Positions 1 through 64,000 of a stretch of 64,000 bases of DNA are shown piece by piece. Under the pieces are notes generated by a model, which worked only from the letters and a program-made list of their open reading frames with translations, was not told where the DNA came from and ran no database searches. The translations under genes were made by a program, and so were the position numbers. How positions within the stretch are numbered: position 1 is the first letter of the stretch; every line of letters begins with the position of its first letter. Source of the stretch: Hymenobacter aquaticus (lineage in GTDB: Bacteria; Bacteroidota; Bacteroidia; Cytophagales; Hymenobacteraceae); contig NZ_SRLC01000003.1 of NCBI RefSeq assembly GCF_004765605.1, forward strand, positions 558,001 through 622,000, read 5' to 3'.

Positions 1-2
1 GC

Positions 3-515
3 GTAGCCTTTTCCGCCCCCTATCCCGGCACCATCATTCCCGTCGACCTGCGCACTATGCCCCAGGGCCTGATCGTGCAGAAAGACGGCTTTTTGGCGGC
101 GGCCCGGGGCACCAAAATCGGGATTCACTTTAACCAGAAGCTCGGCGCGGGCTTTTTCGGCGGGGAAGGCTTCATCCTGGAAAAGCTCACCGGCGACGGC
201 AAGGCCTTCATTCACGCCGGCGGCACCATCATCGAGAAGCAGCTCAACAACGAGCTGCTGCGCGTGGACACGGGCTGCGTGGTAGCCTTTGAGCCCAGCA
301 TCAATTTCAGCATTGCCCGCGCCGGCGGCCTAAAATCAATGATTTTTGGCGGCGAGGGGCTGTTGCTGGCGACGCTGCAAGGCACCGGGCGGGTGTGGCT
401 GCAGTCGATGCCGGTGAAGAAGCTGATTCAGGCGCTGGCGCCCACGGGCGGCAATGCGTCGAAGGAAAGTGGTAGCGTTTTAGGTCGATTGGTTGGGGGC
501 GTGTTGGACGAGTAA
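3..515 (+). CDS. AIM24 / TIGR00266 family protein (5' truncated)
   Basis: The reading frame is open from base 3 and the true start lies outside the window; 170 residues are visible. The sequence VAFSAPYPG, then [13 protein letters not shown] and HAGGTIIEK, is the typical core of the AIM24/TIGR00266 family, a beta-rich tryptophan RNA-binding attenuator-like fold found in bacteria and mitochondria. The biochemical role in bacteria is not established. The C-terminus is complete and is followed by a strong hairpin. Identification is by remembered family motifs; the family call is firm, the function is not known. Confidence 0.88.
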
Positions 516-534
516 CCGGTTTGCCACAGAGCGT

Positions 535-582
535 CAGCGCCTCCTTTAGCGGTTCAGCTCGGAACCGCTAAAGGAGGCGCTG
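535..582. terminator. 21-bp perfect inverted repeat between convergent genes
   Basis: Bases 535-555 and 562-582 are exact reverse complements with a 6-base loop. The structure lies 20 bases after the AIM24 stop and overlaps the last 12 codons and stop of the convergent small gene. There is no long T tract, so intrinsic termination is inferred only from position and stem strength. Confidence 0.6.
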
Positions 583-779
583 GCCGTTTGGGCCGATTCG
601 GTGGGTTCGTCGTGCAGTAAGGTTCCGGCAATAATGGCCAGACTCGCAAGCAGAGCAAACACCAGCAGGCTGAGCAAGCCCAAGGTTGCTTTGGTACTTA
701 GCGAAGATGGCTCCGAGGAACGGCTACGCTTCCGGCGGGAAACGTAGGGGCGGGAAGAGGAGGTCGAAATAGCGGGCAC
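546..779 (-). CDS. small single-pass membrane protein, unknown function
   Basis: A 77-residue frame that opens with a GTG codon; no nearby in-frame ATG exists. It has a basic, serine-rich cytoplasmic N-terminus (residues 1-30, RRKRSR), one hydrophobic helix (about residues 33-54, GLLSLLVFALLASLAIIAG) and a short polar tail. The last codons lie inside a 21-bp perfect hairpin. Upstream (780-860) is AT-rich, as expected of a promoter region. I do not recognise a family. The topology and AT-rich leader favour a real gene, but the GTG start and hairpin-encoded tail leave doubt. Confidence 0.45.
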   Translation of the reverse strand: MPAISTSSSRPYVSRRKRSRSSEPSSLSTKATLGLLSLLVFALLASLAIIAGTLLHDEPTESAQTASASFSGSELNR

Positions 780-1046
780 GGGTGTGGTCGTGAACGTTAA
801 TAATCCGACAATATATAATTTAATGGATTAAAACGACACCATTTCGGACAAAAATATTCCTGCCGGCTAAAAATTTATTGGAATTAGCATAACTACTTGA
901 TAAGCAATACCGAATACTCCTCAAATCATCCGAAGCACCCGACCCGAAGCGCGCGGCTGATTTGTGTTTTAAGAAGCTTATTGTTTTTTACCCTACACTT
1001 GCTGACTAGCATTATACGGAGCCTTCAGCTTCTGTCCCCGCTACGG

Positions 1047-2564
1047 CTACAGCTGCCGCAGGATTTCCTCCAGCAGCTCGCGGGAATTGCTCAGGCGTGG
1101 TACTTTGTGCTGACCACCCATCTTGCCCTTGCTGGCGAGCCAGCGCGTGAAGGTGCCCGGGCTGGCCACCGTAAGCAGCGGGGGCTGCAAGGCCAGGTCG
1201 CGGTGGCGCTTGGCATCGTAGTCGGAGTTGAGCTGGCGCAGGGTTTGGTCGAGGATGGCGGTGAACTCCGTGGGCTGCCGGGGCGGGCCACTGAACTCAA
1301 TCAGCCACTGGTGGCCGCCCCGGGAGGTGTCGGAGGCGTCGAAGTAGATGGGGGCGGCCGTGTAGTCGCGCACGGTGGCGCCGGTGGCCTGGCAGGCGGC
1401 GGCAATGGCGGCATCGGCGTTTTCGATGACGACTTCTTCGCCGAAAGCATTCAGAAAGTGCTTGGTGCGGCCCGTAATGCGGATGCGGTAGGGCGCCAGG
1501 CTGGTAAAGCGCACCGTATCCCCAATCTTGTAGCGCCACAGGCCGGCATTGGTGCTGAGGACCAGCGCGTAGGTCTGGCCCAGCGTTACTTGGTCCAGGG
1601 TGAGGGTGGGTGGGTTGTCGTCGTCGAGCTGCTCCAGGGGGATGAACTCGTAGTAAATGCCGTGGTCGAGCAGCAGCAGCAGGTCTTCCGAGTCGGGCTC
1701 GTCCTGCAAGGCAATGTAGCCTTCGGAGGCGTTGTAGATTTCCAGGTAGCGCATCTGCCCGCCGGGAATCAGCTGGCGAAACACCTCCCGGTAGGGCCCG
1801 AAGGCCACGGCCCCGTGCAGAAACAGCCCCAGGTTGGGCCAGACTTCGGTGATATTGTCGGCCCCGGCCAGCTCCGTCACGCGGCGCAGCAGCATAATCA
1901 TCCAGGTGGGCACGCCGGCCAGCACCGACACGTTGACGCTGAGCACGTGGCGGGCAATGCGCTCAATCTTTTCCTCCCACTCGTCGAGCAGGGCCAGCTC
2001 CAGGGGCGGCGTACGCAGAAACTCGGCCCAGGAAGGCAGGTTCTGCATGATAACCGCCGACACGTCGCCGACCCGGGAATCTTCCTCGGCGGGCCGGAAC
2101 GGGTTGGGTGCGTGCGTGCCCCCCAACGACAGGGTTTTGCCGGCCAGCACGCGGTTTTCGGGGTAGAGCACGGTGGCCAGGGCCGTCATGTCGCGGCCGG
2201 CGCGGTAGTGGCACTCCTGCAGCGACTCGCGGGTGACGGGAATGTACTTGCTGCGGGCGTTAGTCGTGCCGCTCGACTTGGCAAACCACTGCACCGGGCC
2301 CGGCCAAAGCACGTCCGGCTCGCCGCGCAGCACCCGCTCGAGGTGCGGATACAGGTCTTCGTAGCTGCTCACGGGCACCCGCTGGGCAAACTCCGCGGCA
2401 CTCGGCGCCTCGGCAAAGCCGTAGCGCCGCCCCCATTCCGTGGCCCGGGCCCGCAGCAGCAGCTGCCGCAGCACCCGACCCTGAACCTCATGCGGGTTCT
2501 GCCGAAAATGGTCGATACTGGCCAGCCGCCGCTGCACGGTCCACGTCAGAATAGAGTCAATCAT
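1047..2564 (-). CDS. GH3 family acyl-adenylating enzyme
   Basis: The 505-residue protein matches the GH3 auxin-responsive family as found in Bacteroidota. The ATP-binding P-loop-like segment FAKSSGTTNARSKYIPVT lies near residue 95, and the C-terminal lobe holds LWRYKIGDTVRF and ITGRTKHFLNAFGEEV, typical of the firefly-luciferase/ANL fold that forms acyl-adenylates and conjugates carboxylates to amino acids. The bacterial substrate is unknown. It starts at MIDSILTW and is followed 154 bases downstream on the same strand by lptB transcribed first, an adjacency I recall as common in this phylum. Length fits the family (about 500). Confidence 0.9.
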   Translation of the reverse strand: MIDSILTWTVQRRLASIDHFRQNPHEVQGRVLRQLLLRARATEWGRRYGFAEAPSAAEFAQRVPVSSYEDLYPHLERVLRGEPDVLWPGPVQWFAKSSGTTNARSKYIPVTRESLQECHYRAGRDMTALATVLYPENRVLAGKTLSLGGTHAPNPFRPAEEDSRVGDVSAVIMQNLPSWAEFLRTPPLELALLDEWEEKIERIARHVLSVNVSVLAGVPTWMIMLLRRVTELAGADNITEVWPNLGLFLHGAVAFGPYREVFRQLIPGGQMRYLEIYNASEGYIALQDEPDSEDLLLLLDHGIYYEFIPLEQLDDDNPPTLTLDQVTLGQTYALVLSTNAGLWRYKIGDTVRFTSLAPYRIRITGRTKHFLNAFGEEVVIENADAAIAAACQATGATVRDYTAAPIYFDASDTSRGGHQWLIEFSGPPRQPTEFTAILDQTLRQLNSDYDAKRHRDLALQPPLLTVASPGTFTRWLASKGKMGGQHKVPRLSNSRELLEEILRQL

Positions 2565-2718
2565 TCGGGGTTCTTTGCCGGTGGTTCAGGAGCCGTTTTT
2601 CAGGGTCGGCGGGGCCTGCAAACGAAGCTCACATTGGGTAGGTGGGAACGTATACGCAAATGCGGCGCACGCAGCCGCCAGCCCCGGCCCGGGGTGGTCA
2701 GCCGGGGCCGCGCCAGGG

Positions 2719-3450
2719 CTACACGTTGCGCTTCAGCTCGAAGTTCTTGCCCAGGTACACACGGCGCACGGTTTCGTCGGCGGCCAGCTCCTCGGCGGTG
2801 CCGGCTTTCAGCAGCTTGCCCTCGAAGAGCAGGTAGGCCCTATCAACGATGCTCAGCGTGGAGTTGACGTCGTGGTCGGTGATGAGGATGCCGATGTTCT
2901 TGTTTTTGAGCTTGGCCACGATGCCCTGAATTTCTTCGGTGGCAATGGGGTCGACGCCGGCGAAGGGCTCGTCGAGCAGCACGAATTTGGGGCTCACGGC
3001 CAGGGCCCGGGCAATTTCGGTGCGCCGCCGCTCGCCGCCGCTGAGCACCCGGCCCAGGTTTTTGCGCACGTGGTTCAAACTGAACTCGTCGAGCAGCTCC
3101 TCTACCTTGTCGCGCTGGGCCTGCTTAGGCATGTCCGTCATTTCCAGCACCGAGAGGATGTTTTCCTCCACCGACAGGTCGCGGAACACGGAAGCTTCCT
3201 GGGCCAGATACCCCACGCCGCGCCGGGCCCGCTGGTAGATAGGCAGCTTGGTGATTTCCTCGTCGTCGAGGAAAATCCGGCCGCTGTTGGGCTTCACCAT
3301 GCCCACCGTCATGTAGAAGCAGGTGGTTTTGCCGGCTCCATTCGGCCCCAGCAGGCCCACGATTTCCCCCTGCTCCACCGACAGCGACATGTCGTTGACA
3401 ACGGTCCGGGACTTATAGGTTTTGACGAGGTGTTCAGCGCGCAGAATCAT
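2719..3450 (-). CDS. lptB: LPS export ABC transporter ATP-binding protein LptB
   Basis: A complete 243-residue ABC ATPase. Walker [10 protein letters not shown] is at residues 35-43, a Q-loop sits in [10 protein letters not shown], the signature is LSGGERRR, Walker B is [12 protein letters not shown], and the H-loop is in ITDHDV. The [10 protein letters not shown] and YLGKNFEL segments are characteristic of LptB rather than of other branched-chain-type ATPases. It powers LPS extraction from the inner membrane with LptFG and LptC; lptC is also in this window at 12.6-13.2 kb, but LptF/G are not. Size and start (ATG) are as expected. Confidence 0.95.
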
Positions 3451-3525
3451 CAGGGCAAAGGTAGGCGTTAGAAAGCAGAAGCCGGGAAGCCCGAAACGGG
3501 CCTCCCGTACCAGCGGGGGCCAGGC

Positions 3526-5367
3526 TTAGCCCAGGGGCTTGAGTACCTGGTTGCGCAGCTGCAGCTGGGCCGGCGTGGGGGCGGCTACTTCCTCCACGGC
3601 ATTCTTTACTTCTACCTCGAACTCCCGGGGCGTGGCTGCCCGCTCCTGCGCGGCCGCCGTGCCCGACTGAAACTGCAGGCGCACGGCCTCGGCGGTGCTG
3701 GGCTCGACTAGGGGGCGTAGCAGCTGCTCGGCGTTGGCCATCGTGACGGGCGTCCCGTTCACGGCTACTACTACGTCGCCGTCCTGCACGCCGAAAGCAT
3801 TCTGGTCGGGCTTGGCATTAGCCACCAGGAACTGGTTTTTGCCGGTGTCGTAGCGGAAGCCGACCCGCCCGAACGACTTGACCGTGCCGCGGCCGGTAGC
3901 CTGGTAGCGCCACCCGATTTTGTCGAAGTACTCGGCGTAGGGCAAGGGCTGGCTGCCGATAACATACTGGTCGAAAAACTGCTGGATGGCGGGGTTGGTC
4001 AGGGCCACGACCTCCGGAATCAGCGCGGCATCCTCAAACGAGCGGGTGGGGCCGTATTTGGCCCGCAAGGCCAGCAGCACGTCGCGCAGGGTTTGTTTGC
4101 CCTGGCTCAGCTCCTGAATGCGGATGTCGAGCAGGAAGCCGAGCAGGGCGCCCTTGTCATACACGTTGTCGTACATGTCCTTGTAGGGCGCTTCCAGAAT
4201 CTTGCGGCTCATTTCGGTGAACGACACCGAGGGGTGCTTGGCCGCCTTGTCGATTTTGCCTTTCATCCGCTCCCGAAACTCGGTGGGCGTGCTCAGGCCG
4301 CCCCGCATCTGCACCAGCTGGGCAATGTACTCCGTGACGCCCTCGTAGAGCCACAAATGCTGCGACATCTTGGGGTTGCGGAAGTCGAACTCCCCGATTT
4401 CCCGGCTGTGAATGTTCAGCGGGGCCAGCATGTGCAGAAACTCGTGGGAAGCCACTTCCTGCACCATGCTGCGCAGCCGGTCTTCCTGGGGCACTTCGGG
4501 CAGGAAATACACCGACGAATACGAGTGCTCCATGGCCCCGTAGCCGCCGTTTTTGCTGGCCAGCGGCGAGTTGAAGCTCGGGAAGTACATCAGGAAGTGG
4601 TAGGTCGGCACGGGCATCTGGCCGAAATATTTCGTCAGGGCCTCGGCCATAGGCCGCATAATCTCGCGCACCTGCGCGGCCTTCACCGCCCCCGTTTCCG
4701 ACACCACCGATACGGCAATACGGGCCCCGCCGGTGCTGAAGCTGGCCGTATCGGGGCGGCTGTAGAGGATGGGCGAGTCGGAAAGCTCCACGTAGCTGGC
4801 GGCCGTAAACACGTCCTGGGTGGGCGTGGTGCGCCGAGCCGCCAGGGAGCTGGCCCCGTACAGGTCGGCGGGCTTGGCCACCGTCACCTGGTAGGGCTGC
4901 ATCTTGTAGCCTTCGAGGTAGCCGTAGAGCCCGTAGTGGTTGAGCACGAAGTTTTTGCCGGCCTCGAAGTTGGTGCCGCCGGGCTGGAAAATGAAGCCGT
5001 CGTCCTGCTTCACGTCCCAGGTGTCGTTTACCAAGTACTCGATGCGGGCCAGGCTGGGGCCTTTATCGATGATGAACACGTTGGCGCCCTGCTGTTTCAC
5101 CTTCAGCTTCTGGCCTTTGGCATCCAGGGCCACAAAGCTCTGCACGAAGCGGCCGTAATCCTTCTTGGAGTAGGAGCCCGGCACGACCGAGGGCATGACG
5201 TACGTCGCCTGGGCCTCCTTCACCGGGGGCGTCTTGATAACGACTTTAACCTGGTCGTTGGTAGTGTGCTCCAGGTCGAGGGCAATCTGATAGTCGGCGG
5301 GCTGCTGCGCCACGGCGGGCATAGCCGTAGTCAGCCCTAGGCCCAGGGCAAGATAAAACGGTTTCAT
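3526..5367 (-). CDS. M61 family metallopeptidase with PDZ domain
   Basis: The frame is open upstream to 5403, but the ATG at 5367 is chosen because it opens directly with a signal peptide (MKPFYLALGLGLTTAMPAVAQQ). The mature protein has an N-terminal beta domain, then a gluzincin core with HEFLH near residue 307 followed by LNIHSREIGEFD and LWLYEGVTEY, the zinc-binding HEXXH+E pattern of M61 glycyl aminopeptidases. A PDZ-like segment (FGVQDGDVVVAVNGTPV) lies near residue 525. The 613-residue length fits the family. Expected in the periplasm or outside the cell. Aminopeptidase specificity is inferred from the family only. Confidence 0.9.
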   Translation of the reverse strand: MKPFYLALGLGLTTAMPAVAQQPADYQIALDLEHTTNDQVKVVIKTPPVKEAQATYVMPSVVPGSYSKKDYGRFVQSFVALDAKGQKLKVKQQGANVFIIDKGPSLARIEYLVNDTWDVKQDDGFIFQPGGTNFEAGKNFVLNHYGLYGYLEGYKMQPYQVTVAKPADLYGASSLAARRTTPTQDVFTAASYVELSDSPILYSRPDTASFSTGGARIAVSVVSETGAVKAAQVREIMRPMAEALTKYFGQMPVPTYHFLMYFPSFNSPLASKNGGYGAMEHSYSSVYFLPEVPQEDRLRSMVQEVASHEFLHMLAPLNIHSREIGEFDFRNPKMSQHLWLYEGVTEYIAQLVQMRGGLSTPTEFRERMKGKIDKAAKHPSVSFTEMSRKILEAPYKDMYDNVYDKGALLGFLLDIRIQELSQGKQTLRDVLLALRAKYGPTRSFEDAALIPEVVALTNPAIQQFFDQYVIGSQPLPYAEYFDKIGWRYQATGRGTVKSFGRVGFRYDTGKNQFLVANAKPDQNAFGVQDGDVVVAVNGTPVTMANAEQLLRPLVEPSTAEAVRLQFQSGTAAAQERAATPREFEVEVKNAVEEVAAPTPAQLQLRNQVLKPLG

Positions 5368-5489
5368 TGAGGTGGGAAAAGGTAGCGGATAGCGGAAGAA
5401 CAACGTCTAGCGAAGGTACGCAGTACGCGGGGCCAGCCAAAATTGCCCTCCGAATCCGTAAGTTGAGTTTTTCCTCCTTTGCTCCCGCT

Positions 5490-5873
5490 ATGCCCCACCC
5501 GAAAACAATTAGCCGCTATATCCTGAGTCTGGTATTTATCGGGGCCGGCGTGCTGCACTTCATCCGGCCCGAGCCCTACCTGCGCATCATGCCGCCTTAT
5601 TTGCCCTGGCACCGGGAGCTGGTGTTGCTCAGTGGGGTGGCCGAAGTGGGGCTGGGCGGCCTACTGCTCCCCCGCCCTACCCGCCGCGCGGCTGCCTGGG
5701 GCCTTATCCTGCTGCTGCTGGCCGTGTTTCCGGCCAACGTGTACATGGCCCAGACCAACGGCGCCGACCTGGGCGTGGCACCGTGGCTGGCGTGGGCGCG
5801 GCTGCCGGTGCAGGCAGTGCTACTCCTGTGGGCGTGGTGGCACACGCGGCCCGACGAGCCCCGCACTGCCTGA
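5490..5873 (+). CDS. DoxX-like small membrane protein
   Basis: The ATG at 5490 (MPHPKTISRYILSL) is chosen over an upstream one at 5367 because the longer leader overlaps the divergent M61 gene and is low quality. The 127-residue protein has four hydrophobic helices, with GAGVLHFIRPEPYLRIMPPYLP between the first two, which resembles the DoxX/DoxD-like or MauE-type membrane family. Function is unknown; relatives are annotated only as DoxX family membrane proteins. It is transcribed divergently from the M61 gene and convergently with recJ. Confidence 0.8.
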   Translation: MPHPKTISRYILSLVFIGAGVLHFIRPEPYLRIMPPYLPWHRELVLLSGVAEVGLGGLLLPRPTRRAAAWGLILLLLAVFPANVYMAQTNGADLGVAPWLAWARLPVQAVLLLWAWWHTRPDEPRTA

Positions 5874-5891
5874 TTTGGTGGTGGCCCGCCC

Positions 5892-7616
5892 CTACTCTAC
5901 CCAGCGAATGTCCTTCACGCGCAGCTGCAGGTTACGCTGCCCGCGGTACTCGTTCATTTCCACCGTGTAGCACACGTTAAACGGGTGGCCGTCGGTGATT
6001 TTCTCGTGGTATTCGGCCAGGCCGAAGCCAATGGCATCCACGGTGTGGCGGCCGTCCTGGGTCAGGGTCAGCTTCAGATGGGAGTTACCCACGATGCGGG
6101 CCGAGTCCGGGGTGGCATACACGTACTCCGACTCGAACACTGGGTTGGGGTTGCCGGGGCCGAAGGGCTCCATCTGGTGCAGCAGCTTGTAGAAGCTGTC
6201 GGTGATGTCGGCCAGCTTTAGCACGCTGTCGATTTCTACCGGCGGAATCAGCTGCTCGGGCAGGATGCGGCCGGCCACGACCTGCTCGAACCGCTCCCGG
6301 AACTTGGGCACGTTCTCCACCGGCAGCGTGAGGCCCGCCGCGTACATGTGCCCGCCGTACTGATCCAGGAGGTCGGCGCACTCGCTGATGGCCTGGTGCA
6401 CGTCGAAGCCGACCACGGAGCGGGCCGAGCCGGTGGCTTTGCCGTTGCTTTGGGTCAGGATGATGGTGGGGCGGTAGTACTTGTCGAGGCAGCGCGAGGC
6501 CACGATGCCGATGACGCCCTTGTGCCAGTCTTCCTTATATAGCACCGTGGAGCGGGCGTTGCGCAGCGAGGCGTCGTCCTCAATCATGCTCAGCGCTTCC
6601 TTGGTAATGCTGGTATCGAAGCCGCGGCGCTCAATGTTGGTTTTATCGACCACGCCGGTTTTCTCCACCGCCTCTTCCTTGCTTTCGGCCAGCAGCATGG
6701 CCACCGAGCGTTTGGCGTCGCCCATGCGGCCCGCCGCATTGATGCGGGGCGCGAAGCCAAACACGAGGCTGCTGATGGTCAGCTCCCCGTCGCGCAGGCC
6801 GGCCAGCTCGCGCAGGGCCGCCACGCCGGGCCGCTGCCCCTGCACCCGGTCGTTGAGCAGGCGCAGGCCGTGGTAGGCCAGAATGCGGTTTTCGCCGGTA
6901 ATCGGCACAATATCGGCGGCAATGCTGATGGCCACCAGATCCAGCAGCTCATACAGCGGGGCCTGGTCCATGCCCAGGTGCTGGCACAGGGCCTGCATTA
7001 GCTTGAAGCCCACCCCGCAGCCCGACAGCTCCTTAAACGGGTATTCGCAGTCGGTGCGCTTGGGGTCGAGCACGGCCACGGCCTTGGGCAGCTCGGTGCC
7101 GGGCAAGTGGTGGTCGCAGATGATGAAGTCGACGCCCCGCTCGTTGGCGTAGTCAATCCGGTCGATGGCCTTCACGCCGCAGTCGAGAGCAATGATGAGG
7201 CTGAAGTTCTGGGCGACGGCGAAATCAATGCCGGCGTCGGAAATGCCGTAGCCTTCCTTATAGCGGTCCGGAATGTAGTAATCGACCCGCTCGGGGCCGA
7301 ACAGGGTGCGCAGGTAGGAAAACACGACGGCCACCGAGGTGGTGCCGTCCACGTCGTAGTCGCCAAACACCAGCACTTTCTGGCCTTCGTGCAAGGCCAC
7401 CAGCAGGCGTTCTACGGCGCGGTCCATGTCGCGCATGCGCAACGGATCAGGGAGATGGTCGAGGCTGGGCCGGAAGTATTCGTAGGCTTCGTCGTAAGAA
7501 CACACCCCACGCTGGCAGAGCAGCGCGATGATGGCCTCGTTTACGCGCAGGGCGTCAGCCAGGTGACTGACCTTGGTAGGTTCAGGCGCAGGCTTGCGGA
7601 TCCATCTTTTTTCCAT
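5892..7616 (-). CDS. recJ: single-stranded-DNA-specific exonuclease RecJ
   Basis: The start is set at the ATG at 7616 (MEKRWIRKPAPEP), which gives 574 residues, the usual RecJ length; the frame continues upstream only as low-quality sequence. The DHH phosphoesterase motif FGDYDVDGTTS is near residue 80 and ICDHHLPG near residue 166, followed by the DHHA1 segment with the GIVASR and GFGLAEYHEKI regions and a C-terminal OB-like domain. RecJ degrades ssDNA 5' to 3' in recombination and repair. A perfect TAnnTTTG -7 box lies 34 bases upstream of the start. Confidence 0.95.
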   Translation of the reverse strand: MEKRWIRKPAPEPTKVSHLADALRVNEAIIALLCQRGVCSYDEAYEYFRPSLDHLPDPLRMRDMDRAVERLLVALHEGQKVLVFGDYDVDGTTSVAVVFSYLRTLFGPERVDYYIPDRYKEGYGISDAGIDFAVAQNFSLIIALDCGVKAIDRIDYANERGVDFIICDHHLPGTELPKAVAVLDPKRTDCEYPFKELSGCGVGFKLMQALCQHLGMDQAPLYELLDLVAISIAADIVPITGENRILAYHGLRLLNDRVQGQRPGVAALRELAGLRDGELTISSLVFGFAPRINAAGRMGDAKRSVAMLLAESKEEAVEKTGVVDKTNIERRGFDTSITKEALSMIEDDASLRNARSTVLYKEDWHKGVIGIVASRCLDKYYRPTIILTQSNGKATGSARSVVGFDVHQAISECADLLDQYGGHMYAAGLTLPVENVPKFRERFEQVVAGRILPEQLIPPVEIDSVLKLADITDSFYKLLHQMEPFGPGNPNPVFESEYVYATPDSARIVGNSHLKLTLTQDGRHTVDAIGFGLAEYHEKITDGHPFNVCYTVEMNEYRGQRNLQLRVKDIRWVE

Positions 7617-7649
7617 GATTCGGCAGCAGGCCCTAACGGGCCTTATCTT

Positions 7650-7657
7650 CAAAAGTA
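7650..7657 (-). promoter_or_regulatory. -7 box for recJ (TACTTTTG)
   Basis: On the minus strand the sequence TACTTTTG matches the Bacteroidota -7 consensus TAnnTTTG and lies 34 bases before the recJ ATG. No clear TTTG -33 box is found 19 bases upstream, so only half of the promoter is supported. Confidence 0.5.
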
Positions 7658-7711
7658 AGAAGAAAACCGCGGTCCTCCCGATTGTTACCAGTGAGGGCGG
7701 GCCTGAAATCG

Positions 7712-7719
7712 TATTTTTG
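7712..7719 (+). promoter_or_regulatory. -7 box for the 37-residue membrane protein gene (TATTTTTG)
   Basis: TATTTTTG is an exact TAnnTTTG match and ends 26 bases before the ATG at 7746. It faces away from the recJ -7 box, making a compact divergent promoter region. A -33 box is not obvious. Confidence 0.5.
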
Positions 7720-7745
7720 CCTTCCCTTCGCCCGAGCCCGCCGCC

Positions 7746-7859
7746 ATGAAAAAGCTGATTGCCTTTTACAAGCAGTACAAACAATACATCCTGACCGACG
7801 GGCTGATGTACCTGATCTTCCTGCTGGCCCTGGCAATTATGTTTATTTTCTTTCGGTAG
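7746..7859 (+). CDS. 37-residue single-pass membrane protein
   Basis: A short ATG-to-TAG frame of 38 codons, below the size of usual ORF calling. The product begins MKKLIAFYKQYKQYILTDG and continues as one strongly hydrophobic helix (MYLIFLLALAIMFIFFR). Support comes from the basic amphipathic N-terminus, a clean hydrophobic segment, a good -7 box 26 bases upstream and tight fit between recJ and a repeat element. No known family is recognised; it may be a membrane microprotein. It could act with RecJ only by coincidence of position, which I do not claim. Confidence 0.6.
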   Translation: MKKLIAFYKQYKQYILTDGLMYLIFLLALAIMFIFFR

Positions 7860-7873
7860 GCAGTTCTGCAAAC

Positions 7874-8004
7874 AACGTCATGTCGAGCAGAGCGAGACAT
7901 CTCGCGGGCAATGGTATTGTCATGCTGAGCGAAGCTGAAGCATAATGTTCTGTTTCTAACAACGTCAGCACGCGAGATTCCTCGGCTTCGCTCGGAATGA
8001 CGTT
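7874..8004. repeat. 131-bp imperfect palindromic intergenic element
   Basis: The left arm 7874-7906 (starting AACGTCATG and ending CTCGCG) and the right arm 7971-8004 (CGCGAGAT through AATGACGTT) are imperfect reverse complements of about 33 bases. The centre carries a further copy of the arm-like motif GTCATGCTGAGCGAAGC near 7920. It fills almost the whole gap between the small membrane gene and the TPR gene. Looks like a non-autonomous dispersed repeat rather than a simple terminator. Confidence 0.7.
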
Positions 8005-8024
8005 CTTCTATTTATCCATAAACC

Positions 8025-9860
8025 CTAATTCACCGCGTCGCCGCGCAGCTTGCGGAAGCGCTTGCGGGACTCGGCAGTGTAGATGCTGCCCGGGTATTTC
8101 ACCAGCAGCTGGTTGTAGAGCGTCTTGGCCTTTTCGCGGTCCTGAAGGTTTTCTTCGGCAATGCTGGCCGTCAGGAACAGCGCGTCGTCGCTGAGCACGT
8201 CGTATTTGGGGTTGGCCGTAATCTTCTCCAGCGTGGTGAGGGCCGCGGGGTAGTCGCCCATGCGGCGCTGGAGTTGGGCCTTCAGGTACCAAGCATCATC
8301 GGTGAGGGCGTGGCCGGGGTACTTCTGCAGCAGGTTATCCAGGCCCTTGAGCGCCGCGTCGAGCTTGTTTTGGAACACGAGCAGTTCCACGGCCGAATAG
8401 TCGCGCAGGGCCACGCCGGAGGTGTCCATAGCCGTGTTGTCGGTGATGAGCAGGCTGAGCTGCATGGCGTCGTTGGCAATTTCGCGGCTGGTGGCTTCTT
8501 TGAGAATGTCCAGGTGGCTTTTGGCCAGCTTAAAGTCGCCGGCGTAGTAGCTCAGGCGGGCATTGCGCAGCTTGGCCTCGTAGCCCACCGGCGAGTCTTT
8601 GTGCGACTTCTCCACCTGCGAATACAGCAGCGTGGCCTCCCAGGGCTCACTGCGCAGCAGGTAGATGTCGGCCAGGTTGATTTTGGCTTCGTCCACCACG
8701 TCGAGGCTGGCCCGGGGCAGGTCGATTACCTCCTGCAGCATGGCCATAGCCTTGTCCTTCTCATCGAGCTGGAAGGCGTACAGGGCCGCCATGCTGCGCA
8801 GCACCGGCGCGGTTTCGGGCGTCTTGCCCAGCTCCGTCAGCACCTGCTGGTACTCCCCGATCAGGCCCCGAATCTTGGCCGGGTCGACCGGGTAGGTGGA
8901 GCGCACCTGCTCTTCGCGGGCCTGCACCAGCCGCTGCCGGGCCAAGCGGTAATACATGCCACCGCGGTACTCACGGGTCACGTAGTCGAAGCCGGCAATG
9001 GCGCTTTCGTAGTCTTTGTTGCGCTGGGCAATGCTGGCCAGCTCCATCACGCGGGCTCCTTCGGTGCGGCCGCGCCGGTCGAGGGCCTTGGCCTGCACCA
9101 GGGCCCCGGTAAAGTCGCGGCGCTGGGTCTGGAGCCACAGCAGCAGCTCGCTGTAGACGGCCCGCTCGGGGTACTTCTGCACGTTGGCAAACAGCTCTTT
9201 TTCCAGGGCGTCGAAGTCCTTGTCTTCGCGCAGGCTGTTCTGGAGCATGTTGCGCACGAAGGGCAGCTGCTGCTCGTCGTTTTGCACCAGGCGCAGGGTT
9301 TCGCTCATCACCTTGTCCGTCTGGCCCGACTGCGTGTAGAGCTGAATCAGCTGGGGGGCGTACTCGGTGTCGTCTTTGGTAAGCAGGCGGCCTTTCAGGT
9401 AGGTTTTTTCGGCCCACTCGGGCAGGTTGCGGCGCGTAAACTCGGTGGCGACGGGCACGACCTGCCCGGCCGTGAGCTGGCCGATTACCCGCTCGTACTG
9501 CTTGGCGGCGGCCGGGGCGTCGCCGGCGGTGGTGTAGAGGCTGCCCAGGGCCACGCCGTAGGATGGCTCCTCGGGGCGCTGCCGGATAGCCTTTTTCACC
9601 AGCTTTTCGGCCTCCTTGTAGCGTTTCAGGTTTTGGAGCACCACGAGGTACTCGGGCAGTACGTTGGGGGCCGCCTGCTCTTCGCTGCGCAGCCGCCCAA
9701 ACAGAAAGGCGGCCTTCTCATTCTCGCCCTTGCGCGCGTATTCGCGGGCCAGGGCAATGCCACTGTTGTCCTGGGCCTGCACCGCGTGCAACCCCAGGCC
9801 CAGGCACAGCACCAGAGCCGAACCAACTTTCGTAAAGCGACGCAAAGAAAACTGACGCAT
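8025..9860 (-). CDS. secreted tetratricopeptide repeat protein
   Basis: The start at 9860 is chosen because MRQFSLRRFTKVGSALVLCL opens a standard signal peptide ending in AVQAQ; the frame upstream is open but lacks such features. The 611-residue mature protein consists of helical TPR-like repeats, for example GIALAREYARKGENEKAAFLFGRL at the N-terminus and repeated ALxxLDNLLQKYPGHALTDDAWY and DREKAKTLYNQLLVKYPGSIY units at the C-terminus, the last resembling outer-membrane assembly TPRs. Periplasmic protein-protein scaffold by inference; partner unknown. Monocistronic, with a repeat element downstream. Confidence 0.85.
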   Translation of the reverse strand: MRQFSLRRFTKVGSALVLCLGLGLHAVQAQDNSGIALAREYARKGENEKAAFLFGRLRSEEQAAPNVLPEYLVVLQNLKRYKEAEKLVKKAIRQRPEEPSYGVALGSLYTTAGDAPAAAKQYERVIGQLTAGQVVPVATEFTRRNLPEWAEKTYLKGRLLTKDDTEYAPQLIQLYTQSGQTDKVMSETLRLVQNDEQQLPFVRNMLQNSLREDKDFDALEKELFANVQKYPERAVYSELLLWLQTQRRDFTGALVQAKALDRRGRTEGARVMELASIAQRNKDYESAIAGFDYVTREYRGGMYYRLARQRLVQAREEQVRSTYPVDPAKIRGLIGEYQQVLTELGKTPETAPVLRSMAALYAFQLDEKDKAMAMLQEVIDLPRASLDVVDEAKINLADIYLLRSEPWEATLLYSQVEKSHKDSPVGYEAKLRNARLSYYAGDFKLAKSHLDILKEATSREIANDAMQLSLLITDNTAMDTSGVALRDYSAVELLVFQNKLDAALKGLDNLLQKYPGHALTDDAWYLKAQLQRRMGDYPAALTTLEKITANPKYDVLSDDALFLTASIAEENLQDREKAKTLYNQLLVKYPGSIYTAESRKRFRKLRGDAVN

Positions 9861-10018
9861 GGCGTGAATTTCAGGCAAGTAAGAATCTGAGAAGGTAAAC
9901 CGGCGGGGGCCGACTTTCATTCCTTCCGGCTTGAAAACCAGCTCCCCAACAGTCCGGCACAGCCGTAGTCCGGAAAGAAGCACCCTCAGCAGATAAGTTG
10001 CTTACGGGGCGGGCAAAC

Positions 10019-10052
10019 AAAAAGGGCCGTACCCGAAGATACAGCCCTTTTT
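10019..10052. terminator. bidirectional terminator hairpin
   Basis: AAAAAGGGC (10019-10027) pairs with GCCCTTTTT (10044-10052). The A and T tracts make it able to work in either direction; it lies 23 bases after the ppiD stop. Confidence 0.75.
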
Positions 10053-10075
10053 CGTGCTTCTGCTTGGCGAGCGGC

Positions 10076-12208
10076 TTAGAAGAACTTCGTGCGCTCGTCT
10101 TTGATGTTGGCGTTGGCCTTCACGGCTTCGTAGATGGCACCGTCGGCACGGGCCGTGCGCTGCGCCGTCAGCTGCTGACGGATCATCTTCAGGTCGGCCG
10201 GGGCGGTGGGCGTTTCCACCTTCACGGGCTCCACGATCAGCACGCCCTGCTCGCCCTGGAAGGGAGCCGACTGCTGGCCGGGCTTCACGCTGTAGGCTTT
10301 ACCCACGGCCAGCGGCTCGCCGCCCAGGCCCTGGATAACGCCGGTGCCCAGTACTACCCCATCGGCCGTTTTCACCTGGGCGTTGGGGCCGTAAGCGGCG
10401 GCAATCTGCTCCAGCGTGCCTTTCTTGCCGCTCAGCTTAGCCATGATCTGCTTGGCTTTCTCCTCGTTGCGCACGGCGGCCGTCAGCTCGGGCTTCAGGC
10501 TGGCTACCGTGGCGGTGCCTTTGGCACGCTCCTCGGTCAGCACGGCAATTACGTACTGGTCGCCCAACTCGTATACTTCCGACACGTCGCCGATTTCGGT
10601 TTTCTTCCCGCCCTGGCCGGCGCCGTAGGCCCAGCGTACCAGCTCACGAGCGTTCTGCAGGTTGTTCACGGCCCGGTCGCTGCTGCCTAGGCCTTTGGCC
10701 TCCTGCTTCTGCAGGGTTTTGTCGGCGGCTACGGCGCTGCGGAACGAAGCCAGGTCGGTGGCTTTGCCTTTCAGCTCCTGGGCGCGGGCGTAGGCGGCTT
10801 CACGCGTGGCGTCGGAAGGCACGATGCCTTTCTGCACGGCGGCAATCTGGTAGGTCTGGGAAGTCTTGGGAGCGGTTACCTTGATGATGTGGTAGCCGAA
10901 CGAGGTTTCAACGGGGTTGGGCAGCAGGCCGGCCGAGGTAGCGCCGAATACGGCCTTCTCAAACTCGGGCACCATGCGGCCCTGCGTGAACCAGCCCAGG
11001 TCGCCGCCGGTAGCGGTGGTACCGTCGGTGCCGAACTGACGGGCCATAGCGGCGAAGTCAGCACCACCTTTGATTTTGGCCAGAATGTCCTTGGCTTTGG
11101 CCAGGGCAGCGGCTTTGGCTTCGGGCGTAGCACCGTCGGCCTTGATCAGGATGTGGCTGGCGCGGGCGGCGGCCTGGGCACCAGCCTTCTGGCCCGTTAC
11201 CTTGAAGATGGAGTACACGCCGTTTTCGGCGTAGGGGCCATATACCTGGCCAACCGTGAGGGGCAGCTGCTGACGCAGTTTCTCGGGCATGTCGGCCGGC
11301 GACACGTAGGCCGAGCTGTAGGGGTGCTCGGGGTCGGTGTTCAGCTTGGCAAACAGCGAGTCGTTGGGAGCGGTGCGGAACTGGGCAGCCAGCTCATCCA
11401 CCGACTTGCGCACCTGGGCGCTGTCTTCCACCGAAGCCGTTACCGGAATGGTCACGTACTCGATGCTGCGGCCGTCTTCTACTTTGTAGCGGGCCTTGTT
11501 CTTGTCGAGGTAGGCTTGCAGCTGGTCGTCGGTCACTTTCACGGCCGAATCCGAAATCGAGAAGTAGGGCACGAACAGGTAGCGGATGCTGGCGCGGGTG
11601 TTCTGGGTTTCGTTGTACTGCTTGGCTTCGGCCGTCGTGACGTAGGTCGAAAGCTTGAGCAGGTTGTTGTACTTGTTGCCCATGCGCTCAGCGGGCAGGT
11701 TGGCTTCGAAGTTGCGCCAGGCGTCCTGGGCCTGGGGGGGCAGCTTGTCGAGGTTGCGCAGGTACTCAATCACCTTGGCGCGGTCGAACTGGCCGGTCTG
11801 CTGGTCGGTGAAAGCCTGGCGGATGCTGGGGTGAATGTTTTTGCCCTGCACCATGTCAGTCAGCTCGTCATCCGAAACGGTGAGGCCGAGCTTTTCGAAC
11901 TCCTTCGAGAAGGCAATGCGGTAAATCGTCTGGTTCCAGGCCTGGTCGCGCAGGTAGCCCATCGTGGCTTCGTCGGGCTGGCGGCCCTGCTGCTGAATAA
12001 AGTTTTGCTTGGCCTGCTCCAGGGCGGCCTGGAATTGCTCGTAGTCTACTTTTTCGCCGGCTATTTCGCCTACCGAATTCTCATTACGGTTAAACAGACG
12101 GTTTTTACCGCCTATCAGGTCTCCCCCGACGATAAAGAGCAGCAAACCGATGGCAACGATGCCAACAGCCCAGCTCGATTTTTCTCGGATCGTGTTAATT
12201 AATGCCAT
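10076..12208 (-). CDS. ppiD: peptidyl-prolyl isomerase / chaperone PpiD-like
   Basis: A 710-residue protein with an N-terminal membrane anchor (residues 12-30, SSWAVGIVAIGLLLFIVGGD), a SurA/PpiD-type N-terminal chaperone domain (VGEIAGEKVDYEQFQAAL), and a parvulin PpiC domain around residues 345-440 (ASHILIKADG, TGGDLGWFTQGRMVPEFE, GYHIIKVT). A second, degenerate rotamase-like region follows. It is inner-membrane anchored with the bulk in the periplasm and helps fold outer-membrane proteins. It lies upstream of nothing on its strand except an intergenic terminator. It belongs to the envelope-biogenesis stretch with lptC and the OmpP1-like gene. Confidence 0.92.
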   Translation of the reverse strand: MALINTIREKSSWAVGIVAIGLLLFIVGGDLIGGKNRLFNRNENSVGEIAGEKVDYEQFQAALEQAKQNFIQQQGRQPDEATMGYLRDQAWNQTIYRIAFSKEFEKLGLTVSDDELTDMVQGKNIHPSIRQAFTDQQTGQFDRAKVIEYLRNLDKLPPQAQDAWRNFEANLPAERMGNKYNNLLKLSTYVTTAEAKQYNETQNTRASIRYLFVPYFSISDSAVKVTDDQLQAYLDKNKARYKVEDGRSIEYVTIPVTASVEDSAQVRKSVDELAAQFRTAPNDSLFAKLNTDPEHPYSSAYVSPADMPEKLRQQLPLTVGQVYGPYAENGVYSIFKVTGQKAGAQAAARASHILIKADGATPEAKAAALAKAKDILAKIKGGADFAAMARQFGTDGTTATGGDLGWFTQGRMVPEFEKAVFGATSAGLLPNPVETSFGYHIIKVTAPKTSQTYQIAAVQKGIVPSDATREAAYARAQELKGKATDLASFRSAVAADKTLQKQEAKGLGSSDRAVNNLQNARELVRWAYGAGQGGKKTEIGDVSEVYELGDQYVIAVLTEERAKGTATVASLKPELTAAVRNEEKAKQIMAKLSGKKGTLEQIAAAYGPNAQVKTADGVVLGTGVIQGLGGEPLAVGKAYSVKPGQQSAPFQGEQGVLIVEPVKVETPTAPADLKMIRQQLTAQRTARADGAIYEAVKANANIKDERTKFF

Positions 12209-12296
12209 TTACTTGAAAAAAAGCGCGGTAAAAGAGTAGAAAGAGTCGCAAAATAACCAGAATCCGCCGGACATTCAAAGCTAACCGAAAGCAAGA

Positions 12297-12320
12297 CCGC
12301 CCGAAGGGTACTTCGGGCGG
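12297..12320. terminator. 10-bp perfect hairpin between ppiD and the upstream small gene
   Basis: CCGCCCGAAG (12297-12306) pairs exactly with CTTCGGGCGG (12311-12320) around a GGTA loop. It lies 20 bases after the stop of the minus-strand 98-residue gene. There is only a weak T-rich tail. Confidence 0.6.
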
Positions 12321-12339
12321 ACAAGTTTCAGGGTTAAAG

Positions 12340-12636
12340 CTACTTTCGGGGCTTCTTGCGCGGCTGGGGTTTGCCAAGTTTGGCCGGCGTTTTGGGCAGG
12401 GGCCGGGGCGCGTTTTTGGGGTCGGCCAGGAAGCGGGCTTCCTTTTCCCGCTGCTTGAGGTAGCGGTAATACATGATGCAGCCCAGCGAAAGCATGAACA
12501 GCCAGTAGTTGCGCTGCAGGCTTTCGGCCGGCACCTTGGGGTTGTTTTCCACCAGGGTCTGGTACACGCCGATAACAAACGTGACGACACCCAGCGAAAA
12601 GAGAATCGTGCGCCCCATAGACTGGTCGATGCGCAT
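12340..12636 (-). CDS. conserved small two-helix membrane protein
   Basis: The 98-residue product has two hydrophobic helices (about residues 10-25 GRTILFSLGVVTFVIGVYQ and 45-60 YWLFMLSLGCIMYYR) and a proline- and lysine-rich C-terminal tail (PRPLPKTPAKLGKPQPRKK). It lies 11 bases downstream of lptC on the same strand, so it is probably in an operand of lptC, the OmpP1-like gene and coaX. I recall similar small proteins at this place in other Bacteroidota but no function. An internal start at residue 7 (MGRTIL) is possible. Confidence 0.75.
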   Translation of the reverse strand: MRIDQSMGRTILFSLGVVTFVIGVYQTLVENNPKVPAESLQRNYWLFMLSLGCIMYYRYLKQREKEARFLADPKNAPRPLPKTPAKLGKPQPRKKPRK

Positions 12637-12647
12637 AGCAGGTTGGG

Positions 12648-13241
12648 TTATTGGGCCGGAGTTTCCGGGTTGATGGTAAACACGCCGGTGGGCTTCAGGA
12701 TGCTGTAGCGCGAAAAGTCCTGGTTGGCCGTCAGGCCGTTGCCGGTCAGGATTTCAGTCTGAGTTTCGACCCGCACGAAGGTGGCCGGCTTGGTGTAGAT
12801 GATGGCCTTGAGCCGGTCGTAAAACAGCTCTTCGGTGTTCATCTTCTGCTGCTTAATCTGGTTGGCCACGCGCACGTCGCCGCGCACCACATACAGGTTC
12901 TTGGCCTTGTCGTACTTGGCGTAGTTGCCCTGCAGGGTGTTGATGACCGTGCGGCCACCTTCGCCGTAGAAGCTCACCTTCACGCCTTTGGGGTAAATCT
13001 GGTCCCCGGTTTCGAAGGTTTGCTCCACGGGGGCCGTCAGCCGGATCTGGAGCTTGGCCGAGTCGCTGAGCAGGGTCAGGACGTTGGTGGTTTCGGCGGC
13101 CGGGCCGGTGTAGACCACCTTCTTCTTGGTCACCTCCGCCTCCTTTTCCTGGCAGCTCCAACTGCTGCCGGCTATTAGCAGGGTGCCCCAAAGCAACCAA
13201 CTCACGCGTTGTGCAGGCATAGCGAAATGGGCCTTACTCAA
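12648..13241 (-). CDS. lptC: LPS export periplasmic protein LptC, lipoprotein form
   Basis: A 197-residue protein that starts 8 bases inside the upstream OmpP1-like gene (translational coupling). The N-terminus holds a hydrophobic segment and a lipobox-like GSSWSC, so it is likely a lipoprotein, as is usual for LptC in this phylum. The beta-jellyroll repeats show IRLTAPVEQTFETGDQIYPKGVKVSFY and the characteristic LxTEELFYDRLKAIIYT segment. It receives LPS from LptBFG and passes it to LptA or the LptD bridge. lptB lies 9 kb away. Confidence 0.9.
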   Translation of the reverse strand: MSKAHFAMPAQRVSWLLWGTLLIAGSSWSCQEKEAEVTKKKVVYTGPAAETTNVLTLLSDSAKLQIRLTAPVEQTFETGDQIYPKGVKVSFYGEGGRTVINTLQGNYAKYDKAKNLYVVRGDVRVANQIKQQKMNTEELFYDRLKAIIYTKPATFVRVETQTEILTGNGLTANQDFSRYSILKPTGVFTINPETPAQ

Positions 13242-14583
13242 TCCGGCGTTTGATAAACCAACGGTTGTTCAGCGTCACGCCCAGCTGGGCGCGCAGGTAG
13301 CTTTCCTTCACGTTGCTGATCTGGCGGGAGGTGCCGCCTTCCACCAGCGTGCTGGCGTCGGTGTTGCCGCGCTGCCCGTAGGTGAAGGCCAGGCTGACCA
13401 CGGTAGCATCGAGCGGGGTGGCCGAGGGCATGGGGAAAGCAAAACCCCAGCTGACGGCCCGGTCGTAGAGGGCCTTGCCATCGGGGCGGTAGGGCATCTG
13501 GGCCACGCTCAGGCCCGCCCGGTAACTGATGCGTTTGAAGTAGTTGTCCACCGACGTAGCGTCGGGCGTGTACTCGCCGCCCAGGCCCAGGCGCAGGGTG
13601 TTGTCGAGCGGAATGGTGGCGCCGATGCCGCTAAAGCCTTTGTATTTCGACCACTGCTGCTGGGCCACGTCGAGGCTGGCGCTCCAGTTCTTGTTGTTAT
13701 CGAAGCTGACGCCGATCTGGGCCAGGGCCGGCAGGTTGGCGGCGCCTTTCTGGTCTTTGGCCAGCGTTATCTGCTCCAGCACCAGCCCGTTCACGTCCGA
13801 GCGGTTCAGCGTGGTGGTGCGGGTGCCGCTCAGGCTGGTTTTGAAGCTGTAGACGCCGCCGATGTTGTAGTTCAGTTTGTCGCTGGCCTTGCCGCGGTAG
13901 TGCACGCCGCCCCGGAACGAGAAGTCGGAGTAGTGCACCTGGTCGTTGAGGGTCGACTTGGTGATGTCGGCGGTGCTGGTAACGCCGGCGGGCACCACCG
14001 TAGAGCCCACCGATTCGTCGGTAGTGCCAAACACGTAGGCAGCCGACACCCCCACAGACAAGCCCTTGCTTAGACGGAAGGCGTGGGTCATGTAGGCCTC
14101 CGAAATTTCCCCCTCCCCTTTCTGCTGCACGATCTGGGTGCTGTTGGGGTCATTGACAATCGGCGCCGCGGTGTTCGATTCGTAATCGACCGAGGTTAGC
14201 GGGTGCAGGCCAATGGAAGCAGCCCAGCTTTTGGAGATGGGCAAGCTCAGGGCCAGGTAGCCCAGGTTGCCGCTGCCGGTCTTGTTCGAGGAAGTGGCGT
14301 TGCGCAGGGTTTTGTACTGCCCGTTGAAGCCGGCTTCGTAGGTCGTGCGGCTGGTGTAGTACACCAGCGCCGGGTTCAGGTCATTCACGTTGACGCTGTT
14401 GGGCGCTGCTACGCCCACGCCGCCCATGCCCATCTGGCGCACGCCGCCCAGGTTGGGGACGTAGTCGCCCAGCCCTAAGCGCGAATAGGGAGAGTTGCCC
14501 AGGCCTTGACCGTGGACGTTGGGGGCGGCCATCAGGCCCAGTACTACCAGCCCTACGCAGCCAGCCGATTTAGTTTTCAACAT
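13234..14583 (-). CDS. outer-membrane beta-barrel protein, OmpP1/FadL-like
   Basis: The ATG at 14583 (MLKTKSAGCVGLVVL) is preferred since it begins a signal peptide ending NVHGQ; the longer frame adds 17 unlikely residues. The mature 449-residue protein starts with GLGNSPYSRLGLGDYVPN, then GGVRQMGMGGVGVAAPNSVNVNDLNPA, a pattern of FadL/OmpP1-type barrels (asparagine-proline-alanine motif), followed by alternating amphipathic strands and a C-terminal segment ending in basic residues. It starts 14 bases inside coaX and ends inside lptC, giving a tight coaX-porin-lptC operon. Ligand unknown. Confidence 0.82.
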   Translation of the reverse strand: MLKTKSAGCVGLVVLGLMAAPNVHGQGLGNSPYSRLGLGDYVPNLGGVRQMGMGGVGVAAPNSVNVNDLNPALVYYTSRTTYEAGFNGQYKTLRNATSSNKTGSGNLGYLALSLPISKSWAASIGLHPLTSVDYESNTAAPIVNDPNSTQIVQQKGEGEISEAYMTHAFRLSKGLSVGVSAAYVFGTTDESVGSTVVPAGVTSTADITKSTLNDQVHYSDFSFRGGVHYRGKASDKLNYNIGGVYSFKTSLSGTRTTTLNRSDVNGLVLEQITLAKDQKGAANLPALAQIGVSFDNNKNWSASLDVAQQQWSKYKGFSGIGATIPLDNTLRLGLGGEYTPDATSVDNYFKRISYRAGLSVAQMPYRPDGKALYDRAVSWGFAFPMPSATPLDATVVSLAFTYGQRGNTDASTLVEGGTSRQISNVKESYLRAQLGVTLNNRWFIKRRIE

Positions 14584-15313
14584 TATGCACCAGTATTCGG
14601 TGAAGCCCAATGAGCACGAGCTCCGGAATGACAAAGATACGGCCTTTCAGCCGTGGTTGAAAAAAGCCGGCGTCGCCCCCGGCCAGTACTACTTGCAGCC
14701 CGGGGTGTTGCGCCCGGTATGCCTCAATAAACCCGTTCACTTCGGCCACGGCTCCGTTCAGCACGCCGCTACGGATAGCGGCCTGGGTGTCGGTGCCGGT
14801 CAGGGGCAGCGGCGCGGCCGGGTCGGTGGGCATGGCTACCAACGGCAGCCGGCCGGTAAACGTGTGCAGGGCCTCAAACCGCAGCCGCAGCCCCGGCGCG
14901 ATGCTGCCGCCCCGGAACGTGTGCCCGTCTTCCACCCAGTCGCACTTGATGGCCGTGCCCGCGTCGATAATCAGCGTGCTGCGCGTGGGCCAGAGCCAGG
15001 CCGCTCCTACCGCCGCCGCCAGCCGGTCGGCCCCCAGCGTGTGGGGCGTCGCGTAGGCATTGCGGATCGGAAGCGGCGTCGTGGCCGGCCCAAACTCCAG
15101 CACCCGCCCACTTACCTGCTGCTGCCACTGCGCCACCCAGCCGGCCGTAGCTTCGGCCACCGAGCTAACGATGACGTGCCGGGGCCGCAGCCGTTCCAGC
15201 ACTTCACTCACCTGATCCACGCCAGCCACCACGGCGGTTTCCAGCAATACGTCCCCGTCGAAGCAGCCGTATTTCACGGCGGTGTTGCCAATATCGAGGG
15301 CTAGGGTACGCAT
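14570..15313 (-). CDS. coaX: type III pantothenate kinase
   Basis: Start placed at 15313 (MRTLALDIGNTAVKYGCFDGD), which puts the ASKHA phosphate-1 motif at residues 6-11 as in known CoaX. GADRLAAAVGA and LIIDAGTAIKCDWV are the further signature motifs. The 247-residue protein catalyses the first step of coenzyme A synthesis, with ATP and often a monovalent cation. It heads the coaX, OmpP1-like, lptC, small-protein operon, with 14-base overlap with the next gene and a terminator hairpin upstream separating it from rluB. Confidence 0.95.
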   Translation of the reverse strand: MRTLALDIGNTAVKYGCFDGDVLLETAVVAGVDQVSEVLERLRPRHVIVSSVAEATAGWVAQWQQQVSGRVLEFGPATTPLPIRNAYATPHTLGADRLAAAVGAAWLWPTRSTLIIDAGTAIKCDWVEDGHTFRGGSIAPGLRLRFEALHTFTGRLPLVAMPTDPAAPLPLTGTDTQAAIRSGVLNGAVAEVNGFIEAYRAQHPGLQVVLAGGDAGFFQPRLKGRIFVIPELVLIGLHRILVHNVEN

Positions 15314-15359
15314 GGAATAAGGAAAGAAAAGCCGCCAACCGGCGCGGCCGTAAACCAAA

Positions 15360-15391
15360 CAGGCTGGCTGTATGAGTCAACAGCCAGCCTG
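15360..15391 (-). terminator. terminator after rluB
   Basis: CAGGCTGGCTGT (15360-15371) and ACAGCCAGCCTG (15380-15391) form a perfect 12-bp stem with an 8-base loop, followed on the minus strand by TTTGGTTT. It is 13 bases past the rluB stop. Confidence 0.8.
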
Positions 15392-15403
15392 CAGGTTGCT
15401 TGG

Positions 15404-17218
15404 TTACAGGAAATACTTGAGACGAATGACTTCCTTTTCGGTCAGGAAGCGCCATTTGCCGCGGGGCAGGTCCTTCTTGGTGAGGCCGGCGTACTGCACC
15501 CGGTCTAGGGTCACAACTTCGTAGCCCAGGTGCTCGAAGATGCGGCGCACGATACGGTTGCGGCCCAGGTGCAGCTCAATGCCCACGAAGTGCGGGTTGC
15601 CGGCCACCACGGCCACGTCGTCTACGTCGGCCTTGCCATCTTCCAGCTCCAGACCAGCGGCAATTTTGCCCAGGTCTTCTTCCGTCAGCGGCTTGTTCAG
15701 CTCGACCTGGTAGATTTTCTTGTTCTTGTGCGAGGGGTGCGACAGTTTCTGCGCCACTTCCCCATCGTTGGTGAACAGCAGCAAGCCCGTGGTGTTCCGG
15801 TCGAGGCGACCCACCGGGAAGATCCGCTCCCGCGACGCCGAAGCCACCAGCTCCATTACCGTGCGGCGGCCTTCGGGGTCGTCGGTCGTCGTCAGGAAAT
15901 CCTTGGGCTTGTTGAGCAGCACGTACACGTGCTTTTCGCGCTTCAGATTGGTCTTGCCGTACTGCACCGTGTCGGTAGGCTGCACCTGGTAGCCCATTTC
16001 CGTTACCACTTCACCATTCACCTTGATTTCACCGGCCGCAATCAGCGCATCGGCTTCCCGGCGCGAGCAAATGCCCGCGTTGGCGATGTAGCGGTTCAGG
16101 CGCGTGGTGTCGGCGTGCGAGTCGTCTTCGTCGCGGCGGCGCTTGTTGCCGCGCGTCTTGTCTTCCTCGTAGTGCCGCAGGTTTTTGTACTCGGGTGCTT
16201 CGCCGGCTACTTCGCCGCGCTTAGGCTTGTCGGCCCGGTTGTCGAAAGCGGGCCGCACGGGGCGCTCCGAGCGTTCCGGCCGCTCGCTCCGCTCCCCGTA
16301 GGGGCGGGCCTCGCGCTTGTCGCCGTACGCGGGCTTGTCGCCAAACGTGCGGGGCTTATCGTCGCGGCGGTTCTTGTCGCCGTAGGGCTTGCTGCCAAAG
16401 CTGGGCCGCTCGCCGAAGCTGCGGTTGCCAAAGCTGCTGTCGCGGCGCTCCGGCGCACTGCGCCGCTCGTCCCGGTCGAAGCCGCCCTCGCGCCGCTCGG
16501 TGCGGGGCTTTTCTTCCCGGTTGAAGCCTTCGGGCACCCCGCGGAAATCGAAGGGGCGGGCTGGCCGGATAGCCCGGTTCGGGCCCGTGTCGCCGTCGCG
16601 CTCCTCGCGGCGGAAATCAACCGGCGGCTCAGGCATGCTGGGCTTGGGCTGGGCAAAGGGATTTACCTTATTGAACTTCCGGTTCCGCTCCCCGGCACCG
16701 CCACGGGGCACCGCCGGCTTGCCTTCCTGCCGATACGGCTGGCCGGGCCAGTTGGCTTTCGGGTTGTAGGGCTGCACCGGGCGCTCATCGCGCCGCTCTT
16801 CGTTGCGGCCCTCAAAACGGCGGGAACCGCCCCGGTCATTGTCGCGGCCGAACAAGCGGCGGTCGTCGCCGGCGTCGCGGCGCGGGCCACCGAAGCCCCC
16901 GCGGCTGCCGGAACCTTCGTTGCGGCCGTAGCCGCCAGAGCCGCCGGGCGAGTTGCCAAACTTACGGGGGCCGCCTTCGCTGCCGCCGAAGCGTGAGCCC
17001 CCACCCGAGTTGGGGCGGCCTTCGCTGCGGCCATAAGATGGGCGCGCGGAAAAGTCGCGGCCCCCGGCGTCGTTGCCGGAGCGGTTGCCGCCGAACCCAC
17101 CTTCGCCGGGGCGGGAAGTGAATTTGCGCGGGCCACCGCTGTTGCCAAAGTTGCCGGAGGGACGGTCGCCGGGGCGACCCCGCCGGGCGGAGTTGTCGTC
17201 GTTATGTTTCTTGCCCAT
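15404..17218 (-). CDS. rluB: 23S rRNA pseudouridine synthase RluB/RsuA type with long RG-rich N-terminal tail
   Basis: The 604-residue product has two very different parts. Residues 1-370 are low complexity, rich in Arg, Gly, Asp, Ser and Pro, with repeated RDDKPRTFGDKPAYGDKRE-like stretches. Residues 370-604 are a normal S4 domain (LNRYIANAGICSRREADALI) and an RsuA/RluB catalytic domain with GRLDRNTTGLLLFTNDG holding the catalytic Asp, and GRNRIVRRIFEHLGYEV. The enzyme isomerises a uridine in large-subunit rRNA. Tails of this type occur in Bacteroidota pseudouridine synthases and probably bind RNA; the length here is extreme. A TATACTTG -7-like box sits just before the start. Confidence 0.9.
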   Translation of the reverse strand: MGKKHNDDNSARRGRPGDRPSGNFGNSGGPRKFTSRPGEGGFGGNRSGNDAGGRDFSARPSYGRSEGRPNSGGGSRFGGSEGGPRKFGNSPGGSGGYGRNEGSGSRGGFGGPRRDAGDDRRLFGRDNDRGGSRRFEGRNEERRDERPVQPYNPKANWPGQPYRQEGKPAVPRGGAGERNRKFNKVNPFAQPKPSMPEPPVDFRREERDGDTGPNRAIRPARPFDFRGVPEGFNREEKPRTERREGGFDRDERRSAPERRDSSFGNRSFGERPSFGSKPYGDKNRRDDKPRTFGDKPAYGDKREARPYGERSERPERSERPVRPAFDNRADKPKRGEVAGEAPEYKNLRHYEEDKTRGNKRRRDEDDSHADTTRLNRYIANAGICSRREADALIAAGEIKVNGEVVTEMGYQVQPTDTVQYGKTNLKREKHVYVLLNKPKDFLTTTDDPEGRRTVMELVASASRERIFPVGRLDRNTTGLLLFTNDGEVAQKLSHPSHKNKKIYQVELNKPLTEEDLGKIAAGLELEDGKADVDDVAVVAGNPHFVGIELHLGRNRIVRRIFEHLGYEVVTLDRVQYAGLTKKDLPRGKWRFLTEKEVIRLKYFL

Positions 17219-17306
17219 GGTTGCAAGTATAAGTGCCGTATCGCTACGGTACGAGGTGAAAATAAATCAGGAGGAAAGAGGCTAACGAAGTAGCCCCGAA
17301 AACAGT

Positions 17307-17356
17307 GCCCGGACCAGCGGCGCGGATGATGAAGGCCGCCTGCCGCTGGTCCGGGC
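17307..17356. terminator. 15-bp stem terminator after the DksA/TraR-like gene
   Basis: GCCCGGACCAGCGGC (17307-17321) pairs exactly with GCCGCTGGTCCGGGC (17342-17356) across a 20-base loop. It sits between the DksA-like stop (17382) and the rluB start (17218). Confidence 0.75.
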
Positions 17357-17381
17357 AAAGAAGGGTAGATGTGCAGCGCTG

Positions 17382-17765
17382 CTAGTCGCGACGCGCCATT
17401 TTGGCTTCGATGGAGTGCTGAGTGTGGGGCACAGCGCGCAGCCGCTCTTTGGGAATCAGCTTGCCCGTGCCAATGCAGACGCCGTAGGTACCGTTCTTGA
17501 TGCGGACCAAGGCATTTTCGAGCTGCTGGATGAACTTCATCTGACGCGAGGCCAACTGGTTCATGCTTTCCTTCTCGGCCGTGTCGGCGCCATCTTCCAG
17601 CACTTTGGCCGAGGAAGCGGTGTTGTCGGTGCCCGAGTCGTTTTTGCGGCTCAGGGTTTCTTTGATGAATGCTACTTCCTTGCGGGCTGCGTTGAGTTTA
17701 TCTTGGATGATTTCCGCAAACTCAGCCAGTTCTTCCCTGGAATAGCGTAGGTTTTCTTCACTCAT
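17382..17765 (-). CDS. TraR/DksA family regulator lacking the zinc-finger cysteines
   Basis: A 127-residue protein with a coiled-coil N-terminal half (EELAEFAEIIQDKLNAARKEVAFIKETL) and a DksA-like C-terminal segment YGVCIGTGKLIPKERLRAVPHTQ. In DksA this part is a C4 zinc finger; here only one cysteine remains, as is typical of the Bacteroidota branch. Expected to bind the RNA polymerase secondary channel and tune transcription, possibly with ppGpp. Starts at ATG 17765 and has its own terminator; the 244 bases upstream hold no gene. Confidence 0.85.
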   Translation of the reverse strand: MSEENLRYSREELAEFAEIIQDKLNAARKEVAFIKETLSRKNDSGTDNTASSAKVLEDGADTAEKESMNQLASRQMKFIQQLENALVRIKNGTYGVCIGTGKLIPKERLRAVPHTQHSIEAKMARRD

Positions 17766-18009
17766 GGGGGTACAGGGAGAGGTTAGTTAATTGAATATTA
17801 CGTTTTTACCAAGCAAGGTCTTAGCAAAATCCCGGCATATTTGGCTTTTTAACAGCAGCTCTTTCAAATAAGTTTGCTGTTTGGCCTCCCACAGAGGTTG
17901 GGTTCCGGTTTCGGCGTATTCCCGCGCTATTTGGCCGCAAAGCTACGCTTTTGTCCGATAATCAGCCAGCTACGGTTTTTCTTTGCTCCCAGCTCAACAC
18001 TAGCCAGCC

Positions 18010-18486
18010 TCAAAAGCCCAGCATGTGAATAGCGGCGGCGGCAGCTTCCACGCCTTTGTTGCCGTGCTTGCCCCCGGCCCGGTCCTGGGCCTGCTCCAGA
18101 GTGTTGGTGGTCACCAGCCCGAAAATAACGGGTTTGTTGAACTTCAGCCCGACGGTAGTCAGGCCCTGGGCCACGGCGTGGTTGATGTAGTCGTCGTGCT
18201 TGGTGTCGCCCCGGATAACGACCCCCAGGCAGATAACGGCGTCGATTTCCTCGTGCTGGGCCAGGAACTGGGCGCCCAGCGTCAGCTCGAAGCTGCCGGG
18301 TACGGTGTTGCGGTAGATGTTCTCTTCCTTGGCTCCGTGCTTAATCAGGGTGTCGAAAGCGCCCTGGGCCAGCACGTCGGTGATGTCGCGGTTCCACTCG
18401 GCGACGACGAGGCCAAAGCGCTTCTCGGAAATATCGACAAAGGTAGAAGCGGTATAGTCGCTCAGGTTTTTCAGGGAAGTCGCCAT
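18010..18486 (-). CDS. ribH: 6,7-dimethyl-8-ribityllumazine synthase
   Basis: The 158-residue protein has the RibH fold signature: [50 protein letters not shown] with the substrate-binding histidine region, and [27 protein letters not shown]-like C-terminal part (here [11 protein letters not shown]). It condenses 5-amino-6-ribitylaminouracil with 3,4-dihydroxybutanone phosphate in riboflavin synthesis. It lies downstream of the TPR membrane gene, an arrangement (recF, DUF721, TPR, ribH) that I recall as common in Bacteroidota. No FMN riboswitch is visible upstream. Confidence 0.95.
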   Translation of the reverse strand: [158 protein letters not shown]

Positions 18487-18527
18487 TAGCTGTCTTCGTT
18501 AGGGTGGTCGGGGTTGCTATAAAACAA

Positions 18528-18558
18528 AGCTGCGCCCTCCTTGCGGAAAAGCGCAGCT
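18528..18558. terminator. possible hairpin between the TPR gene and ribH
   Basis: AGCTGCGC (18528-18535) and GCGCAGCT (18551-18558) can pair across a 15-base loop. Short stem and no T tract, so it may only be a weak terminator or attenuator. Confidence 0.4.
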
Positions 18559-18583
18559 GTTAACTCGTTGGCCGCCGGGAAGC

Positions 18584-19360
18584 TTACTTGCCCGCCAGTC
18601 CTTCGGCGCGGGCCTTGAACTGCTTGGCTTCGTTTACTTCCTGGGCGTTCTGGTAGTCGTTCAGGATTTTGTCGTACGCCTTAATGGCGCCTTCGTAGTC
18701 CTTGGCCAGTTCGCGGGCCGTGGCTTCTTTCAGCAGGTAGCCGGGCGAGAAGTACTCGTTGGCGTTGTAGTTGGCGGCCTTGTTGTAGAGGTCGGCTGCT
18801 TCCTTGTACTTGTTCAGCTCCAGGTTAGCATCACCCAGCAGCGCGTACGCCCGGGCCTGCACCAGCAGATCATCCGAGCTGAAGTCTTCCAGGTAGTCGA
18901 TGGCCGCCTGGTACTGCCCCTGCTTCAGGGCGCCCACGCCGGCGTAGAAGTTGGCCAGGTTGCCGGCCTTCGTGCCGCTGTATTCCGAGGCAATGGCTTC
19001 CAGGCCGTCATACTGACCGTCGCCTTTCATGGCTTTCTTCAGGGAGTCAGCCTCCCAGTAGTCTACTGCCTGGAACATGGCCGCCTGGGCTTTCTCATCC
19101 TGCGACGAGCGCCAGGTGTAATACCCGAAGGCACCCACTACGGCTACTACCAGCACCGTCAGCAAGCCCAGCAGGATACCTTTCTTACGACGCAGGAAAT
19201 CCTCCGTGTCAGCGAGGCGGGCTGCCAAAGCATCTGGGTCTTCCAGCAAAGGATGCTCAGTTACCAGGTCGCCTTCAATCGGCTGGTTCGGGTCCGCCGG
19301 GACCTGGGTCGGCTGCGGACGGTTCTGCGGGCTATTGCGCGTGTAGGGAATCTTAGACAT
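18584..19360 (-). CDS. TPR-domain inner-membrane protein (YfgM-like layout)
   Basis: The 258-residue protein has a polar N-terminus (residues 1-57), one transmembrane helix (KKGILLGLLTVLVVAVVGAFGYYTW, about residues 59-82) and a soluble TPR domain with repeats such as QYQAAIDYLEDF, LGDANLELNKYKEAADLYNKA and YEGAIKAYDKILNDY. The layout matches YfgM/TPR_21 proteins, which hold their TPRs in the periplasm and assist secreted proteins. Here the N-terminal half faces the cytoplasm. Function inferred only from the layout; it precedes ribH on the same strand. Confidence 0.8.
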   Translation of the reverse strand: MSKIPYTRNSPQNRPQPTQVPADPNQPIEGDLVTEHPLLEDPDALAARLADTEDFLRRKKGILLGLLTVLVVAVVGAFGYYTWRSSQDEKAQAAMFQAVDYWEADSLKKAMKGDGQYDGLEAIASEYSGTKAGNLANFYAGVGALKQGQYQAAIDYLEDFSSDDLLVQARAYALLGDANLELNKYKEAADLYNKAANYNANEYFSPGYLLKEATARELAKDYEGAIKAYDKILNDYQNAQEVNEAKQFKARAEGLAGK

Positions 19361-19414
19361 TACTGGGCTTTCAAAAAGGGCGGCCGGGCAGCCGGGTAAA
19401 ACTCCGCAAAGACG

Positions 19415-20587
19415 TTAGTCGCGGATATAAGGATAGTCCTGCTGCACGTAGACGTCTTTGTACAGCTCGTCGGCAGTGGGGAACGGCGAGTTCTCAGCAA
19501 ACTCCACCGACTCCAGCACCTGCGCCTTGATCTTCTCGTCGATGGCCGTCAGCTGCTCTTCCGTCGCCATGTTGTGGGTCAGGATGGTGTGCCGCACCGA
19601 CTCGATAGCATCACGCGAACGGTAGTCTTCCAGTTCCTCCTTGGTGCGATATTTTGCCGGGTCGCTCATCGAGTGCCCTTTGTAGCGGTAGGTTTTGAAC
19701 TCCAGGAAGGTGGGGCCTTCACCGGCGCGGGCCCGCTCGGCGGCGCGAGCTACGGCATCGTGAATGTCTTCGACGTTCATGCCGTTCACCGGCTCCGACG
19801 GCATGTCGTAGCCGCGGCCGATGTGGTAGAGCTCCGTCACGTTCGAGGTGCGCTGCACCGACGTACCCATAGCGTAGCCGTTGTTTTCCACTACGAAGAT
19901 GACGGGCAGCTTCCACAGCATGGCCATGTTGAAGGCCTCGTGCAGGGCACCCTGGCGCACGGCGCCATCACCCATGTAGCAGATGCAGAGCTTGCCGGTC
20001 TTGTTATACTTTTCGGCGAAAGCCAGGCCGGCACCCATCGGCACCTGCCCGCCCACGATGCCGTGGCCACCAACGAAGTTTACTTCCTTGTCGAACATGT
20101 GCATCGAGCCACCCTTGCCTTTCGAGCAGCCGGTAGCCTTGGCATACAGCTCAGCCATGATGGCGTTGGGCGACGTGCCCAGGGCCAGCGGGTGAGCATG
20201 GTCGCGGTACGCGGTAATCCACTTGTCACCTTTTTCCAGGGCCGATACGGCGCCGGCTACGCAGGCTTCCTGCCCGATGTAGAGGTGGCAGAAACCTTTA
20301 ATCTTCTGTTGACCGTAGAGCTGACCAGCCTTCTCCTCAAACTTGCGCATGAGCTGCATCTGCTCGTACCAGGTCAGGTAAGTCTCCTTAGAGAATTGGG
20401 GCTCGGCGGGCGACGTGGCACGGGGAGCGTTTGCTTCCGGCTGCTGGTCGTTGGCCGGGGGCAATACCGGATCAGGCTGCTTCACCGTTTCGGTGGCACT
20501 GTTCGCTTTAGGGGTAGCCTTCTTGCTCGACGATTTTTTCGCCGAATTGGAAGCGCTTGGGGTAGCCTTTACTTTCGTCTCCGCCAT
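19415..20587 (-). CDS. pdhA: pyruvate dehydrogenase E1 component alpha subunit
   Basis: A 390-residue protein. Residues 1-65 are a disordered Ala/Lys/Ser/Pro tail; the E1-alpha fold begins at FSKETYLTWYEQM. The thiamine-diphosphate motif runs from CYMGDGAVRQGALHEAF to VFVVENN-like IFVVENNGYA, and YRYKGHSMSDPAKYRT is the phosphorylation-loop-like region conserved in E1 alpha. With E1 beta and E2 it converts pyruvate to acetyl-CoA; those subunits are not in the window. A candidate promoter with two half-matching boxes is upstream, divergent from recF. Confidence 0.94.
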   Translation of the reverse strand: MAETKVKATPSASNSAKKSSSKKATPKANSATETVKQPDPVLPPANDQQPEANAPRATSPAEPQFSKETYLTWYEQMQLMRKFEEKAGQLYGQQKIKGFCHLYIGQEACVAGAVSALEKGDKWITAYRDHAHPLALGTSPNAIMAELYAKATGCSKGKGGSMHMFDKEVNFVGGHGIVGGQVPMGAGLAFAEKYNKTGKLCICYMGDGAVRQGALHEAFNMAMLWKLPVIFVVENNGYAMGTSVQRTSNVTELYHIGRGYDMPSEPVNGMNVEDIHDAVARAAERARAGEGPTFLEFKTYRYKGHSMSDPAKYRTKEELEDYRSRDAIESVRHTILTHNMATEEQLTAIDEKIKAQVLESVEFAENSPFPTADELYKDVYVQQDYPYIRD

Positions 20588-20616
20588 CGTACTCTCGGTT
20601 GTTCGCGTTTGGGATG

Positions 20617-20647
20617 CGAAAGTACGTAAAAGGATTGCAATTCCGAA
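20617..20647 (-). promoter_or_regulatory. candidate pdhA promoter
   Basis: On the minus strand TTCG (20647-20644), exactly 19 bases, then TACTTTCG (20624-20617). Both boxes differ from the Bacteroidota consensus TTTG-N19-TAnnTTTG by one base. The -7 box ends 29 bases before the pdhA ATG. Confidence 0.45.
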
Positions 20648-20652
20648 CCCGA

Positions 20653-21762
20653 ATGATTCTTGAAACTCTACATCTGCTGTTCTTCAAAAACTACGATGAG
20701 GCGACGCTCCAGCTCTCGCCCCATATCAACTGTTTTATAGGAGATAACGGCAGCGGGAAGACCAACCTGCTCGACGCCATTCATTACCTGGCGCTGACCA
20801 AGAGCGCCTTCACCAGCTCGGATGCGCAGAGCATAAAACAAGGAGAGGAATTCTTCGTGGTGAAAGGCCGGTTTTGCACCCCGCCCGACGACGTGCGCGA
20901 AACTATTCAGTGCAGCCTGCGGGCCGGGCAGAAGAAAGCCGTGACTCGTAACAAGCAAGCCTACGAGCGTATCTCCGACCACATCGGCCGCTTCCCGGTC
21001 GTGCTCATTTCGCCCTACGATACCGACCTGATCCGGCAGGGCAGCGAGGAGCGCCGCCGCTACTTCGACAGCCTGATATCCCAGCTCAACCACGAGTACC
21101 TGGAGCTGCTCATCCAGTACAACCACATCCTGCGCCAGCGCAACGCCCTGCTCAAGCAAGCCGCCGACCGCCAGGGCTACGACCGGGACTACCTCCTCGT
21201 ATTAGATGAGCAGCTGGCTCCGGTGGGCACGCAGTTGGTGGAGCTGCGCCAGCAGTTCCTGGCCGACTTCACTCCTATCTTCCAGCGCCACTACCAGCAA
21301 CTGGCCGACAGCCGGGAGGAAGTAACCCTGGACTATAAGAGCCAGCTGCCCGACGCCGACTTTCTGCACCTGCTGCGCACCTTCGAACGAAAGGACTTGG
21401 CGTTGCAACGCACTACCGTGGGCCCCCACAAGGATGACTTTGTATTCCTGATGGATGGCGTCTCCGTAAAGAACTACGGCTCTCAGGGGCAGCAAAAATC
21501 GTACGCAATTGCGCTGAAGCTGGCGCAGTTTGAAATCTCGGCGACCCGCAAACAGCACAAGCCCATCCTGCTGCTCGACGACATATTCGACCGGCTGGAT
21601 GAGAAGCGCATCACCCGACTCCTGCAGTTGGTGGCCGACCAAACCTTCGGGCAGGTGTTCCTCACCGACACCCACCTGGAGCGTACCGACCAGGCCCTGG
21701 CCAACCTCTCCGAACAGATCAGCCGGTTTCGGGTAGAAAGTGGACGCGTCACGGCGCTTTAG
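20653..21762 (+). CDS. recF: DNA replication and repair protein RecF
   Basis: Start at ATG 20653 (MILETLHLLFFKNYDEA), which places the beta-strand and Walker A GDNGSGKTN at residues 30-38, the normal RecF spacing; an upstream in-frame start at 20599 would run into the divergent pdhA leader. The SMC-like signature KNYGSQGQQKSYAIALKLAQF and Walker B ILLLDDIFDRLDEKR are present. The 369-residue ATPase loads RecA at gaps. It is followed by a DUF721 gene, the usual Bacteroidota pairing. Confidence 0.95.
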   Translation: MILETLHLLFFKNYDEATLQLSPHINCFIGDNGSGKTNLLDAIHYLALTKSAFTSSDAQSIKQGEEFFVVKGRFCTPPDDVRETIQCSLRAGQKKAVTRNKQAYERISDHIGRFPVVLISPYDTDLIRQGSEERRRYFDSLISQLNHEYLELLIQYNHILRQRNALLKQAADRQGYDRDYLLVLDEQLAPVGTQLVELRQQFLADFTPIFQRHYQQLADSREEVTLDYKSQLPDADFLHLLRTFERKDLALQRTTVGPHKDDFVFLMDGVSVKNYGSQGQQKSYAIALKLAQFEISATRKQHKPILLLDDIFDRLDEKRITRLLQLVADQTFGQVFLTDTHLERTDQALANLSEQISRFRVESGRVTAL

Positions 21763-21854
21763 CCCGGCTTCTACCTACCTTTGTGACCGGCTTGATAGCA
21801 GCGTTCTGCTGCTTCAGCAAGCTCATCTGTTCGCGCGTATTATATCTCCTGGTT

Positions 21855-22172
21855 TTGAAAAAATATAACTCGCCCGAAAATTCCCGTAAAGCTGATGTTC
21901 TGACTTTGCAGGAAGGCATTACGGCGCTGCTCAAGGCCTATCGTCTGCAGGGCAAGCTCAACGAGACGATGGTCGTTTCCAGCTGGGAGCGAATCATGGG
22001 CAAAGCGGTGGCGCTAAAAACCCAGGAAGTCTACATCAGCCAGGGCAAGCTCTTCGTACGTCTCAGCTCCGCGCCCCTCAAGCACGAGCTGGTAATGGCC
22101 AAGACCCGAGTCCTGGACCTGATCAATAGTGAGGTTGGCGAGAAGGTGATTAAGGAGGTAGTGTTCTTGTAG
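21855..22172 (+). CDS. DUF721 (DciA-like) protein
   Basis: A TTG start at 21855 is proposed because it gives KKYNSPENSRKADVLTLQEGI, the N-terminus expected of DUF721 proteins downstream of recF; the longer frame from 21783 adds a cysteine-rich run that is not family-like. The 105-residue product contains NETMVVSSWERIMGKAVALKTQEVYISQGKLFVRL and ends in VIKEVVFL, the KH-like DUF721 domain. Members of this family (DciA) deliver the replicative helicase in many bacteria. Operonic with recF; a terminator follows at 22253. Confidence 0.82.
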   Translation: MKKYNSPENSRKADVLTLQEGITALLKAYRLQGKLNETMVVSSWERIMGKAVALKTQEVYISQGKLFVRLSSAPLKHELVMAKTRVLDLINSEVGEKVIKEVVFL

Positions 22173-22252
22173 AAGCCTGCCTCCATTCGCCTCTTTCCTA
22201 TCCTGCTCTTCTACCTGGTTTTTTTGTCGGCTTGCTCAAGCCTGCTGTTTCC

Positions 22253-22282
22253 AAAGGCTCCGCATGTTGTTGCGGGGCCTTT
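22253..22282 (+). terminator. terminator after recF-DUF721
   Basis: AAAGGCTCCGCA (22253-22264) pairs with TGCGGGGCCTTT (22271-22282) with one G-T wobble and a 6-base loop, followed by a T-rich stretch. It lies 80 bases past the DUF721 stop. Confidence 0.7.
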
Positions 22283-22376
22283 GCTGTTTTATGCCCACTC
22301 ACCAGCAGTTTGCAGAGGCACCGTTTCCTGCGCTTACTTACCCAACAAAAGTTTCTCTTCCCTCCTACCCTCTTTT

Positions 22377-22940
22377 ATGACTGAACCTTTCAAACCCGAG
22401 TTCCGCCCGGTGTCTTACTCACGGGTCACGCTGACCGAGCTGATGATTCCTGCCTACGCCAATTTCGGTGGCAAGATCCACGGCGGCATTCTGCTTTCGC
22501 TCATGGACAAAGTAGCGTACGCGGCGGCCTCTAAACACGCCGGCAATTACTGCGTCACGGTCAGTGTAGATGGCGTCAACTTCCTGCAGCCGGTCGAGGT
22601 GGGCGAGCTGGTTTCGCTGCTGGCCTCCGTGAACTACGTGGGGCGCACCTCGCTCTTAGTAGGCATCAAAGTCATTGCGGAGGACGTGCGCACCGGGCTG
22701 GTAAAACATACCAACACCTGCTACTTCACGATGGTCGCGAAGGACGATGCCGGGAAGCCCACCGTCGTTCCCGGCCTTACCCTGGAGACGCCCGAAGACA
22801 GCCGCCGCTTTTTGGAAGCCATCAAAAGACGGGAGTTTCGGGAGCGGCACAAGGCCGAGTTCGACAATGCGGTATCCGCGTTGGCCGTGCACCAAGAGCT
22901 GTATCTATTGCAGCAGGAACGGTGTCAGATTGTCTACTGA
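22377..22940 (+). CDS. acyl-CoA thioesterase, hotdog fold (YciA/BACH type)
   Basis: Start at ATG 22377 (MTEPFKPEFRPVSYSRV); the frame upstream is open but passes through the terminator of the previous operon. The 187-residue hotdog protein has NFGGKIHGGILLSLMDKVAYAAASKHAG, with the catalytic Asp of the 4HBT/YciA family, and VSVDGVNFLQPVEVGELVSL, then GRTSLLVGIKVIAEDVRTG. It hydrolyses acyl-CoA to free acid and CoA; chain specificity cannot be read. The C-terminal 40 residues are an extra helical tail. Monocistronic, convergent with the HTH gene across parS. Confidence 0.88.
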   Translation: MTEPFKPEFRPVSYSRVTLTELMIPAYANFGGKIHGGILLSLMDKVAYAAASKHAGNYCVTVSVDGVNFLQPVEVGELVSLLASVNYVGRTSLLVGIKVIAEDVRTGLVKHTNTCYFTMVAKDDAGKPTVVPGLTLETPEDSRRFLEAIKRREFRERHKAEFDNAVSALAVHQELYLLQQERCQIVY

Positions 22941-23013
22941 TTTTCCACCTATCAGAGCCTGCTTCGCCTCTTACACAGGGGCTGAGAAATGCAAGCAAAC
23001 GCTACTACCCTAC

Positions 23014-23047
23014 TGACAAAAATGTTTCACGTGGAACATTTTTGTCA
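23014..23047. other. parS: parS centromere-like site inside a 34-bp palindrome
   Basis: Bases 23023-23038 read TGTTTCACGTGGAACA; the reverse complement, TGTTCCACGTGAAACA, is exactly the canonical chromosomal ParB/Spo0J site. It is embedded in a longer near-perfect palindrome: TGACAAAAATGTT (23014-23026) mirrors AACATTTTTGTCA (23035-23047), with one mismatched pair in the centre (T27/G34). The last three bases are the stop codon of the minus-strand HTH gene. ParB and ParA are not in the window. Such sites cluster near oriC in most bacteria, and a candidate origin lies 22.5 kb to the right. Confidence 0.88.
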
Positions 23048-23431
23048 TTTAGGGCCGTACACTTTCATCAGTAGCTCATTGTGGGCTTCAAGCAAGGCTA
23101 TATACTTAGTTTGTAACGCCATAAGCTGCTTAATTGGATCAGACTCTCCCTGCTGTAACACATTTACACGGGTTGTAACATTGTTAATCGGATTGTTTGT
23201 TACAGCGGTAGGTGTAAAGGACAACGCGGTTTGTTGTAACGAAGTAAAATCATTGGAGAAGTCGTGTCCGATTATTTCCCCGATACGCTTTACAAAACCG
23301 TAATCAAGCGTCTCCTCTTTAAACTTACGGTAGATAGTAGGACGTGTAATACCCAGCTCCTCCACGATGCGCGTAATAGAAATACCGCTGTTTTTGATGG
23401 ATTCCTGAAGGATTTCGCCCTGGTGTGGCAT
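23045..23431 (-). CDS. small HTH DNA-binding protein with C-terminal coiled coil
   Basis: The 128-residue protein begins MPHQGEILQESIKNSGISI; residues 16-45 (ITRIVEELGITRPTIYRKFK) form a clear helix-turn-helix. A low-complexity linker rich in Asn and Thr (residues 70-95) leads to a short coiled coil (DPIKQLMALQTKYIALLEAH) that likely dimerises it. It is AT-rich compared with neighbours, and the coding sequence itself contains five TGTAAC/GTTACA hexamers. It ends in the parS palindrome. It resembles small phage or plasmid repressor-like regulators; the target is unknown. Autoregulation through the TGTAAC cluster is inferred. Confidence 0.75.
   Translation of the reverse strand: MPHQGEILQESIKNSGISITRIVEELGITRPTIYRKFKEETLDYGFVKRIGEIIGHDFSNDFTSLQQTALSFTPTAVTNNPINNVTTRVNVLQQGESDPIKQLMALQTKYIALLEAHNELLMKVYGPK
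23154..23168. promoter_or_regulatory. TGTAA-N5-TTACA palindrome (inside the HTH gene)
   Basis: Exact inverted repeat TGTAACACATTTACA. One of two identical-format palindromes in this island; the other is at 23549. The 5-base half-sites with 5-base spacing are typical of dimeric HTH operators. Here it lies within the coding region of the HTH gene. Confidence 0.5.
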
Positions 23432-23757
23432 AGAAGGTGGGATGTAAGAGGACTAGAGTGTAAAGATGTCAAAAGTGTTGCGGTGAAACAAATGCAGTGT
23501 ACATAAATGCACAACAACAACGAGTGTAACAGTAACATATTTGTACGATGTAATGTGTTTACAGATACACTTTACAATATTACATCATCATTTATTGTAA
23601 CAACTGATTTGTAACACCTATCAAACCACGTGTGTATCACCAAGGCTTGTTCAGGCATGTATTCTGCCTCTACGGCCTCTAATGGCCACAAACAGGCGTA
23701 TTTTACTTTGTAACAAGACCGGGTACATGGCGCGAAAGCCAGTACCAGCTGGATTTT
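23432..23757. other. AT-rich intergenic island with TGTAAC cluster
   Basis: No gene is supported in these 326 bases. Composition is markedly AT-rich against a GC-rich chromosome. It holds exact TGTAAC hexamers at 23525, 23596, 23610 and 23709 and related TGTAA/TTACA pentamers at 23443, 23459, 23549, 23559, 23572 and 23580. Together with five hexamers in the adjacent HTH gene (23112, 23154, 23174, 23199 reversed, 23235) it makes nine in about 600 bases. This is probably the HTH gene's promoter and operator region. Confidence 0.6.
23549..23563. promoter_or_regulatory. TGTAA-N5-TTACA palindrome upstream of the HTH gene
   Basis: Exact inverted repeat TGTAATGTGTTTACA, 118 bases before the HTH start, same half-sites and spacing as the copy at 23154. 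Candidate operator for the HTH protein or another dimeric regulator. Confidence 0.5.
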
Positions 23758-24609
23758 TTACAACCGGTCATTCACTACCGCCAGCATCAGGTCTGGGTAG
23801 TCGGTGGTGATGCCTGTAATACCAGCCCCAATCAGCTGGCGCATGAGGTCCGCGTCGTTGACCGTCCAGGGCACTAGCTGCATGCCCAGATCATGCGCCG
23901 CCTGGCTCAGCGCCGGCGTGAGCAGATGGTAATCGGGACCCAGCACCTCGGGCACGAATCCGAGTTCAGTGACGTACTCTGCCAGTGGCCGGGCCTCCCC
24001 TTCTATCAGTAGGCACAGGGACAGCGCCGGCAGGAGCGGCCGGGCTACCCGCAGCACGCGCAGATCGAAGGAGAGCAAGGTGACCCGCGCAGCCACTCCC
24101 TCCTCCTCCGCTACCGCCAGCACCAGCGGCACGAAAGAAGCAGGAGCCGGGTGAAAGACACCGTCGCCGCCAGGCTCGGTTTTCACTTCGATGCTGTAGC
24201 ACAACGGTGGTCGTCCGAGGCGGGCCGCCTGAGCCTCCACGCTCTGGATTACCTCCCGCAGCAAGGGCTTGCAGGCCGGTACATTCTGCTGCCGCGGGAA
24301 GCCCGGATGCCGGGTCAAACCACAATCGAACTGCCGGATCTGGGCGTAGGGCAGCTGGTAAATGTTGTAGTAGTGCTCCTGCTCTGCCGGGATCTTTTCC
24401 CCGGTGGGAAGCCGGCAGATGGTAGCGGAAAACCAGGGCTCGTGCGACACGACCACCTGGCCGTCGGCCGAAACGACGACATCCAGTTCCAGCACGTCAA
24501 TGCCCAGCGCTACGGCATGCTGAAAAGCGGGCAACGTATTCTCGGGAAATAAGCCCCGGCAGCCCCGGTGGCCGTGAATCTGGGGGCGAGGAAAGAAAGG
24601 ATCAGGCAT
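23758..24609 (-). CDS. glycerophosphodiester phosphodiesterase
   Basis: The 283-residue protein opens PDPFFPRPQIHGHRGCRGLFPENTLPAF, containing the HGHRG and ENTLPAF motifs of GDPD TIM-barrel enzymes, with ELDVVVSADGQVVVSHEP holding the metal-binding Glu/Asp and general acid His. The C-terminal QLVPWTVNDADLMRQLIGAGITGITTDYPDL is also diagnostic. It cleaves glycerophosphodiesters to glycerol 3-phosphate and an alcohol. No signal peptide, so probably cytoplasmic. It is transcribed away from the DUF2939 gene. Confidence 0.95.
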   Translation of the reverse strand: MPDPFFPRPQIHGHRGCRGLFPENTLPAFQHAVALGIDVLELDVVVSADGQVVVSHEPWFSATICRLPTGEKIPAEQEHYYNIYQLPYAQIRQFDCGLTRHPGFPRQQNVPACKPLLREVIQSVEAQAARLGRPPLCYSIEVKTEPGGDGVFHPAPASFVPLVLAVAEEEGVAARVTLLSFDLRVLRVARPLLPALSLCLLIEGEARPLAEYVTELGFVPEVLGPDYHLLTPALSQAAHDLGMQLVPWTVNDADLMRQLIGAGITGITTDYPDLMLAVVNDRL

Positions 24610-24753
24610 GCACTACTTACGCAGGACCCGGATAAAAGACACTGCCGTAGCGGGCACTTAATTGGCAGAATACTGCCGGGTGAGCCCGGTAAGCGGAATG
24701 GGCAGCAAAACCGATAGTTTTGCGCATCAAACCTACTTCTCGTCTTTGCTTCT

Positions 24754-25377
24754 ATGAAAAAGATTGTTCTCCTACTGCTGTTGGCCGCGTTGGGAATCGG
24801 CGGCTACCTGTACTACCGCAGCCTTACCACCGGACCAGAATATTCGCTGATGCAGGCGGCCAAAGCCACCCAGGACCACGACATGACGGCCTTTGAGCGC
24901 TACGTGGACGTGAACAGCGTGACGGGCAGCCTCGTCGACCAGGTGACGGCCCAGAGCTCGGTGCTGGGCATGCTCAATCCGGGCTCGTTTGCTTTTAAAG
25001 GCGCCCTGCGTCTGCTCAAGCCCCAGCTGGCGAAGGCGGCCCACAAAGAGGTGCAGAACTACGTGGAGACCGGCTCGCTGGAAGCCGCCGCCGCCGCGCA
25101 GCCGGAGCGGGTCGTGAAAGTATCGTTGGCCGGGCTGGCCAGCAAAGTGGTGAGCACCGACAGCAAGTTCAAGGACATCAAATACGTGAACGAGCAGAAT
25201 GGCCAGGCGCTGGTGGGCATCGAAATCACCCAGCCCAAGTACGACACCACGATGGTGATTGAGGTGAAGATGCAGGACAAGGGCGACTACTGGCAGGTAA
25301 AGGAAATCACCAATACGGGCGAGCTGCTGAAGCACGTAGCCCGGCTGGAAAAAGACCGGCTGCTGAAGCGCGACTAA
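24754..25377 (+). CDS. DUF2939 family anchored protein
   Basis: A 207-residue protein with a hydrophobic N-terminus (MKKIVLLLLLAALGIGGYLYYR) likely to anchor it, then the DUF2939-like GPEYSLMQAAKATQDHDMTAFERYVDVNSV and a beta domain (DTTMVIEVKMQDKGDYWQVKEI). Function is unknown. A TAGTTTTG -7 box matching TAnnTTTG lies at 24715-24722, 31 bases before the ATG, supporting the start. The gene is monocistronic and ends in a strong bidirectional terminator. Confidence 0.8.
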   Translation: MKKIVLLLLLAALGIGGYLYYRSLTTGPEYSLMQAAKATQDHDMTAFERYVDVNSVTGSLVDQVTAQSSVLGMLNPGSFAFKGALRLLKPQLAKAAHKEVQNYVETGSLEAAAAAQPERVVKVSLAGLASKVVSTDSKFKDIKYVNEQNGQALVGIEITQPKYDTTMVIEVKMQDKGDYWQVKEITNTGELLKHVARLEKDRLLKRD

Positions 25378-25406
25378 GCGCCCGCACGCTGCCGGATGAA
25401 AGCCAA

Positions 25407-25445
25407 CAGAAAGCCCCGCCATAATGTATGTGGCGGGGCTTTCTG
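25407..25445. terminator. bidirectional terminator
   Basis: CAGAAAGCCCCGCCA (25407-25421) and TGGCGGGGCTTTCTG (25431-25445) form a perfect 15-bp stem with a 9-base loop between the convergent DUF2939 and PLDc_N genes. Confidence 0.85.
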
Positions 25446-25465
25446 TTTAGCAGTATCGGGGGAGG

Positions 25466-25735
25466 CTACTTACGCCCTGAAAACAGGAAGTAGATGATGG
25501 AGCCCCCGAACGGGAAAAACCAGATGATAAGGCCCCAGATAATTTTCTTACCGATGGACCAGTCCTGCTTGATCAGGCTGAGCACGGCCAACACGGCAAC
25601 AATCAGGTAGGCGACGCCGAAGATGGTCAGGGAGCCGTCGGAGCGACGACCCGAGCAGCTGGAAAGGAACGCCAGGAAGGAAAGAAGCAGGGCAGTAACC
25701 GGCAGCCGGTTGGCGAGAGCAGCAATCTTGTTCAT
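25466..25735 (-). CDS. PLDc_N-domain small membrane lipoprotein-like protein
   Basis: The 89-residue protein has an N-terminal hydrophobic segment ending in LSSCSGRR, which could be a lipobox or a transmembrane helix, then two helices with GVAYLIVAVLAVLSLIKQDWSIGKKIIWGLIIWFFPFGGSIIYFLFS, the phospholipase D nuclease N-terminal (PLDc_N) two-helix motif. It has no catalytic domain. Such short proteins are frequent in this phylum and of unknown role. Confidence 0.82.
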   Translation of the reverse strand: MNKIAALANRLPVTALLLSFLAFLSSCSGRRSDGSLTIFGVAYLIVAVLAVLSLIKQDWSIGKKIIWGLIIWFFPFGGSIIYFLFSGRK

Positions 25736-25849
25736 GAGGGTCAGGTGTAGAGAAGTGTGGAAGGAGAATATGCCGCTCTTTACGCACGACTCCCAGAATG
25801 GATATAAGCGCAGCTATATACTGTAATTAACTTGTTGATAATCAATTTA

Positions 25850-26494
25850 TTAAAATACAAACCGCTGAATTTCGCTCCAGAAATGCGGGGCAGCCTCCGG
25901 TAAGAACATGAGCGTCAGAATGATACCATAGAGGGCGCCGTAGAAGTGAGCGTCGTGGTTGATATTGTCGCCGCGCCGCCGGCCCATGTAGTAGGAATAG
26001 CCCAGGTAGAGGAAGCCGAAGATGAAGGGCTTGATAGGAAACGGAATCGGGAAGATGATAATGCCCTGCCCTTCGCCGCCCACGGGATTGAACAGGATGC
26101 TGGCAAACAGCACGGCCGCCACGCCCCCGGAAGCGCCCAGGCTGCGGTAGTCGGGGTCGGAGCGGTGGCGGAAGTAGGTGGGCAGATCCGAAACGATGAT
26201 GCCACCGAGGTAGATGGCCAGAAACTGCAGCAGGCCGACGGTGGTGCCACTGTTCATCACCAGCGTATCCTGCACGACCTGCCCGAAGGAGTAAAAGGCA
26301 ATCATGTTGAAGATAAGGTGCATCCAGTCGGCGTGCAGGAAGCCGGAAGTGAGCAGGCGGTACCATTCGCCGTTGCGGCGCATCCGCAGGGGGTTGAGAA
26401 TCCAGCTTTCCATCAGCTCCTGGTTGGACCAGGCGTAGATGGAGATGCCGGCCGTGAGGATAAGGAGAACAAAGGGGGCATTGAGGTTCAGCAT
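25850..26494 (-). CDS. rhomboid family intramembrane serine protease
   Basis: The 214-residue protein has six transmembrane helices. The catalytic serine lies in SLGASGGVAAVLFAS near residue 118, the catalytic histidine in HDAHFYGALYGIIL near residue 180, and WYRLLTSGFLHADWMHLIFNM carries the conserved rhomboid L1 and TM2 features. It cleaves transmembrane substrates within the inner membrane; substrate unknown. Complete, single-gene unit. Confidence 0.93.
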   Translation of the reverse strand: MLNLNAPFVLLILTAGISIYAWSNQELMESWILNPLRMRRNGEWYRLLTSGFLHADWMHLIFNMIAFYSFGQVVQDTLVMNSGTTVGLLQFLAIYLGGIIVSDLPTYFRHRSDPDYRSLGASGGVAAVLFASILFNPVGGEGQGIIIFPIPFPIKPFIFGFLYLGYSYYMGRRRGDNINHDAHFYGALYGIILTLMFLPEAAPHFWSEIQRFVF

Positions 26495-26632
26495 GCGGGG
26501 AAGAGTTGAGGCGGAGTTGAGAAATGATGTTTTAATGGCTTCTGACGGCCTAAGTACGCCCGGAACGAACGAAGACTCAGCCTACCGGGCCAAGTCTTCG
26601 TGAAGGGCTTAAAAACGCGTGATTTGCCGGGC

Positions 26633-27604
26633 TTAGTTTTCACGCTCCATTAGCTGCAGCGCCAGGCGGCGGAGCGGCTCTTTGCGCTCGGCGGCTACTG
26701 ACACCCGCTCGAGGTGCTGCAAGGCATCCTGGAAGTATTGGTTGATGAGGTCTTCGGTCTGGGGCCGGATGCCGAGCTGGTCGTAGATGGCCCGCACGGC
26801 CTGCACCTTGGCGTCGGCATCGGGCACGGGCTGGCCGATGTGCCGGGCCAGCGTAGCGCGCTGCTCGGGGCCGGCCTGGGCCTGGGCGGTGAGCAGCAGA
26901 AAGGTTTTCTTGTCCGAGACGATGTCGCCGCCGACGCGCTTGCCGAAGGTGGCCGCGTCGCCGTAGACGTCGAGCAGGTCGTCGCGGAGCTGGAAGGCCA
27001 GGCCGATGTCGGTGCCGAACTGGCGCAGGTGGTCGGCCGCTTCCGGGGAAGCGCCACCGAGCAGGGCACCCAGCTCCAGGCAGAAGCCCAGCAGCACGGC
27101 CGTCTTCAGCCGAATCATATCCAGGTACTGCCCGATGCTGACCTGCCCTTCCGTCTCGAAGTTCATGTCCCACTGCTGGCCCTCGCAGACCTCGGCGGCC
27201 GTCTGGCTGAACTTGCGCAGCACGGTGGCCAGCAGTTCGGGGCGCACGTCCAGAAACAGCTCGTAGGCCCGCACCAGCATCACGTCGCCGCTGAGGATGG
27301 CCACGTTGGCGTTCCACTTTTCGTGCACCGTGGGCTGGCCGCGGCGCAACGGGGCCTGATCCATGATGTCGTCGTGGAGCAGGGTGAAATTGTGGAAGAC
27401 CTCGGTGCCCAGGGCCGGCTTGAGGATGGGGTCGAGGTCGTCAGTGAAGAGGTGGGCACCCAGCAGCGTGAGCAGGGGTCGGATGCGCTTACCGCCCAGA
27501 GCCATGATGTAGCGGATGGGCTCGTAGAGGGCCTCGGGGGCCTCGCCGTAGCGCTGCTGCGCCAGGGCAGCGGTGATTTTATCGGAGAAGTAAGACAGGT
27601 TCAC
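26633..27604 (-). CDS. polyprenyl (isoprenyl) diphosphate synthase
   Basis: The 323-residue protein has GGKRIRPLL at residues 37-45, the first aspartate-rich motif LLHDDIMDQAPLRRGQPT (Asp at 78-82), and the second LRDDLLDVYGD near residue 209, with KTFLLLTA after it. It elongates allylic diphosphates with isopentenyl diphosphate. Product chain length cannot be read with confidence, though the bulky residues before the first motif suggest a short-chain (geranylgeranyl- or farnesyl-type) or medium-chain enzyme. Start at ATG 27604. Confidence 0.92.
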   Translation of the reverse strand: MNLSYFSDKITAALAQQRYGEAPEALYEPIRYIMALGGKRIRPLLTLLGAHLFTDDLDPILKPALGTEVFHNFTLLHDDIMDQAPLRRGQPTVHEKWNANVAILSGDVMLVRAYELFLDVRPELLATVLRKFSQTAAEVCEGQQWDMNFETEGQVSIGQYLDMIRLKTAVLLGFCLELGALLGGASPEAADHLRQFGTDIGLAFQLRDDLLDVYGDAATFGKRVGGDIVSDKKTFLLLTAQAQAGPEQRATLARHIGQPVPDADAKVQAVRAIYDQLGIRPQTEDLINQYFQDALQHLERVSVAAERKEPLRRLALQLMEREN

Positions 27605-27753
27605 AGAGCATCAAAAAGGTGCGGCGGAAAGGTACGCACGGTGGCGGTGATTTAGTGAAATGGCGAGATGGGGAGTTTTGTTCTGAGGAACCTGACAGCC
27701 CAGACCAGCGTGCCGAATCGTTGGCTTGAAAACGCCTTTGCCTAACTTCCCCT

Positions 27754-28278
27754 ATGCTGCTACCCTTACACACCCAGTTGCTCGGCGCGACGCTATTTCT
27801 GCTGCCGGTTGCCGCCACGGCCCAGCATTCCTACAATCGCTGGGAAGCCCAGCCGCCGGCCCCGGTAGCCAAGCCCGCCAGGCCCGCTGCTACCCCATCA
27901 CCCGCCCGCCGCACCGAAGTAGTCACGGTAGTCAGTACTGCTGATTCGGCGGCTATAGCAACCGGCAAAGTGAGCCGAGTAGAACGGGTGGAGATAATGC
28001 CGGAATTTCCGGGTGGCAGCTATAACTACCAGCACTACGTTCGCAAAAACCTAAAGCGGCCCAAAGGCCCCCGGCAAACTGGGGTAGTGCAAGTCACGTT
28101 TACCGTGCTGAAATCGGGGGCGGTGGCCGATGCCCACGTAAAACCCGGCAACGGAATTGATGCCGCCCACGATGCCGCGGCAGTTGACCTGATGAGCAAA
28201 GCACCCCGGTTTACGCCGGGCCGGCGGGAAGGTGGAATTGCTGATATGGAAGTAACCTACCCGGTGGAGTTTCGCTGA
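27754..28278 (+). CDS. secreted TonB-C-domain protein
   Basis: The 174-residue protein has a signal peptide (MLLPLHTQLLGATLFLLPVA, cleavage near AATAQ), a Pro/Ala-rich linker, then a TonB C-terminal-like fold: MPEFPGGSYNYQHYVRKNLKRPK, GVVQVTFTVLKSGAVADAHVKPGNG and DLMSKAPRFTPGRREG. There is no N-terminal membrane anchor of the standard TonB type, so it is probably a stand-alone periplasmic or lipid-free TonB-like domain, frequent in Bacteroidota. Function unknown beyond the fold. Confidence 0.82.
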   Translation: MLLPLHTQLLGATLFLLPVAATAQHSYNRWEAQPPAPVAKPARPAATPSPARRTEVVTVVSTADSAAIATGKVSRVERVEIMPEFPGGSYNYQHYVRKNLKRPKGPRQTGVVQVTFTVLKSGAVADAHVKPGNGIDAAHDAAAVDLMSKAPRFTPGRREGGIADMEVTYPVEFR

Positions 28279-28298
28279 GCCACCAGAGTTGCCCACCA

Positions 28299-28335
28299 AA
28301 AAGCCCTTTCCCGTTAGCAACGAGAAAGGGCTTTT
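28299..28335. terminator. bidirectional terminator between TonB-like gene and rnr
   Basis: AAAAGCCCTTTC (28299-28310) pairs with GAAAGGGCTTTT (28324-28335); the loop contains an inner CGTT/AACG pairing. Poly-A and poly-T flanks suit both convergent genes. Confidence 0.85.
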
Positions 28336-28420
28336 CACTTAAGGCAGCTCAGTGCGTTTCAGAGGACGGATTAGCTGCGCTGTCCTGCGGGTGCTGCGCT
28401 CTGCTCGCCATGACACGCCC

Positions 28421-30958
28421 CTACCGTCGGCGCTTATCACCGCCGCCGCTGCGGCCGCCACCTTTGCCGCCCGGGCCGCGGCCACCGCCGGGCTTCTCGC
28501 CGCGCGGGCCACGGCTGCGGTCCGAACGGTCGCCGCCGCGGCTGTTGCGGCGCTCGTCTTTCTCCCGGCTTTTCTCATGATCGGGGCGGTTGTCCACTAC
28601 CTCGAAGTCGATGGTGCGGTCGAGCAGGTTGGCGGCTTTTACGACCACTTGGATTTCGTCGCCGAACTGGATGATCTTCTTGTTGCGCTGCCCGATGAGG
28701 CGGTAGTTGTCCTTGTCGAGCTCGTAGAAGTCACCGGGCAAATCACTCAGGCGGATCATACCTTCGCACTTGTTCTCCTCGATTTCGACGTAGAGGCCCC
28801 ACTCGGTCAGGCCCGAGACGACGCCCTTGAACTGCTCGCCAATCACGTCGGCCATGAACTCGACCTGCTTGTACTTGATGCTGGCGCGCTCGGCATTGGC
28901 GGCCAGCTTCTCGCGCTCGGAGGAGTGCTTGCACTCTTCTTCCACGGGCTCCACCTTCACGTTTTTGCCGCCCTGCAGGTAGTGTTCCAGCAGGCGGTGG
29001 GCCATCATGTCGGGGTAGCGGCGGATGGGCGAGGTGAAGTGCGAGTAGTGCTCGAAGGCCAGGCCAAAGTGGCCCATCGGCTCGGTGGTGTACTTGGCCT
29101 TGGACATGGTACGCACGGCCAGGGTCTGGATGACGTTCTGCTCGGGGCGGCCCACCACTTCCATCGACAAATCGTTGAGCTCGGTGCTGAGCTTTTTCGG
29201 GTTCGTCAGGTCCAGGGTGTGGCCAAACTTCTGGGCGAAGAGGGCGAAGTTCTGGAGCCGGTCGGCGTCGGGCGCGTCGTGCACGCGGTACACCATCGTG
29301 AAGCGCGGGTTGGTTTTCTTGAGCTTGTACACGAACTCGGCCACCTTGCGGTTGGCCATCAGCATGAACTCCTCAATCATCTTATGGGCGTCCTTGCGCT
29401 CCTTCACATACACGCCCAGGGGCTTGCCGTTCTCGTCGAGGCGGAACTTCACTTCCTGGGTTTCGAAGCTGATGGCGCCCTTGCGGAACCGCTCGGCGCA
29501 GATCTTCTTGGCCATGTCGTTCATCAGCACGATTTCGGCGGCGTAGTCGCCCTCCCCGCTTTCGATACGCTCCTGGGCCTCCTCGTAGCTGAAGCGGCGG
29601 TCGGAGTGAATGATGGTTTTGCCAAACCACGAGTCGTAGAGCTTGCCTTTCTCGTCGAGCTCAAACACGGCCGAAAACGTGAGCTTGTCTTCGTGGGGCC
29701 GCAGCGAGCAGACGCCGTTGGAGAGGCGCTCGGGCAGCATCGGAATTACCCGGTCGACGAGGTAGACGGAGGTGGCGCGGTGCTTGGCTTCACGCTCCAG
29801 CTCGGTGCCGGGCGTCACGTAGTGGGTCACGTCGGCAATGTGCACGCCGATTTCCCAGTGCCCGTTCTCCAGCTTCTGAATGCTGAGGGCATCGTCGAAG
29901 TCCTTGGCGTCGGCCGGGTCGATGGTGAAGGTGGTGATGGGGCGGAAGTCGCGGCGCCTGGCAATTTCCTCCTCGGAAATCCGGTCGGGAATGGCTTCGG
30001 ACTCTTCCTCCACGTCGGCCGGGAATTCGAAGGGCAGGCCGAACTCGGCCATGATGGCGTTAATCTCGGCCTCGTTCTGACCAGCCGGCCCGAAGCTGCG
30101 CACGATTTCGCCCACGGGGTGGCGGGTGCTGTCCTCGGGCCACTCGGTGATGCTGACCAGCACCTTCTCGCCGTCGTTGGCACCGTGCAAGGCCTCGTAG
30201 GGCACGAACACGTCGAAGTAAAGCTTGCGGTGGTCGGGCGAGACGAAGCCGAAGCCGCCCTGCAGCTTGAGCTGGCCCACGATTTCGGTTTTGACCCGGT
30301 TCACCACTTCCACCACGTCGCCCACGGGGCGGCCGTCGCGCTGCCCGCGCAGGCGGATGCGGACGGTGTCGCCCTGCATGGCAAACTTGAGGCGGTCGGT
30401 GAAGACGCGCACGTCGGTTTCACTTTCCTCCGAGATGACGAAGGCGTACTGGCTGGTGGCCAGGGCTACGGTGCCGGTGATGGTATCGGAGCCGGGCTGA
30501 CCCCGCTCCCGGTAGGGCGTGTGGCCGGGCGCGGGCTGCCCGTCGCCGGGCTCGTCGAAGCCCTGGGTACGGCGGCGGCGCACGATGGGGTCGTTGCCGA
30601 ACTCGGCTTCCACGGGGCGGCCACCCTTCACGACCTTCTTGCCGTGGTCGGGGCGCTCGGCGGCCAGGGGCTGCACCTTCTGGGCTTCGGGGTCGGAGAG
30701 GCGGTAATCGTCGTTCTGGAGGTGGGTCAGCTGGCCGGAGTTGCGCAGGGTTTTGAGGTGAATGAACACGTCTTCGCGCTGCTCCTTGGTGGTCACGCCC
30801 AGGCGGCGCGAGAGTTGACGGTAGGAAAATACTTTGCCGGGGTTGTCGGCAAAAATGCGGTACACCAGGCTTTTCGTTACTGGGGCAGGCGCGGCTTTGG
30901 GCGCGCGGGAGGCTTTCGCGGAAGCGCGGGGAGCCTCGGATTCGTCTTTTTTCTTCAT
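28421..30958 (-). CDS. rnr: ribonuclease R
   Basis: The ATG at 30958 (MKKKDESEAPRAS) is preferred over 31102, whose extra 48 residues are out of character. The 845-residue product has a lysine/alanine-rich N-terminus, a winged-helix and two cold-shock domains, the RNB catalytic core with DPADAKDFDDAL near residue 345 and VHIADVTHYVTPG, and an S1 domain ending in GMIRLSDLPGDFYELD. The extreme C-terminus (last 50 residues) is Arg/Gly/Lys-rich, as in the RluB N-terminus. 3' to 5' exoribonuclease acting on structured RNA. Confidence 0.95.
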   Translation of the reverse strand: MKKKDESEAPRASAKASRAPKAAPAPVTKSLVYRIFADNPGKVFSYRQLSRRLGVTTKEQREDVFIHLKTLRNSGQLTHLQNDDYRLSDPEAQKVQPLAAERPDHGKKVVKGGRPVEAEFGNDPIVRRRRTQGFDEPGDGQPAPGHTPYRERGQPGSDTITGTVALATSQYAFVISEESETDVRVFTDRLKFAMQGDTVRIRLRGQRDGRPVGDVVEVVNRVKTEIVGQLKLQGGFGFVSPDHRKLYFDVFVPYEALHGANDGEKVLVSITEWPEDSTRHPVGEIVRSFGPAGQNEAEINAIMAEFGLPFEFPADVEEESEAIPDRISEEEIARRRDFRPITTFTIDPADAKDFDDALSIQKLENGHWEIGVHIADVTHYVTPGTELEREAKHRATSVYLVDRVIPMLPERLSNGVCSLRPHEDKLTFSAVFELDEKGKLYDSWFGKTIIHSDRRFSYEEAQERIESGEGDYAAEIVLMNDMAKKICAERFRKGAISFETQEVKFRLDENGKPLGVYVKERKDAHKMIEEFMLMANRKVAEFVYKLKKTNPRFTMVYRVHDAPDADRLQNFALFAQKFGHTLDLTNPKKLSTELNDLSMEVVGRPEQNVIQTLAVRTMSKAKYTTEPMGHFGLAFEHYSHFTSPIRRYPDMMAHRLLEHYLQGGKNVKVEPVEEECKHSSEREKLAANAERASIKYKQVEFMADVIGEQFKGVVSGLTEWGLYVEIEENKCEGMIRLSDLPGDFYELDKDNYRLIGQRNKKIIQFGDEIQVVVKAANLLDRTIDFEVVDNRPDHEKSREKDERRNSRGGDRSDRSRGPRGEKPGGGRGPGGKGGGRSGGGDKRRR

Positions 30959-31344
30959 TAGAAAATAAGGGTGCCGCCAGTTGTTTTCGGTTTCGCAGGC
31001 GGCGCAGGTAAATGGAAAGTACGCGTGACGCGGTTGGTCAGGCGCGGGGGGTGAATGGTAAGTTGAACGCGGCCCAGGCGGCCGGGTTTTGGCCGCGGCC
31101 AAAAAGCTTCAGCGCGGCAGACTAGGGATAATACGGAATAAATTCGAGAAGAACTATATGCGGGAAGGTTAAGGAATTGGTGCAGGCTGATCTGGTAATG
31201 GTTGTGTAGTTGTGCTTATAGATTCAGGATGAAGGATAGTATGGCGAGATAAACAACGATTGACCACCCCGCCCTTCGGGCACCCACGCCGCTTGATGCG
31301 CGGAATTTGAAAAAAGGAGGGGAATTATTGTTTAAGCAGCCCTC
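30959..31344. other. 386-base intergenic region without a gene
   Basis: Holds the rnr leader (30959-31140) and, near 31257-31345, a degenerate GC-rich motif with GCCC-TTC-GGGC and a possible AGGAGGG/CCCTCCT pairing (31314-31346) that reaches into the ABC gene's stop region. No tRNA or short gene is seen. Confidence 0.55.
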
Positions 31345-33246
31345 CTACACCTCCACGGCCCGGCGGGCTACGGCGGCGCGAATGTCGCTGGGCTCGTCTT
31401 TGGGAATGGCGGCCAGCAGCTGCTTGGTGTAGTCGTGCCGGGGGTTGGCGTAGACTTCGGCGGCCGGGCCGCTTTCTACTATCTGCCCCTGGCTCATGAC
31501 CAGGAGCCGGTCGGACATGAAGCGGGCCACCGACAAATCGTGGGTGATGAAGAGGTAGGTGATGCCGAAGTCGCGCTTGAGCTGGTTGAGCAAGTTCAGC
31601 ACCTGGGCCTGCACCGATACGTCGAGGGCCGACACCGACTCGTCGCAGACGATGCACTTGGGCTGCAACGCCAGGGCGCGGGCAATGCAGATGCGCTGGC
31701 GCTGACCGCCCGAGAATTCGTGCGGGTAGCGCAGGTAGTGCTCTTCCTTCAAGCCCACGGTGCGGAGCAGCTCCAGCACCCGCGCCTTCTGCTCCTGCTT
31801 GGTGCCGCCCACGTGGTGCACCCGCATCGGCTCCAGAATGGCTTCGCCCACGGTCAGCATCGGGTTCAGGGCCGCGTACGGGTCCTGGAATACCATCTGA
31901 AATTCCTTGCGCCGTCTGCGCAGCTCGCCGGCGGGCAGCTTGGCCAGGTCCGTCTCTTCGAACAGAATGCGGCCGGCCGTTGGTTCCACCAGCCGCAAAA
32001 GCGCCCGGCCCAGCGTGGTCTTGCCGCAGCCCGACTCGCCCACCAGCCCCACGGTTTCACCCCGGAAGATGTCGAAGCTGACGCCGTCGACGGCCCGCAC
32101 GAACTCGGGCTTGCGGTTGAAGAAGCCCTTGCGGATGGGAAAGTGGACGTTCAGGTTTTCAACGCGTAAGAGCGGGTCGGGGCTTGTGGCTAAAGCAGCG
32201 CTTGAAGCCTGGGCGGCGAGTTCTGCATTCAGCACCTCTCCCCTGGTTTCGCCGGCCAAAATTGCCTCATTTTGTTCCACGGGGAACGTTTTGGTGGTTT
32301 CAATAGAAATGTTATCAGAGGCAGCAGTTACGCCAATAGTTGAGCTTTCGGGCGTGGAACGGACGAGTTTTTCCACGAGGTTGCCCGCAGCGTCCTCGGT
32401 CATAAAATCGGCCACGACGGGCAGGCGCTCCTTCCCCACCGAGAGCTTGGGGCGGCAGGCCAGCAGGCCCTTGGTGTAGGGGTGCTGGGGGTTGGTGAAG
32501 ATGTCGAGCACCCGGCCCTGCTCCACCACCCGGCCCCGGTACATGACCAGAATCCGGTCGGCAATTTCGGCCACTACGCCCAGGTCGTGGGTGATGAAGA
32601 GCACGGCGGTGTTGTGCTGCCGGCGCAGCTCGTCGATGAGCTGCAGCATGCGGGCCTGCACCGTCACGTCGAGGGCGGTGGTGGGCTCGTCGGCAATGAG
32701 GATGGCTGGGTTGCAGGCCATGGCCATGGCAATCATCACGCGCTGCTTCTGGCCCCCGCTGATTTCGTGGGGATACGCCGTCAGGATTTTCTCGGGGCGG
32801 GGCAGCTGGGCCATGCGAAACAGCTCCACGGTGCGGACCTCGGCTTCCTTTTGGCTGAGCGAAGTGTGCAGGCGCAACGCTTCCACCACCTGGCTGCCGC
32901 AGGTGTAGACCGGGTTCAGGCTCGTCATCGGCTCCTGAAAAATCATGCTGATGTCGTTGCCGCGCACCTTCTGCAGCTGCTGATCCGGGAGCTGGAGCAA
33001 ATCGACTTCGCCCAGCGCCTCGGAGTGAAACCGGGCCGTGCCGCTGGTAATGCGGCCGGGCGGCATGGGAATCAGGCCCATTAAAGCCAGGGAGGTGACG
33101 GACTTGCCCGAGCCCGATTCGCCCACGATGGCCACGGTTTCGCCCCGGTGCAGGTCGAAAGACACGTCCTGCACGGCCCGCACGTCGCCGCGGTGGGAAC
33201 GGAAGTCGATGGTCAGGTTGCGGACGGACAGGATGGGTTCGGGCAC
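31345..33246 (-). CDS. fused dual ABC ATPase for oligopeptide-type transport (DppDF/YejF-like)
   Basis: The start is GTG at 33246 (coding [14 protein letters not shown]). The 633-residue protein is two full oligopeptide ABC ATPases in tandem: Walker [12 protein letters not shown] near residue 40 with signature SGGQKQRV; and [14 protein letters not shown] near residue 404 with signature SGGQRQRIC. Each has the typical C-terminal oligopeptide-binding extension ([24 protein letters not shown]). Between them (about 275-355) is a variable, poorly structured linker. Partner permeases and binding protein are not in the window. Confidence 0.92.
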
Positions 33247-33278
33247 GGGCGACGTTTGGTTAGGCTCTACAGGTAAAA

Positions 33279-33360
33279 GTAGCGCGAACTTTGTAGTTCG
33301 CGTCTCCGCGTCATTGCAACGATTGTCGTTCTGCCACGCGAACTACAAAGTTCGCGCTAC
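33279..33360. repeat. 82-bp nested palindromic element A
   Basis: Two 24-base arms (33279-33302 and 33337-33360) are perfect reverse complements around a 34-base core. Each arm is itself palindromic (CGCGAACT ... AGTTCGCG). The core contains CAACGATTGTCGTTC. The element at 57262 has the same build and a near-identical core. It stands between the ABC gene leader and the lspA terminator. Confidence 0.8.
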
Positions 33361-33380
33361 CGGGTATACTACAACAATAA

Positions 33381-33416
33381 AAAAAAGCCCACTGGATTGC
33401 TCCAGCGGGCTTTTTT
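33381..33416 (-). terminator. lspA terminator
   Basis: AAAAAAGCCCACTGGA (33381-33396) pairs with TCCAGCGGGCTTTTTT (33401-33416), 15 of 16 pairs, TTGC loop, and long A/T tails. It lies 19 bases past the lspA stop. Confidence 0.85.
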
Positions 33417-33434
33417 GGCTTTCAAAGCGGCACT

Positions 33435-34073
33435 TTACGCTACTTCCGACGTTTCCGCGTCGCGGCGGGGCACCTCGGGGGCGGCTTCGACGGCCCGCTC
33501 TTCGGCGAAAAACCGGTTCTGGTTGAACAGAATCAGCATTACCCCGATAAAGATGGCCGAATCGGCAATGTTGAAAATGGGCCACAGCGACACGTGCGTA
33601 CCGCCGACCAGGGGCCAGTTGGCGGGCAAAAAGCCTTCGTAGATGTCGACGTAGAGCATGTCGATTACCTGGCCGTGAAACCAGGGCGTGGGCGCGCCAA
33701 ACGGGGCATTATCGTAGATTTTACCGTAGAAAATCGAGTCAATCAGGTTGCCCACGGCCCCGCCCAGAATCAGGGCGACGCAGGCAATGAAGCCCGTGGC
33801 GGCCCGGCGGGCCCAGAGCTTGTAGATGTAGTAGCTGATGCCCACCATCGCCAGCAAGCGGAAGCTGGTCAGCAGGATTTTGCCGTAGGGCGGCGGCAGC
33901 TCCACGCCGAAAGCCATGCCGGGGTTCAGCGTGTAGTGCAGCTTGGCCCAGTCGCCAATCAGCGGGATTTCGCCGGCCATACCGGGCTGCATATAGGTAT
34001 GCACGGCCCACTTCGAGAGTTGGTCGATGACGATGACCAGCACAGCCAGCAGGTAGTATTTCCAGTACTTCAT
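33435..34073 (-). CDS. lspA: lipoprotein signal peptidase
   Basis: The 212-residue protein has four transmembrane helices and the two catalytic aspartate motifs: GGAVGNLIDSIFYG and FNIADSAIFIG. Start at ATG 34073 (MKYWKYYLLAVLVIVIDQLSK, with the conserved DQLSK). It removes signal peptides from prolipoproteins; lipoproteins such as LptC and the Ig-like protein in this window would be substrates. The C-terminal 30 residues are an extra Glu/Ala-rich tail. It lies downstream of ileS. Confidence 0.94.
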   Translation of the reverse strand: MKYWKYYLLAVLVIVIDQLSKWAVHTYMQPGMAGEIPLIGDWAKLHYTLNPGMAFGVELPPPYGKILLTSFRLLAMVGISYYIYKLWARRAATGFIACVALILGGAVGNLIDSIFYGKIYDNAPFGAPTPWFHGQVIDMLYVDIYEGFLPANWPLVGGTHVSLWPIFNIADSAIFIGVMLILFNQNRFFAEERAVEAAPEVPRRDAETSEVA

Positions 34074-34295
34074 TAGGTGGGAAATGAGAGGTTAGAAGTG
34101 AGAAGTGAGACTGCGCCCTGACGTAGTGTCAGCATCGGAACCTCTCCCCTCTCTTGGCACAAAGTGACGAAGAATTTTAGACTTTCCGGCGGGAGAAGCC
34201 CAAGCCTTCCTCAGGCCCTGTGGTATATATTTTTCGGGCGTTTTGTGCCCTTTTGAGCTGATTTGGCGGCCTGCAAAAACGCTTTGTGCGCCGGT

Positions 34296-34330
34296 GTGCC
34301 AACCGGCCTTTTCGCAAAGCCGGTTGGCAC
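34296..34330 (-). terminator. ileS terminator hairpin
   Basis: GTGCCAACCGGC (34296-34307) and GCCGGTTGGCAC (34319-34330) form a perfect 12-bp stem with an 11-base loop, 8 bases after the ileS stop. Confidence 0.7.
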
Positions 34331-34337
34331 CTTACCC

Positions 34338-37300
34338 TCAGCCGTTTGCGACTTCCAGCTGCACGGGCACCGAATACTCGTCGAATTCGAGCACCGAGCC
34401 GCCGCTGATTTCGGGTGCAAAATCCAGGGCCAGAGCCTGAATTTCCTCCCGGATGTAGCTGCCGAACGACTGCACGGCGGCTTCCAGCTCGGGCTGCTGG
34501 CCCAAAGTCACCCGGATTTTGTCCTGCACTTCCAGGCCGCTGTCCTTGCGCAGGTTTTGCAGGCGGTTCACCAGCTCGCGGGCCACGCCTTCCTGGCGCA
34601 GCTCGTCGGTCAGGGTCACGTCGAGGGCCACGGTGAGCGGGCCGTCGGTGGCCACGAGCCAGCCGGGCAAATCGTCGGTGCGGATTTCCACGTCGTCGGG
34701 GGCCAGGGTGTAGGTTTCGCCCTCGATTTCGACGGCCAGCTGCCCGGTTTTCTCCAGCGTGCTGATTTCCTCGGCCGTCATCTGCTGAATCCGGGCGCCG
34801 ACTACTTTCAGCTTGGGACCGTATTGCTGGCCCAGGCGCTTGAAATTGGGCTTCACCGACTTGACCAACACGCCGGAAGTATCATCCAAAAACTCCACGT
34901 GCTTCACGTTCACCTCGGCGCAGATCAAATCCTCGACCTTGCCGACCTGCTCGCGCGTCGTATCATTCAAAACCGGCACCAGGATGCGCTGCAACGGCTG
35001 GCGCACCTTCAGCACCGACTTCTTGCGCAGCGAGTGGGTAAGCGAAGAAATGCGCTGGGCCAGCTCCATCCGCTCCTCCAGGGCCTTGTCGATACGGGCC
35101 TCATCGGCCTGCACGAGCAGCGTCAGGTGCACCGATTCGGCGCTCCAAACCCCTCCCTCGGTCCCTCCCCCCAGGGGAGGGATGCCAGACGACGTTGTTT
35201 TTGCGGCTTCAGCGCGCAGGCCGTCGGTCATGTTCTTGTAGAGCCATTCGGCGAAGAAGGGCGCAATGGGAGCCATGAGCTGCGAAACCACTACCAGACA
35301 CTCCTGGAGAGTTTCGTAGGCGGCGCGCTTGTCGGTGGTCAGTTCGCCCTTCCAGAAGCGGCGGCGCGAGAGGCGTACGTGCCAGTTGGAAAGCTGGTCG
35401 GTGACGAAATCCTGGATGGCGCGGGCCGCTTTGGTGGGGTCGTAGCCGTCGTAGTAGCCCCGCACTTCGAGGATGAGGGACTGGAGCTTGCTCAGAATCC
35501 AGCGGTCCAGCTCGCTCAGCTCGGCGTGGGGCACACGGCCGGTTTCGGTGGCCTGGAAGCCGTCGAGGTTGGCGTAGAGCGAGTAGAACGAGTAGGTGTT
35601 GAAGAGCGTGCCGAAGAAGCGGCGCTGCACTTCGGTGATGCCCGCCAGGTCGAACTTGAGGTTGTCCCAGGGCTGGGCGTTGGCAATCATGTACCAGCGG
35701 GTAGCGTCGGGGCCGTACTGGCTGATGGTAGCAAACGGGTCAACGGCGTTGCCGAGGCGCTTGCTCATCTTGTTGCCGTTCTTGTCCAGCACCAGGCCGT
35801 TGGCCATGACGTTCTTGAAGGCCACGGAGTCCTCCAGCATCACGCCCAGGGCGTGCAGGGTGAAAAACCAGCCGCGGGTCTGGTCCACGCCTTCGGCAAT
35901 GAAGTCGGCGGGGAAGTTGCGCTCAAACACGTCCTTGTTTTCCAGCGGGTAGTGCCACTGGGCGTAGGGCATGGCGCCGCTGTCGAACCACACGTCGATG
36001 AGGTCGGTTTCGCGGTACATGGCATGGCCGGTGGGGCTCACCAGGAAAATATCGTCCACGTAGGGGCGGTGCAGGTCGATTTTCTTGGTCGATTCTTCCG
36101 CGCTGCCATCGGCCATTACCCACGCGCCATCCACCTTTTTGTAGGGGTTGTGGGTCATGATTTCGGCGGCTACGGCCTTGTCGATTTCGGCGCTGAGCTG
36201 CTCGATGCTGCCGATGCAGATTTCCTCGGAGCCGTCCTGGCTGCGCCAGATGGGCAGGGGCGTGCCCCAGTAGCGGGAGCGGCTCAGGTTCCAGTCGACC
36301 AGGTTTTCCAGCCAGTTGCCGAAGCGGCCGGTGCCGGTGCTTTCGGGCTTCCAGTTGATAGTCTTGTTGAGCTCGATGAGCCGGTCTTTCACCGCCGTGG
36401 TTTTGATAAACCAGGAATCGAGCGGGTAGTAGAGCACGGGCTTGTCGGTGCGCCAGCAGTGGGGGTAGGTGTGCTCGTACTTCTCCACCTTGAAGGCCGT
36501 GCCGTCGCCTTTCATGCGGATGGCAATGCTTTCGTCGAGGGTTTTGTAGTCGGCCCCGCTCTGGTCGTGGCCGTCGTAGTTTTTCACCCAGCGGCCGCCG
36601 AATTCACCCATTTGGGCCACGTAGCGGCCGGTGCGGTCCACGATGGGGCCCAGCTTGCCTTCATCATCCGCCACCAGCAAGGCGGGCACGTCGGCCAGGG
36701 CGGCGGCGCGGAAGTCGTCGGCGCCGAAGGTGGGCGAGATGTGCACGATGCCGGTGCCGTCTTCGGTCGTCACGAAGTCGCCGTTGATAACGCGGAAGGC
36801 GCGCTCCTCCCCTTCAAAGGCCGGAAAGCCCTTGTCGTGGCCGAACAGCCGCTCGTAGTTGACGCCGATGAGGTCGGAGCCTTTGAAGGTGCCCTCGATG
36901 CGCCAGGGCAGCACTTTGTCGCCGGCTTTGTAGTCTTCCAAGGAAGCGTCTTTGCCCTTCTCGGAGAAATGACGGCCCACCAACGCCTCGGCCACGACCA
37001 CCCGGATGGGCGCGTAGGTGTAGGGGTTGAAGGTGCGCACCAGCGCGTAGCTGATGTTTTTGCCCACGGCCAGACCGGTATTAGCCGGCAAAGTCCAGGG
37101 CGTGGTCGTCCAGGCCAGGATGTAGGTCGGCACGTCCTCAGCGCCGGCAAACAGCGTCTCCGACTTCTCGTCCCGCTTCACCTTGAACTGGGCCACCACG
37201 GTTGTGTCCTTCACGTCCCGATACGTGCCGGGCTGGTTCAGCTCGTGCGAAGACAAACCAGTGCCGGCGGCCGGCGAGTAGGGCTGGATGGTGTAGCCTT

Positions 37301-37823
37301 TGTAGAGCAGACCCTTGTCGTAGAGCTTCTTGAGCAGGGCCCAGCAGCTTTCGATGTACTCGGGCTCGAAGGTGATGTAGGGGTCATCGAGGTCTACCCA
37401 ATAGCCCATTTTCTCGGTGAGGTCGTCCCACTGGGCCTTAAAGCGCATGACCGTTTCGCGGCAGCGCTGGTTGTAGTCCTCGATGCTGATTTTCTTGCCG
37501 ATGTCCTCCTTGGTGATGCCCAGCTCCTTTTCCACCTGCAGCTCGATGGGCAGGCCGTGGGTATCCCAGCCGCCTTTCCGGCTCACCTGCTTGCCCAGCA
37601 ACGTCTGGTAGCGGCAGAAGATGTCCTTCACGGTGCGGGCCATGACGTGGTGAATGCCGGGCGCGCCGTTGGCCGAGGGCGGACCTTCGTAAAACACAAA
37701 GGTGGGCTGCCCTTCCCGGGTGCTCACGCTTTTCTCAAAGATGCCGTTCTGCTTCCACCACGCCAGGATATCGGTGCCGACCTGGCCGTAGTTGAGCGGC
37801 TGCTTGTATTCGGGGTAGTTCAT
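34338..37823 (-). CDS. ileS: isoleucyl-tRNA synthetase with a repeat-derived insertion
   Basis: Start at ATG 37823 (MNYPEYKQPLNYGQ). The 1161-residue class I enzyme has the HIGH-type motif as PPSANGAPGIHHVMAR near residue 50 and KMSKR in DKNGNKMSKRLGN near residue 695, a complete editing CP1 domain between them, and an anticodon-binding end. Residues 876-894 (TTSSGIPPLGGGTEGGVWS) are glycine- and proline-rich and unlike IleRS; their DNA is a GC-rich palindrome (see repeat at 35145). Flanking sequence is normal, so the enzyme should be functional. Confidence 0.95.
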   Translation of the reverse strand: MNYPEYKQPLNYGQVGTDILAWWKQNGIFEKSVSTREGQPTFVFYEGPPSANGAPGIHHVMARTVKDIFCRYQTLLGKQVSRKGGWDTHGLPIELQVEKELGITKEDIGKKISIEDYNQRCRETVMRFKAQWDDLTEKMGYWVDLDDPYITFEPEYIESCWALLKKLYDKGLLYKGYTIQPYSPAAGTGLSSHELNQPGTYRDVKDTTVVAQFKVKRDEKSETLFAGAEDVPTYILAWTTTPWTLPANTGLAVGKNISYALVRTFNPYTYAPIRVVVAEALVGRHFSEKGKDASLEDYKAGDKVLPWRIEGTFKGSDLIGVNYERLFGHDKGFPAFEGEERAFRVINGDFVTTEDGTGIVHISPTFGADDFRAAALADVPALLVADDEGKLGPIVDRTGRYVAQMGEFGGRWVKNYDGHDQSGADYKTLDESIAIRMKGDGTAFKVEKYEHTYPHCWRTDKPVLYYPLDSWFIKTTAVKDRLIELNKTINWKPESTGTGRFGNWLENLVDWNLSRSRYWGTPLPIWRSQDGSEEICIGSIEQLSAEIDKAVAAEIMTHNPYKKVDGAWVMADGSAEESTKKIDLHRPYVDDIFLVSPTGHAMYRETDLIDVWFDSGAMPYAQWHYPLENKDVFERNFPADFIAEGVDQTRGWFFTLHALGVMLEDSVAFKNVMANGLVLDKNGNKMSKRLGNAVDPFATISQYGPDATRWYMIANAQPWDNLKFDLAGITEVQRRFFGTLFNTYSFYSLYANLDGFQATETGRVPHAELSELDRWILSKLQSLILEVRGYYDGYDPTKAARAIQDFVTDQLSNWHVRLSRRRFWKGELTTDKRAAYETLQECLVVVSQLMAPIAPFFAEWLYKNMTDGLRAEAAKTTSSGIPPLGGGTEGGVWSAESVHLTLLVQADEARIDKALEERMELAQRISSLTHSLRKKSVLKVRQPLQRILVPVLNDTTREQVGKVEDLICAEVNVKHVEFLDDTSGVLVKSVKPNFKRLGQQYGPKLKVVGARIQQMTAEEISTLEKTGQLAVEIEGETYTLAPDDVEIRTDDLPGWLVATDGPLTVALDVTLTDELRQEGVARELVNRLQNLRKDSGLEVQDKIRVTLGQQPELEAAVQSFGSYIREEIQALALDFAPEISGGSVLEFDEYSVPVQLEVANG
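35145..35191. repeat. GC-rich palindromic repeat inserted in frame in ileS
   Basis: This 47-base stretch holds CCCTCCCC and GGGGAGGG (35163-35181) around CCA, plus CCCCTCCCTCGGTCCC just before. Its text resembles the intergenic repeat at 37840-37979 (CCCCTCCC/GGGGAGGGG). It encodes the odd IleRS segment without breaking the frame. The exact insertion ends cannot be defined without an alignment. Confidence 0.6.
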
Positions 37824-37839
37824 GTGTATTAGGCTGTGA

Positions 37840-37979
37840 AACCCCACCCCCTAGCCCCCTCCCCTCCGGGAGAGGGGGAACTAGTTTTTAGAACTAGCAA
37901 GCTAGTTGGCGGGTGAGGTAAGAAGTTAGTTTTAGAGTTAGTTCCCCTCTCCCAGCGGGGAGGGGTTAGGGGTGGGGTT
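37840..37979. repeat. 140-bp GC-rich palindromic repeat filling the ileS-RND gap
   Basis: Ends are AACCCCACCCC (37840) and GGGGTGGGGTT (37979). The left part through AGGGGGAACTAG and the right part CTAGTTCCCCTC-like then GGGGAGGGGTTAGG are imperfect inverted copies, with an AT-richer centre containing repeated CTAG and TTAG motifs. It covers almost all of the gap, and its right end supplies the first bases of the RND gene's stop codon. Confidence 0.7.
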
Positions 37980-40404
37980 ACGAGTCCAGCTTTTTCTGCA
38001 ACGGAATGCGGCGCAGGTTGATTTCCGCGTCGTCGTCTTCCTCGTGGTAGCTGTGGTCGAAGTGCTGAATGAAGGATTCGTTGATGTCTTCGTCCTTGCC
38101 GTGCTCGAAGGTGACCAGCAGGCAGGGCAGCAGAATCAGGTTCGAGAAGTTGGTAATCAGCAGCGAGGCCGACATGAGCAAACCCAGGGCCTTGGTGCCG
38201 CCAAACTCGGAGAAGGCAAACACCGAAAAGCCCAGAAACAGCACGATGCTGGTGTAAATCATGCTGGTACCGGCCTCCGAGAGCGTAGTGCTGATGGCGG
38301 CCCGCACCCGGTGGCCGTTGGCGGCCAGCTCCTGCCGGAACTTGGCCAGCAGGTGGATGCTGTTGTCGCCGTCGATGCCCAGGGCAATGCTGAAAATCAG
38401 GGCCGTGCTGGGCTTGAGCGGAATGCCGAAGTAGCCCATAATGCCGCCGGTGAGCAGCAGGGTGAAGAAGTTGGGCAACAGGGTAAAGAACACCGCCCGG
38501 ATGCTGCGGAACAGGATGAGCACCACCAAACCCACCAGCACGAAGGCAATAACGAGGCTTTCCTTGAGGCTGTTGATGAGGTATTCGTTGCCCTTGGTGA
38601 ACAGAATCGTGGTGCCGGTGAGCTTCACGTCCATGCCCGTCCCGTTGAAAATCTGCTTGATCTGGGGCTGAATCTGGTTCGAGAGCAGCGTGTCGAGGTT
38701 GCGGGAGCCGATGTCGGCAATCTTAAGCGAAATCCGGGCGCTCTGGGCCGTGGAATCGGTGAAGGAGCGGATCAGCTTGCTGTCCATGCCCCCGCCCTTG
38801 CCCTGGGAGTGGGCCAGGTAGCTCAGGATAAAGTTCTTCTCGGAGTTGTCGGGCAGGCGGTAGTATTCGGGGTTGTCGTTGTAGAACGCCTGGGTCGAGG
38901 CCTTCAGGAAGGTCACGATGCTCACGGGCGTGGTCAGCACCGGCTGGGTGCGCAGAAACTTCTCGAACCGGTCGATTTTCTCCAGGTTCTTGAGCTTCAT
39001 AATGCCGCGCTTCGAGCCGGTATTCACCACGATTTCCAGGGGCATTACCCCGTTGAAATGCTGCTCGAAGAACTTCAGATCGGCATTCACCGAGCTGTCC
39101 TTGGGCAAGTCGTCCACCATGTACGACACCGATTTCACCTTCATAATACCCCCCACGGACAACGCCATGAAGGCGGCGGCAGCCAGGTACACCGTGCCGC
39201 GGCGCTCCAGCACCAGGTGCTCGAAAAACTCCAGCAGCTTGGTCAGGGGCGTGGCGTTCAGGTGCTCCAGCTGCTTGGGCGTGGGCGGGGGCAGAATGGT
39301 GAAGACAATCGGAATCAGCAGAAACGAGACCAGGAAGGCCACGAAAATGTTGATGGTGGCCACGGCCCCAAACTGGAACAGAATGGCAATGTTGGTGAAG
39401 CAGAACACCACGAAGCCGATGGCCGTGGTGGTGTTGTTCATCAGGGTCACCAGCCCGATTTTGCTCACTACGCGGGTCATGGCCAGCACTTGGTTGCCAG
39501 ATTTGCGGTAGTCGTAGTGGTAGCGGCTGAGCAGGTAGGTGCAGTTCGGGATGCCGATAACGATGATAATGCTCGGTATCAGGCCCGTGAGCAGGTTGAT
39601 TTTGTAGCCCATCAGCACCATCGAGCCGATGCACCACACCACCACAATAAGCACAATCAGGATGGGGAACACCACGGCGGCCCAGGTCCGGAAAAACAGG
39701 AACAGGGTAATGGCCATCATCAGCACGGTCAGGGCCACGAAGAGCTTCATTTCCGAGGCTACCTTGGTGGTCATCGTGGCCCGCACGTAGGGCAGGCCGG
39801 CGTAGTGCATCCGGATGCCGGTTTTCTGCTGAAACCGCTCGGCGTGGGCCAGGATTTCCTTCATTACCCCTTCCCGCTTGCTGGAATTGAGGAACTTAGG
39901 GTCCATGGTCAGGGCCAGCAGCGTGGCGCCGGTGGTGGGCGAAATCAGCTGGCCCTTGTAGAACTCCTGCCGGTTCACGACCCGCATCAGGGAGTCCAGC
40001 TCGGCCTGGGTCTGGGGGAACTGCTTGAAGATGGGGCTGGCCCGGAAGCTTTGGTTGCTGGTGTCTTTTTCCAGCTTGATGAGCTTGGTAACGGACAGCA
40101 CCCCACTCACGCCCTGCACCTTACCCAGCGTGTCGGTCAGGCTGCGCAGCTCGTTGAAGTTGCCCAGCTTGTACACGCTGCTGTCCTGCAAGCCGAGCAC
40201 AAACACGTTGCCATCCTCGCCGAAGGTGCGCTTGAACTGCTGGAAATACACCATGTCCGGGTCGTCGGGACTCACCACCTGGGCAAAGTCGTAGGTCATT
40301 TCGACTTTGCGGGCGTGCCAGCCCATAAACACGGTAATAGCGGCCAGCAGCAGAATCAGAATCCGCCGGTGCTTGATATTGAATAAGGTGAGTTTACTCC
40401 ACAT
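37978..40404 (-). CDS. RND/MMPL superfamily transporter
   Basis: The 808-residue protein has a first helix at residues 12-28 (RRILILLLAAITVFMGW), a periplasmic domain, five helices, a second periplasmic domain and a last block of helices: the 12-helix RND/MMPL layout. DFAQVVSPDDPDMVYFQQFKRTFGEDGNVFVLGL is a typical start of the first periplasmic domain, and GIDGDNSIHLLAKF is the conserved helix-4-like region of the second half. These proteins move lipids or hydrophobic molecules with proton energy. Substrate unknown; no partner adaptor or outer-membrane gene is near. Confidence 0.9.
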   Translation of the reverse strand: MWSKLTLFNIKHRRILILLLAAITVFMGWHARKVEMTYDFAQVVSPDDPDMVYFQQFKRTFGEDGNVFVLGLQDSSVYKLGNFNELRSLTDTLGKVQGVSGVLSVTKLIKLEKDTSNQSFRASPIFKQFPQTQAELDSLMRVVNRQEFYKGQLISPTTGATLLALTMDPKFLNSSKREGVMKEILAHAERFQQKTGIRMHYAGLPYVRATMTTKVASEMKLFVALTVLMMAITLFLFFRTWAAVVFPILIVLIVVVWCIGSMVLMGYKINLLTGLIPSIIIVIGIPNCTYLLSRYHYDYRKSGNQVLAMTRVVSKIGLVTLMNNTTTAIGFVVFCFTNIAILFQFGAVATINIFVAFLVSFLLIPIVFTILPPPTPKQLEHLNATPLTKLLEFFEHLVLERRGTVYLAAAAFMALSVGGIMKVKSVSYMVDDLPKDSSVNADLKFFEQHFNGVMPLEIVVNTGSKRGIMKLKNLEKIDRFEKFLRTQPVLTTPVSIVTFLKASTQAFYNDNPEYYRLPDNSEKNFILSYLAHSQGKGGGMDSKLIRSFTDSTAQSARISLKIADIGSRNLDTLLSNQIQPQIKQIFNGTGMDVKLTGTTILFTKGNEYLINSLKESLVIAFVLVGLVVLILFRSIRAVFFTLLPNFFTLLLTGGIMGYFGIPLKPSTALIFSIALGIDGDNSIHLLAKFRQELAANGHRVRAAISTTLSEAGTSMIYTSIVLFLGFSVFAFSEFGGTKALGLLMSASLLITNFSNLILLPCLLVTFEHGKDEDINESFIQHFDHSYHEEDDDAEINLRRIPLQKKLDS

Positions 40405-40490
40405 AGGCCGCTAAAATTTAGCAAAGGTACGCAATGGGTGGCTGGCAAAAAGAGGCGGAAGGTGCCGGCAAAGCGCCGCACAAAACCCGT

Positions 40491-40614
40491 CTGTCATCCT
40501 TTATCTGGCGTACGCAACGCGAAGGACCTTATCATGCCGGAACAAGTCGTTGAGAAACGCTCGTTCTGACGTGATAAGGTCCTTCATTCCGCTTCGCTGC
40601 ATTCAGGATGACAG
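40491..40614. repeat. 124-bp palindromic intergenic element
   Basis: CTGTCATCCT (40491-40500) matches AGGATGACAG (40605-40614), and inside it GAAGGACCTTATCA (40521-40534) matches TGATAAGGTCCTTC (40572-40585); both pairs are perfect. The loop includes GCTCGTTCTGAC, close to the CGTTCTGCC seen in the element at 33279. It fills most of the gap between the RND gene start and the glyS stop. Confidence 0.75.
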
Positions 40615-40625
40615 CCAGGTGGAGC

Positions 40626-42149
40626 TTACAGCTTCTCGAAAATCCGGGAGAAGCTCACGGCCTCGCCAATGTAGGCGCGCAGCTCACTGATGGGCATGCG
40701 GGTCTGCTCGCGCGAGTCGCGGTGGCGCACGGTCACGGTGTCGTCCTCCAGGGTCTGGCCGTCGACCACGATGCAGAAGGGCGTGCCGATGAGGTCCTGA
40801 CGGGTGTAGCGCTTGCCGATGGCGTCTTTCTCCTCAATGATGATGCGGAAGTCGTGGCGCAGGGAGTTGAAGATTTCGTTGGCCTTTTCGGGCATACCGT
40901 CCTTTTTCACCAGCGGGAAAATGGCGGCCTTCACCGGCGCCACAGCTGGGTGCAGCTTCAGGAAAGTGCGCGTTTTGGTGGTCTGCTGCTCGCCTTCGCC
41001 CTCGGTAATGGTTTCCTCGGTGTAGGCATTGCAGAGCGTGGCCAGGAACAGCCGGTCGGCCCCCACCGAGGTTTCTACCACGAAGGGCACGTAGTTGCCG
41101 TAGGCCTTGCCAGTCGCGGGGTCAATGTCCGCGTCGAAGTAGTTTTGCTTCTTCTTGCTGTACAGCTGGTGCTGGGTCAAATCGAAGTCGGAGCGGGAGT
41201 GGATACCCTCGATTTCCTTGAAGCCGAAGGGGAATTCGTACTCGATATCCACGGCCGCTTTGGCGTAGTGGGCCAGCTTCTCGTGGTCGTGGAAGCGGAG
41301 CTTGTCGGCGGGCAGGCCCATGACCTCGTGCCAACGGCGGCGGGCGGCTTTCCAGTGCTGGTACCACTGCTCCTCGGTGCCAGGGCGCACGAAGAACTGC
41401 ATTTCCATCTGCTCAAACTCCCGCATGCGGAAGATGAACTGCCGGGCGACAATCTCGTTGCGGAAAGCTTTGCCGATCTGGGCAATGCCAAACGGCACCT
41501 TCTGCCGTGCCGACTTCTGCACGTTCAGGAAGTTGACGAAGATGCCCTGGGCCGTTTCGGGACGCAGGTAGATTTCGTTCGAGCCCTCGGCCACGGCGCC
41601 CATCTGGGTCGAGAACATCAGGTTGAACTGGCGCACGTCGGTCCAGTTGCCGGTCTTGCTGATCGGGCACAGGATTTTCTCGTCGATGATGAGCTGCTTG
41701 ACGCCGGCCAGGTCCTCGGCCGTGAGCAGGCGGCCCATTTCGGCCAGCAGGGTTTCGGCCCGGGCTATTTCGCCGTTCTTTTCGTATTCGGCGGCCTTGT
41801 CTTCGAGCAGCACGTCGGCGCGGTAGCGCTTCTTGCTGTCGAGGTTGTCAATCATGGGGTCCGAAAAGCCGTCGACGTGGCCGGAGGCTTTCCAGGTGAG
41901 CGGGTGCATGAAGATGGCCGCGTCGATGCCCACCACGTTCTGGTTGAGCTGGGTCATGGCCTTCCACCAGAGCTGCTTGAGGTTGTTTTTCAGCTCCACG
42001 CCGTTGGGGCCGTAGTCGTACACGGCGGCCAGGCCGTCGTAGATTTCGGAGGAAGGAAACACGAAGCCATATTCCTTGGCGTGCGACACGATTTCGGCCA
42101 GGGTGCCTTCGGTGGTAGGGGCGGCCGGTTTCTGCGGGGCGTTGCTCAT
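40626..42149 (-). CDS. glyS: glycyl-tRNA synthetase (dimeric type)
   Basis: Start at ATG 42149 (MSNAPQKPAAPTTEG); the frame above it is unlikely. The 507-residue class II enzyme shows SHAKEYGFVFPSSEIYDGLAAVYDYGPNG at the N-terminus, ETAQGIFVNFLNVQKSARQKVPFGIAQIGKAFRNEI (motif 2 with the catalytic Arg), and the C-terminal anticodon domain with GTPFCIVVDGQTLEDDTVTVRHRD. It is the archaeal/eukaryotic-like alpha2 form usual in Bacteroidota. Monocistronic. Confidence 0.95.
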   Translation of the reverse strand: MSNAPQKPAAPTTEGTLAEIVSHAKEYGFVFPSSEIYDGLAAVYDYGPNGVELKNNLKQLWWKAMTQLNQNVVGIDAAIFMHPLTWKASGHVDGFSDPMIDNLDSKKRYRADVLLEDKAAEYEKNGEIARAETLLAEMGRLLTAEDLAGVKQLIIDEKILCPISKTGNWTDVRQFNLMFSTQMGAVAEGSNEIYLRPETAQGIFVNFLNVQKSARQKVPFGIAQIGKAFRNEIVARQFIFRMREFEQMEMQFFVRPGTEEQWYQHWKAARRRWHEVMGLPADKLRFHDHEKLAHYAKAAVDIEYEFPFGFKEIEGIHSRSDFDLTQHQLYSKKKQNYFDADIDPATGKAYGNYVPFVVETSVGADRLFLATLCNAYTEETITEGEGEQQTTKTRTFLKLHPAVAPVKAAIFPLVKKDGMPEKANEIFNSLRHDFRIIIEEKDAIGKRYTRQDLIGTPFCIVVDGQTLEDDTVTVRHRDSREQTRMPISELRAYIGEAVSFSRIFEKL

Positions 42150-42366
42150 ATGCAGGTACTCTGATACAGTAGAAGTGGGCAAAAGTAGCAGAAACCACCG
42201 GAGCCGCGGCAGAATGGCTTGCAGGAAAACCCACTATTTTCTGCCCCTGGCCCCGGCTGCGGGCTTCTCTCTCAACAGATTAAGCCCGGGCCCAACCCCG
42301 AATCGGTTCCTGCGTTAAGCGCAAGCAAATGCGCGGGGCACTACTTTGGCGTAACAATTTCATAAT

Positions 42367-42397
42367 CTTGCCCCGCCTAAAGGTCCCTCTACCTTTG
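42367..42397 (+). promoter_or_regulatory. pitA promoter
   Basis: CTTG (42367-42370), exactly 19 bases, then TACCTTTG (42390-42397), matching the Bacteroidota -33/-7 pattern TTTG-N19-TAnnTTTG with a single mismatch in the -33 box. It is 38 bases upstream of the pitA ATG. Confidence 0.65.
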
Positions 42398-42434
42398 GAA
42401 CGATGAAAACCGATTTCCCATTAATTCCCCTTTT

Positions 42435-43835
42435 ATGTTTGGCTTAGAGCCTCATGTGCTTCTGCTGCTACTGGCCTGTCTGATAGCAGCTTGCGCCTTC
42501 GAATTCGTCAACGGTTTCCACGATACGGCCAACGCCGTGGCTACCGTGATTTACACCAACGCCCTGCGGCCCTGGGTAGCGGTGGTGTGGTCGGCTTTCT
42601 GGAACTTCATCGGCGTGTTTGCCGGCGGCATCAGCGTGGCCATGGGCATCGTCTACCTGCTGCCCGTCGAAAGCCTCGTGGATCAGAACGTGTACCACGG
42701 CATTGCCATGGTGGGCGCCCTCATCATCGGGGCCATCATCTGGAACGTGGGCACCTGGTACTACGGCCTGCCCTCGTCCTCGTCGCACGCCCTGATTGGC
42801 TCCATCCTCGGGGTGGGCATTGCCTTCAGCTTCCTGCCCGACTCGCAGAACTCGGCCGTCAACTGGAGCAAAGCCGGCGAAACCGGCCTGGCCCTGCTCA
42901 TTGGTCCGCTGTTCGGCTTCTCGCTGACCATCATTATGATGTTTCTGCTTAAGCGCTTCGTCAAGACCAAGGCCATCTTCCGGGAACCGCACAAGCGCAA
43001 GCCCCCACCCGTCTGGATTCGCCTGATCCTGATTGCGACCTGCACGCTGGTGAGCTTTTTCCACGGCTCCAACGACGGGCAGAAAGGCGTGGGCCTGATT
43101 ATGCTGATTCTCATCGGCATCGTGCCCACCTATTTCGCCCTCGACCACACCAAGAACCCCCTGGACATGCGCGACTCCCTGCTCAAGATTGAGCAGGTGA
43201 TGAGCAAGGTGAATCCGGCCGAGCTGAGCCCCGCCGACCAGAAAGCCCTGGTCGAAATCAAGGCCCAGACCGACGGCCTGGACGCCATTTTCGCCGGCAA
43301 AACCAACGTGCAGGACTTGCCCCAGGATGCGCGCTTCCAGATCCGTAAAGGCATCCTGCTGACGGCCAACCGCGCCAAGGCCCTGCTCGGCAGCGACAAG
43401 GTAAGCCTGAGCACCGCCGACCGTGCCACCTACGACGACGCCATCAAGAACATGAAAACCTTCACCGACTACGCGCCGTCCTGGGTGCTGCTCATCGTGT
43501 CGCTGTCGTTGGGGTTAGGCACCATGATTGGCTGGCAGCGCATCGTGAAAACCATCGGGGAGCGGATCGGCAAAGAGCACCTGACGTACGCCCAGGGCGC
43601 GTCCTCGGAGCTGGTAGCCGCCACCATGATTGGGGTATCCACGGCCTACGGCCTGCCCTCTTCCACTACCCACGTGCTGTCGTCGGCCATTGCCGGCTCG
43701 ATGGTCGCCAACCGCGGCATCAAGAACCTGAACCCCCAGATGGTGCGCAACATTGCCCTGGCCTGGGTGCTCACCCTGCCCGTGACGATGTTCCTGTCGG
43801 GCGGGCTGTTTCTGCTGTTCCGCGCGCTGCTGTAG
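42435..43835 (+). CDS. pitA: inorganic phosphate transporter, PiT family
   Basis: A 466-residue transporter with the PiT signature repeated: FVNGFHDTANAVATVIYTNAL near residue 25, GLPSSSSHALIGSILG near residue 115, HGSNDGQKGVG near residue 210 and GLPSSTTHVLSSAIAGSMVANRG near residue 410. A hydrophilic region of about 100 residues (about 240-345) separates the two halves and is probably a cytoplasmic loop. It imports phosphate as a metal complex with protons. A good promoter precedes it and a strong terminator follows. Confidence 0.95.
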   Translation: MFGLEPHVLLLLLACLIAACAFEFVNGFHDTANAVATVIYTNALRPWVAVVWSAFWNFIGVFAGGISVAMGIVYLLPVESLVDQNVYHGIAMVGALIIGAIIWNVGTWYYGLPSSSSHALIGSILGVGIAFSFLPDSQNSAVNWSKAGETGLALLIGPLFGFSLTIIMMFLLKRFVKTKAIFREPHKRKPPPVWIRLILIATCTLVSFFHGSNDGQKGVGLIMLILIGIVPTYFALDHTKNPLDMRDSLLKIEQVMSKVNPAELSPADQKALVEIKAQTDGLDAIFAGKTNVQDLPQDARFQIRKGILLTANRAKALLGSDKVSLSTADRATYDDAIKNMKTFTDYAPSWVLLIVSLSLGLGTMIGWQRIVKTIGERIGKEHLTYAQGASSELVAATMIGVSTAYGLPSSTTHVLSSAIAGSMVANRGIKNLNPQMVRNIALAWVLTLPVTMFLSGGLFLLFRALL

Positions 43836-43860
43836 CGCCAGACTCTCTCTGAATTATACA

Positions 43861-43893
43861 AAAAAAGCCGACCCGCAGTGGGTCGGCTTTTTT
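43861..43893 (+). terminator. pitA terminator
   Basis: AAAAAAGCCGACCC (43861-43874) pairs perfectly with GGGTCGGCTTTTTT (43880-43893) around a 5-base loop, 25 bases past the stop. Confidence 0.9.
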
Positions 43894-43953
43894 ATTGCCG
43901 GAAGTTTTTGTAAGGGCCGTGCCAGCTAGTGGAATTAGCCAAACGCCCTGGGT

Positions 43954-44027
43954 TTATCCACTAAAACGGCGGGTTATTAGCGACTTATCAACTTATCAAC
44001 ACTAAAAAGCCTGAATTTTGTGGATAA
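43954..44027. other. outlying DnaA boxes left of the small-gene pair
   Basis: TTATCCACT at 43954-43962 on the plus strand and a perfect TTATCCACA on the minus strand at 44019-44027, with ACTTATCAAC repeated between them. Same type of box as in the main cluster at 45549-46053, 1.5 kb away, with two small genes in between. Confidence 0.6.
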
Positions 44028-44035
44028 CTCTGGTG

Positions 44036-44521
44036 CTAGCTGGGCCACTGCACTTCCAGGTCGTCGCTGATAAAGACGCCGAAGTTGACGAACTGCAGCT
44101 GGTCCTCATCAAAGTAAAGGTCAATCATTTCCTTTTCGTAGGAGAGGCGGGTTTCGCCGGTATCCATGCGCTCCACCTCCGTCGACTCCAGGCCGTTCTG
44201 GCGCATCAGCTCCTGAATCTCGTCCACGGATTTGCCGTGGATGGGCTGGCCGAAAATGCGCAGACCGGGGTGGTCGGTTTCGATGCAGCTCAGGCGGAAG
44301 TCGTCTTCCCGGTCGAAGTACAGGGAGTAGCCTTCCTCCAGGTAGTTCCAGGCCTGGTGCTCAAACTCGTCGTCATCCTCCGACTCTTCGATTTCCTCGG
44401 GCTCACCCATCAGGGCGCGCACTTCGTCCTGGGTAGCGCCGAATTTCAGCGGGCCCATGCCGGTGCCCAGCACGATTTCGTTTTCCTCGGTGCTGCTGTG
44501 TTGTGGTTGGGAGGTTTGCAT
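44036..44521 (-). CDS. acidic protein of unknown function between DnaA-box clusters
   Basis: The 161-residue product is soluble and strongly acidic (EEIEESEDDDEFEH near residue 45). It has a repeated-looking pattern: LGTGMGPLKFGATQDEVRALMGEP at the N-terminus and FGQPIHGKSVDEIQELMRQNG in the middle, each followed by beta-like YSLYFDREDDFRLSCIETD or LSYEKEMIDLYFDEDQLQFVNFGVFI. This could be a duplicated alpha-beta unit. I do not recognise the family. It lies on the minus strand between outlying and main DnaA-box clusters, which may matter for its regulation. Confidence 0.75.
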   Translation of the reverse strand: MQTSQPQHSSTEENEIVLGTGMGPLKFGATQDEVRALMGEPEEIEESEDDDEFEHQAWNYLEEGYSLYFDREDDFRLSCIETDHPGLRIFGQPIHGKSVDEIQELMRQNGLESTEVERMDTGETRLSYEKEMIDLYFDEDQLQFVNFGVFISDDLEVQWPS

Positions 44522-44599
44522 GGCTGATTGGTTTCGGTGGTTGGTTGGGTGAATTCTGATGAATTTCGGAATCCGGTTTTAAAGGTAGGTATTCAAGGC

Positions 44600-45091
44600 T
44601 CACTTGCCGTAGCGGGCCTCAAATTCGGCCCGCTGCCGCACGTACTCGGGGTGGTGCTTGGCCTCGTCCCATTTGGCCTTGAAGATGGCCGCAGCGGCCG
44701 CCTTTTCGGGGTCTTCGGGGGAGCGGGGCAGCTCAGCCCGACCGTGGGCACCGCTCTGCCCTTTCTTGTCGGCCGGCACGGGCCCGTCGTACTTCTTGCC
44801 CCCGCGGTGGTTGGCGTAGCGCCGGGCCCGCGTAAAGCCCATCTGGATAAACTTGCGGGCCATGTCGGCCCCCACGAAGTCGTCGGCTTTCAGGTAGTCG
44901 AGAAACAGTTGGTAGATCTGCTCCGACGACTCGCGGGCCACCTCCGGCGTGCGAAAGCGCCAGTGCGGCAGTATCTCCGACTTATAGGGTTCGACCAGCA
45001 GCACGCCCTGCTCGCCCTTGCCCACGCGGTACAGCTCGGGGTGCCGGCGAAAATCGGTGGTCCGGAAGTCGAGCGTATAATCGAAGGGCAT
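44600..45091 (-). CDS. DUF4385 family protein
   Basis: The ATG at 45091 (MPFDYTLDFRTTDFRRHPELYRVGKGEQGVLLVEPY) is used; the frame above runs into the palindrome and DnaA-like sites. The 163-residue product carries PHWRFRTPEVARESSEQIYQLF and GADMARKFIQMGFTRARRYANHRGGKKYD, the typical DUF4385 text. Function is unknown. The C-terminus is charged and alanine-rich. It lies 78 bases upstream of the acidic gene on the same strand and adjacent to the origin-like region. Confidence 0.85.
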   Translation of the reverse strand: MPFDYTLDFRTTDFRRHPELYRVGKGEQGVLLVEPYKSEILPHWRFRTPEVARESSEQIYQLFLDYLKADDFVGADMARKFIQMGFTRARRYANHRGGKKYDGPVPADKKGQSGAHGRAELPRSPEDPEKAAAAAIFKAKWDEAKHHPEYVRQRAEFEARYGK

Positions 45092-45155
45092 GGCAGGAGC
45101 GGGGCGGTGGGGGAAACCTATATACGCGCAAATGCCGGGCGCGGACCAGCAGCGC

Positions 45156-45187
45156 CACTTTTCCACACCCTGGCCTGTGGAAAAGTG
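45156..45187. repeat. perfect 12-bp inverted repeat of DnaA-like boxes
   Basis: CACTTTTCCACA (45156-45167) and TGTGGAAAAGTG (45176-45187) mirror exactly around CCCTGGCC. Each half contains TTTTCCACA, one base from a DnaA box. It stands 65 bases upstream of the DUF4385 start and could be a regulatory site or the edge of the origin. Confidence 0.6.
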
Positions 45188-45548
45188 CATAACCTTGACC
45201 GACTTCGGCTTGATCATCAGCTTATTACTCTTGCCAAGGCGCAAACAGCCCGGAGCCAGACCGGCTGGCACCGGTAATGGCAGCCTGTAACAGGGGAGTG
45301 GTACCGCCCAACGGCCGGTTGGTGTAATAGATTAGGGGTGCCGAACGGCTTCTCTTACGTTTGACTTACCCTCTCACCTCCCCGCTGTCCACCCGCTAGC
45401 ACACGTGATGCTTCATCCACTTCGAGGCGAGGAACCAGGGTACTCAGTGAAAGCACGCCGGACAGGAGAGGAGCCGGGCCCAGAACCCGCTCCCTCCTGC
45501 CCGAGCTGTGCGAAACGCCCGGTCAGCTTTTTTTGGAAGCCCGGCCGC

Positions 45549-46053
45549 TTATCCACAGGGTTAATAACTTTTGAATTAAATTTTTTAAAAGATTTCTCTT
45601 TGTCCCCAGTCGTTAGGGGTGTTTATAAGTGGATAAGAAAATATAGTTATACACAGAGCTGATAACTTGTGTACAAGATTCGGTTTATACACCGTCTATC
45701 AACAGGGGGTGTGGATACTAAGTAGCAGTTTTTCAAAACTTTACTTTCATTATTCACAATTCACAGCGTTATCCACGAATCCACAATTCACAGGTTTTGC
45801 CCAGTGTGGATTAGAGCATTTTTCGGGGAAAGTTATCCACCCTTATCCACGTTGCCGGTGTGGATATCGGCCTCTGTGCTGCGCCGGGAACGGGCAAAAA
45901 AACTTATCCGCAACTTCTCCACGGGTTATCCCCACGTTTCCCCAGCATTATCCACAGATTTCCTCTTACATAGCGCTTTAGCTACATAGAGCTGTGGAAA
46001 AAAATGTGGAAAGCACGTAGACTCCTGATTCTGAAAGCCCCTAATGTGGATAG
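45549..46053. other. oriC: candidate chromosomal replication origin (oriC)
   Basis: This non-coding stretch has perfect DnaA boxes TTATCCACA at 45549 and 45948, TTATNCACA at 45647 (TTATACACA) and 45750 (TTATTCACA), TTATCCAC octamers at 45629 (minus), 45769, 45833 and 45843, and one-mismatch boxes at 45685, 45710, 45805, 45859, 45904 and 46045. An AT-only-like run at 45561-45597 right beside the first box is a good unwinding element. No gene is supported here. mnmG is 3.6 kb away and parS 22.5 kb away. dnaA itself is absent, as is common in this phylum. Confidence 0.85.
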
Positions 46054-46255
46054 CTTGTAAAACGAGTTTTCAGCTCATGCTGCCCCGGCCAGGAAAGGCC
46101 TCAGTGCCCGTCGCGGCGCCGGACGGCTCCGGGTGGCTAACGGGAGGTATGCAAGTACCCCACCACGGCTGAAGGCACGCCGGTTTCATGCAGCAAAGGG
46201 CACCCGACAGCCAGCCTCGCGTGGGCTGTGCGTCTTGCCAGCCCCTACACGCAAC

Positions 46256-46290
46256 GCGCCCCCGCCGACACGTATGGTCAGCGGGGGCGC
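46256..46290 (-). terminator. terminator of the Ig-like lipoprotein gene
   Basis: GCGCCCCCGC (46256-46265) and GCGGGGGCGC (46281-46290) pair perfectly, with an inner GAC/GTC extension. It is 32 bases past the stop at 46322. Confidence 0.7.
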
Positions 46291-46321
46291 GGTTGTGTGG
46301 TCGCCTAGCGGCCGGGCCTGG

Positions 46322-47950
46322 TTAGAAGGACAGCTTCACGTCTTCTATTTCCCAGTTGGCCCGCACCTGAATGGGTTGGGGAGCCAGGTACACCGGCTCG
46401 GCCGGCACGATGAACTTCGGGTCACCGCCGCGCCAGGTGCCGTTGGCATCGGCATCAATCAGCACCCGCAGGCGGTAGGTGCCCGGCAGCAGGTTGTCGA
46501 ACCGGAACGTGTTGCGCGGATTTTCCAGCACGGCGGCTACCTGCCCGGCGGGGTCGAGCAGCTGCAGCAGGTACTTGGTGTACTTGGTTTGGATAGTCCC
46601 GGCCACGCTGCCCACCGGCGACTGTTCCGACAACCCCAGGCGCAGAGGCTTCAGGCCCAGCCGCTGCCCGCCCACGGCCACGACGGCCGTCGAGTCCAGA
46701 ATCAGGGTGACGGACTTCTTGGCCTTGGTATTCAGGTTCACGGTCAGCAGCGTCCGGTCGGGGCTGAGCGTCGCCTCCTGGGGCACCCGGATGGGCTTGC
46801 GGGTGGTCGAGTCTTCGAGCAGGGTGCCGATGGGCTGCTTAGGAAAGGCCCGCAGGGGCTCCACAAACTGAAATTTGACCTGGCCCTGGCGGTATACTTC
46901 GCGCAGGTTGCCGACCACGCTGTAGCCGGCCGTGCGCCGCGCCCCGGCTGCTACGGTACCCGGAAACTTCACGTTGATGGTGTCGCGGCCGGTGTTGCCC
47001 ACGCTGTCGGTGGCGGCCAGCACGTAGCGGCCCTCGGGCAGGGCCGGCGTGCGAAACAGCGTCACGCTGCGGCCCCGGTCGCCGAGCAGCACGGCTTCGT
47101 TGAGGGCCCCGGCCGGCGTCTGGGCATCTACGGCCGCGAGGCTGGCCTGGCGCAGCCCTTCGCCGTAGGAAACCCTGAACTGCGTGGGCGTGCCCTGCTG
47201 GCTGGAAATAATGGGCCGCCGCGCGTCGGGGCGCACCAGCACCAGGCGCAGCGAGTCGAGGCCCGGGCGCACCGTGACCAGGTCGGGCAGGTAGGCAATC
47301 TGCTCGCCTTCCTCGTAGCGGCCACTCTGGTTTTTATCGGCCAGGGCAAAGATGCGGTAGCGGCCCACCTTCAGGTACTGCAGGGCAAAGGCCCCCGACT
47401 TATCGGTGCGGCCCAGGTAGTAGGGCTTGTTGCGGCGGATGTGGGCCGTGTCGGCCTCGGGGTACAGCAGCACGGCCACCTCGGGCGCCGGCGTGCCGCT
47501 GAGCAGCTGCGTTACGGTGCCCCGCACCGAGCCCGAGTCGAGGCGGGCACCGGTGGTGAAGGTCACCTGCACGTTCTGGGCCGGCAGATTTTCGGTGATG
47601 TCGGTAACGGCCTCGCGGAAGTTGAAGGTGTAGGTGGTGTTGGGCTGGAAGGGCTTTTCGAACACCAGGGAAATGGCGTTGCGCTCTTCCTTGATTTTGT
47701 ACTCGTCGGCCTCGCCCAGCACGGGCGCCACAATCAGGTTTTTGCTGAGGTCCTTGAGCTGCACGCTTTCCGAAAACACCATGCGCACGGTTTGCTGCTT
47801 CACGTTCAGGGCGCCATTTTCGGGGGAGGTACTGACCAGCTTGGGCGGCGTCACGTCGCGCGGGCCACCCTCGGGCGAGCTGATGGCGGCGCACCCACTG
47901 AGAGCGGCCGCGCCGGAAAGCAGGAAAAGCAGATTAGCGCGAACGGACAT
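46322..47950 (-). CDS. Ig-like (Big_5) domain lipoprotein
   Basis: The ATG at 47950 (MSVRANLLFLLSGAAALSGC) is chosen because it begins a signal sequence with lipobox LSGC at residues 17-20. The mature 542-residue protein has an SbsA/Big_5-type N-terminal domain (PEGGPRDVTPPKLVSTSPENGALNV, and FEKPFQPNTTYTFNFREAVTDI), a middle beta region (ALQYLKVGRYRIFALADKNQSG) and a C-terminal transthyretin-like part (FRFDNLLPGTYRLRVLIDADANGTW). Anchored in the outer or inner membrane; role unknown, possibly structural. Overlaps the upstream 101-residue gene by 17 bases, so they are coupled. Confidence 0.88.
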   Translation of the reverse strand: MSVRANLLFLLSGAAALSGCAAISSPEGGPRDVTPPKLVSTSPENGALNVKQQTVRMVFSESVQLKDLSKNLIVAPVLGEADEYKIKEERNAISLVFEKPFQPNTTYTFNFREAVTDITENLPAQNVQVTFTTGARLDSGSVRGTVTQLLSGTPAPEVAVLLYPEADTAHIRRNKPYYLGRTDKSGAFALQYLKVGRYRIFALADKNQSGRYEEGEQIAYLPDLVTVRPGLDSLRLVLVRPDARRPIISSQQGTPTQFRVSYGEGLRQASLAAVDAQTPAGALNEAVLLGDRGRSVTLFRTPALPEGRYVLAATDSVGNTGRDTINVKFPGTVAAGARRTAGYSVVGNLREVYRQGQVKFQFVEPLRAFPKQPIGTLLEDSTTRKPIRVPQEATLSPDRTLLTVNLNTKAKKSVTLILDSTAVVAVGGQRLGLKPLRLGLSEQSPVGSVAGTIQTKYTKYLLQLLDPAGQVAAVLENPRNTFRFDNLLPGTYRLRVLIDADANGTWRGGDPKFIVPAEPVYLAPQPIQVRANWEIEDVKLSF

Positions 47951-48239
47951 TGTAGAGCAGAAGCGTGAGAGCGGTAAGGAAAGCAATGGCGACGACGATG
48001 CGGATACTGGTTTTGCGCGTGGGCTTCTCGTCTTCGGCCGGCACCACGGGCCCGGCGTCGGCTACGACCGAGTCGGGCACCAGGGGCTTGCGGCTGGTAT
48101 CGGGCAACAGAAGCGGCGGCCGCGCCAAAACGGAAGCTGCTGGCGGCGAAGCGCTTGGCCCCTCCCCTACCCTACCGGCCCGGGCCCCCGCCGCCCCGAG
48201 CAGTAGCCAACCCAGCAGAAGCAGCGAGGCTGGGCGCAT
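47934..48239 (-). CDS. small tail-anchored envelope protein
   Basis: The 101-residue product has a signal peptide (MRPASLLLLGWLLLGAAGARA), a Pro/Ala/Val-rich middle, and a single C-terminal helix with basic end (TSIRIVVAIAFLTALTLLLYNVRSR). It overlaps the Ig-like lipoprotein gene start by 17 bases and is 4 bases after the methyltransferase stop, a tight operon. I recall comparable short proteins with an LYNVRSR-like end at this place in related genomes but no function. Confidence 0.75.
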   Translation of the reverse strand: MRPASLLLLGWLLLGAAGARAGRVGEGPSASPPAASVLARPPLLLPDTSRKPLVPDSVVADAGPVVPAEDEKPTRKTSIRIVVAIAFLTALTLLLYNVRSR

Positions 48240-48243
48240 GGCG

Positions 48244-49137
48244 TTAGCGTTTACGGGCTACGTAGATAACGCTCGAGTAGAGGCCTTCGTGTTCCTCGGC
48301 GTACTTATTCGACTTGTAGCCGGCCTTGAGCACGTTCATCAGCCCGCCGCCCCGCTCGGCCCGGTGCTTCTCGCTGAGCATGCTCACGTAGTACGCGTCG
48401 AGCGGCATGGGCAGGGTTTCGGGCACCGTGAGCTTGTGCTTCTTGAGCAGCAGCTTCATGGTTTTGGGGCTGAAGTGGTAGAGGTGGCGCGGCACGTCGT
48501 AGGCGGCCCAGTCCTGGCGGTAGTGCTGGGCATCGAGGCTGTCCACGTTGGGCACGGCAATGATGAGCACGCCATCCTGCTTCAACAAGCGCACGAGCTG
48601 CTGCAGGGTTTCGTTCAGGGTATGAACGTGTTCCAGCACGTGCCAGAGGGTAATGGCGTCGAACGTGCCGGACTCGAACGTGACCAGGCTTTCGTTGCCG
48701 ATGGGCTGCCCCACCCGCTCGGTGGCTTCCTGCTGGGCGCGGGCGTTGGGCTCCACGCCGGCCACCTGCCAGCCGTTGGAGCGGGCCGCGGCCAGAAAGT
48801 GCCCCGTGCCGCAGCCGTAGTCCAGCACCTTGCCCTTGCGCGGGGCCAGCTTGTTGAGCAGGGCCACCTTGCGGCGCATCGTGAAAAACCGCGCGACTTT
48901 GTAGGCCTGGTTGATGACGCCGGTGGCCGTGCTGTTGTGCGACACGTAGTCGTCCGACTCGTAGTAGCGCCCGATGGCCTCGACGCCGGGGCGCGGGTTG
49001 GTAAACTGGAAGGTGCAGTTCTGGCACTGCACGATGGCAAAGCTTTCCTTGCTCACCGACTTATCCTCGACTACCAGCTTGTTGCGAAACTCGCTTTTGC
49101 CGCAGACCGGGCAGGATTCTAATCGTTCGTAGGACAC
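48244..49137 (-). CDS. class I SAM-dependent methyltransferase with zinc-ribbon N-terminus
   Basis: The 297-residue protein starts with a zinc-ribbon-like pair, CPVCGKSEF (residue 9) and CQNCTFQFTNPRP (residue 38), followed by a Rossmann methyltransferase core: GKVLDYGCGTGHFLAAARSNGWQVAGVEPN (motif I) and FDAITLWHVLEHV (motif IV). Related enzymes modify polysaccharides, lipids or quinones; the substrate here is unknown. Upstream partner of the Ig-like lipoprotein operon. Confidence 0.9.
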   Translation of the reverse strand: MSYERLESCPVCGKSEFRNKLVVEDKSVSKESFAIVQCQNCTFQFTNPRPGVEAIGRYYESDDYVSHNSTATGVINQAYKVARFFTMRRKVALLNKLAPRKGKVLDYGCGTGHFLAAARSNGWQVAGVEPNARAQQEATERVGQPIGNESLVTFESGTFDAITLWHVLEHVHTLNETLQQLVRLLKQDGVLIIAVPNVDSLDAQHYRQDWAAYDVPRHLYHFSPKTMKLLLKKHKLTVPETLPMPLDAYYVSMLSEKHRAERGGGLMNVLKAGYKSNKYAEEHEGLYSSVIYVARKR

Positions 49138-49247
49138 AGGGCGGAAGTTCAGACTATAAACGCAGCAGCCTGATACAAGTCAGGCTGCCGTTGGTGTTGT
49201 ACTAGCAAAAATAGGCTTTTGAAGCTATACTAAGGTAGCCGCCCGGA

Positions 49248-49643
49248 TTACGGCCGGCGCGCGAGGCTGTCGGCCACCAGTTGCTCCCGGGCTTCCATCC
49301 GAGCGGCTTCCGCCGGGCCTGGGTCGCCCATGGAGCCCATTAGCAGAAACATAGTGGCGCTCCAGAAGAAAAGGCCTGATCCCAAGCCCGACAGCGCCAC
49401 CAAAAGCCATTTCAGCGCCGGCCCCAGCTGCCGCCGCCACAGACTCTGCAGCACTAGCAAAAAACCGATGGCAAAGCTGGCCAGCAACACGAGAATGGCC
49501 GCGTACCAGCTTAGCTGAAGAACATCGGGGTGCCGAAAGAGAAAATGGAGCCGCTCCGGCAGCAGTACCGCCAGCAACTGCCCCACACCTATAAGGCTGG
49601 CCAGCAATTGCAGAAACACAACGTAGCGTTTGCGCAGTACCAA
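49248..49643 (-). CDS. three- to four-helix membrane protein of unknown function
   Basis: The 131-residue product begins with a TTG codon 12 bases past the mnmG stop, so it may be translated with mnmG. Hydrophobic helices are near residues 7-28, 42-66 and 77-105 (LKWLLVALSGLGSGLFFWSATMFLLMGS). The last 25 residues are polar. No family is recognised. The start is uncertain (TTG); an internal one would shorten helix 1. Codon use resembles neighbours, which supports a real gene. Confidence 0.6.
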   Translation of the reverse strand: MVLRKRYVVFLQLLASLIGVGQLLAVLLPERLHFLFRHPDVLQLSWYAAILVLLASFAIGFLLVLQSLWRRQLGPALKWLLVALSGLGSGLFFWSATMFLLMGSMGDPGPAEAARMEAREQLVADSLARRP

Positions 49644-49655
49644 CGCGGCCCTGCC

Positions 49656-51524
49656 CTACCGCCCCAGATACACCATCAGCACCGACACGTCGGCCGGCGA
49701 CACGCCGCTGATGCGCGAGGCCTGGCCCAGCGTTTCGGGCTGCACCTTGAGCAGCTTTTCGCGGGCCTCGTGCGAGAGGGCCGGCATTTGCTTATAGTCG
49801 AGGCGGCCCTGAATCACGAAGTTTTCCAGCTCGGCCACGCGGGCGGCCTGCTGGTTTTCCTTCTCTATGTAAGACTCGTACTTGATGGCAATAATGGCCT
49901 GCTCCAGGCTGTCGGGCTGGTACTGGCCCAGGGCCAGCGTGAGGGCGGGCAAGGTGCGCGTGAGGTGCTCCAGCTCCAGGTTGGGGCGGCGCAGCAGGTT
50001 CACGGCCCGGGTCCGCTCGTGCAGCGTGGCCGAGCCCAGCTCCTCCAGCAAGCCGTTGATTTCCGCGGGCTCGATGGCAAAGTTTTTCAGCAGCTTTACC
50101 ACGTCGGCCGTTTCCTGCTGCTTGCGCTGCACCCGCTCCATCCGCTCATCCGAGGCCAGGCCCAGGGCGTGGCCCAGGGGCGTGAGGCGCAGGTCGGCGT
50201 TGTCCTGGCGCAGCAGGATACGGTATTCGGCCCGGCTCGTGAACATGCGGTAGGGCTCGTCGGTGCCTTTGTTGACGAGGTCGTCGATGAGCACGCCGAT
50301 GTAGGCCTCGCTCCGCTTCAGGATGAACGGCTCTTTGCCGTGCACCCGGTTGTGGGCGTTGATACCGGCCATCAGGCCCTGGCAGGCGGCTTCCTCGTAG
50401 CCCGTGGTACCGTTGATCTGGCCGGCGAAGTATAGGTTTTTCACCCGCTTGGTTTCCAGGGTCAGGTTGAGCTGGGTGGGCGGGAAGAAGTCGTACTCGA
50501 TGGCGTAGCCGGGGCGGAACATCTTGGCATTCTCGAAGCCGGCAATCTTGCGCAGGGCGCGGTACTGCACGTCTTCGGGCAGGGAGCTGCTAAAGCCGTT
50601 GATGTACATTTCCACGGTGCTGCTGCCCTCGGGCTCCACGAAAATCTGGTGGCGGTCCTTGTCGGCGAAGCGGTTGATTTTGTCCTCCACGCTCGGGCAG
50701 TAGCGCGGCCCCAGGCCCTTGATGCGGCCCTGGAACATCGGCGACTTCTCAAACCCCTCGCGCAGGATGTCGTGCACCTCCTGGTTGGTGTAGGTGATGT
50801 AGCACGGGCGCTGCTTAACCAAGGCGGGCGTGTCGAGGTAGCTGAACTTGCTGGGCACCTCGTCGCCGGCCTGCTCTTCCATCTTGGAATAGTCGAGGCT
50901 GCGGCCGTCCACGCGGGGCGGGGTGCCGGTTTTCATGCGGCCCGTCTCGAAGCCCAGCTCCAGCAGCTGCTCGGTGATGCCGGTGCTTTTCTTCTCGGCC
51001 GCGCGGCCCCCGCCGAAGTTTTTCTCCCCGATGTGAATCAGGCCGTTGAGGAACGTGCCGTTGGTCAAGACTACCGACTTGCCCCGGAACTCGATGCCGA
51101 GCTGGGTTTTGACGCCCACCACCGTGTCGTTTTCCACCACGATGCCGGTTACCGACTCCTGCCAGAAGTCCACGTTCGGGGTTTGCTCCAGCGTGTTGCG
51201 CCACTCTTCGGCAAAACGCATCCGGTCACTCTGGGCCCGGGGGCTCCACATGGCGGGGCCTTTCGAGCGGTTCAGCATTCGGAACTGAATCATGGTTTTG
51301 TCGGTGATGATGCCCGACTGCCCGCCCAGAGCGTCGACTTCGCGCACGATCTGGCCCTTGGCCACCCCACCCATGGCCGGATTGCACGACATCTGGGCAA
51401 TGGTGTTCATGTTCATCGTGACCAGCAGGACCTTGGAGCCCAGGTTGGCGGCAGCGGCGGCGGCTTCGCAGCCAGCGTGGCCGGCACCTACTACAATAAC
51501 ATCGTATTCTTCCTGCTGAAACAT
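49656..51524 (-). CDS. mnmG: tRNA uridine-5-carboxymethylaminomethyl modification enzyme MnmG
   Basis: A complete 622-residue protein: FAD-binding [22 protein letters not shown] at residues 8-29, then [60 protein letters not shown] and the C-terminal MnmE/tRNA-binding [11 protein letters not shown]-like ending ([20 protein letters not shown]). With MnmE it installs the cmnm5 group at U34 of tRNAs. In many bacteria (gidA) it lies next to oriC; here it is 3.6 kb from the origin candidate. A -7 box TATCTTTG lies at 51691-51698 (minus). Confidence 0.96.
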
Positions 51525-51616
51525 GGCAGTGGGGGATTGAAAGCTGAGGACTGTTCGGATGAACAGCGCAGAAGGCCGTTTTGTGCCGTTGGCGTAAAAA
51601 CCGAAAAAACCGCCCC

Positions 51617-51632
51617 CGTTTCCCGGGAAACA
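51617..51632. other. degenerate parS-like palindrome upstream of mnmG
   Basis: CGTTTCCCGGGAAACA matches the parS consensus TGTTTCACGTGAAACA at 13 of 16 positions; the two central changes are symmetric (CACGTG to CCCGGG), so the site is still palindromic. It lies 93 bases upstream of mnmG. May be a decayed ParB site or only a chance palindrome. Confidence 0.35.
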
Positions 51633-51731
51633 GCGTGCGGTTCTTTAGCTTTTGGCCGAGTAGCCTAACGCAACGTGCTCAGAACGTGCGCAAAGATAGG
51701 CAGGAATCCTGTTTTTTGCGCAGTTGCTGCT

Positions 51732-52460
51732 TTATCCGTCCAGTTCAGCCATCGGGTCATCGTCCTGCCAGGTGGCCAGCAGCTCAACGGATTGCCGCGC
51801 TACAACCTCCCGGGAAAAGGGCAGCCAGCAGCTGTTCAGCGCGTCGAATACCTCGGTGGCCGCCGGGCAGGCAAACAGCTTGTAGTCGAATTTTGGGTAA
51901 TTGTGCACCAGGTAGCCGGGGTAGTAATAAGTGTACTGCTGCCGGCGGGCGTGGTCTATCTTGAGCAGCATCAGGTACTTGCCCAGGCTGTACTTGCGGT
52001 AGTCGGGGTGGTAGAAGTTCATGATGCCGGCCAGGCTGCGGGCCCCGCTGTCGAAAATGCCGGCCGCAATCAGGCGGCTGCCGTCGCGCACTTCCACCAC
52101 GCCGGTGCTGAACACGTTGTGGTCGGAGCCGGCCAGGATAAACGACTCCACCGTGGGCGGCGCGTCGAAGCTGATGGAGCCACGGTAAGCCGCGTACAGC
52201 TCTTCCAGCTCCGGGGTCAGGCGAAACTGGCGCAGAGTCACGGAAAACCGCTCGTTGAGGCGCCGCAGGCGGCGCTGCTCGGGGCCATCCTGCACGTCGG
52301 CCAGCACCAAGCGCAGCCAATGCACGCTGTAGAGGCCACCATCAATGGGCAGCACGCGGCAGGTAAACAGGTCCTGGTGCATGCGGTAGTAGCCCTGGCT
52401 CAGGTAATAATCGAGGGCGTAGCCGGGAATAATCAGGTTGTGCGAAGGGGTAGCAGACAT
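51732..52460 (-). CDS. arginyl-tRNA--protein transferase-like (GNAT) protein
   Basis: The 242-residue protein has ALDYYLSQGYYRMHQDLFTCRVL and RLRRLNERFSVTLRQFRLTPELEELYAAYR, followed by IMNFYHPDYRKYSLGKYLMLLKIDHARRQQYTYYYPGYLVHNYPKFDYK, which matches the C-terminal GNAT domain of ATE/Bpt arginyl- or leucyl-transferases (GxYLVHNYPKFDYK-type signature). The N-terminal ATE zinc-like Cys domain is not seen, so the specificity is open. Likely cytoplasmic N-degron or related aminoacyl transfer. Confidence 0.75.
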   Translation of the reverse strand: MSATPSHNLIIPGYALDYYLSQGYYRMHQDLFTCRVLPIDGGLYSVHWLRLVLADVQDGPEQRRLRRLNERFSVTLRQFRLTPELEELYAAYRGSISFDAPPTVESFILAGSDHNVFSTGVVEVRDGSRLIAAGIFDSGARSLAGIMNFYHPDYRKYSLGKYLMLLKIDHARRQQYTYYYPGYLVHNYPKFDYKLFACPAATEVFDALNSCWLPFSREVVARQSVELLATWQDDDPMAELDG

Positions 52461-52535
52461 AGAAAACTAACCGGCAACGGACCGTCACGCTACGGTTTGG
52501 CCGGGCGTGGCAGCATATAACATGACAATAAACAA

Positions 52536-52563
52536 AAAACGCCCGCAGTGGAGCGGGCGTTTT
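52536..52563. terminator. bidirectional terminator between ybeY and the transferase gene
   Basis: AAAACGCCCGC (52536-52546) pairs perfectly with GCGGGCGTTTT (52553-52563). Lies 24 bases past the ybeY stop. Confidence 0.8.
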
Positions 52564-52586
52564 CTATAAAATATGGTTCTGAGCGC

Positions 52587-53078
52587 CTAGAAAGCGCGCA
52601 GTGAGAGGCAGTAGTCCTCTTTCTTGCGCATGGCCGTCTGGCTCAGCAGGTCTTTGTCGGCGTAGCCCAGCAGGTGCAGCACGCCGTGAATCATTACGCG
52701 GTGCAGCTCGTCGTGAAAGGTTACGCCCAGCTGCGTGGCATTTTCCCGCACCCGCTCCACGCTGATGAAGATGTCGCCCTCGATGATGTCTGCGTCGTCG
52801 GCGTTGTCGAAGGTGATGACGTCGGTGTAGGTGTCGTGGTCGAGGTACTCGACGTTGACGCGGTGCAGATACTCGTCGGAACAGAAGATATACGTCAGCT
52901 GCACGATTTTATGCTCGTGCACCTGGGCAATCCGCTCAATCCACGAGGTCAGCGCCTCGGCCTCGGCCAGCTCAAAGTCGACGTCCTCGACCAGAAACTC
53001 GATGCCGTGCGACTCGTGCGAGTCCTGGGGCAAGCCGCTGTTCATTTCATCTTCCGTTCCGGGAGGGTGCTGGTTCAT
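52587..53078 (-). CDS. ybeY: rRNA maturation endoribonuclease YbeY
   Basis: A 163-residue protein with DVDFELAEAEALTSWIERIA and the metal-site region MIHGVLHLLGYADKDLLSQTAMRKKEDYCL. The first two histidines of HGxLHLxGYxH are present and the third is replaced (GYADKD), as I recall in this phylum. YbeY is needed for 16S rRNA 3' end maturation. The start overlaps the stop of the RsbW-like gene by 4 bases (ATGA), so the two are translationally coupled. Confidence 0.92.
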   Translation of the reverse strand: MNQHPPGTEDEMNSGLPQDSHESHGIEFLVEDVDFELAEAEALTSWIERIAQVHEHKIVQLTYIFCSDEYLHRVNVEYLDHDTYTDVITFDNADDADIIEGDIFISVERVRENATQLGVTFHDELHRVMIHGVLHLLGYADKDLLSQTAMRKKEDYCLSLRAF

Positions 53079-53533
53079 GCCGCGTTTTCGCTGGAAACGG
53101 TGTCGGTTTCGGAAGACTCGTCGACTTCGGTGGGGGCCAGCATGAAGGTCAGCTGCACGTTGCGGCCGTCCTTGGTGAACTCCACTTCATCGGCCAGGTG
53201 GCGAATGAGGAAGATGCCCCGCCCGCCGGGGTTTTCCAGGTTTTCGGGCGCGGTGGGGTCCAGCAGGTCGGTGTAGTCGAAGCCGTCACCCTCGTCTTCC
53301 ACCTCAAACTTGACGCGGTCCTTGTCCACGTAGAGCGACAGGTACACGTTGCGGTCCTTGTCGAACTTGTTGCCGTGGCGAATGGCATTGTTCACGGCCT
53401 CCGTCACGGCGACCATGATATTGCCATAAATGTCATCCTCAATGTGAAACGTATCCTTGGAGTTGTCGATAAAGCTTTCTACGACACGGATATTTTCAAC
53501 GAGCGAAGGAATCTGAATTTTAACCTGTTTCAT
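53075..53533 (-). CDS. RsbW-like HATPase anti-sigma regulatory kinase
   Basis: The 152-residue product is a GHKL ATPase: N-box VTEAVNNAIRHGNKFDKDRNV near residue 43, G1 box VEDEGDGFDYTDLLDPTAPE and G2 box GGRGIFLIRHLADEV near residue 103. There is no other domain, as in RsbW/SpoIIAB-type anti-sigma kinases, but no sigma or anti-anti-sigma gene is here. The tail is acidic. It sits in the conserved DUF4175, RsbW, YbeY order and probably regulates in that context; target unknown. Confidence 0.85.
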   Translation of the reverse strand: MKQVKIQIPSLVENIRVVESFIDNSKDTFHIEDDIYGNIMVAVTEAVNNAIRHGNKFDKDRNVYLSLYVDKDRVKFEVEDEGDGFDYTDLLDPTAPENLENPGGRGIFLIRHLADEVEFTKDGRNVQLTFMLAPTEVDESSETDTVSSENAA

Positions 53534-53574
53534 AGGTATGTAAAAGGGAGCGGGGCGGTAAAATTAGCGGAACA

Positions 53575-56500
53575 CTATTTCATTTTCTGAAAATATTCAC
53601 TCACCTCCCGCTGATAGTACGGCGTGAGGGCCGGCGGAACCGTCCGTAACAGCTCTGTCTGCCTGTTTTTCTGCTGCTTATATTTCTCAAAAGCGGGCGG
53701 AAACACCGGCGGACGGCTCTGTGCGGTCTGCGCTTCGCGCTTGTCATCCTGGTCCCGCTCCCGGGCCGATTTCTCGACTTCCAGCAAGCGGGTCATGATT
53801 TGGCGCTGACGCAGAATGGTTTGCTCCGTTAGCCGCTTATTTACGAGGTCGGTTTCGGTTTGTTCCATTAATTTCTTCAATTCGCCGGTGCCGCCCGCCC
53901 CATTCTGGCCTTTGCCCTCCTTGCTGCCCTGCTGCAGTTTGTCGAGCTCTTTGAGGGCTTCACGGAGCATTTGCTGCTGTGCGGCGAGCTTGGCCAGATC
54001 TTCCGAGAGGGCCCGGCCGGTTTTGCCGCTCTGCTGGAGCTGCTGAATCTGCTGGTTGAGTTGCTGCTGCATCTTGCCCAGCTGCCCTTCGCCGGGCGAG
54101 CTGCCTTTCTTCTTCTTTTTGCCGCCGGGCTTGCCCCCGCTCTGCTGGCTCTGCTGCCCCTCGCGCTGCTGCTGCTGCATCTGTTGCAGGGCGTCGTTGA
54201 GCATCAGGGCCAGGTTGTTCATGCTGGTCATGGCCAGCTGCTGGCTGCTGGTGGCCCGGCCCACGTTGCGCTGCCGGATCTGGTTCATGGACTCGTCCAT
54301 CTGCCCGTTCATCTCGCCTACTTCCCGGGTTACGAACGACTGGATCTGGAACACCTTCTTGGCCAGGGCATACAACGAGTCCTGGATGATGGCCGCGTCG
54401 TCCCGGAGCTTGCGCTGGTTCTGGCCCAGCTGCACGAAGCGCGGGTCGGTCTGGTCGACCTGGCGGAACTGCTTCATCAGGTTTTCCTGGTCGAAGCTGA
54501 GGGTAATCAGGTTGTCGAGGATGTCGCGCAGGTCGTCGATGTTCTGCTGCTGCTGCTCGTCCTGGTCCTCTTCCTGCTGCTGCTTCATCTTCTGGGCCAT
54601 CTGCTGCATTTTCTGGGCGGCCTGCTTCTGGCTCTGGCTGGCTTTCTTGTTCTGGTTTTTACCCAGCTGCTCCTGGCTGTCCTGCTGCTGCTGGTCCACG
54701 TCCTGCTGGTCCTGCTTCAGGTCGTCGGCGCCGTTCTGGTTGTCGAGCTGCTCGTCCATCTTCTTGAGGTCTTCCAGGTCCTTTTTCACGTCCTGGAACT
54801 CCTGCTGCTTGTCGGCCTGCTGCTGCTTGAGCTGCTCCTGTTTCTGCTGCTGCTCTTGCTTCGAGTCGCCTTTCGGCTGGTTGTCCTTGTCGTTTTTCTC
54901 GGTTTGCTCGGCCAGCTTTTCCTGCTCCTGGGCCAGCTGCTCCAGCTTTTCGGTGGTTTGCTCCAGCTTCTGCTCAAACTGCAATTGCTTGAACATCTCC
55001 AGGGCGCGCCCCAGCTCTTTCTGCAGAGTGTTTTCCTTGTTTTCGAGCTGCTGCAGCATCTTTTGCAGCTGGGCGTCGGGCGTCTTCTGCTCTTCCAGCA
55101 GCTTCTGCAGCTGGTCGTAGAGCTTCTTGGTTTCGGGGTCGAGCAACGAGTCCATGAGCTTCTTAAGCTCCTCGGCTTTTTCACGTAGCTCCTCGCTTTT
55201 GGGGTCGAGCTGGTCCTGCTTCTGGGTCAGCTCCTCGAACATCTTCTTCATGTCGGCCAGCTGCTGGTCCATCTGCTGCTTTTGCTCGAGCATGTCCTGG
55301 AGCTGCTTTTTGTCCTGGAAGTTGAGGTTGCGCTTGGTTTTGAGCTTGTCCTCGGTCTTGGCCATTTCCCGCTCCAGCTTCTTCGACTTCTCGGCCGCCT
55401 GGCTCAGCTGGTTCTGCACCGACTGCGACTGAGCGTTCATCTGCTCCCGCAGCTCCTTGGTGGACGGTAGCCGGAACTCCGCCGCCCGCGTCCGGGCCGA
55501 CTTAGAGCCGTGCACGCCGTCGTTGTCCCACACCTGCAGGAAGTATTCCACCCGGTCGCCGGGCTTCAGGTTGAGTGGGGCCAGGTCCCACTGGTAGGCG
55601 TAGCTCTGGCTGGGGCCGCTTTGCAGGGCCAGGGCGCGGGCCTTGTAGTCGCCATTCGGGCGGGCCTTGGACGTCACGCGGTAGTGGAGCTGCAAGCGGC
55701 TCAGGCCGTAGTCGTCGCGCACCGCGCCGCCCAGGGCCAGGTAGCGCAGCGAGGTGGTATCGGCAAAGCTCTCGACCGTAATTTCCGGCACCAGGTCCGG
55801 AATGGCGGTAATCTGGTACTGGATTGGGTTTCGGTTGAGGCTGGCCGCGTTGCGCAGGCGCACGGCGTACTCCTGGCTTTTCAGAATGCGGCGCGAGGTT
55901 TCAAACCCCTCCCCCGCCGCGGTGGCCGTTACCGTTTCGTTCGGGTTGGTGAAGAGCAATTGCAGCTCGTCGGTGGCGGCGGTGCTGAACTCCCAGCGCA
56001 CGGTGCTGCCCTCGGGCACGGTCAGGTTGCCGGTGTTGCGGATGGTTTCGGCGGGCTTGCCGATGTAGGTCGGGTAGGTGACGTGCACGGCGAAGTCGCG
56101 CAGGTTGGGCCGCTCGCGCACCAGCAGGTCGTAATCATCGGAGGTGAAGCCGGCGGCCGAAAGCTGAAACTCCACGTCGCGCTGCAGCTGCTTGAACTCG
56201 TAGGTGTAGCGGTTGCCGCTCTGCTTGCTCAGGCGCCGCTCCCGGCCCCCGTACACGATGTTGATTTCGTTGGGCAGGGCCTCGCCTTCCACCGTCACGG
56301 CCAGCGCGTAGTTTTCGCCCTTGAAGGCCTTCAGGTCCTTATTCTCGACGATAAACCGGAACGGGGCCGGCGGCGAGTAGGCGCGGTTGTAGTGGAAAAT
56401 CCGGTCGGTGCCCTGCACGAACAGGGCCGGATACACGAGCAGGAGCAGCAGCATGATGCCGGCCGGCACGGCCACGTACTTCCACAGCGGCCGGGTCTGG

Positions 56501-56964
56501 GCCTTGATGTTGATGCCCTGGCTGAACTCCAAACCGGTAAGCTGACCGGCGCGCTGCTCGAGGCTGGCGGCAATCAGCTCGTTTTCCCGGGCCTGACCCT
56601 GGAGCTGCAGGGCGTTGAGCAGCTTGTCCTGCACCTGGGGGAATAATTCGCCGACGCGCTGGGCGGCCTGCTCGTCAGAGAGCAGGCGGCGCAGGTTGGT
56701 GAGGGCGGCCAGGGGCTGCCAGATCCAGTGGACGAAGGCGTAGACCGTCAGGGCCAGGAAGCCGAACAGCAGCCCGCCCCGCACCCAGGTGGGCAGGTAC
56801 AGGAAATATTCCAGGGTGTTGAATACCAGGAACAGCGTGAGCAGCAGCCCGCCCGCCACCAGCGCGCCGCGCACCAGCAGGTTCAGGTAAAACTTCCGCT
56901 TAAAGGCATTTAGTTGCGCCAGAACCTGCTCCAGGGCCGGCGCATTCGTAGTCGTTACAGGCAC
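53575..56964 (-). CDS. DUF4175 family large membrane protein with Gln-rich coiled coil
   Basis: A 1129-residue protein. The N-terminus has three membrane helices (about residues 26-50, 58-80 and 180-195: GALVAGGLLLTLFLVF, GGLLFGFLALTVYAFVHW, AGIMLLLLLVYPALF), then a large beta-rich periplasmic domain with VHVTYPTYIGKPAETI and repeated Ig-like parts to about residue 520. Residues 530-1060 are a long coiled coil and low-complexity run rich in Gln, Lys, Glu and Asp (QKQEQLKQQQADKQQEF-like). DUF4175 proteins are conserved in Bacteroidota near YbeY and RsbW; function unknown. The first gene in that operon order. Confidence 0.9.
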   Translation of the reverse strand: MPVTTTNAPALEQVLAQLNAFKRKFYLNLLVRGALVAGGLLLTLFLVFNTLEYFLYLPTWVRGGLLFGFLALTVYAFVHWIWQPLAALTNLRRLLSDEQAAQRVGELFPQVQDKLLNALQLQGQARENELIAASLEQRAGQLTGLEFSQGINIKAQTRPLWKYVAVPAGIMLLLLLVYPALFVQGTDRIFHYNRAYSPPAPFRFIVENKDLKAFKGENYALAVTVEGEALPNEINIVYGGRERRLSKQSGNRYTYEFKQLQRDVEFQLSAAGFTSDDYDLLVRERPNLRDFAVHVTYPTYIGKPAETIRNTGNLTVPEGSTVRWEFSTAATDELQLLFTNPNETVTATAAGEGFETSRRILKSQEYAVRLRNAASLNRNPIQYQITAIPDLVPEITVESFADTTSLRYLALGGAVRDDYGLSRLQLHYRVTSKARPNGDYKARALALQSGPSQSYAYQWDLAPLNLKPGDRVEYFLQVWDNDGVHGSKSARTRAAEFRLPSTKELREQMNAQSQSVQNQLSQAAEKSKKLEREMAKTEDKLKTKRNLNFQDKKQLQDMLEQKQQMDQQLADMKKMFEELTQKQDQLDPKSEELREKAEELKKLMDSLLDPETKKLYDQLQKLLEEQKTPDAQLQKMLQQLENKENTLQKELGRALEMFKQLQFEQKLEQTTEKLEQLAQEQEKLAEQTEKNDKDNQPKGDSKQEQQQKQEQLKQQQADKQQEFQDVKKDLEDLKKMDEQLDNQNGADDLKQDQQDVDQQQQDSQEQLGKNQNKKASQSQKQAAQKMQQMAQKMKQQQEEDQDEQQQQNIDDLRDILDNLITLSFDQENLMKQFRQVDQTDPRFVQLGQNQRKLRDDAAIIQDSLYALAKKVFQIQSFVTREVGEMNGQMDESMNQIRQRNVGRATSSQQLAMTSMNNLALMLNDALQQMQQQQREGQQSQQSGGKPGGKKKKKGSSPGEGQLGKMQQQLNQQIQQLQQSGKTGRALSEDLAKLAAQQQMLREALKELDKLQQGSKEGKGQNGAGGTGELKKLMEQTETDLVNKRLTEQTILRQRQIMTRLLEVEKSARERDQDDKREAQTAQSRPPVFPPAFEKYKQQKNRQTELLRTVPPALTPYYQREVSEYFQKMK

Positions 56965-57261
56965 AGATTCTTTCTCCAGAAACTAAAAGGGCCCAGCACA
57001 GACCCCTCGGAAAGATACGCAATATAGCCGCCGGGGCTGCATCGGGCCCCGGCAGCTAAACGACAACAAGCCAGGGGTAAATTGTTCCGCCCGAGCCGGG
57101 CCGCCCGGAGCGGGGCCCAGCCGGGCGCGGGAAGGCCACCCAACCCGCCGGAATACCTGCCGAAGTTTCTCGGGTGGCCCGCGACAGGTTTCGTGGGCCA
57201 TCCTCGGTTTCTCGGAACGCTGAAATAATGTTGTTCAGGCCAGTCAGCGCTTTTGAACGGT

Positions 57262-57353
57262 GTAGAGACGCGTATTCGCGTCTCAATCGTTGCTGATGGT
57301 GTTTATTCCAACGACTATCGTTCAACGATTGAGACGCAATTATGCGTCTCTAC
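57262..57353. repeat. 92-bp nested palindromic element B
   Basis: Arms 57262-57292 and 57323-57353 are reverse complements over 28 of 31 bases; each arm is itself palindromic (GAGACGC around 6 bases to GCGTCTC). The 30-base core contains CCAACGACTATCGTT, nearly the same as CAACGATTGTCGTT in the element at 33279, and TTCGCGTCTC follows the first half-arm in both. Confidence 0.8.
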
Positions 57354-57369
57354 ATCGTTCTATAAAGAA

Positions 57370-57404
57370 CAAAAGCCCGGCTCCACGTCGGAACCAGGCT
57401 TTTG
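57370..57404 (-). terminator. terminator of the M16 protease gene
   Basis: CAAAAGCC (57370-57377) and GGCTTTTG (57397-57404) pair perfectly, with further partial pairing inside. It is 18 bases past the stop at 57423. Confidence 0.65.
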
Positions 57405-57422
57405 TGAGAAGGGAAAAATCGG

Positions 57423-60400
57423 CTACTCGGCCTTTTCCTTCACTTTAACGCTGTCGTCGTCCTTTTTCTGCTTGCGCTTGGCCTTGCGGCCGTCGGCGTC
57501 CTTGGTTTTGGACTTGGCTTTCTTCACGTCGGCGGCGGCGGCTGGGGCGGCCGGGGTGGCCGTCACGGTGCTGGTGACCGGCACGTTGGGGGTGAGGCGG
57601 TTGCCCTCGGCGTCCATTTCCACGATATCGTAGCCCAGGGTGGTGATGCCGGGGTACACCTTGTTCCGGTCGCCGACTACCACGATGTACATGTTGTCGG
57701 TGGGCAGGTACTTGGTGGCAATGGCCTGCACGTCTTCTTTCTTCAGGGCCTTGAGAATGGCGCTCTGCTGCTGCACGAAGTCGGGGGTGAGGTCGTACTC
57801 GAGCAGGCGGGCCAGGAAGGCGGCCTTCTGCTGGCCAGTTTCGTACTTCAGCGCGTCGCTCTGGCCCACGGAGGTTTGGAGCAGCTGCAATTCGTCATCC
57901 GAAATGCCGGTGGTGAAGCCCTTCAGCTCCTTGTTGAACTCGATGAGCGAAGCCGTGGTGGCGTCGGCCCGCACGCCGGCCTGGGCCGTGAAGGGACCCA
58001 CGTAGCGCGTGCCCCGGAAGCCGGAGTAGGCCCCGTAGGTGTAGCCCTTTTCCTCGCGCAGGTTGTGGTTGATGCGGCTGGCAAACGAGCCGCCGAGCAG
58101 GTAGTTGGCCAGGTACGCCCGGTAGTATTCCCCGGTGGCATCGTAAGGCAGGGCCAGGTAGCCAATGCGGATTTCCGACTGAGCCGCATCCGGTTTGTTG
58201 ACGAAGTAGATGCGGGTTTTGTCGGGCTGCTTGCCGGGGTTACCGGCCGGCAGCGTCAGGCCCTTGCGGTTCCAGCTCTGCAAGAAGCCCAGCTTGCTGA
58301 CCACGTCCTTCTGCTCCACGTCGCCCACGATGACCAGGTGCGACAGGTCGGGGCCGTAGTACTGCTGGTAGAACTGCTTTACGTCGTCCAGGGTCAGGCT
58401 TTGCACCGTGCTGGTGGTGCCGCTCACGGGCACGCTCATGATGTCGCCGGGACCGTAAAGCAGGGCGTTGTAGGTTTTGTCGGCAATGACCGTGGGCTGG
58501 GTGCTCTGGTTGGCAATGGCCTCCAGGGTCTGCTTCTTGACGCGGGCAAAGTCGGCCGCGTCGAAGCGGGGGCGCAGCAGGATTTCCTCCAGCAAGGCCA
58601 GGGTGGCGGGCAGGTTCTTGGTCAGACTCTGCACTTCCACCAGGGTATTGTCGGTGCCGGGCCGCACGCTAATGGAGCTGCCGAGGCGGTCCAGGGCGTC
58701 GGAGAGCTGCTCGCCGGTGTATTTCTGGCTGCCTTCGTTCAGCATGGCTGCCGTGAGGGCCGCCACGCCGGCCTTGCCGGGGTTGAGCTGTTCGAGGCGG
58801 TGGCCGCCGCGGATGGTGAGCAGCAGGTTCACGGTGGGCACCTCGGTGCTGCGGCTGCCCATCACGCGCAGGCCGTTCTGAAACTGCTGCTGCCACAAGG
58901 CGGGCACTTTCACCACGGGGTTGGCACCCGCGCCGGGCATTTTGCTCCGGTCGAAACCGTCCTTGGCCTTCACGTAGGTCAGGTTCTTGTACTCGTCGGC
59001 CGGAGCCTGGTAGCCTTCCTTGGTAATGGCGTAGTTATCGGGCTTGGCCGGCGCACCGGGGGCCGACTTCGGCAGCACGCTCAGCACCACCGCCTTTTTG
59101 CCCTTGATGTACTGGGTGTACACCCGCTGCACGTCGGCCTTGGTCAGGGCCCGCAGGCGCTGCAGCTCCACGGTGATATAGTTCGGGTTGCCGGTGTAGG
59201 TCTGGTTGGCGGCCAGGCGGCTTACCTTGCCGCTCACGCTGCTCAGGCTGCTCACCAGGTCGGCTTCGCGGCTGGCCTTGAAGCGCTGCAAGTCCTCGTC
59301 TTTCACGCCGCGGCGCTCAAACTCGCTCAGCGTCTGGCGCACCCGGTAGTCGAGGCTGTCGAGGCCCTTGCCGGGGTAGGCCCGGGCCGAAAGGGTAAAC
59401 TCCCCGCTCAGCTCGGAGGTGGGGTGGTAGGCCTGGGCTGACACGGCCCGCTGGGTTTTAATCAGGTTTTTGTAGAGCAGGGAGTTTTTGCCGCCCCCGA
59501 TGATGTCGGCCAACGCATCCAGGGCCGTTTCGTCGGGGTGGTTCTGGGGCACCGTGGGAAACACGAGCTGCACCAGCGGGAAGCGCACGTTGTCCTGGTA
59601 GCTCACGTAGCGGTCCTGAGTGAGCTTGGGCGCGGGCAGCTTCACGTTCTGCACCGCCGGCCCCCGGTTGATGCCCCCAAAGTACTTTTCGGCCATAGCC
59701 ACTACCTCGGCCGGCTTCACGTCGCCGCCCACCGTGAGCGTGGCGTTATTGGGGCCGTACCAGCGCAGGAAAAACTGCTTTAAGTCATTTACATCCGAGC
59801 GGTCCAAGTCGTCGAGGTAGCCGATGGTCAGCCAGCTGTAGGGGTGGCCGTAGGGGTACAGGGTTTTGGAGGTATACTCGCCCACCAGGCCGTAGGGGCG
59901 GTTGTCGTAGTTCTGGCCCCGCTCGTTTTTCACCGTGGCCCGCTGCACCTCAAAGCGCTTCTGGGTTACGGCGTCGAGCAGGAAGCCCATGCGGTCGGCT
60001 TCCAGCCACAGGGCCCGCTCCAGCTGGTTGCTCGGAATGGTTTCGTAGTAGTTGGTCCGGTCCCGGGTGGTGCTGCCGTTGTTGGTGCCGCCCGAGCCGA
60101 TAATCACCTTATCGAACATGCCCTGGGGGGCGTGGTCGGAGCCCTCAAACATCATGTGCTCGAAAAAGTGGGCAAAGCCCGACTTGCCGATCTGCTCCCG
60201 GGCCGAGCCCACGTGGTAGGTCACGTCCACATGCACCAGCGGGTCGGAGTGGTCTTCGGTCACGATGAGCGTCAGGCCGTTGGGCAGCACGTACTTCTCG
60301 TAAGGAATCACCAGCTCGCCGGGCTTGCGGGTAATTTTCTCGACGAGGCGGGTGCCGGTAGCCGAAGCCGCCGGGGCGGCCGTAGTAGGTTTTTTCTGCT

Positions 60401-60467
60401 GGGCCGAAGCCGGGGTAGTTGCCAGGGCGGCGCCCAGGCCAAGCAGCAAAAGGGAGTGTTTGCGCAT
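57423..60467 (-). CDS. M16 family zinc peptidase, tandem-domain, secreted
   Basis: A 1014-residue protein with signal peptide (MRKHSLLLLGLGAALATTPASAQ). The first M16 half has the inverted zinc motif HFFEHMMFEGSDH near residue 95 with the downstream Glu in ATVKNERGQNYDNR, and GPNNATLTVGGDV. The second half (about residues 530-940) looks like a non-catalytic M16 C-terminal pair (RGGHRLEQLNPGKAGVAALTAAML). Residues 950-1014 are a Lys/Ala/Asp-rich tail. Periplasmic peptide degradation is inferred from the family. Confidence 0.92.
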   Translation of the reverse strand: MRKHSLLLLGLGAALATTPASAQQKKPTTAAPAASATGTRLVEKITRKPGELVIPYEKYVLPNGLTLIVTEDHSDPLVHVDVTYHVGSAREQIGKSGFAHFFEHMMFEGSDHAPQGMFDKVIIGSGGTNNGSTTRDRTNYYETIPSNQLERALWLEADRMGFLLDAVTQKRFEVQRATVKNERGQNYDNRPYGLVGEYTSKTLYPYGHPYSWLTIGYLDDLDRSDVNDLKQFFLRWYGPNNATLTVGGDVKPAEVVAMAEKYFGGINRGPAVQNVKLPAPKLTQDRYVSYQDNVRFPLVQLVFPTVPQNHPDETALDALADIIGGGKNSLLYKNLIKTQRAVSAQAYHPTSELSGEFTLSARAYPGKGLDSLDYRVRQTLSEFERRGVKDEDLQRFKASREADLVSSLSSVSGKVSRLAANQTYTGNPNYITVELQRLRALTKADVQRVYTQYIKGKKAVVLSVLPKSAPGAPAKPDNYAITKEGYQAPADEYKNLTYVKAKDGFDRSKMPGAGANPVVKVPALWQQQFQNGLRVMGSRSTEVPTVNLLLTIRGGHRLEQLNPGKAGVAALTAAMLNEGSQKYTGEQLSDALDRLGSSISVRPGTDNTLVEVQSLTKNLPATLALLEEILLRPRFDAADFARVKKQTLEAIANQSTQPTVIADKTYNALLYGPGDIMSVPVSGTTSTVQSLTLDDVKQFYQQYYGPDLSHLVIVGDVEQKDVVSKLGFLQSWNRKGLTLPAGNPGKQPDKTRIYFVNKPDAAQSEIRIGYLALPYDATGEYYRAYLANYLLGGSFASRINHNLREEKGYTYGAYSGFRGTRYVGPFTAQAGVRADATTASLIEFNKELKGFTTGISDDELQLLQTSVGQSDALKYETGQQKAAFLARLLEYDLTPDFVQQQSAILKALKKEDVQAIATKYLPTDNMYIVVVGDRNKVYPGITTLGYDIVEMDAEGNRLTPNVPVTSTVTATPAAPAAAADVKKAKSKTKDADGRKAKRKQKKDDDSVKVKEKAE

Positions 60468-60757
60468 AGAAAGGAAAATCAGGAAGGAAGCGGGAAGGTA
60501 CTCAGTAGTCCGTCAACAGACATGGCCACAACGCCACGCGTTGCGCGGTGGTGTGCCTGCAACGGACAAGGCGGGCCGGGAAGTTCGTTTTGAGCGCAGC
60601 CGCGGGCTCCGTTGGGCGCCCCGGCCGTAATGGCTGCCCGGCCGGGGCTTCTTGCTCCGCCGGGAAGCGGCGGGGTAAAACAATCCGGGGCCCGTTCGTT
60701 GTTTACTCACGATTAGCCCCCGCCCGGGGCCTGCTTCCCTCCTTTCCTTTGCGTTGC

Positions 60758-61165
60758 GTGTCTATTCCCACTGCCGAACTTGAGTACCTGCGCCTGTCGT
60801 ACCGGCCTGATCTGCGCATTCTGTTTCTGCGCTGGACGCGGCTGGTCAGCTCCGCTGAGCACCGGGCGGGCTACCAGGCGGCCCTGAGGTTCGCCCAGCC
60901 GCACCAGGCCGGCCACTGGCTGATTGACCTGCGCATCCGCGGGCTGGCCGAGGCCGAAGACTTCGCCTGGATTATCACTACGTTTCGGCAGGAAATGCAG
61001 CGGGTGCTGCCCGCCGTGGCCTTCCGCATTGCCTACCTGGTTACGCCCTACCAGCAGGAGCTCATCAACAGCCGCCTGGTGAGCCAGGAAACGATGTTCC
61101 GCACCTTTGTGGAAGAGCAGTCGGCCTACCAGTGGCTGGCCCAGTCACATTCTACCAACGAATAA
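60758..61165 (+). CDS. small soluble protein of unknown function
   Basis: A GTG start at 60758 (coding SIPTAELEYLRLSYRPDLRILFLRW) gives a 135-residue protein; the frame upstream to 60548 is cysteine/arginine-rich and unlikely. It has a STAS/SpoIIAA-like alternating pattern: beta LRILFLRWTR, helix SAEHRAGYQAALRFA, beta HWLIDLRIRGLAE, helix DFAWIITTFRQEMQRVLP, beta VAFRIAYLV. Such proteins recur in Cytophagales without function. A terminator follows 11 bases after the stop. Confidence 0.65.
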   Translation: MSIPTAELEYLRLSYRPDLRILFLRWTRLVSSAEHRAGYQAALRFAQPHQAGHWLIDLRIRGLAEAEDFAWIITTFRQEMQRVLPAVAFRIAYLVTPYQQELINSRLVSQETMFRTFVEEQSAYQWLAQSHSTNE

Positions 61166-61176
61166 TCAGTCACTAA

Positions 61177-61208
61177 AAAAGCCTCTCCCGTTGCCGGAAG
61201 AGGCTTTT
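61177..61208. terminator. bidirectional terminator between the small gene and the sugar transporter
   Basis: AAAAGCCTCT (61177-61186) pairs perfectly with AGAGGCTTTT (61199-61208); flanked by A and T tracts. Confidence 0.8.
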
Positions 61209-61231
61209 GCGGCGCGGAGCAGCCGTAAGGC

Positions 61232-62647
61232 TTACAGGCGCGGGTCGGTTTCCACGGGCGCGTCGTAGGCCGGAGTGGCCAGGGCCGAGGGCTCGGTCTG
61301 CGGCAGGCGAATGTCATCGGCGTCGTTGACCCGCAGCGTGAGCAGGCCGGAGATGATCATCGACACGCCGCCCAGCACCAGCGTGTACACCGATTCGCCG
61401 TGGAACACGCTCTTGGTGAAAAAGCCCAGAATCAGGCCAGCCACCACCTGCGGAATCACGATGAAGAAGTTGAACACGCCCATGTAGTAGCCCATTTTAT
61501 TGGCGGGCAGGGCCCCGGCCAGCATGGCGTAGGGCACGCTCAGAATCGAGGCCCAGGCCACGCCCACGCCCACCATCGAGAGCAGCAGCAGGTTGGGGTT
61601 CTGGATAAAGTAGATTGAAATCAGCCCCAGGCCGCCGGCGGTGAGGCAGAGCAGGTGCGTGACGCGGCGGCTGGTAGCCCGGGCAATAACGGGCAGCAGC
61701 AGGGCGGCAATGGCCGAAACGCCGTTGTAGACGGCAAAGCATACGCCCACCCAGTCGGCGCCCTCGTTGTAGAGCTTGGAGGTGGTATCGGTGGTGTGGT
61801 AAATGTGGCTGGTCACGGCCGGCGTGGTGTAAATCCACATTGAAAACAGCGCCAGCCAGGAGAAAAACTGCACCACGGCCAGCTGGGCCATGGTAGCGGG
61901 CATGTGGAAGATACCGCCAAACGACTCCCGGATGCCGTTCCAGAAACCCGCCGTGCGCCGCTTTTCCTCCTCAAACTCGGCCAGGTTTTCCGGCGGATAT
62001 TCCTTGGTGCGAATTACCGTCCAGAGTACGGCCAGGAAAAACACGATGCCGCCGATGTAGAAAGCGTACTTCACCGACAGCGGAATCTGGCCGGCGGGGG
62101 CCGTGTTCGGCACGTCAAACCAGTTGGTAAACATCCAGGGCAGCGACGAGGCCACCACGGCCCCCACCCCGATAAAGAACGTCTGGGCCGCGAAGCCGGT
62201 GGTGCGCTGCGCCGAGGGCAGCAGGTCGCCGACCAAGGCCCGGAACGGCTCCATGCTGATGTTGATGCTGGAGTCCATAATCCAGAGCATGCCCACGGCC
62301 ATCCACAGCGCCGTGACGTTGGGCATTACCAGCAGGGCAAACGAGGCCAGAATGGCGCCCACCAGGAAAAACGGGCGCCGCCGGCCCCACGTCGGGCTCC
62401 AGGTGCGGTCCGACATATACCCGATGATGGGCTGCACCAGCATGCCGGTCAGGGGGGCCGCCAGCCAGTACAGGGCAATTTCGGTGCCGCCCAGGGTTTC
62501 GAAGATGCGGCTTACGTTGGCGTTCTGCAACGCAAAGCCAAACTGGATGCCCAGAAAGCCGAAGCTCATGTTCCAGATTTGCCAGAAGCTCAGGCGGGGT
62601 TTCGTACGGGTGTCGGCGGAAGTGGTGGCCGCTACGCTGGATGCCAT
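61232..62647 (-). CDS. SLC45/GPH-type MFS sugar transporter (likely maltose/maltodextrin)
   Basis: A 471-residue transporter with 12 helices. SFWQIWNMSFGFLGIQFGFALQNANVSRIF is the usual start of the GPH/SUT-type MFS family, followed by PIIGYMSDRTWSPTWGRRRPFFLVGAILA (with the RGRRRP-type cytoplasmic motif). The loop carrying EEEKRRT and the last helices are complete. The gene downstream of it in the window's order is a GH13 amylase on the same strand 140 bases upstream, so a role in maltose or maltodextrin uptake is likely. Substrate inferred from the neighbour only. Confidence 0.88.
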   Translation of the reverse strand: MASSVAATTSADTRTKPRLSFWQIWNMSFGFLGIQFGFALQNANVSRIFETLGGTEIALYWLAAPLTGMLVQPIIGYMSDRTWSPTWGRRRPFFLVGAILASFALLVMPNVTALWMAVGMLWIMDSSINISMEPFRALVGDLLPSAQRTTGFAAQTFFIGVGAVVASSLPWMFTNWFDVPNTAPAGQIPLSVKYAFYIGGIVFFLAVLWTVIRTKEYPPENLAEFEEEKRRTAGFWNGIRESFGGIFHMPATMAQLAVVQFFSWLALFSMWIYTTPAVTSHIYHTTDTTSKLYNEGADWVGVCFAVYNGVSAIAALLLPVIARATSRRVTHLLCLTAGGLGLISIYFIQNPNLLLLSMVGVGVAWASILSVPYAMLAGALPANKMGYYMGVFNFFIVIPQVVAGLILGFFTKSVFHGESVYTLVLGGVSMIISGLLTLRVNDADDIRLPQTEPSALATPAYDAPVETDPRL

Positions 62648-62669
62648 TTGTGGGGAATTTTAGGGAGAT

Positions 62670-62786
62670 TTTAGTGCTTGGTGCCTGAACTTAGTGCCTG
62701 GTGCCTGGTACTTAGTGCTTGGTGCTTGGTGCCTAGTGCTTAGAGTGTACTTCCTAAGCACCAGGCACTAAGCACTAGGCACTAAA
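62670..62786. repeat. 117-bp tandem/inverted GTGCCTGG-type repeat
   Basis: Tandem variants of TTAGTGCYTGGTGCCT repeat from 62670 to 62745 and their complements (AGGCACTAAGCACTAGGCACTAAA) follow to 62786, so the first and last bases mirror. It fills the gap between the amylase stop and the transporter start and can fold into a long imperfect hairpin. A short-period repeat of its own type, different from the other elements here. Confidence 0.75.
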
Positions 62787-62788
62787 CC

Positions 62789-64000
62789 CTACTCCTTGGC
62801 CTTGATTTCGAATACGTAGGCGCTCAGGGGCGTCAGGGTGATGGTCAGGTTTTCGGTGGCCGGGGCGTTGTTCAGCACGTCGGTGTAGGTGTAGAACTTG
62901 GTCGGGTCGAGGCCCATAGCCTGCATGGCCGACTTGGGAATGTCGATTTTGGGCGTCAGGGTTACGTCCTTGCTGAAGTTGGCGATGATGAGCAGCTTCT
63001 GCTTGTCGGTGTAGCGCAGGTAGCTGTAGACGCGGCGCTGGTCGTAGTTTTTGCCCAGGTTGTTGGCGTCCTGCAATTCGTAGAACTTACCCTTGCGGAT
63101 AGCGTCGCTGGTGCTGGTCAGGTTGAGCAGGCGGGAGTAGAAGTCGCGCAGCTGCTTTTGCACCCCGTCGAGCTTGCCGCCGTCAAACTTGCCGCCGTTC
63201 ATCCACTTCTGGTGCTCGGGCACGCCCCAGTAGTCGAAGATGGTGGTGCGGCCGTCGGCGCCGCTGAAGCCTTCCGAGCCGTTGGCCGGTTCGCCCACTT
63301 CCTGCCCGAAGTACACCATCACCGGCCCCGAGCCCAGCGTGGCCGACACCGTCATGGCCGGAATTGCGGTGCGCGGGTCGCCGGCAAACTCCTTGGAGGC
63401 AATGCGCTGCTCGTCGTGGTTTTCCAGGAAGCGCAGCATGCGGGAGCCGAAGCCCCGGCTTTCCTCGCTCCACACCTTGGTAATGTCCTCGGTGGTGCCC
63501 GAGCCGGTCATCAGGCGGCGCAGGCCGTCGTAGAGGCCCACCTTGTCGTAGAGGTAGTCGAATTTGCCCTTCTCCAGGTAGTTCTTATACTCCTTGGGGT
63601 TGTAAGCCTCGCCCATGAAGATGATGTCGGGCTTCACCTTTTTCACCTCCGGAATCACCCAGGCCCAAAACTCAGTGGGCACCATCTCGACCATGTCGCA
63701 ACGGAAGCCGTCCACGTCTTTCTGGGCCCAGTACACCAGGATGTCGCGCATCTTGAGCCAGGTGTCGGGCATGGGCTCGAAGTGGGTCTTGCGGCCGTTC
63801 TGGTAGTCCACGCCGTAGTTCAGCTTCACGGTTTCGTACCAGTCGTCTACCTTGGGCGCTTCCGAAAACACGTCGTTGCCGCTGGCCTTGGCCGGGGTTT
63901 CCACAAACTTGCCGTCTTCCTTGGGGCCCAGGGCTGCGCCCAGCGGGTTGCCGGCCTTGGGCACCACCAGGCTCTTGCCGGGCAGGTAGTAGAAGTTGTT
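62789..64000 (-). CDS. alpha-amylase, GH13 (N-terminally incomplete)
   Basis: Only the last 403 residues are visible; the frame runs off the right edge (NNFYYLPGKSLVVPKAG at the visible start). GH13 motifs are: DVDGFRCDMVEMVP (catalytic Asp nucleophile), PDIIFMGEAYNPKEY (acid/base Glu), and RFLENHDEQRIAS (transition-state Asp). After the barrel comes a C-terminal beta domain ending in NLTITLTPLSAYVFEIKAKE. It should cut alpha-1,4-glucans. It lies upstream of the SLC45-type transporter on the same strand, suggesting a starch/maltodextrin pair. Confidence 0.93.
   Translation of the reverse strand, partial: NNFYYLPGKSLVVPKAGNPLGAALGPKEDGKFVETPAKASGNDVFSEAPKVDDWYETVKLNYGVDYQNGRKTHFEPMPDTWLKMRDILVYWAQKDVDGFRCDMVEMVPTEFWAWVIPEVKKVKPDIIFMGEAYNPKEYKNYLEKGKFDYLYDKVGLYDGLRRLMTGSGTTEDITKVWSEESRGFGSRMLRFLENHDEQRIASKEFAGDPRTAIPAMTVSATLGSGPVMVYFGQEVGEPANGSEGFSGADGRTTIFDYWGVPEHQKWMNGGKFDGGKLDGVQKQLRDFYSRLLNLTSTSDAIRKGKFYELQDANNLGKNYDQRRVYSYLRYTDKQKLLIIANFSKDVTLTPKIDIPKSAMQAMGLDPTKFYTYTDVLNNAPATENLTITLTPLSAYVFEIKAKE

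Follow-up and report, generated by a model that had tools for sequence, protein, structure and literature searches.

A non-coding block at positions 45547-46056 of the analysed window (64,000 nucleotides, positions 558001-622000 of contig C3 of the Hymenobacter aquaticus genome, which totals 5.51 Mb in four contigs) is almost certainly the chromosomal replication origin (oriC) of Hymenobacter, at which DnaA is predicted to bind and to initiate replication. A sequence-only reading had put this locus forward as a candidate oriC, and that reading is supported by the density of DnaA boxes, the bounded conservation of the block at a single locus, its position opposite a dif-like site, and a neighbourhood that includes mnmG and a single parS. 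The core shows every computable defining feature of an oriC except for a sharp skew minimum. The assignment would locate, with a precision of a few bases, the origin of an environmental genus in which many genomes have been sequenced. It would also provide a fixed point of reference for estimates of skew, copy number and growth rate (ori/ter), and a natural fragment for making a replicating plasmid.

The core block and its candidate unwinding element

The conserved unit has sharp limits, which are absent from the sequence-only reading, and is contained within a 1.2-kb intergenic space (45092-46321) between the genes for a DUF4385 protein and a Big_5 protein, both on the minus strand, in agreement with the earlier description of about 500 non-coding bases. 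Within the 505 bp from 45549 to 46053, the two strands together carry 18 DnaA boxes that differ from TTATNCACA at no more than one position. The principal features of the block are as follows.

45547..46056, both strands: putative oriC core block, holding an A/T-rich element and the 18 DnaA boxes with no more than one mismatch to TTATNCACA
45549..45557, plus strand: DnaA box TTATCCACA at the left edge, adjoining the A/T run; perfect in 8 of 10 genomes, at most one mismatch in 10 of 10
45561..45600, no strand: A/T-rich run, candidate DNA unwinding element; of all 40-bp segments in the block, the least stable
45620..45636, minus strand: tandem overlapping DnaA boxes TTATCCACT and TTATAAACA, directed toward the A/T run; TTATCCACT identical in 10 of 10 genomes
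45647..45655, plus strand: DnaA box TTATACACA
45750..45758, plus strand: DnaA box TTATTCACA
45769..45777, plus strand: DnaA box TTATCCACG, invariant in 10 genomes
45833..45851, plus strand: tandem pair TTATCCACC and TTATCCACG, 10 bp start to start
45948..45956, plus strand: DnaA box TTATCCACA, invariant in 10 genomes
46045..46053, minus strand: DnaA box CTATCCACA, the right-most of the block

The box inventory given previously is borne out in all its parts: the two perfect boxes are the copies of TTATCCACA at 45549 and 45948, the two other boxes are TTATACACA at 45647 and TTATTCACA at 45750, the four additional octamers are the copies of TTATCCAC at 45629 (minus strand), 45769, 45833 and 45843, and the one-mismatch boxes, described as several, are present in large number on both strands. 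Outside the block, just upstream of the DUF4385 gene start (45159-45192), there is an inverted, hairpin-like pair of TTTTCCACA together with TTATGCACT; H. nitidus, H. lucidus and H. elongatus have related box groups in comparable locations.

The concentration of boxes in non-coding DNA, a defining feature of oriC, is far above the genomic background. In the 2.48 Mb of the genome (45% of the total) that were sampled for box density and skew, the runner-up 505-bp stretch contains 4 boxes with at most one mismatch, compared with 18 in the block. The genome's own rate yields an expectation of 0.137 boxes per 505 bp (Poisson log10 P of about -31); among 5000 Markov versions of the block with its dinucleotide make-up preserved, the mean was 0.6 boxes and the maximum 6. 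Exact copies of TTATNCACA number 43 genome-wide, and four of the 43 are found within 408 bp here; elsewhere in the genome-wide list, never more than two copies are grouped within 2 kb. Comparable box density was looked for in the 2.48 Mb sample and in this list and was encountered nowhere else, so that the oriC reading stands.

The nearly pure A/T run noted earlier (45561-45597) is real: by nearest-neighbour energy, 45561-45600 is the second least stable 40-bp segment of the 64-kb window. This candidate unwinding element is flanked by the box at 45549 on the left and by the minus-strand TTATCCACT-TTATAAACA tandem (45636 to 45620) on the right, and its low duplex stability provides the A/T-rich element adjoining DnaA boxes that is characteristic of oriC. 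The published criterion for DnaA-trios is at least three 3'-NAN-5' within 16 bp of a box (PMC8287927). No run of at least three trios was detected at the boxes that face the A/T run, so the run may be opened through a deviant trio or another contact.

The arrangement is compatible with a scheme in which DnaA-ATP would bind the cluster of about 18 boxes, and a DnaA oligomer would be led from the bordering boxes (45549 on the left and the 45620-45636 tandem on the right) into 45561-45600. The A/T run would then be opened, the replicative helicase would be loaded there, and two forks would depart from the block to meet near dif on the opposite side of the chromosome.

Conservation, gene neighbourhood and chromosomal position

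Of the 116 Hymenobacter genomes searched, 108 contain the block, each at a single BLAST locus that in a few genomes is divided into two adjacent pieces; the remaining 8 genomes yielded no BLAST match. Thus, the block conforms to the expectation that an oriC is present once per chromosome and is kept in relatives. Parts of the block were also matched in four sister genera of the family (g17-g20), and in g17 and g20, the remaining match falls within query positions 17-94 (window 45561-45638), that is, the A/T run and the adjoining tandem boxes. In an alignment of ten Hymenobacter genomes, the mean identity to the window is 0.955 for the boxes, 0.777 for the rest of the block and 0.365 for the flanks, which are unalignable. 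Most of the boxes stay in register: 14 of the 18 can still be recognised (no more than one mismatch) in 9 or all 10 of the genomes, and no difference among the ten is seen in TTATCCACT at 45628, TTATCCACG at 45769, TTATCCACC at 45833, TTATCCACA at 45948 or TTTTCCACA at 45993.

The neighbourhood on the mnmG side and the parS-like site comprise the following features.

23023..23038, no strand: parS-like site TGTTTCACGTGGAACA, with no second copy in the genome at up to one mismatch
46322..47986, minus strand: Big_5 (bacterial Ig-like) protein, flanking the origin on the right
49656..51524, minus strand: mnmG (gidA), 3.6 kb from the origin

Both distances reported from the sequence, 3.6 kb to mnmG and 22 kb to a canonical parS, were reproduced, the parS-like site being the only one in the genome with at most one mismatch. 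The named relatives of the gene neighbouring the block all belong to Hymenobacter. The same setting recurs among relatives: the distance between the block and mnmG is 3.0-6.1 kb in 22 genomes, and one parS-like site per genome is located 21-28 kb from the block in 12 of 12 genomes, including the present one. The parS in the window is embedded in a 32-bp palindromic context, GACAAAAA...TTTTTGTC, within the stretch of lowest GC content in the window (22701-23400, about 0.51).

DnaA boxes and A/T runs can be found in plasmid origins as well, and the cluster might accordingly represent the replicon of an integrated plasmid or mobile element. We rejected this explanation, which appears extremely improbable given the vertical conservation in 108 of 116 congeners, each with a single BLAST locus set among the same housekeeping genes, and given that no rep or integrase gene was found among the adjacent genes scanned.

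The dnaA gene itself is located at C2:1388661, on a contig other than that of the block, which upholds the earlier placement of the origin beside a DUF4385 gene (44600-45091) rather than dnaA. An origin at dnaA was considered and rejected because the 3.5 kb around this gene contain no comparable DnaA-box cluster. Location of the origin away from dnaA is the usual arrangement in Bacteroidetes (PMC4755523), so this part of the observation is not new.

A 22-bp dif-like site, CTTATAATTTATATTATGTTAA, assigned by sequence only, was identified outside the window, at C1:982780-982801 (minus strand). The dif-like sequence occurs once per genome in all genomes of the family that were searched (a looser pattern gave two weaker extra matches in G012) and is a good putative terminus marker. 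In nine of nine single-contig relatives, the arc from the block to dif spans 0.474-0.4997 of the circle (the sizes of five of the nine genomes were rounded for this calculation, which adds about 1%); in other words, the block lies opposite the dif-like site, as expected of oriC. With random placement of dif, the probability of such arcs in all nine genomes is ~2e-12, relatedness ignored. In the genome under study, the two arms measure 0.502 and 0.498 under the order C1-end, C3 forward, C2, C1-start; because this contig order is inferred and is the most balanced among those tried, the equality of the arms shows consistency and does not count as independent proof. The assembly yielded no SSU rRNA, and its contigs therefore probably break at rRNA operons.

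The earlier proposal had also called for a cumulative GC-skew minimum at the locus, and here the outcome is mixed. In the 45% sample arranged in the inferred contig order, the raw cumulative skew peaks no more than about 0.1 Mb from dif and is lowest over a broad floor between about 0.23 Mb of C3 and 0.7 Mb of C2. The locus falls inside this floor, within 6% of the total skew range from the lowest point. The lowest sampled points themselves are at about 0.55 Mb of C2 and about 0.34-0.56 Mb of C3, none of them at the locus, and the minimum of the coding-corrected GC3 skew in the same sample is clearly at about 0.57-0.62 Mb of C2. Within the window, the local GC skew is positive on both sides of the locus, with neither a sign change nor a sharp switch. 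With an unsharp floor and both the lowest point and the GC3 minimum off the locus, skew is consistent with the origin at best and is not decisive. A block of reversed GC skew at about 364-572 kb of C2, on an otherwise positive arm, is perhaps an inversion or an acquired island.

The GC3-corrected minimum near 0.6 Mb of C2 and the second, near-equal minimum of the raw skew near 0.55 Mb of C2 are what could be expected if the cluster were a DnaA reservoir or a regulatory locus and the real oriC were elsewhere. This possibility is nevertheless very unlikely considering that the 45% sample contains no other 505-bp stretch with more than 4 boxes, that the genome-wide TTATNCACA list nowhere else groups more than two copies within 2 kb, that the locus is opposite dif in the nine single-contig relatives, and that it bears a low-stability element.

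A second DnaA-box module

On the A/T-run side of the core, beyond the DUF4385 gene, we detected a second DnaA-box cluster (43954-44027) that had been overlooked in the sequence-only reading.

42435..43835, plus strand: PHO4/PiT phosphate transporter, beyond the second module
43860..43893, no strand: bidirectional terminator-like hairpin adjoining the second module, recognised by reading the sequence and retained in 5 species
43954..44027, between the convergent PiT and 161-aa genes: second DnaA-box module, with TTATCCACT at 43954, TTATCAACA at 43993 and an inverted TTATCCACA at 44019-44027 (minus strand)
44036..44521, minus strand: 161-aa protein, between the two modules; no Pfam match, 85-99% identical in relatives
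44600..45091, minus strand: DUF4385 protein, 163 aa, between the two modules (PF14328, E 4e-71)

The module includes an inverted pair with a spacing of exactly 17 bp, and the pattern with this exact spacing matched 43 of 43 Hymenobacter genomes and 9 of 9 genomes of the sister genus g19 that were searched; a reversed control pattern gave 0 matches in the same search, in which the true pattern matched 52 genomes. In all 51 genomes with both matches, 1.1-1.7 kb separate the module from the BLAST match of the core, and the module lies on the side of the A/T run. The layout includes two conserved clusters about one gene apart, of which one adjoins the unwinding element, as in bipartite origins. 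The other feature of such origins, the flanking of dnaA by the two clusters, is missing, dnaA being at C2:1388661 and the enclosed genes being those for the DUF4385 and 161-aa proteins.

The second module may well be part of the same origin machinery, bridging by DnaA being the predicted link. It could function as a site with a low number of boxes that DnaA would bridge to the core, looping out the DUF4385 and 161-aa genes. That the origin is bipartite, consisting of the core and the second module, has in our assessment close to an even chance. A more specific proposal, which we advance tentatively, at slightly worse than even, is that Hymenobacter and sister genus g19 share a bipartite origin in which the DUF4385 and 161-aa genes take the place of dnaA between the two halves. 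In this proposal, the inverted pair, at its fixed geometry and 1.1-1.7 kb from the unwinding element, would be essential or regulatory, and a bipartite layout would not depend on the dnaA locus.

The second module could, with about equal likelihood, be a separate site for titration or regulation instead of an origin part. The core would then be a monopartite oriC, and the module a distinct DnaA site (for titration, datA/DARS-like, or for gene regulation) that is close to the core only through conserved gene order, a reading to which we likewise assign a little less than half of the probability. In H. metallicola (L126), ~5.7 kb of extra DNA separates the module from the core while the module remains with the PiT and 161-aa genes, and the module has no A/T-rich run of its own; both observations fit the monopartite reading. 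Against it, the location of the module between convergent genes argues against a promoter role, its spacing is rigid across the 52 genomes, and its side and its distance of 1.1-1.7 kb are constant in the 51 genomes with both matches. If the module does belong to the origin, Hymenobacter would offer an example of bipartite organization independent of dnaA, in which one could study what purpose bridging serves where dnaA autoregulation plays no part.

Relation to known origins and other box groups

In the E. coli oriC (mnmG/gidA-oriC-mioC), DnaA boxes are combined with an A/T-rich element close to mnmG. The Hymenobacter block likewise has boxes and an A/T-rich element near mnmG, but here mnmG is 3.6 kb off rather than adjacent, and there are ~18 boxes with at most one mismatch.

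Among the Bacteroidetes, origins have been predicted by Ori-Finder/DoriC, that of Prevotella intermedia OMA14 being an example (PMC4755523). Like these, the Hymenobacter block is a DnaA-box cluster far from dnaA, with the predicted origins located at the skew transition (PMC4755523); unlike those predictions, the Hymenobacter origin is resolved with respect to its limits, candidate unwinding element, neighbourhood and conservation across genera, and an accessory module is added. Among the papers covered by our literature search, none dealt with a Hymenobacter oriC; a DoriC prediction of this origin may already exist.

The bipartite origins of Bacillus subtilis and Epsilonproteobacteria have the structure oriC1-dnaA-oriC2, in which DnaA bridges the two clusters and loops out dnaA (PMC5043019). 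The similarity to Hymenobacter consists in two DnaA-box clusters, ~1.5 kb apart, of which one alone adjoins the unwinding element, and is a likeness of layout; the differences are that the Hymenobacter clusters enclose the DUF4385 and 161-aa genes, not dnaA, and that the second cluster consists of one rigid inverted pair and one box. The basal unwinding system (BUS), which comprises DnaA boxes and DnaA-trios (PMC8287927), resembles the Hymenobacter core in that tandem boxes, with the better one outside, are followed by C4 and an A/T-rich region, but the A/T-facing boxes in Hymenobacter have no adjoining run of at least three 3'-NAN-5' trios. In sum, we regard the locus as a real origin of the ordinary kind that was correctly read, with a bipartite organization without dnaA as a possible new variant.

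Several smaller box groups were observed away from the origin. Inverted pairs of TTATCCACA with a 16-bp start-to-start distance are present off oriC in several Hymenobacter (G012:C1:2833312 and 3588499, G020:C1:1464584), and none with this spacing is in the box list of the genome studied here. In the latter genome, four DnaA boxes (at most one mismatch) are grouped within about 107 bp at C2:105480-105586 (L085:1480-1586), roughly 250 bp upstream of a gene resembling that for ribosomal protein L21 (rplU), and in the box lists of the relatives G006 and G015, perfect direct pairs show the same 31-bp spacing.
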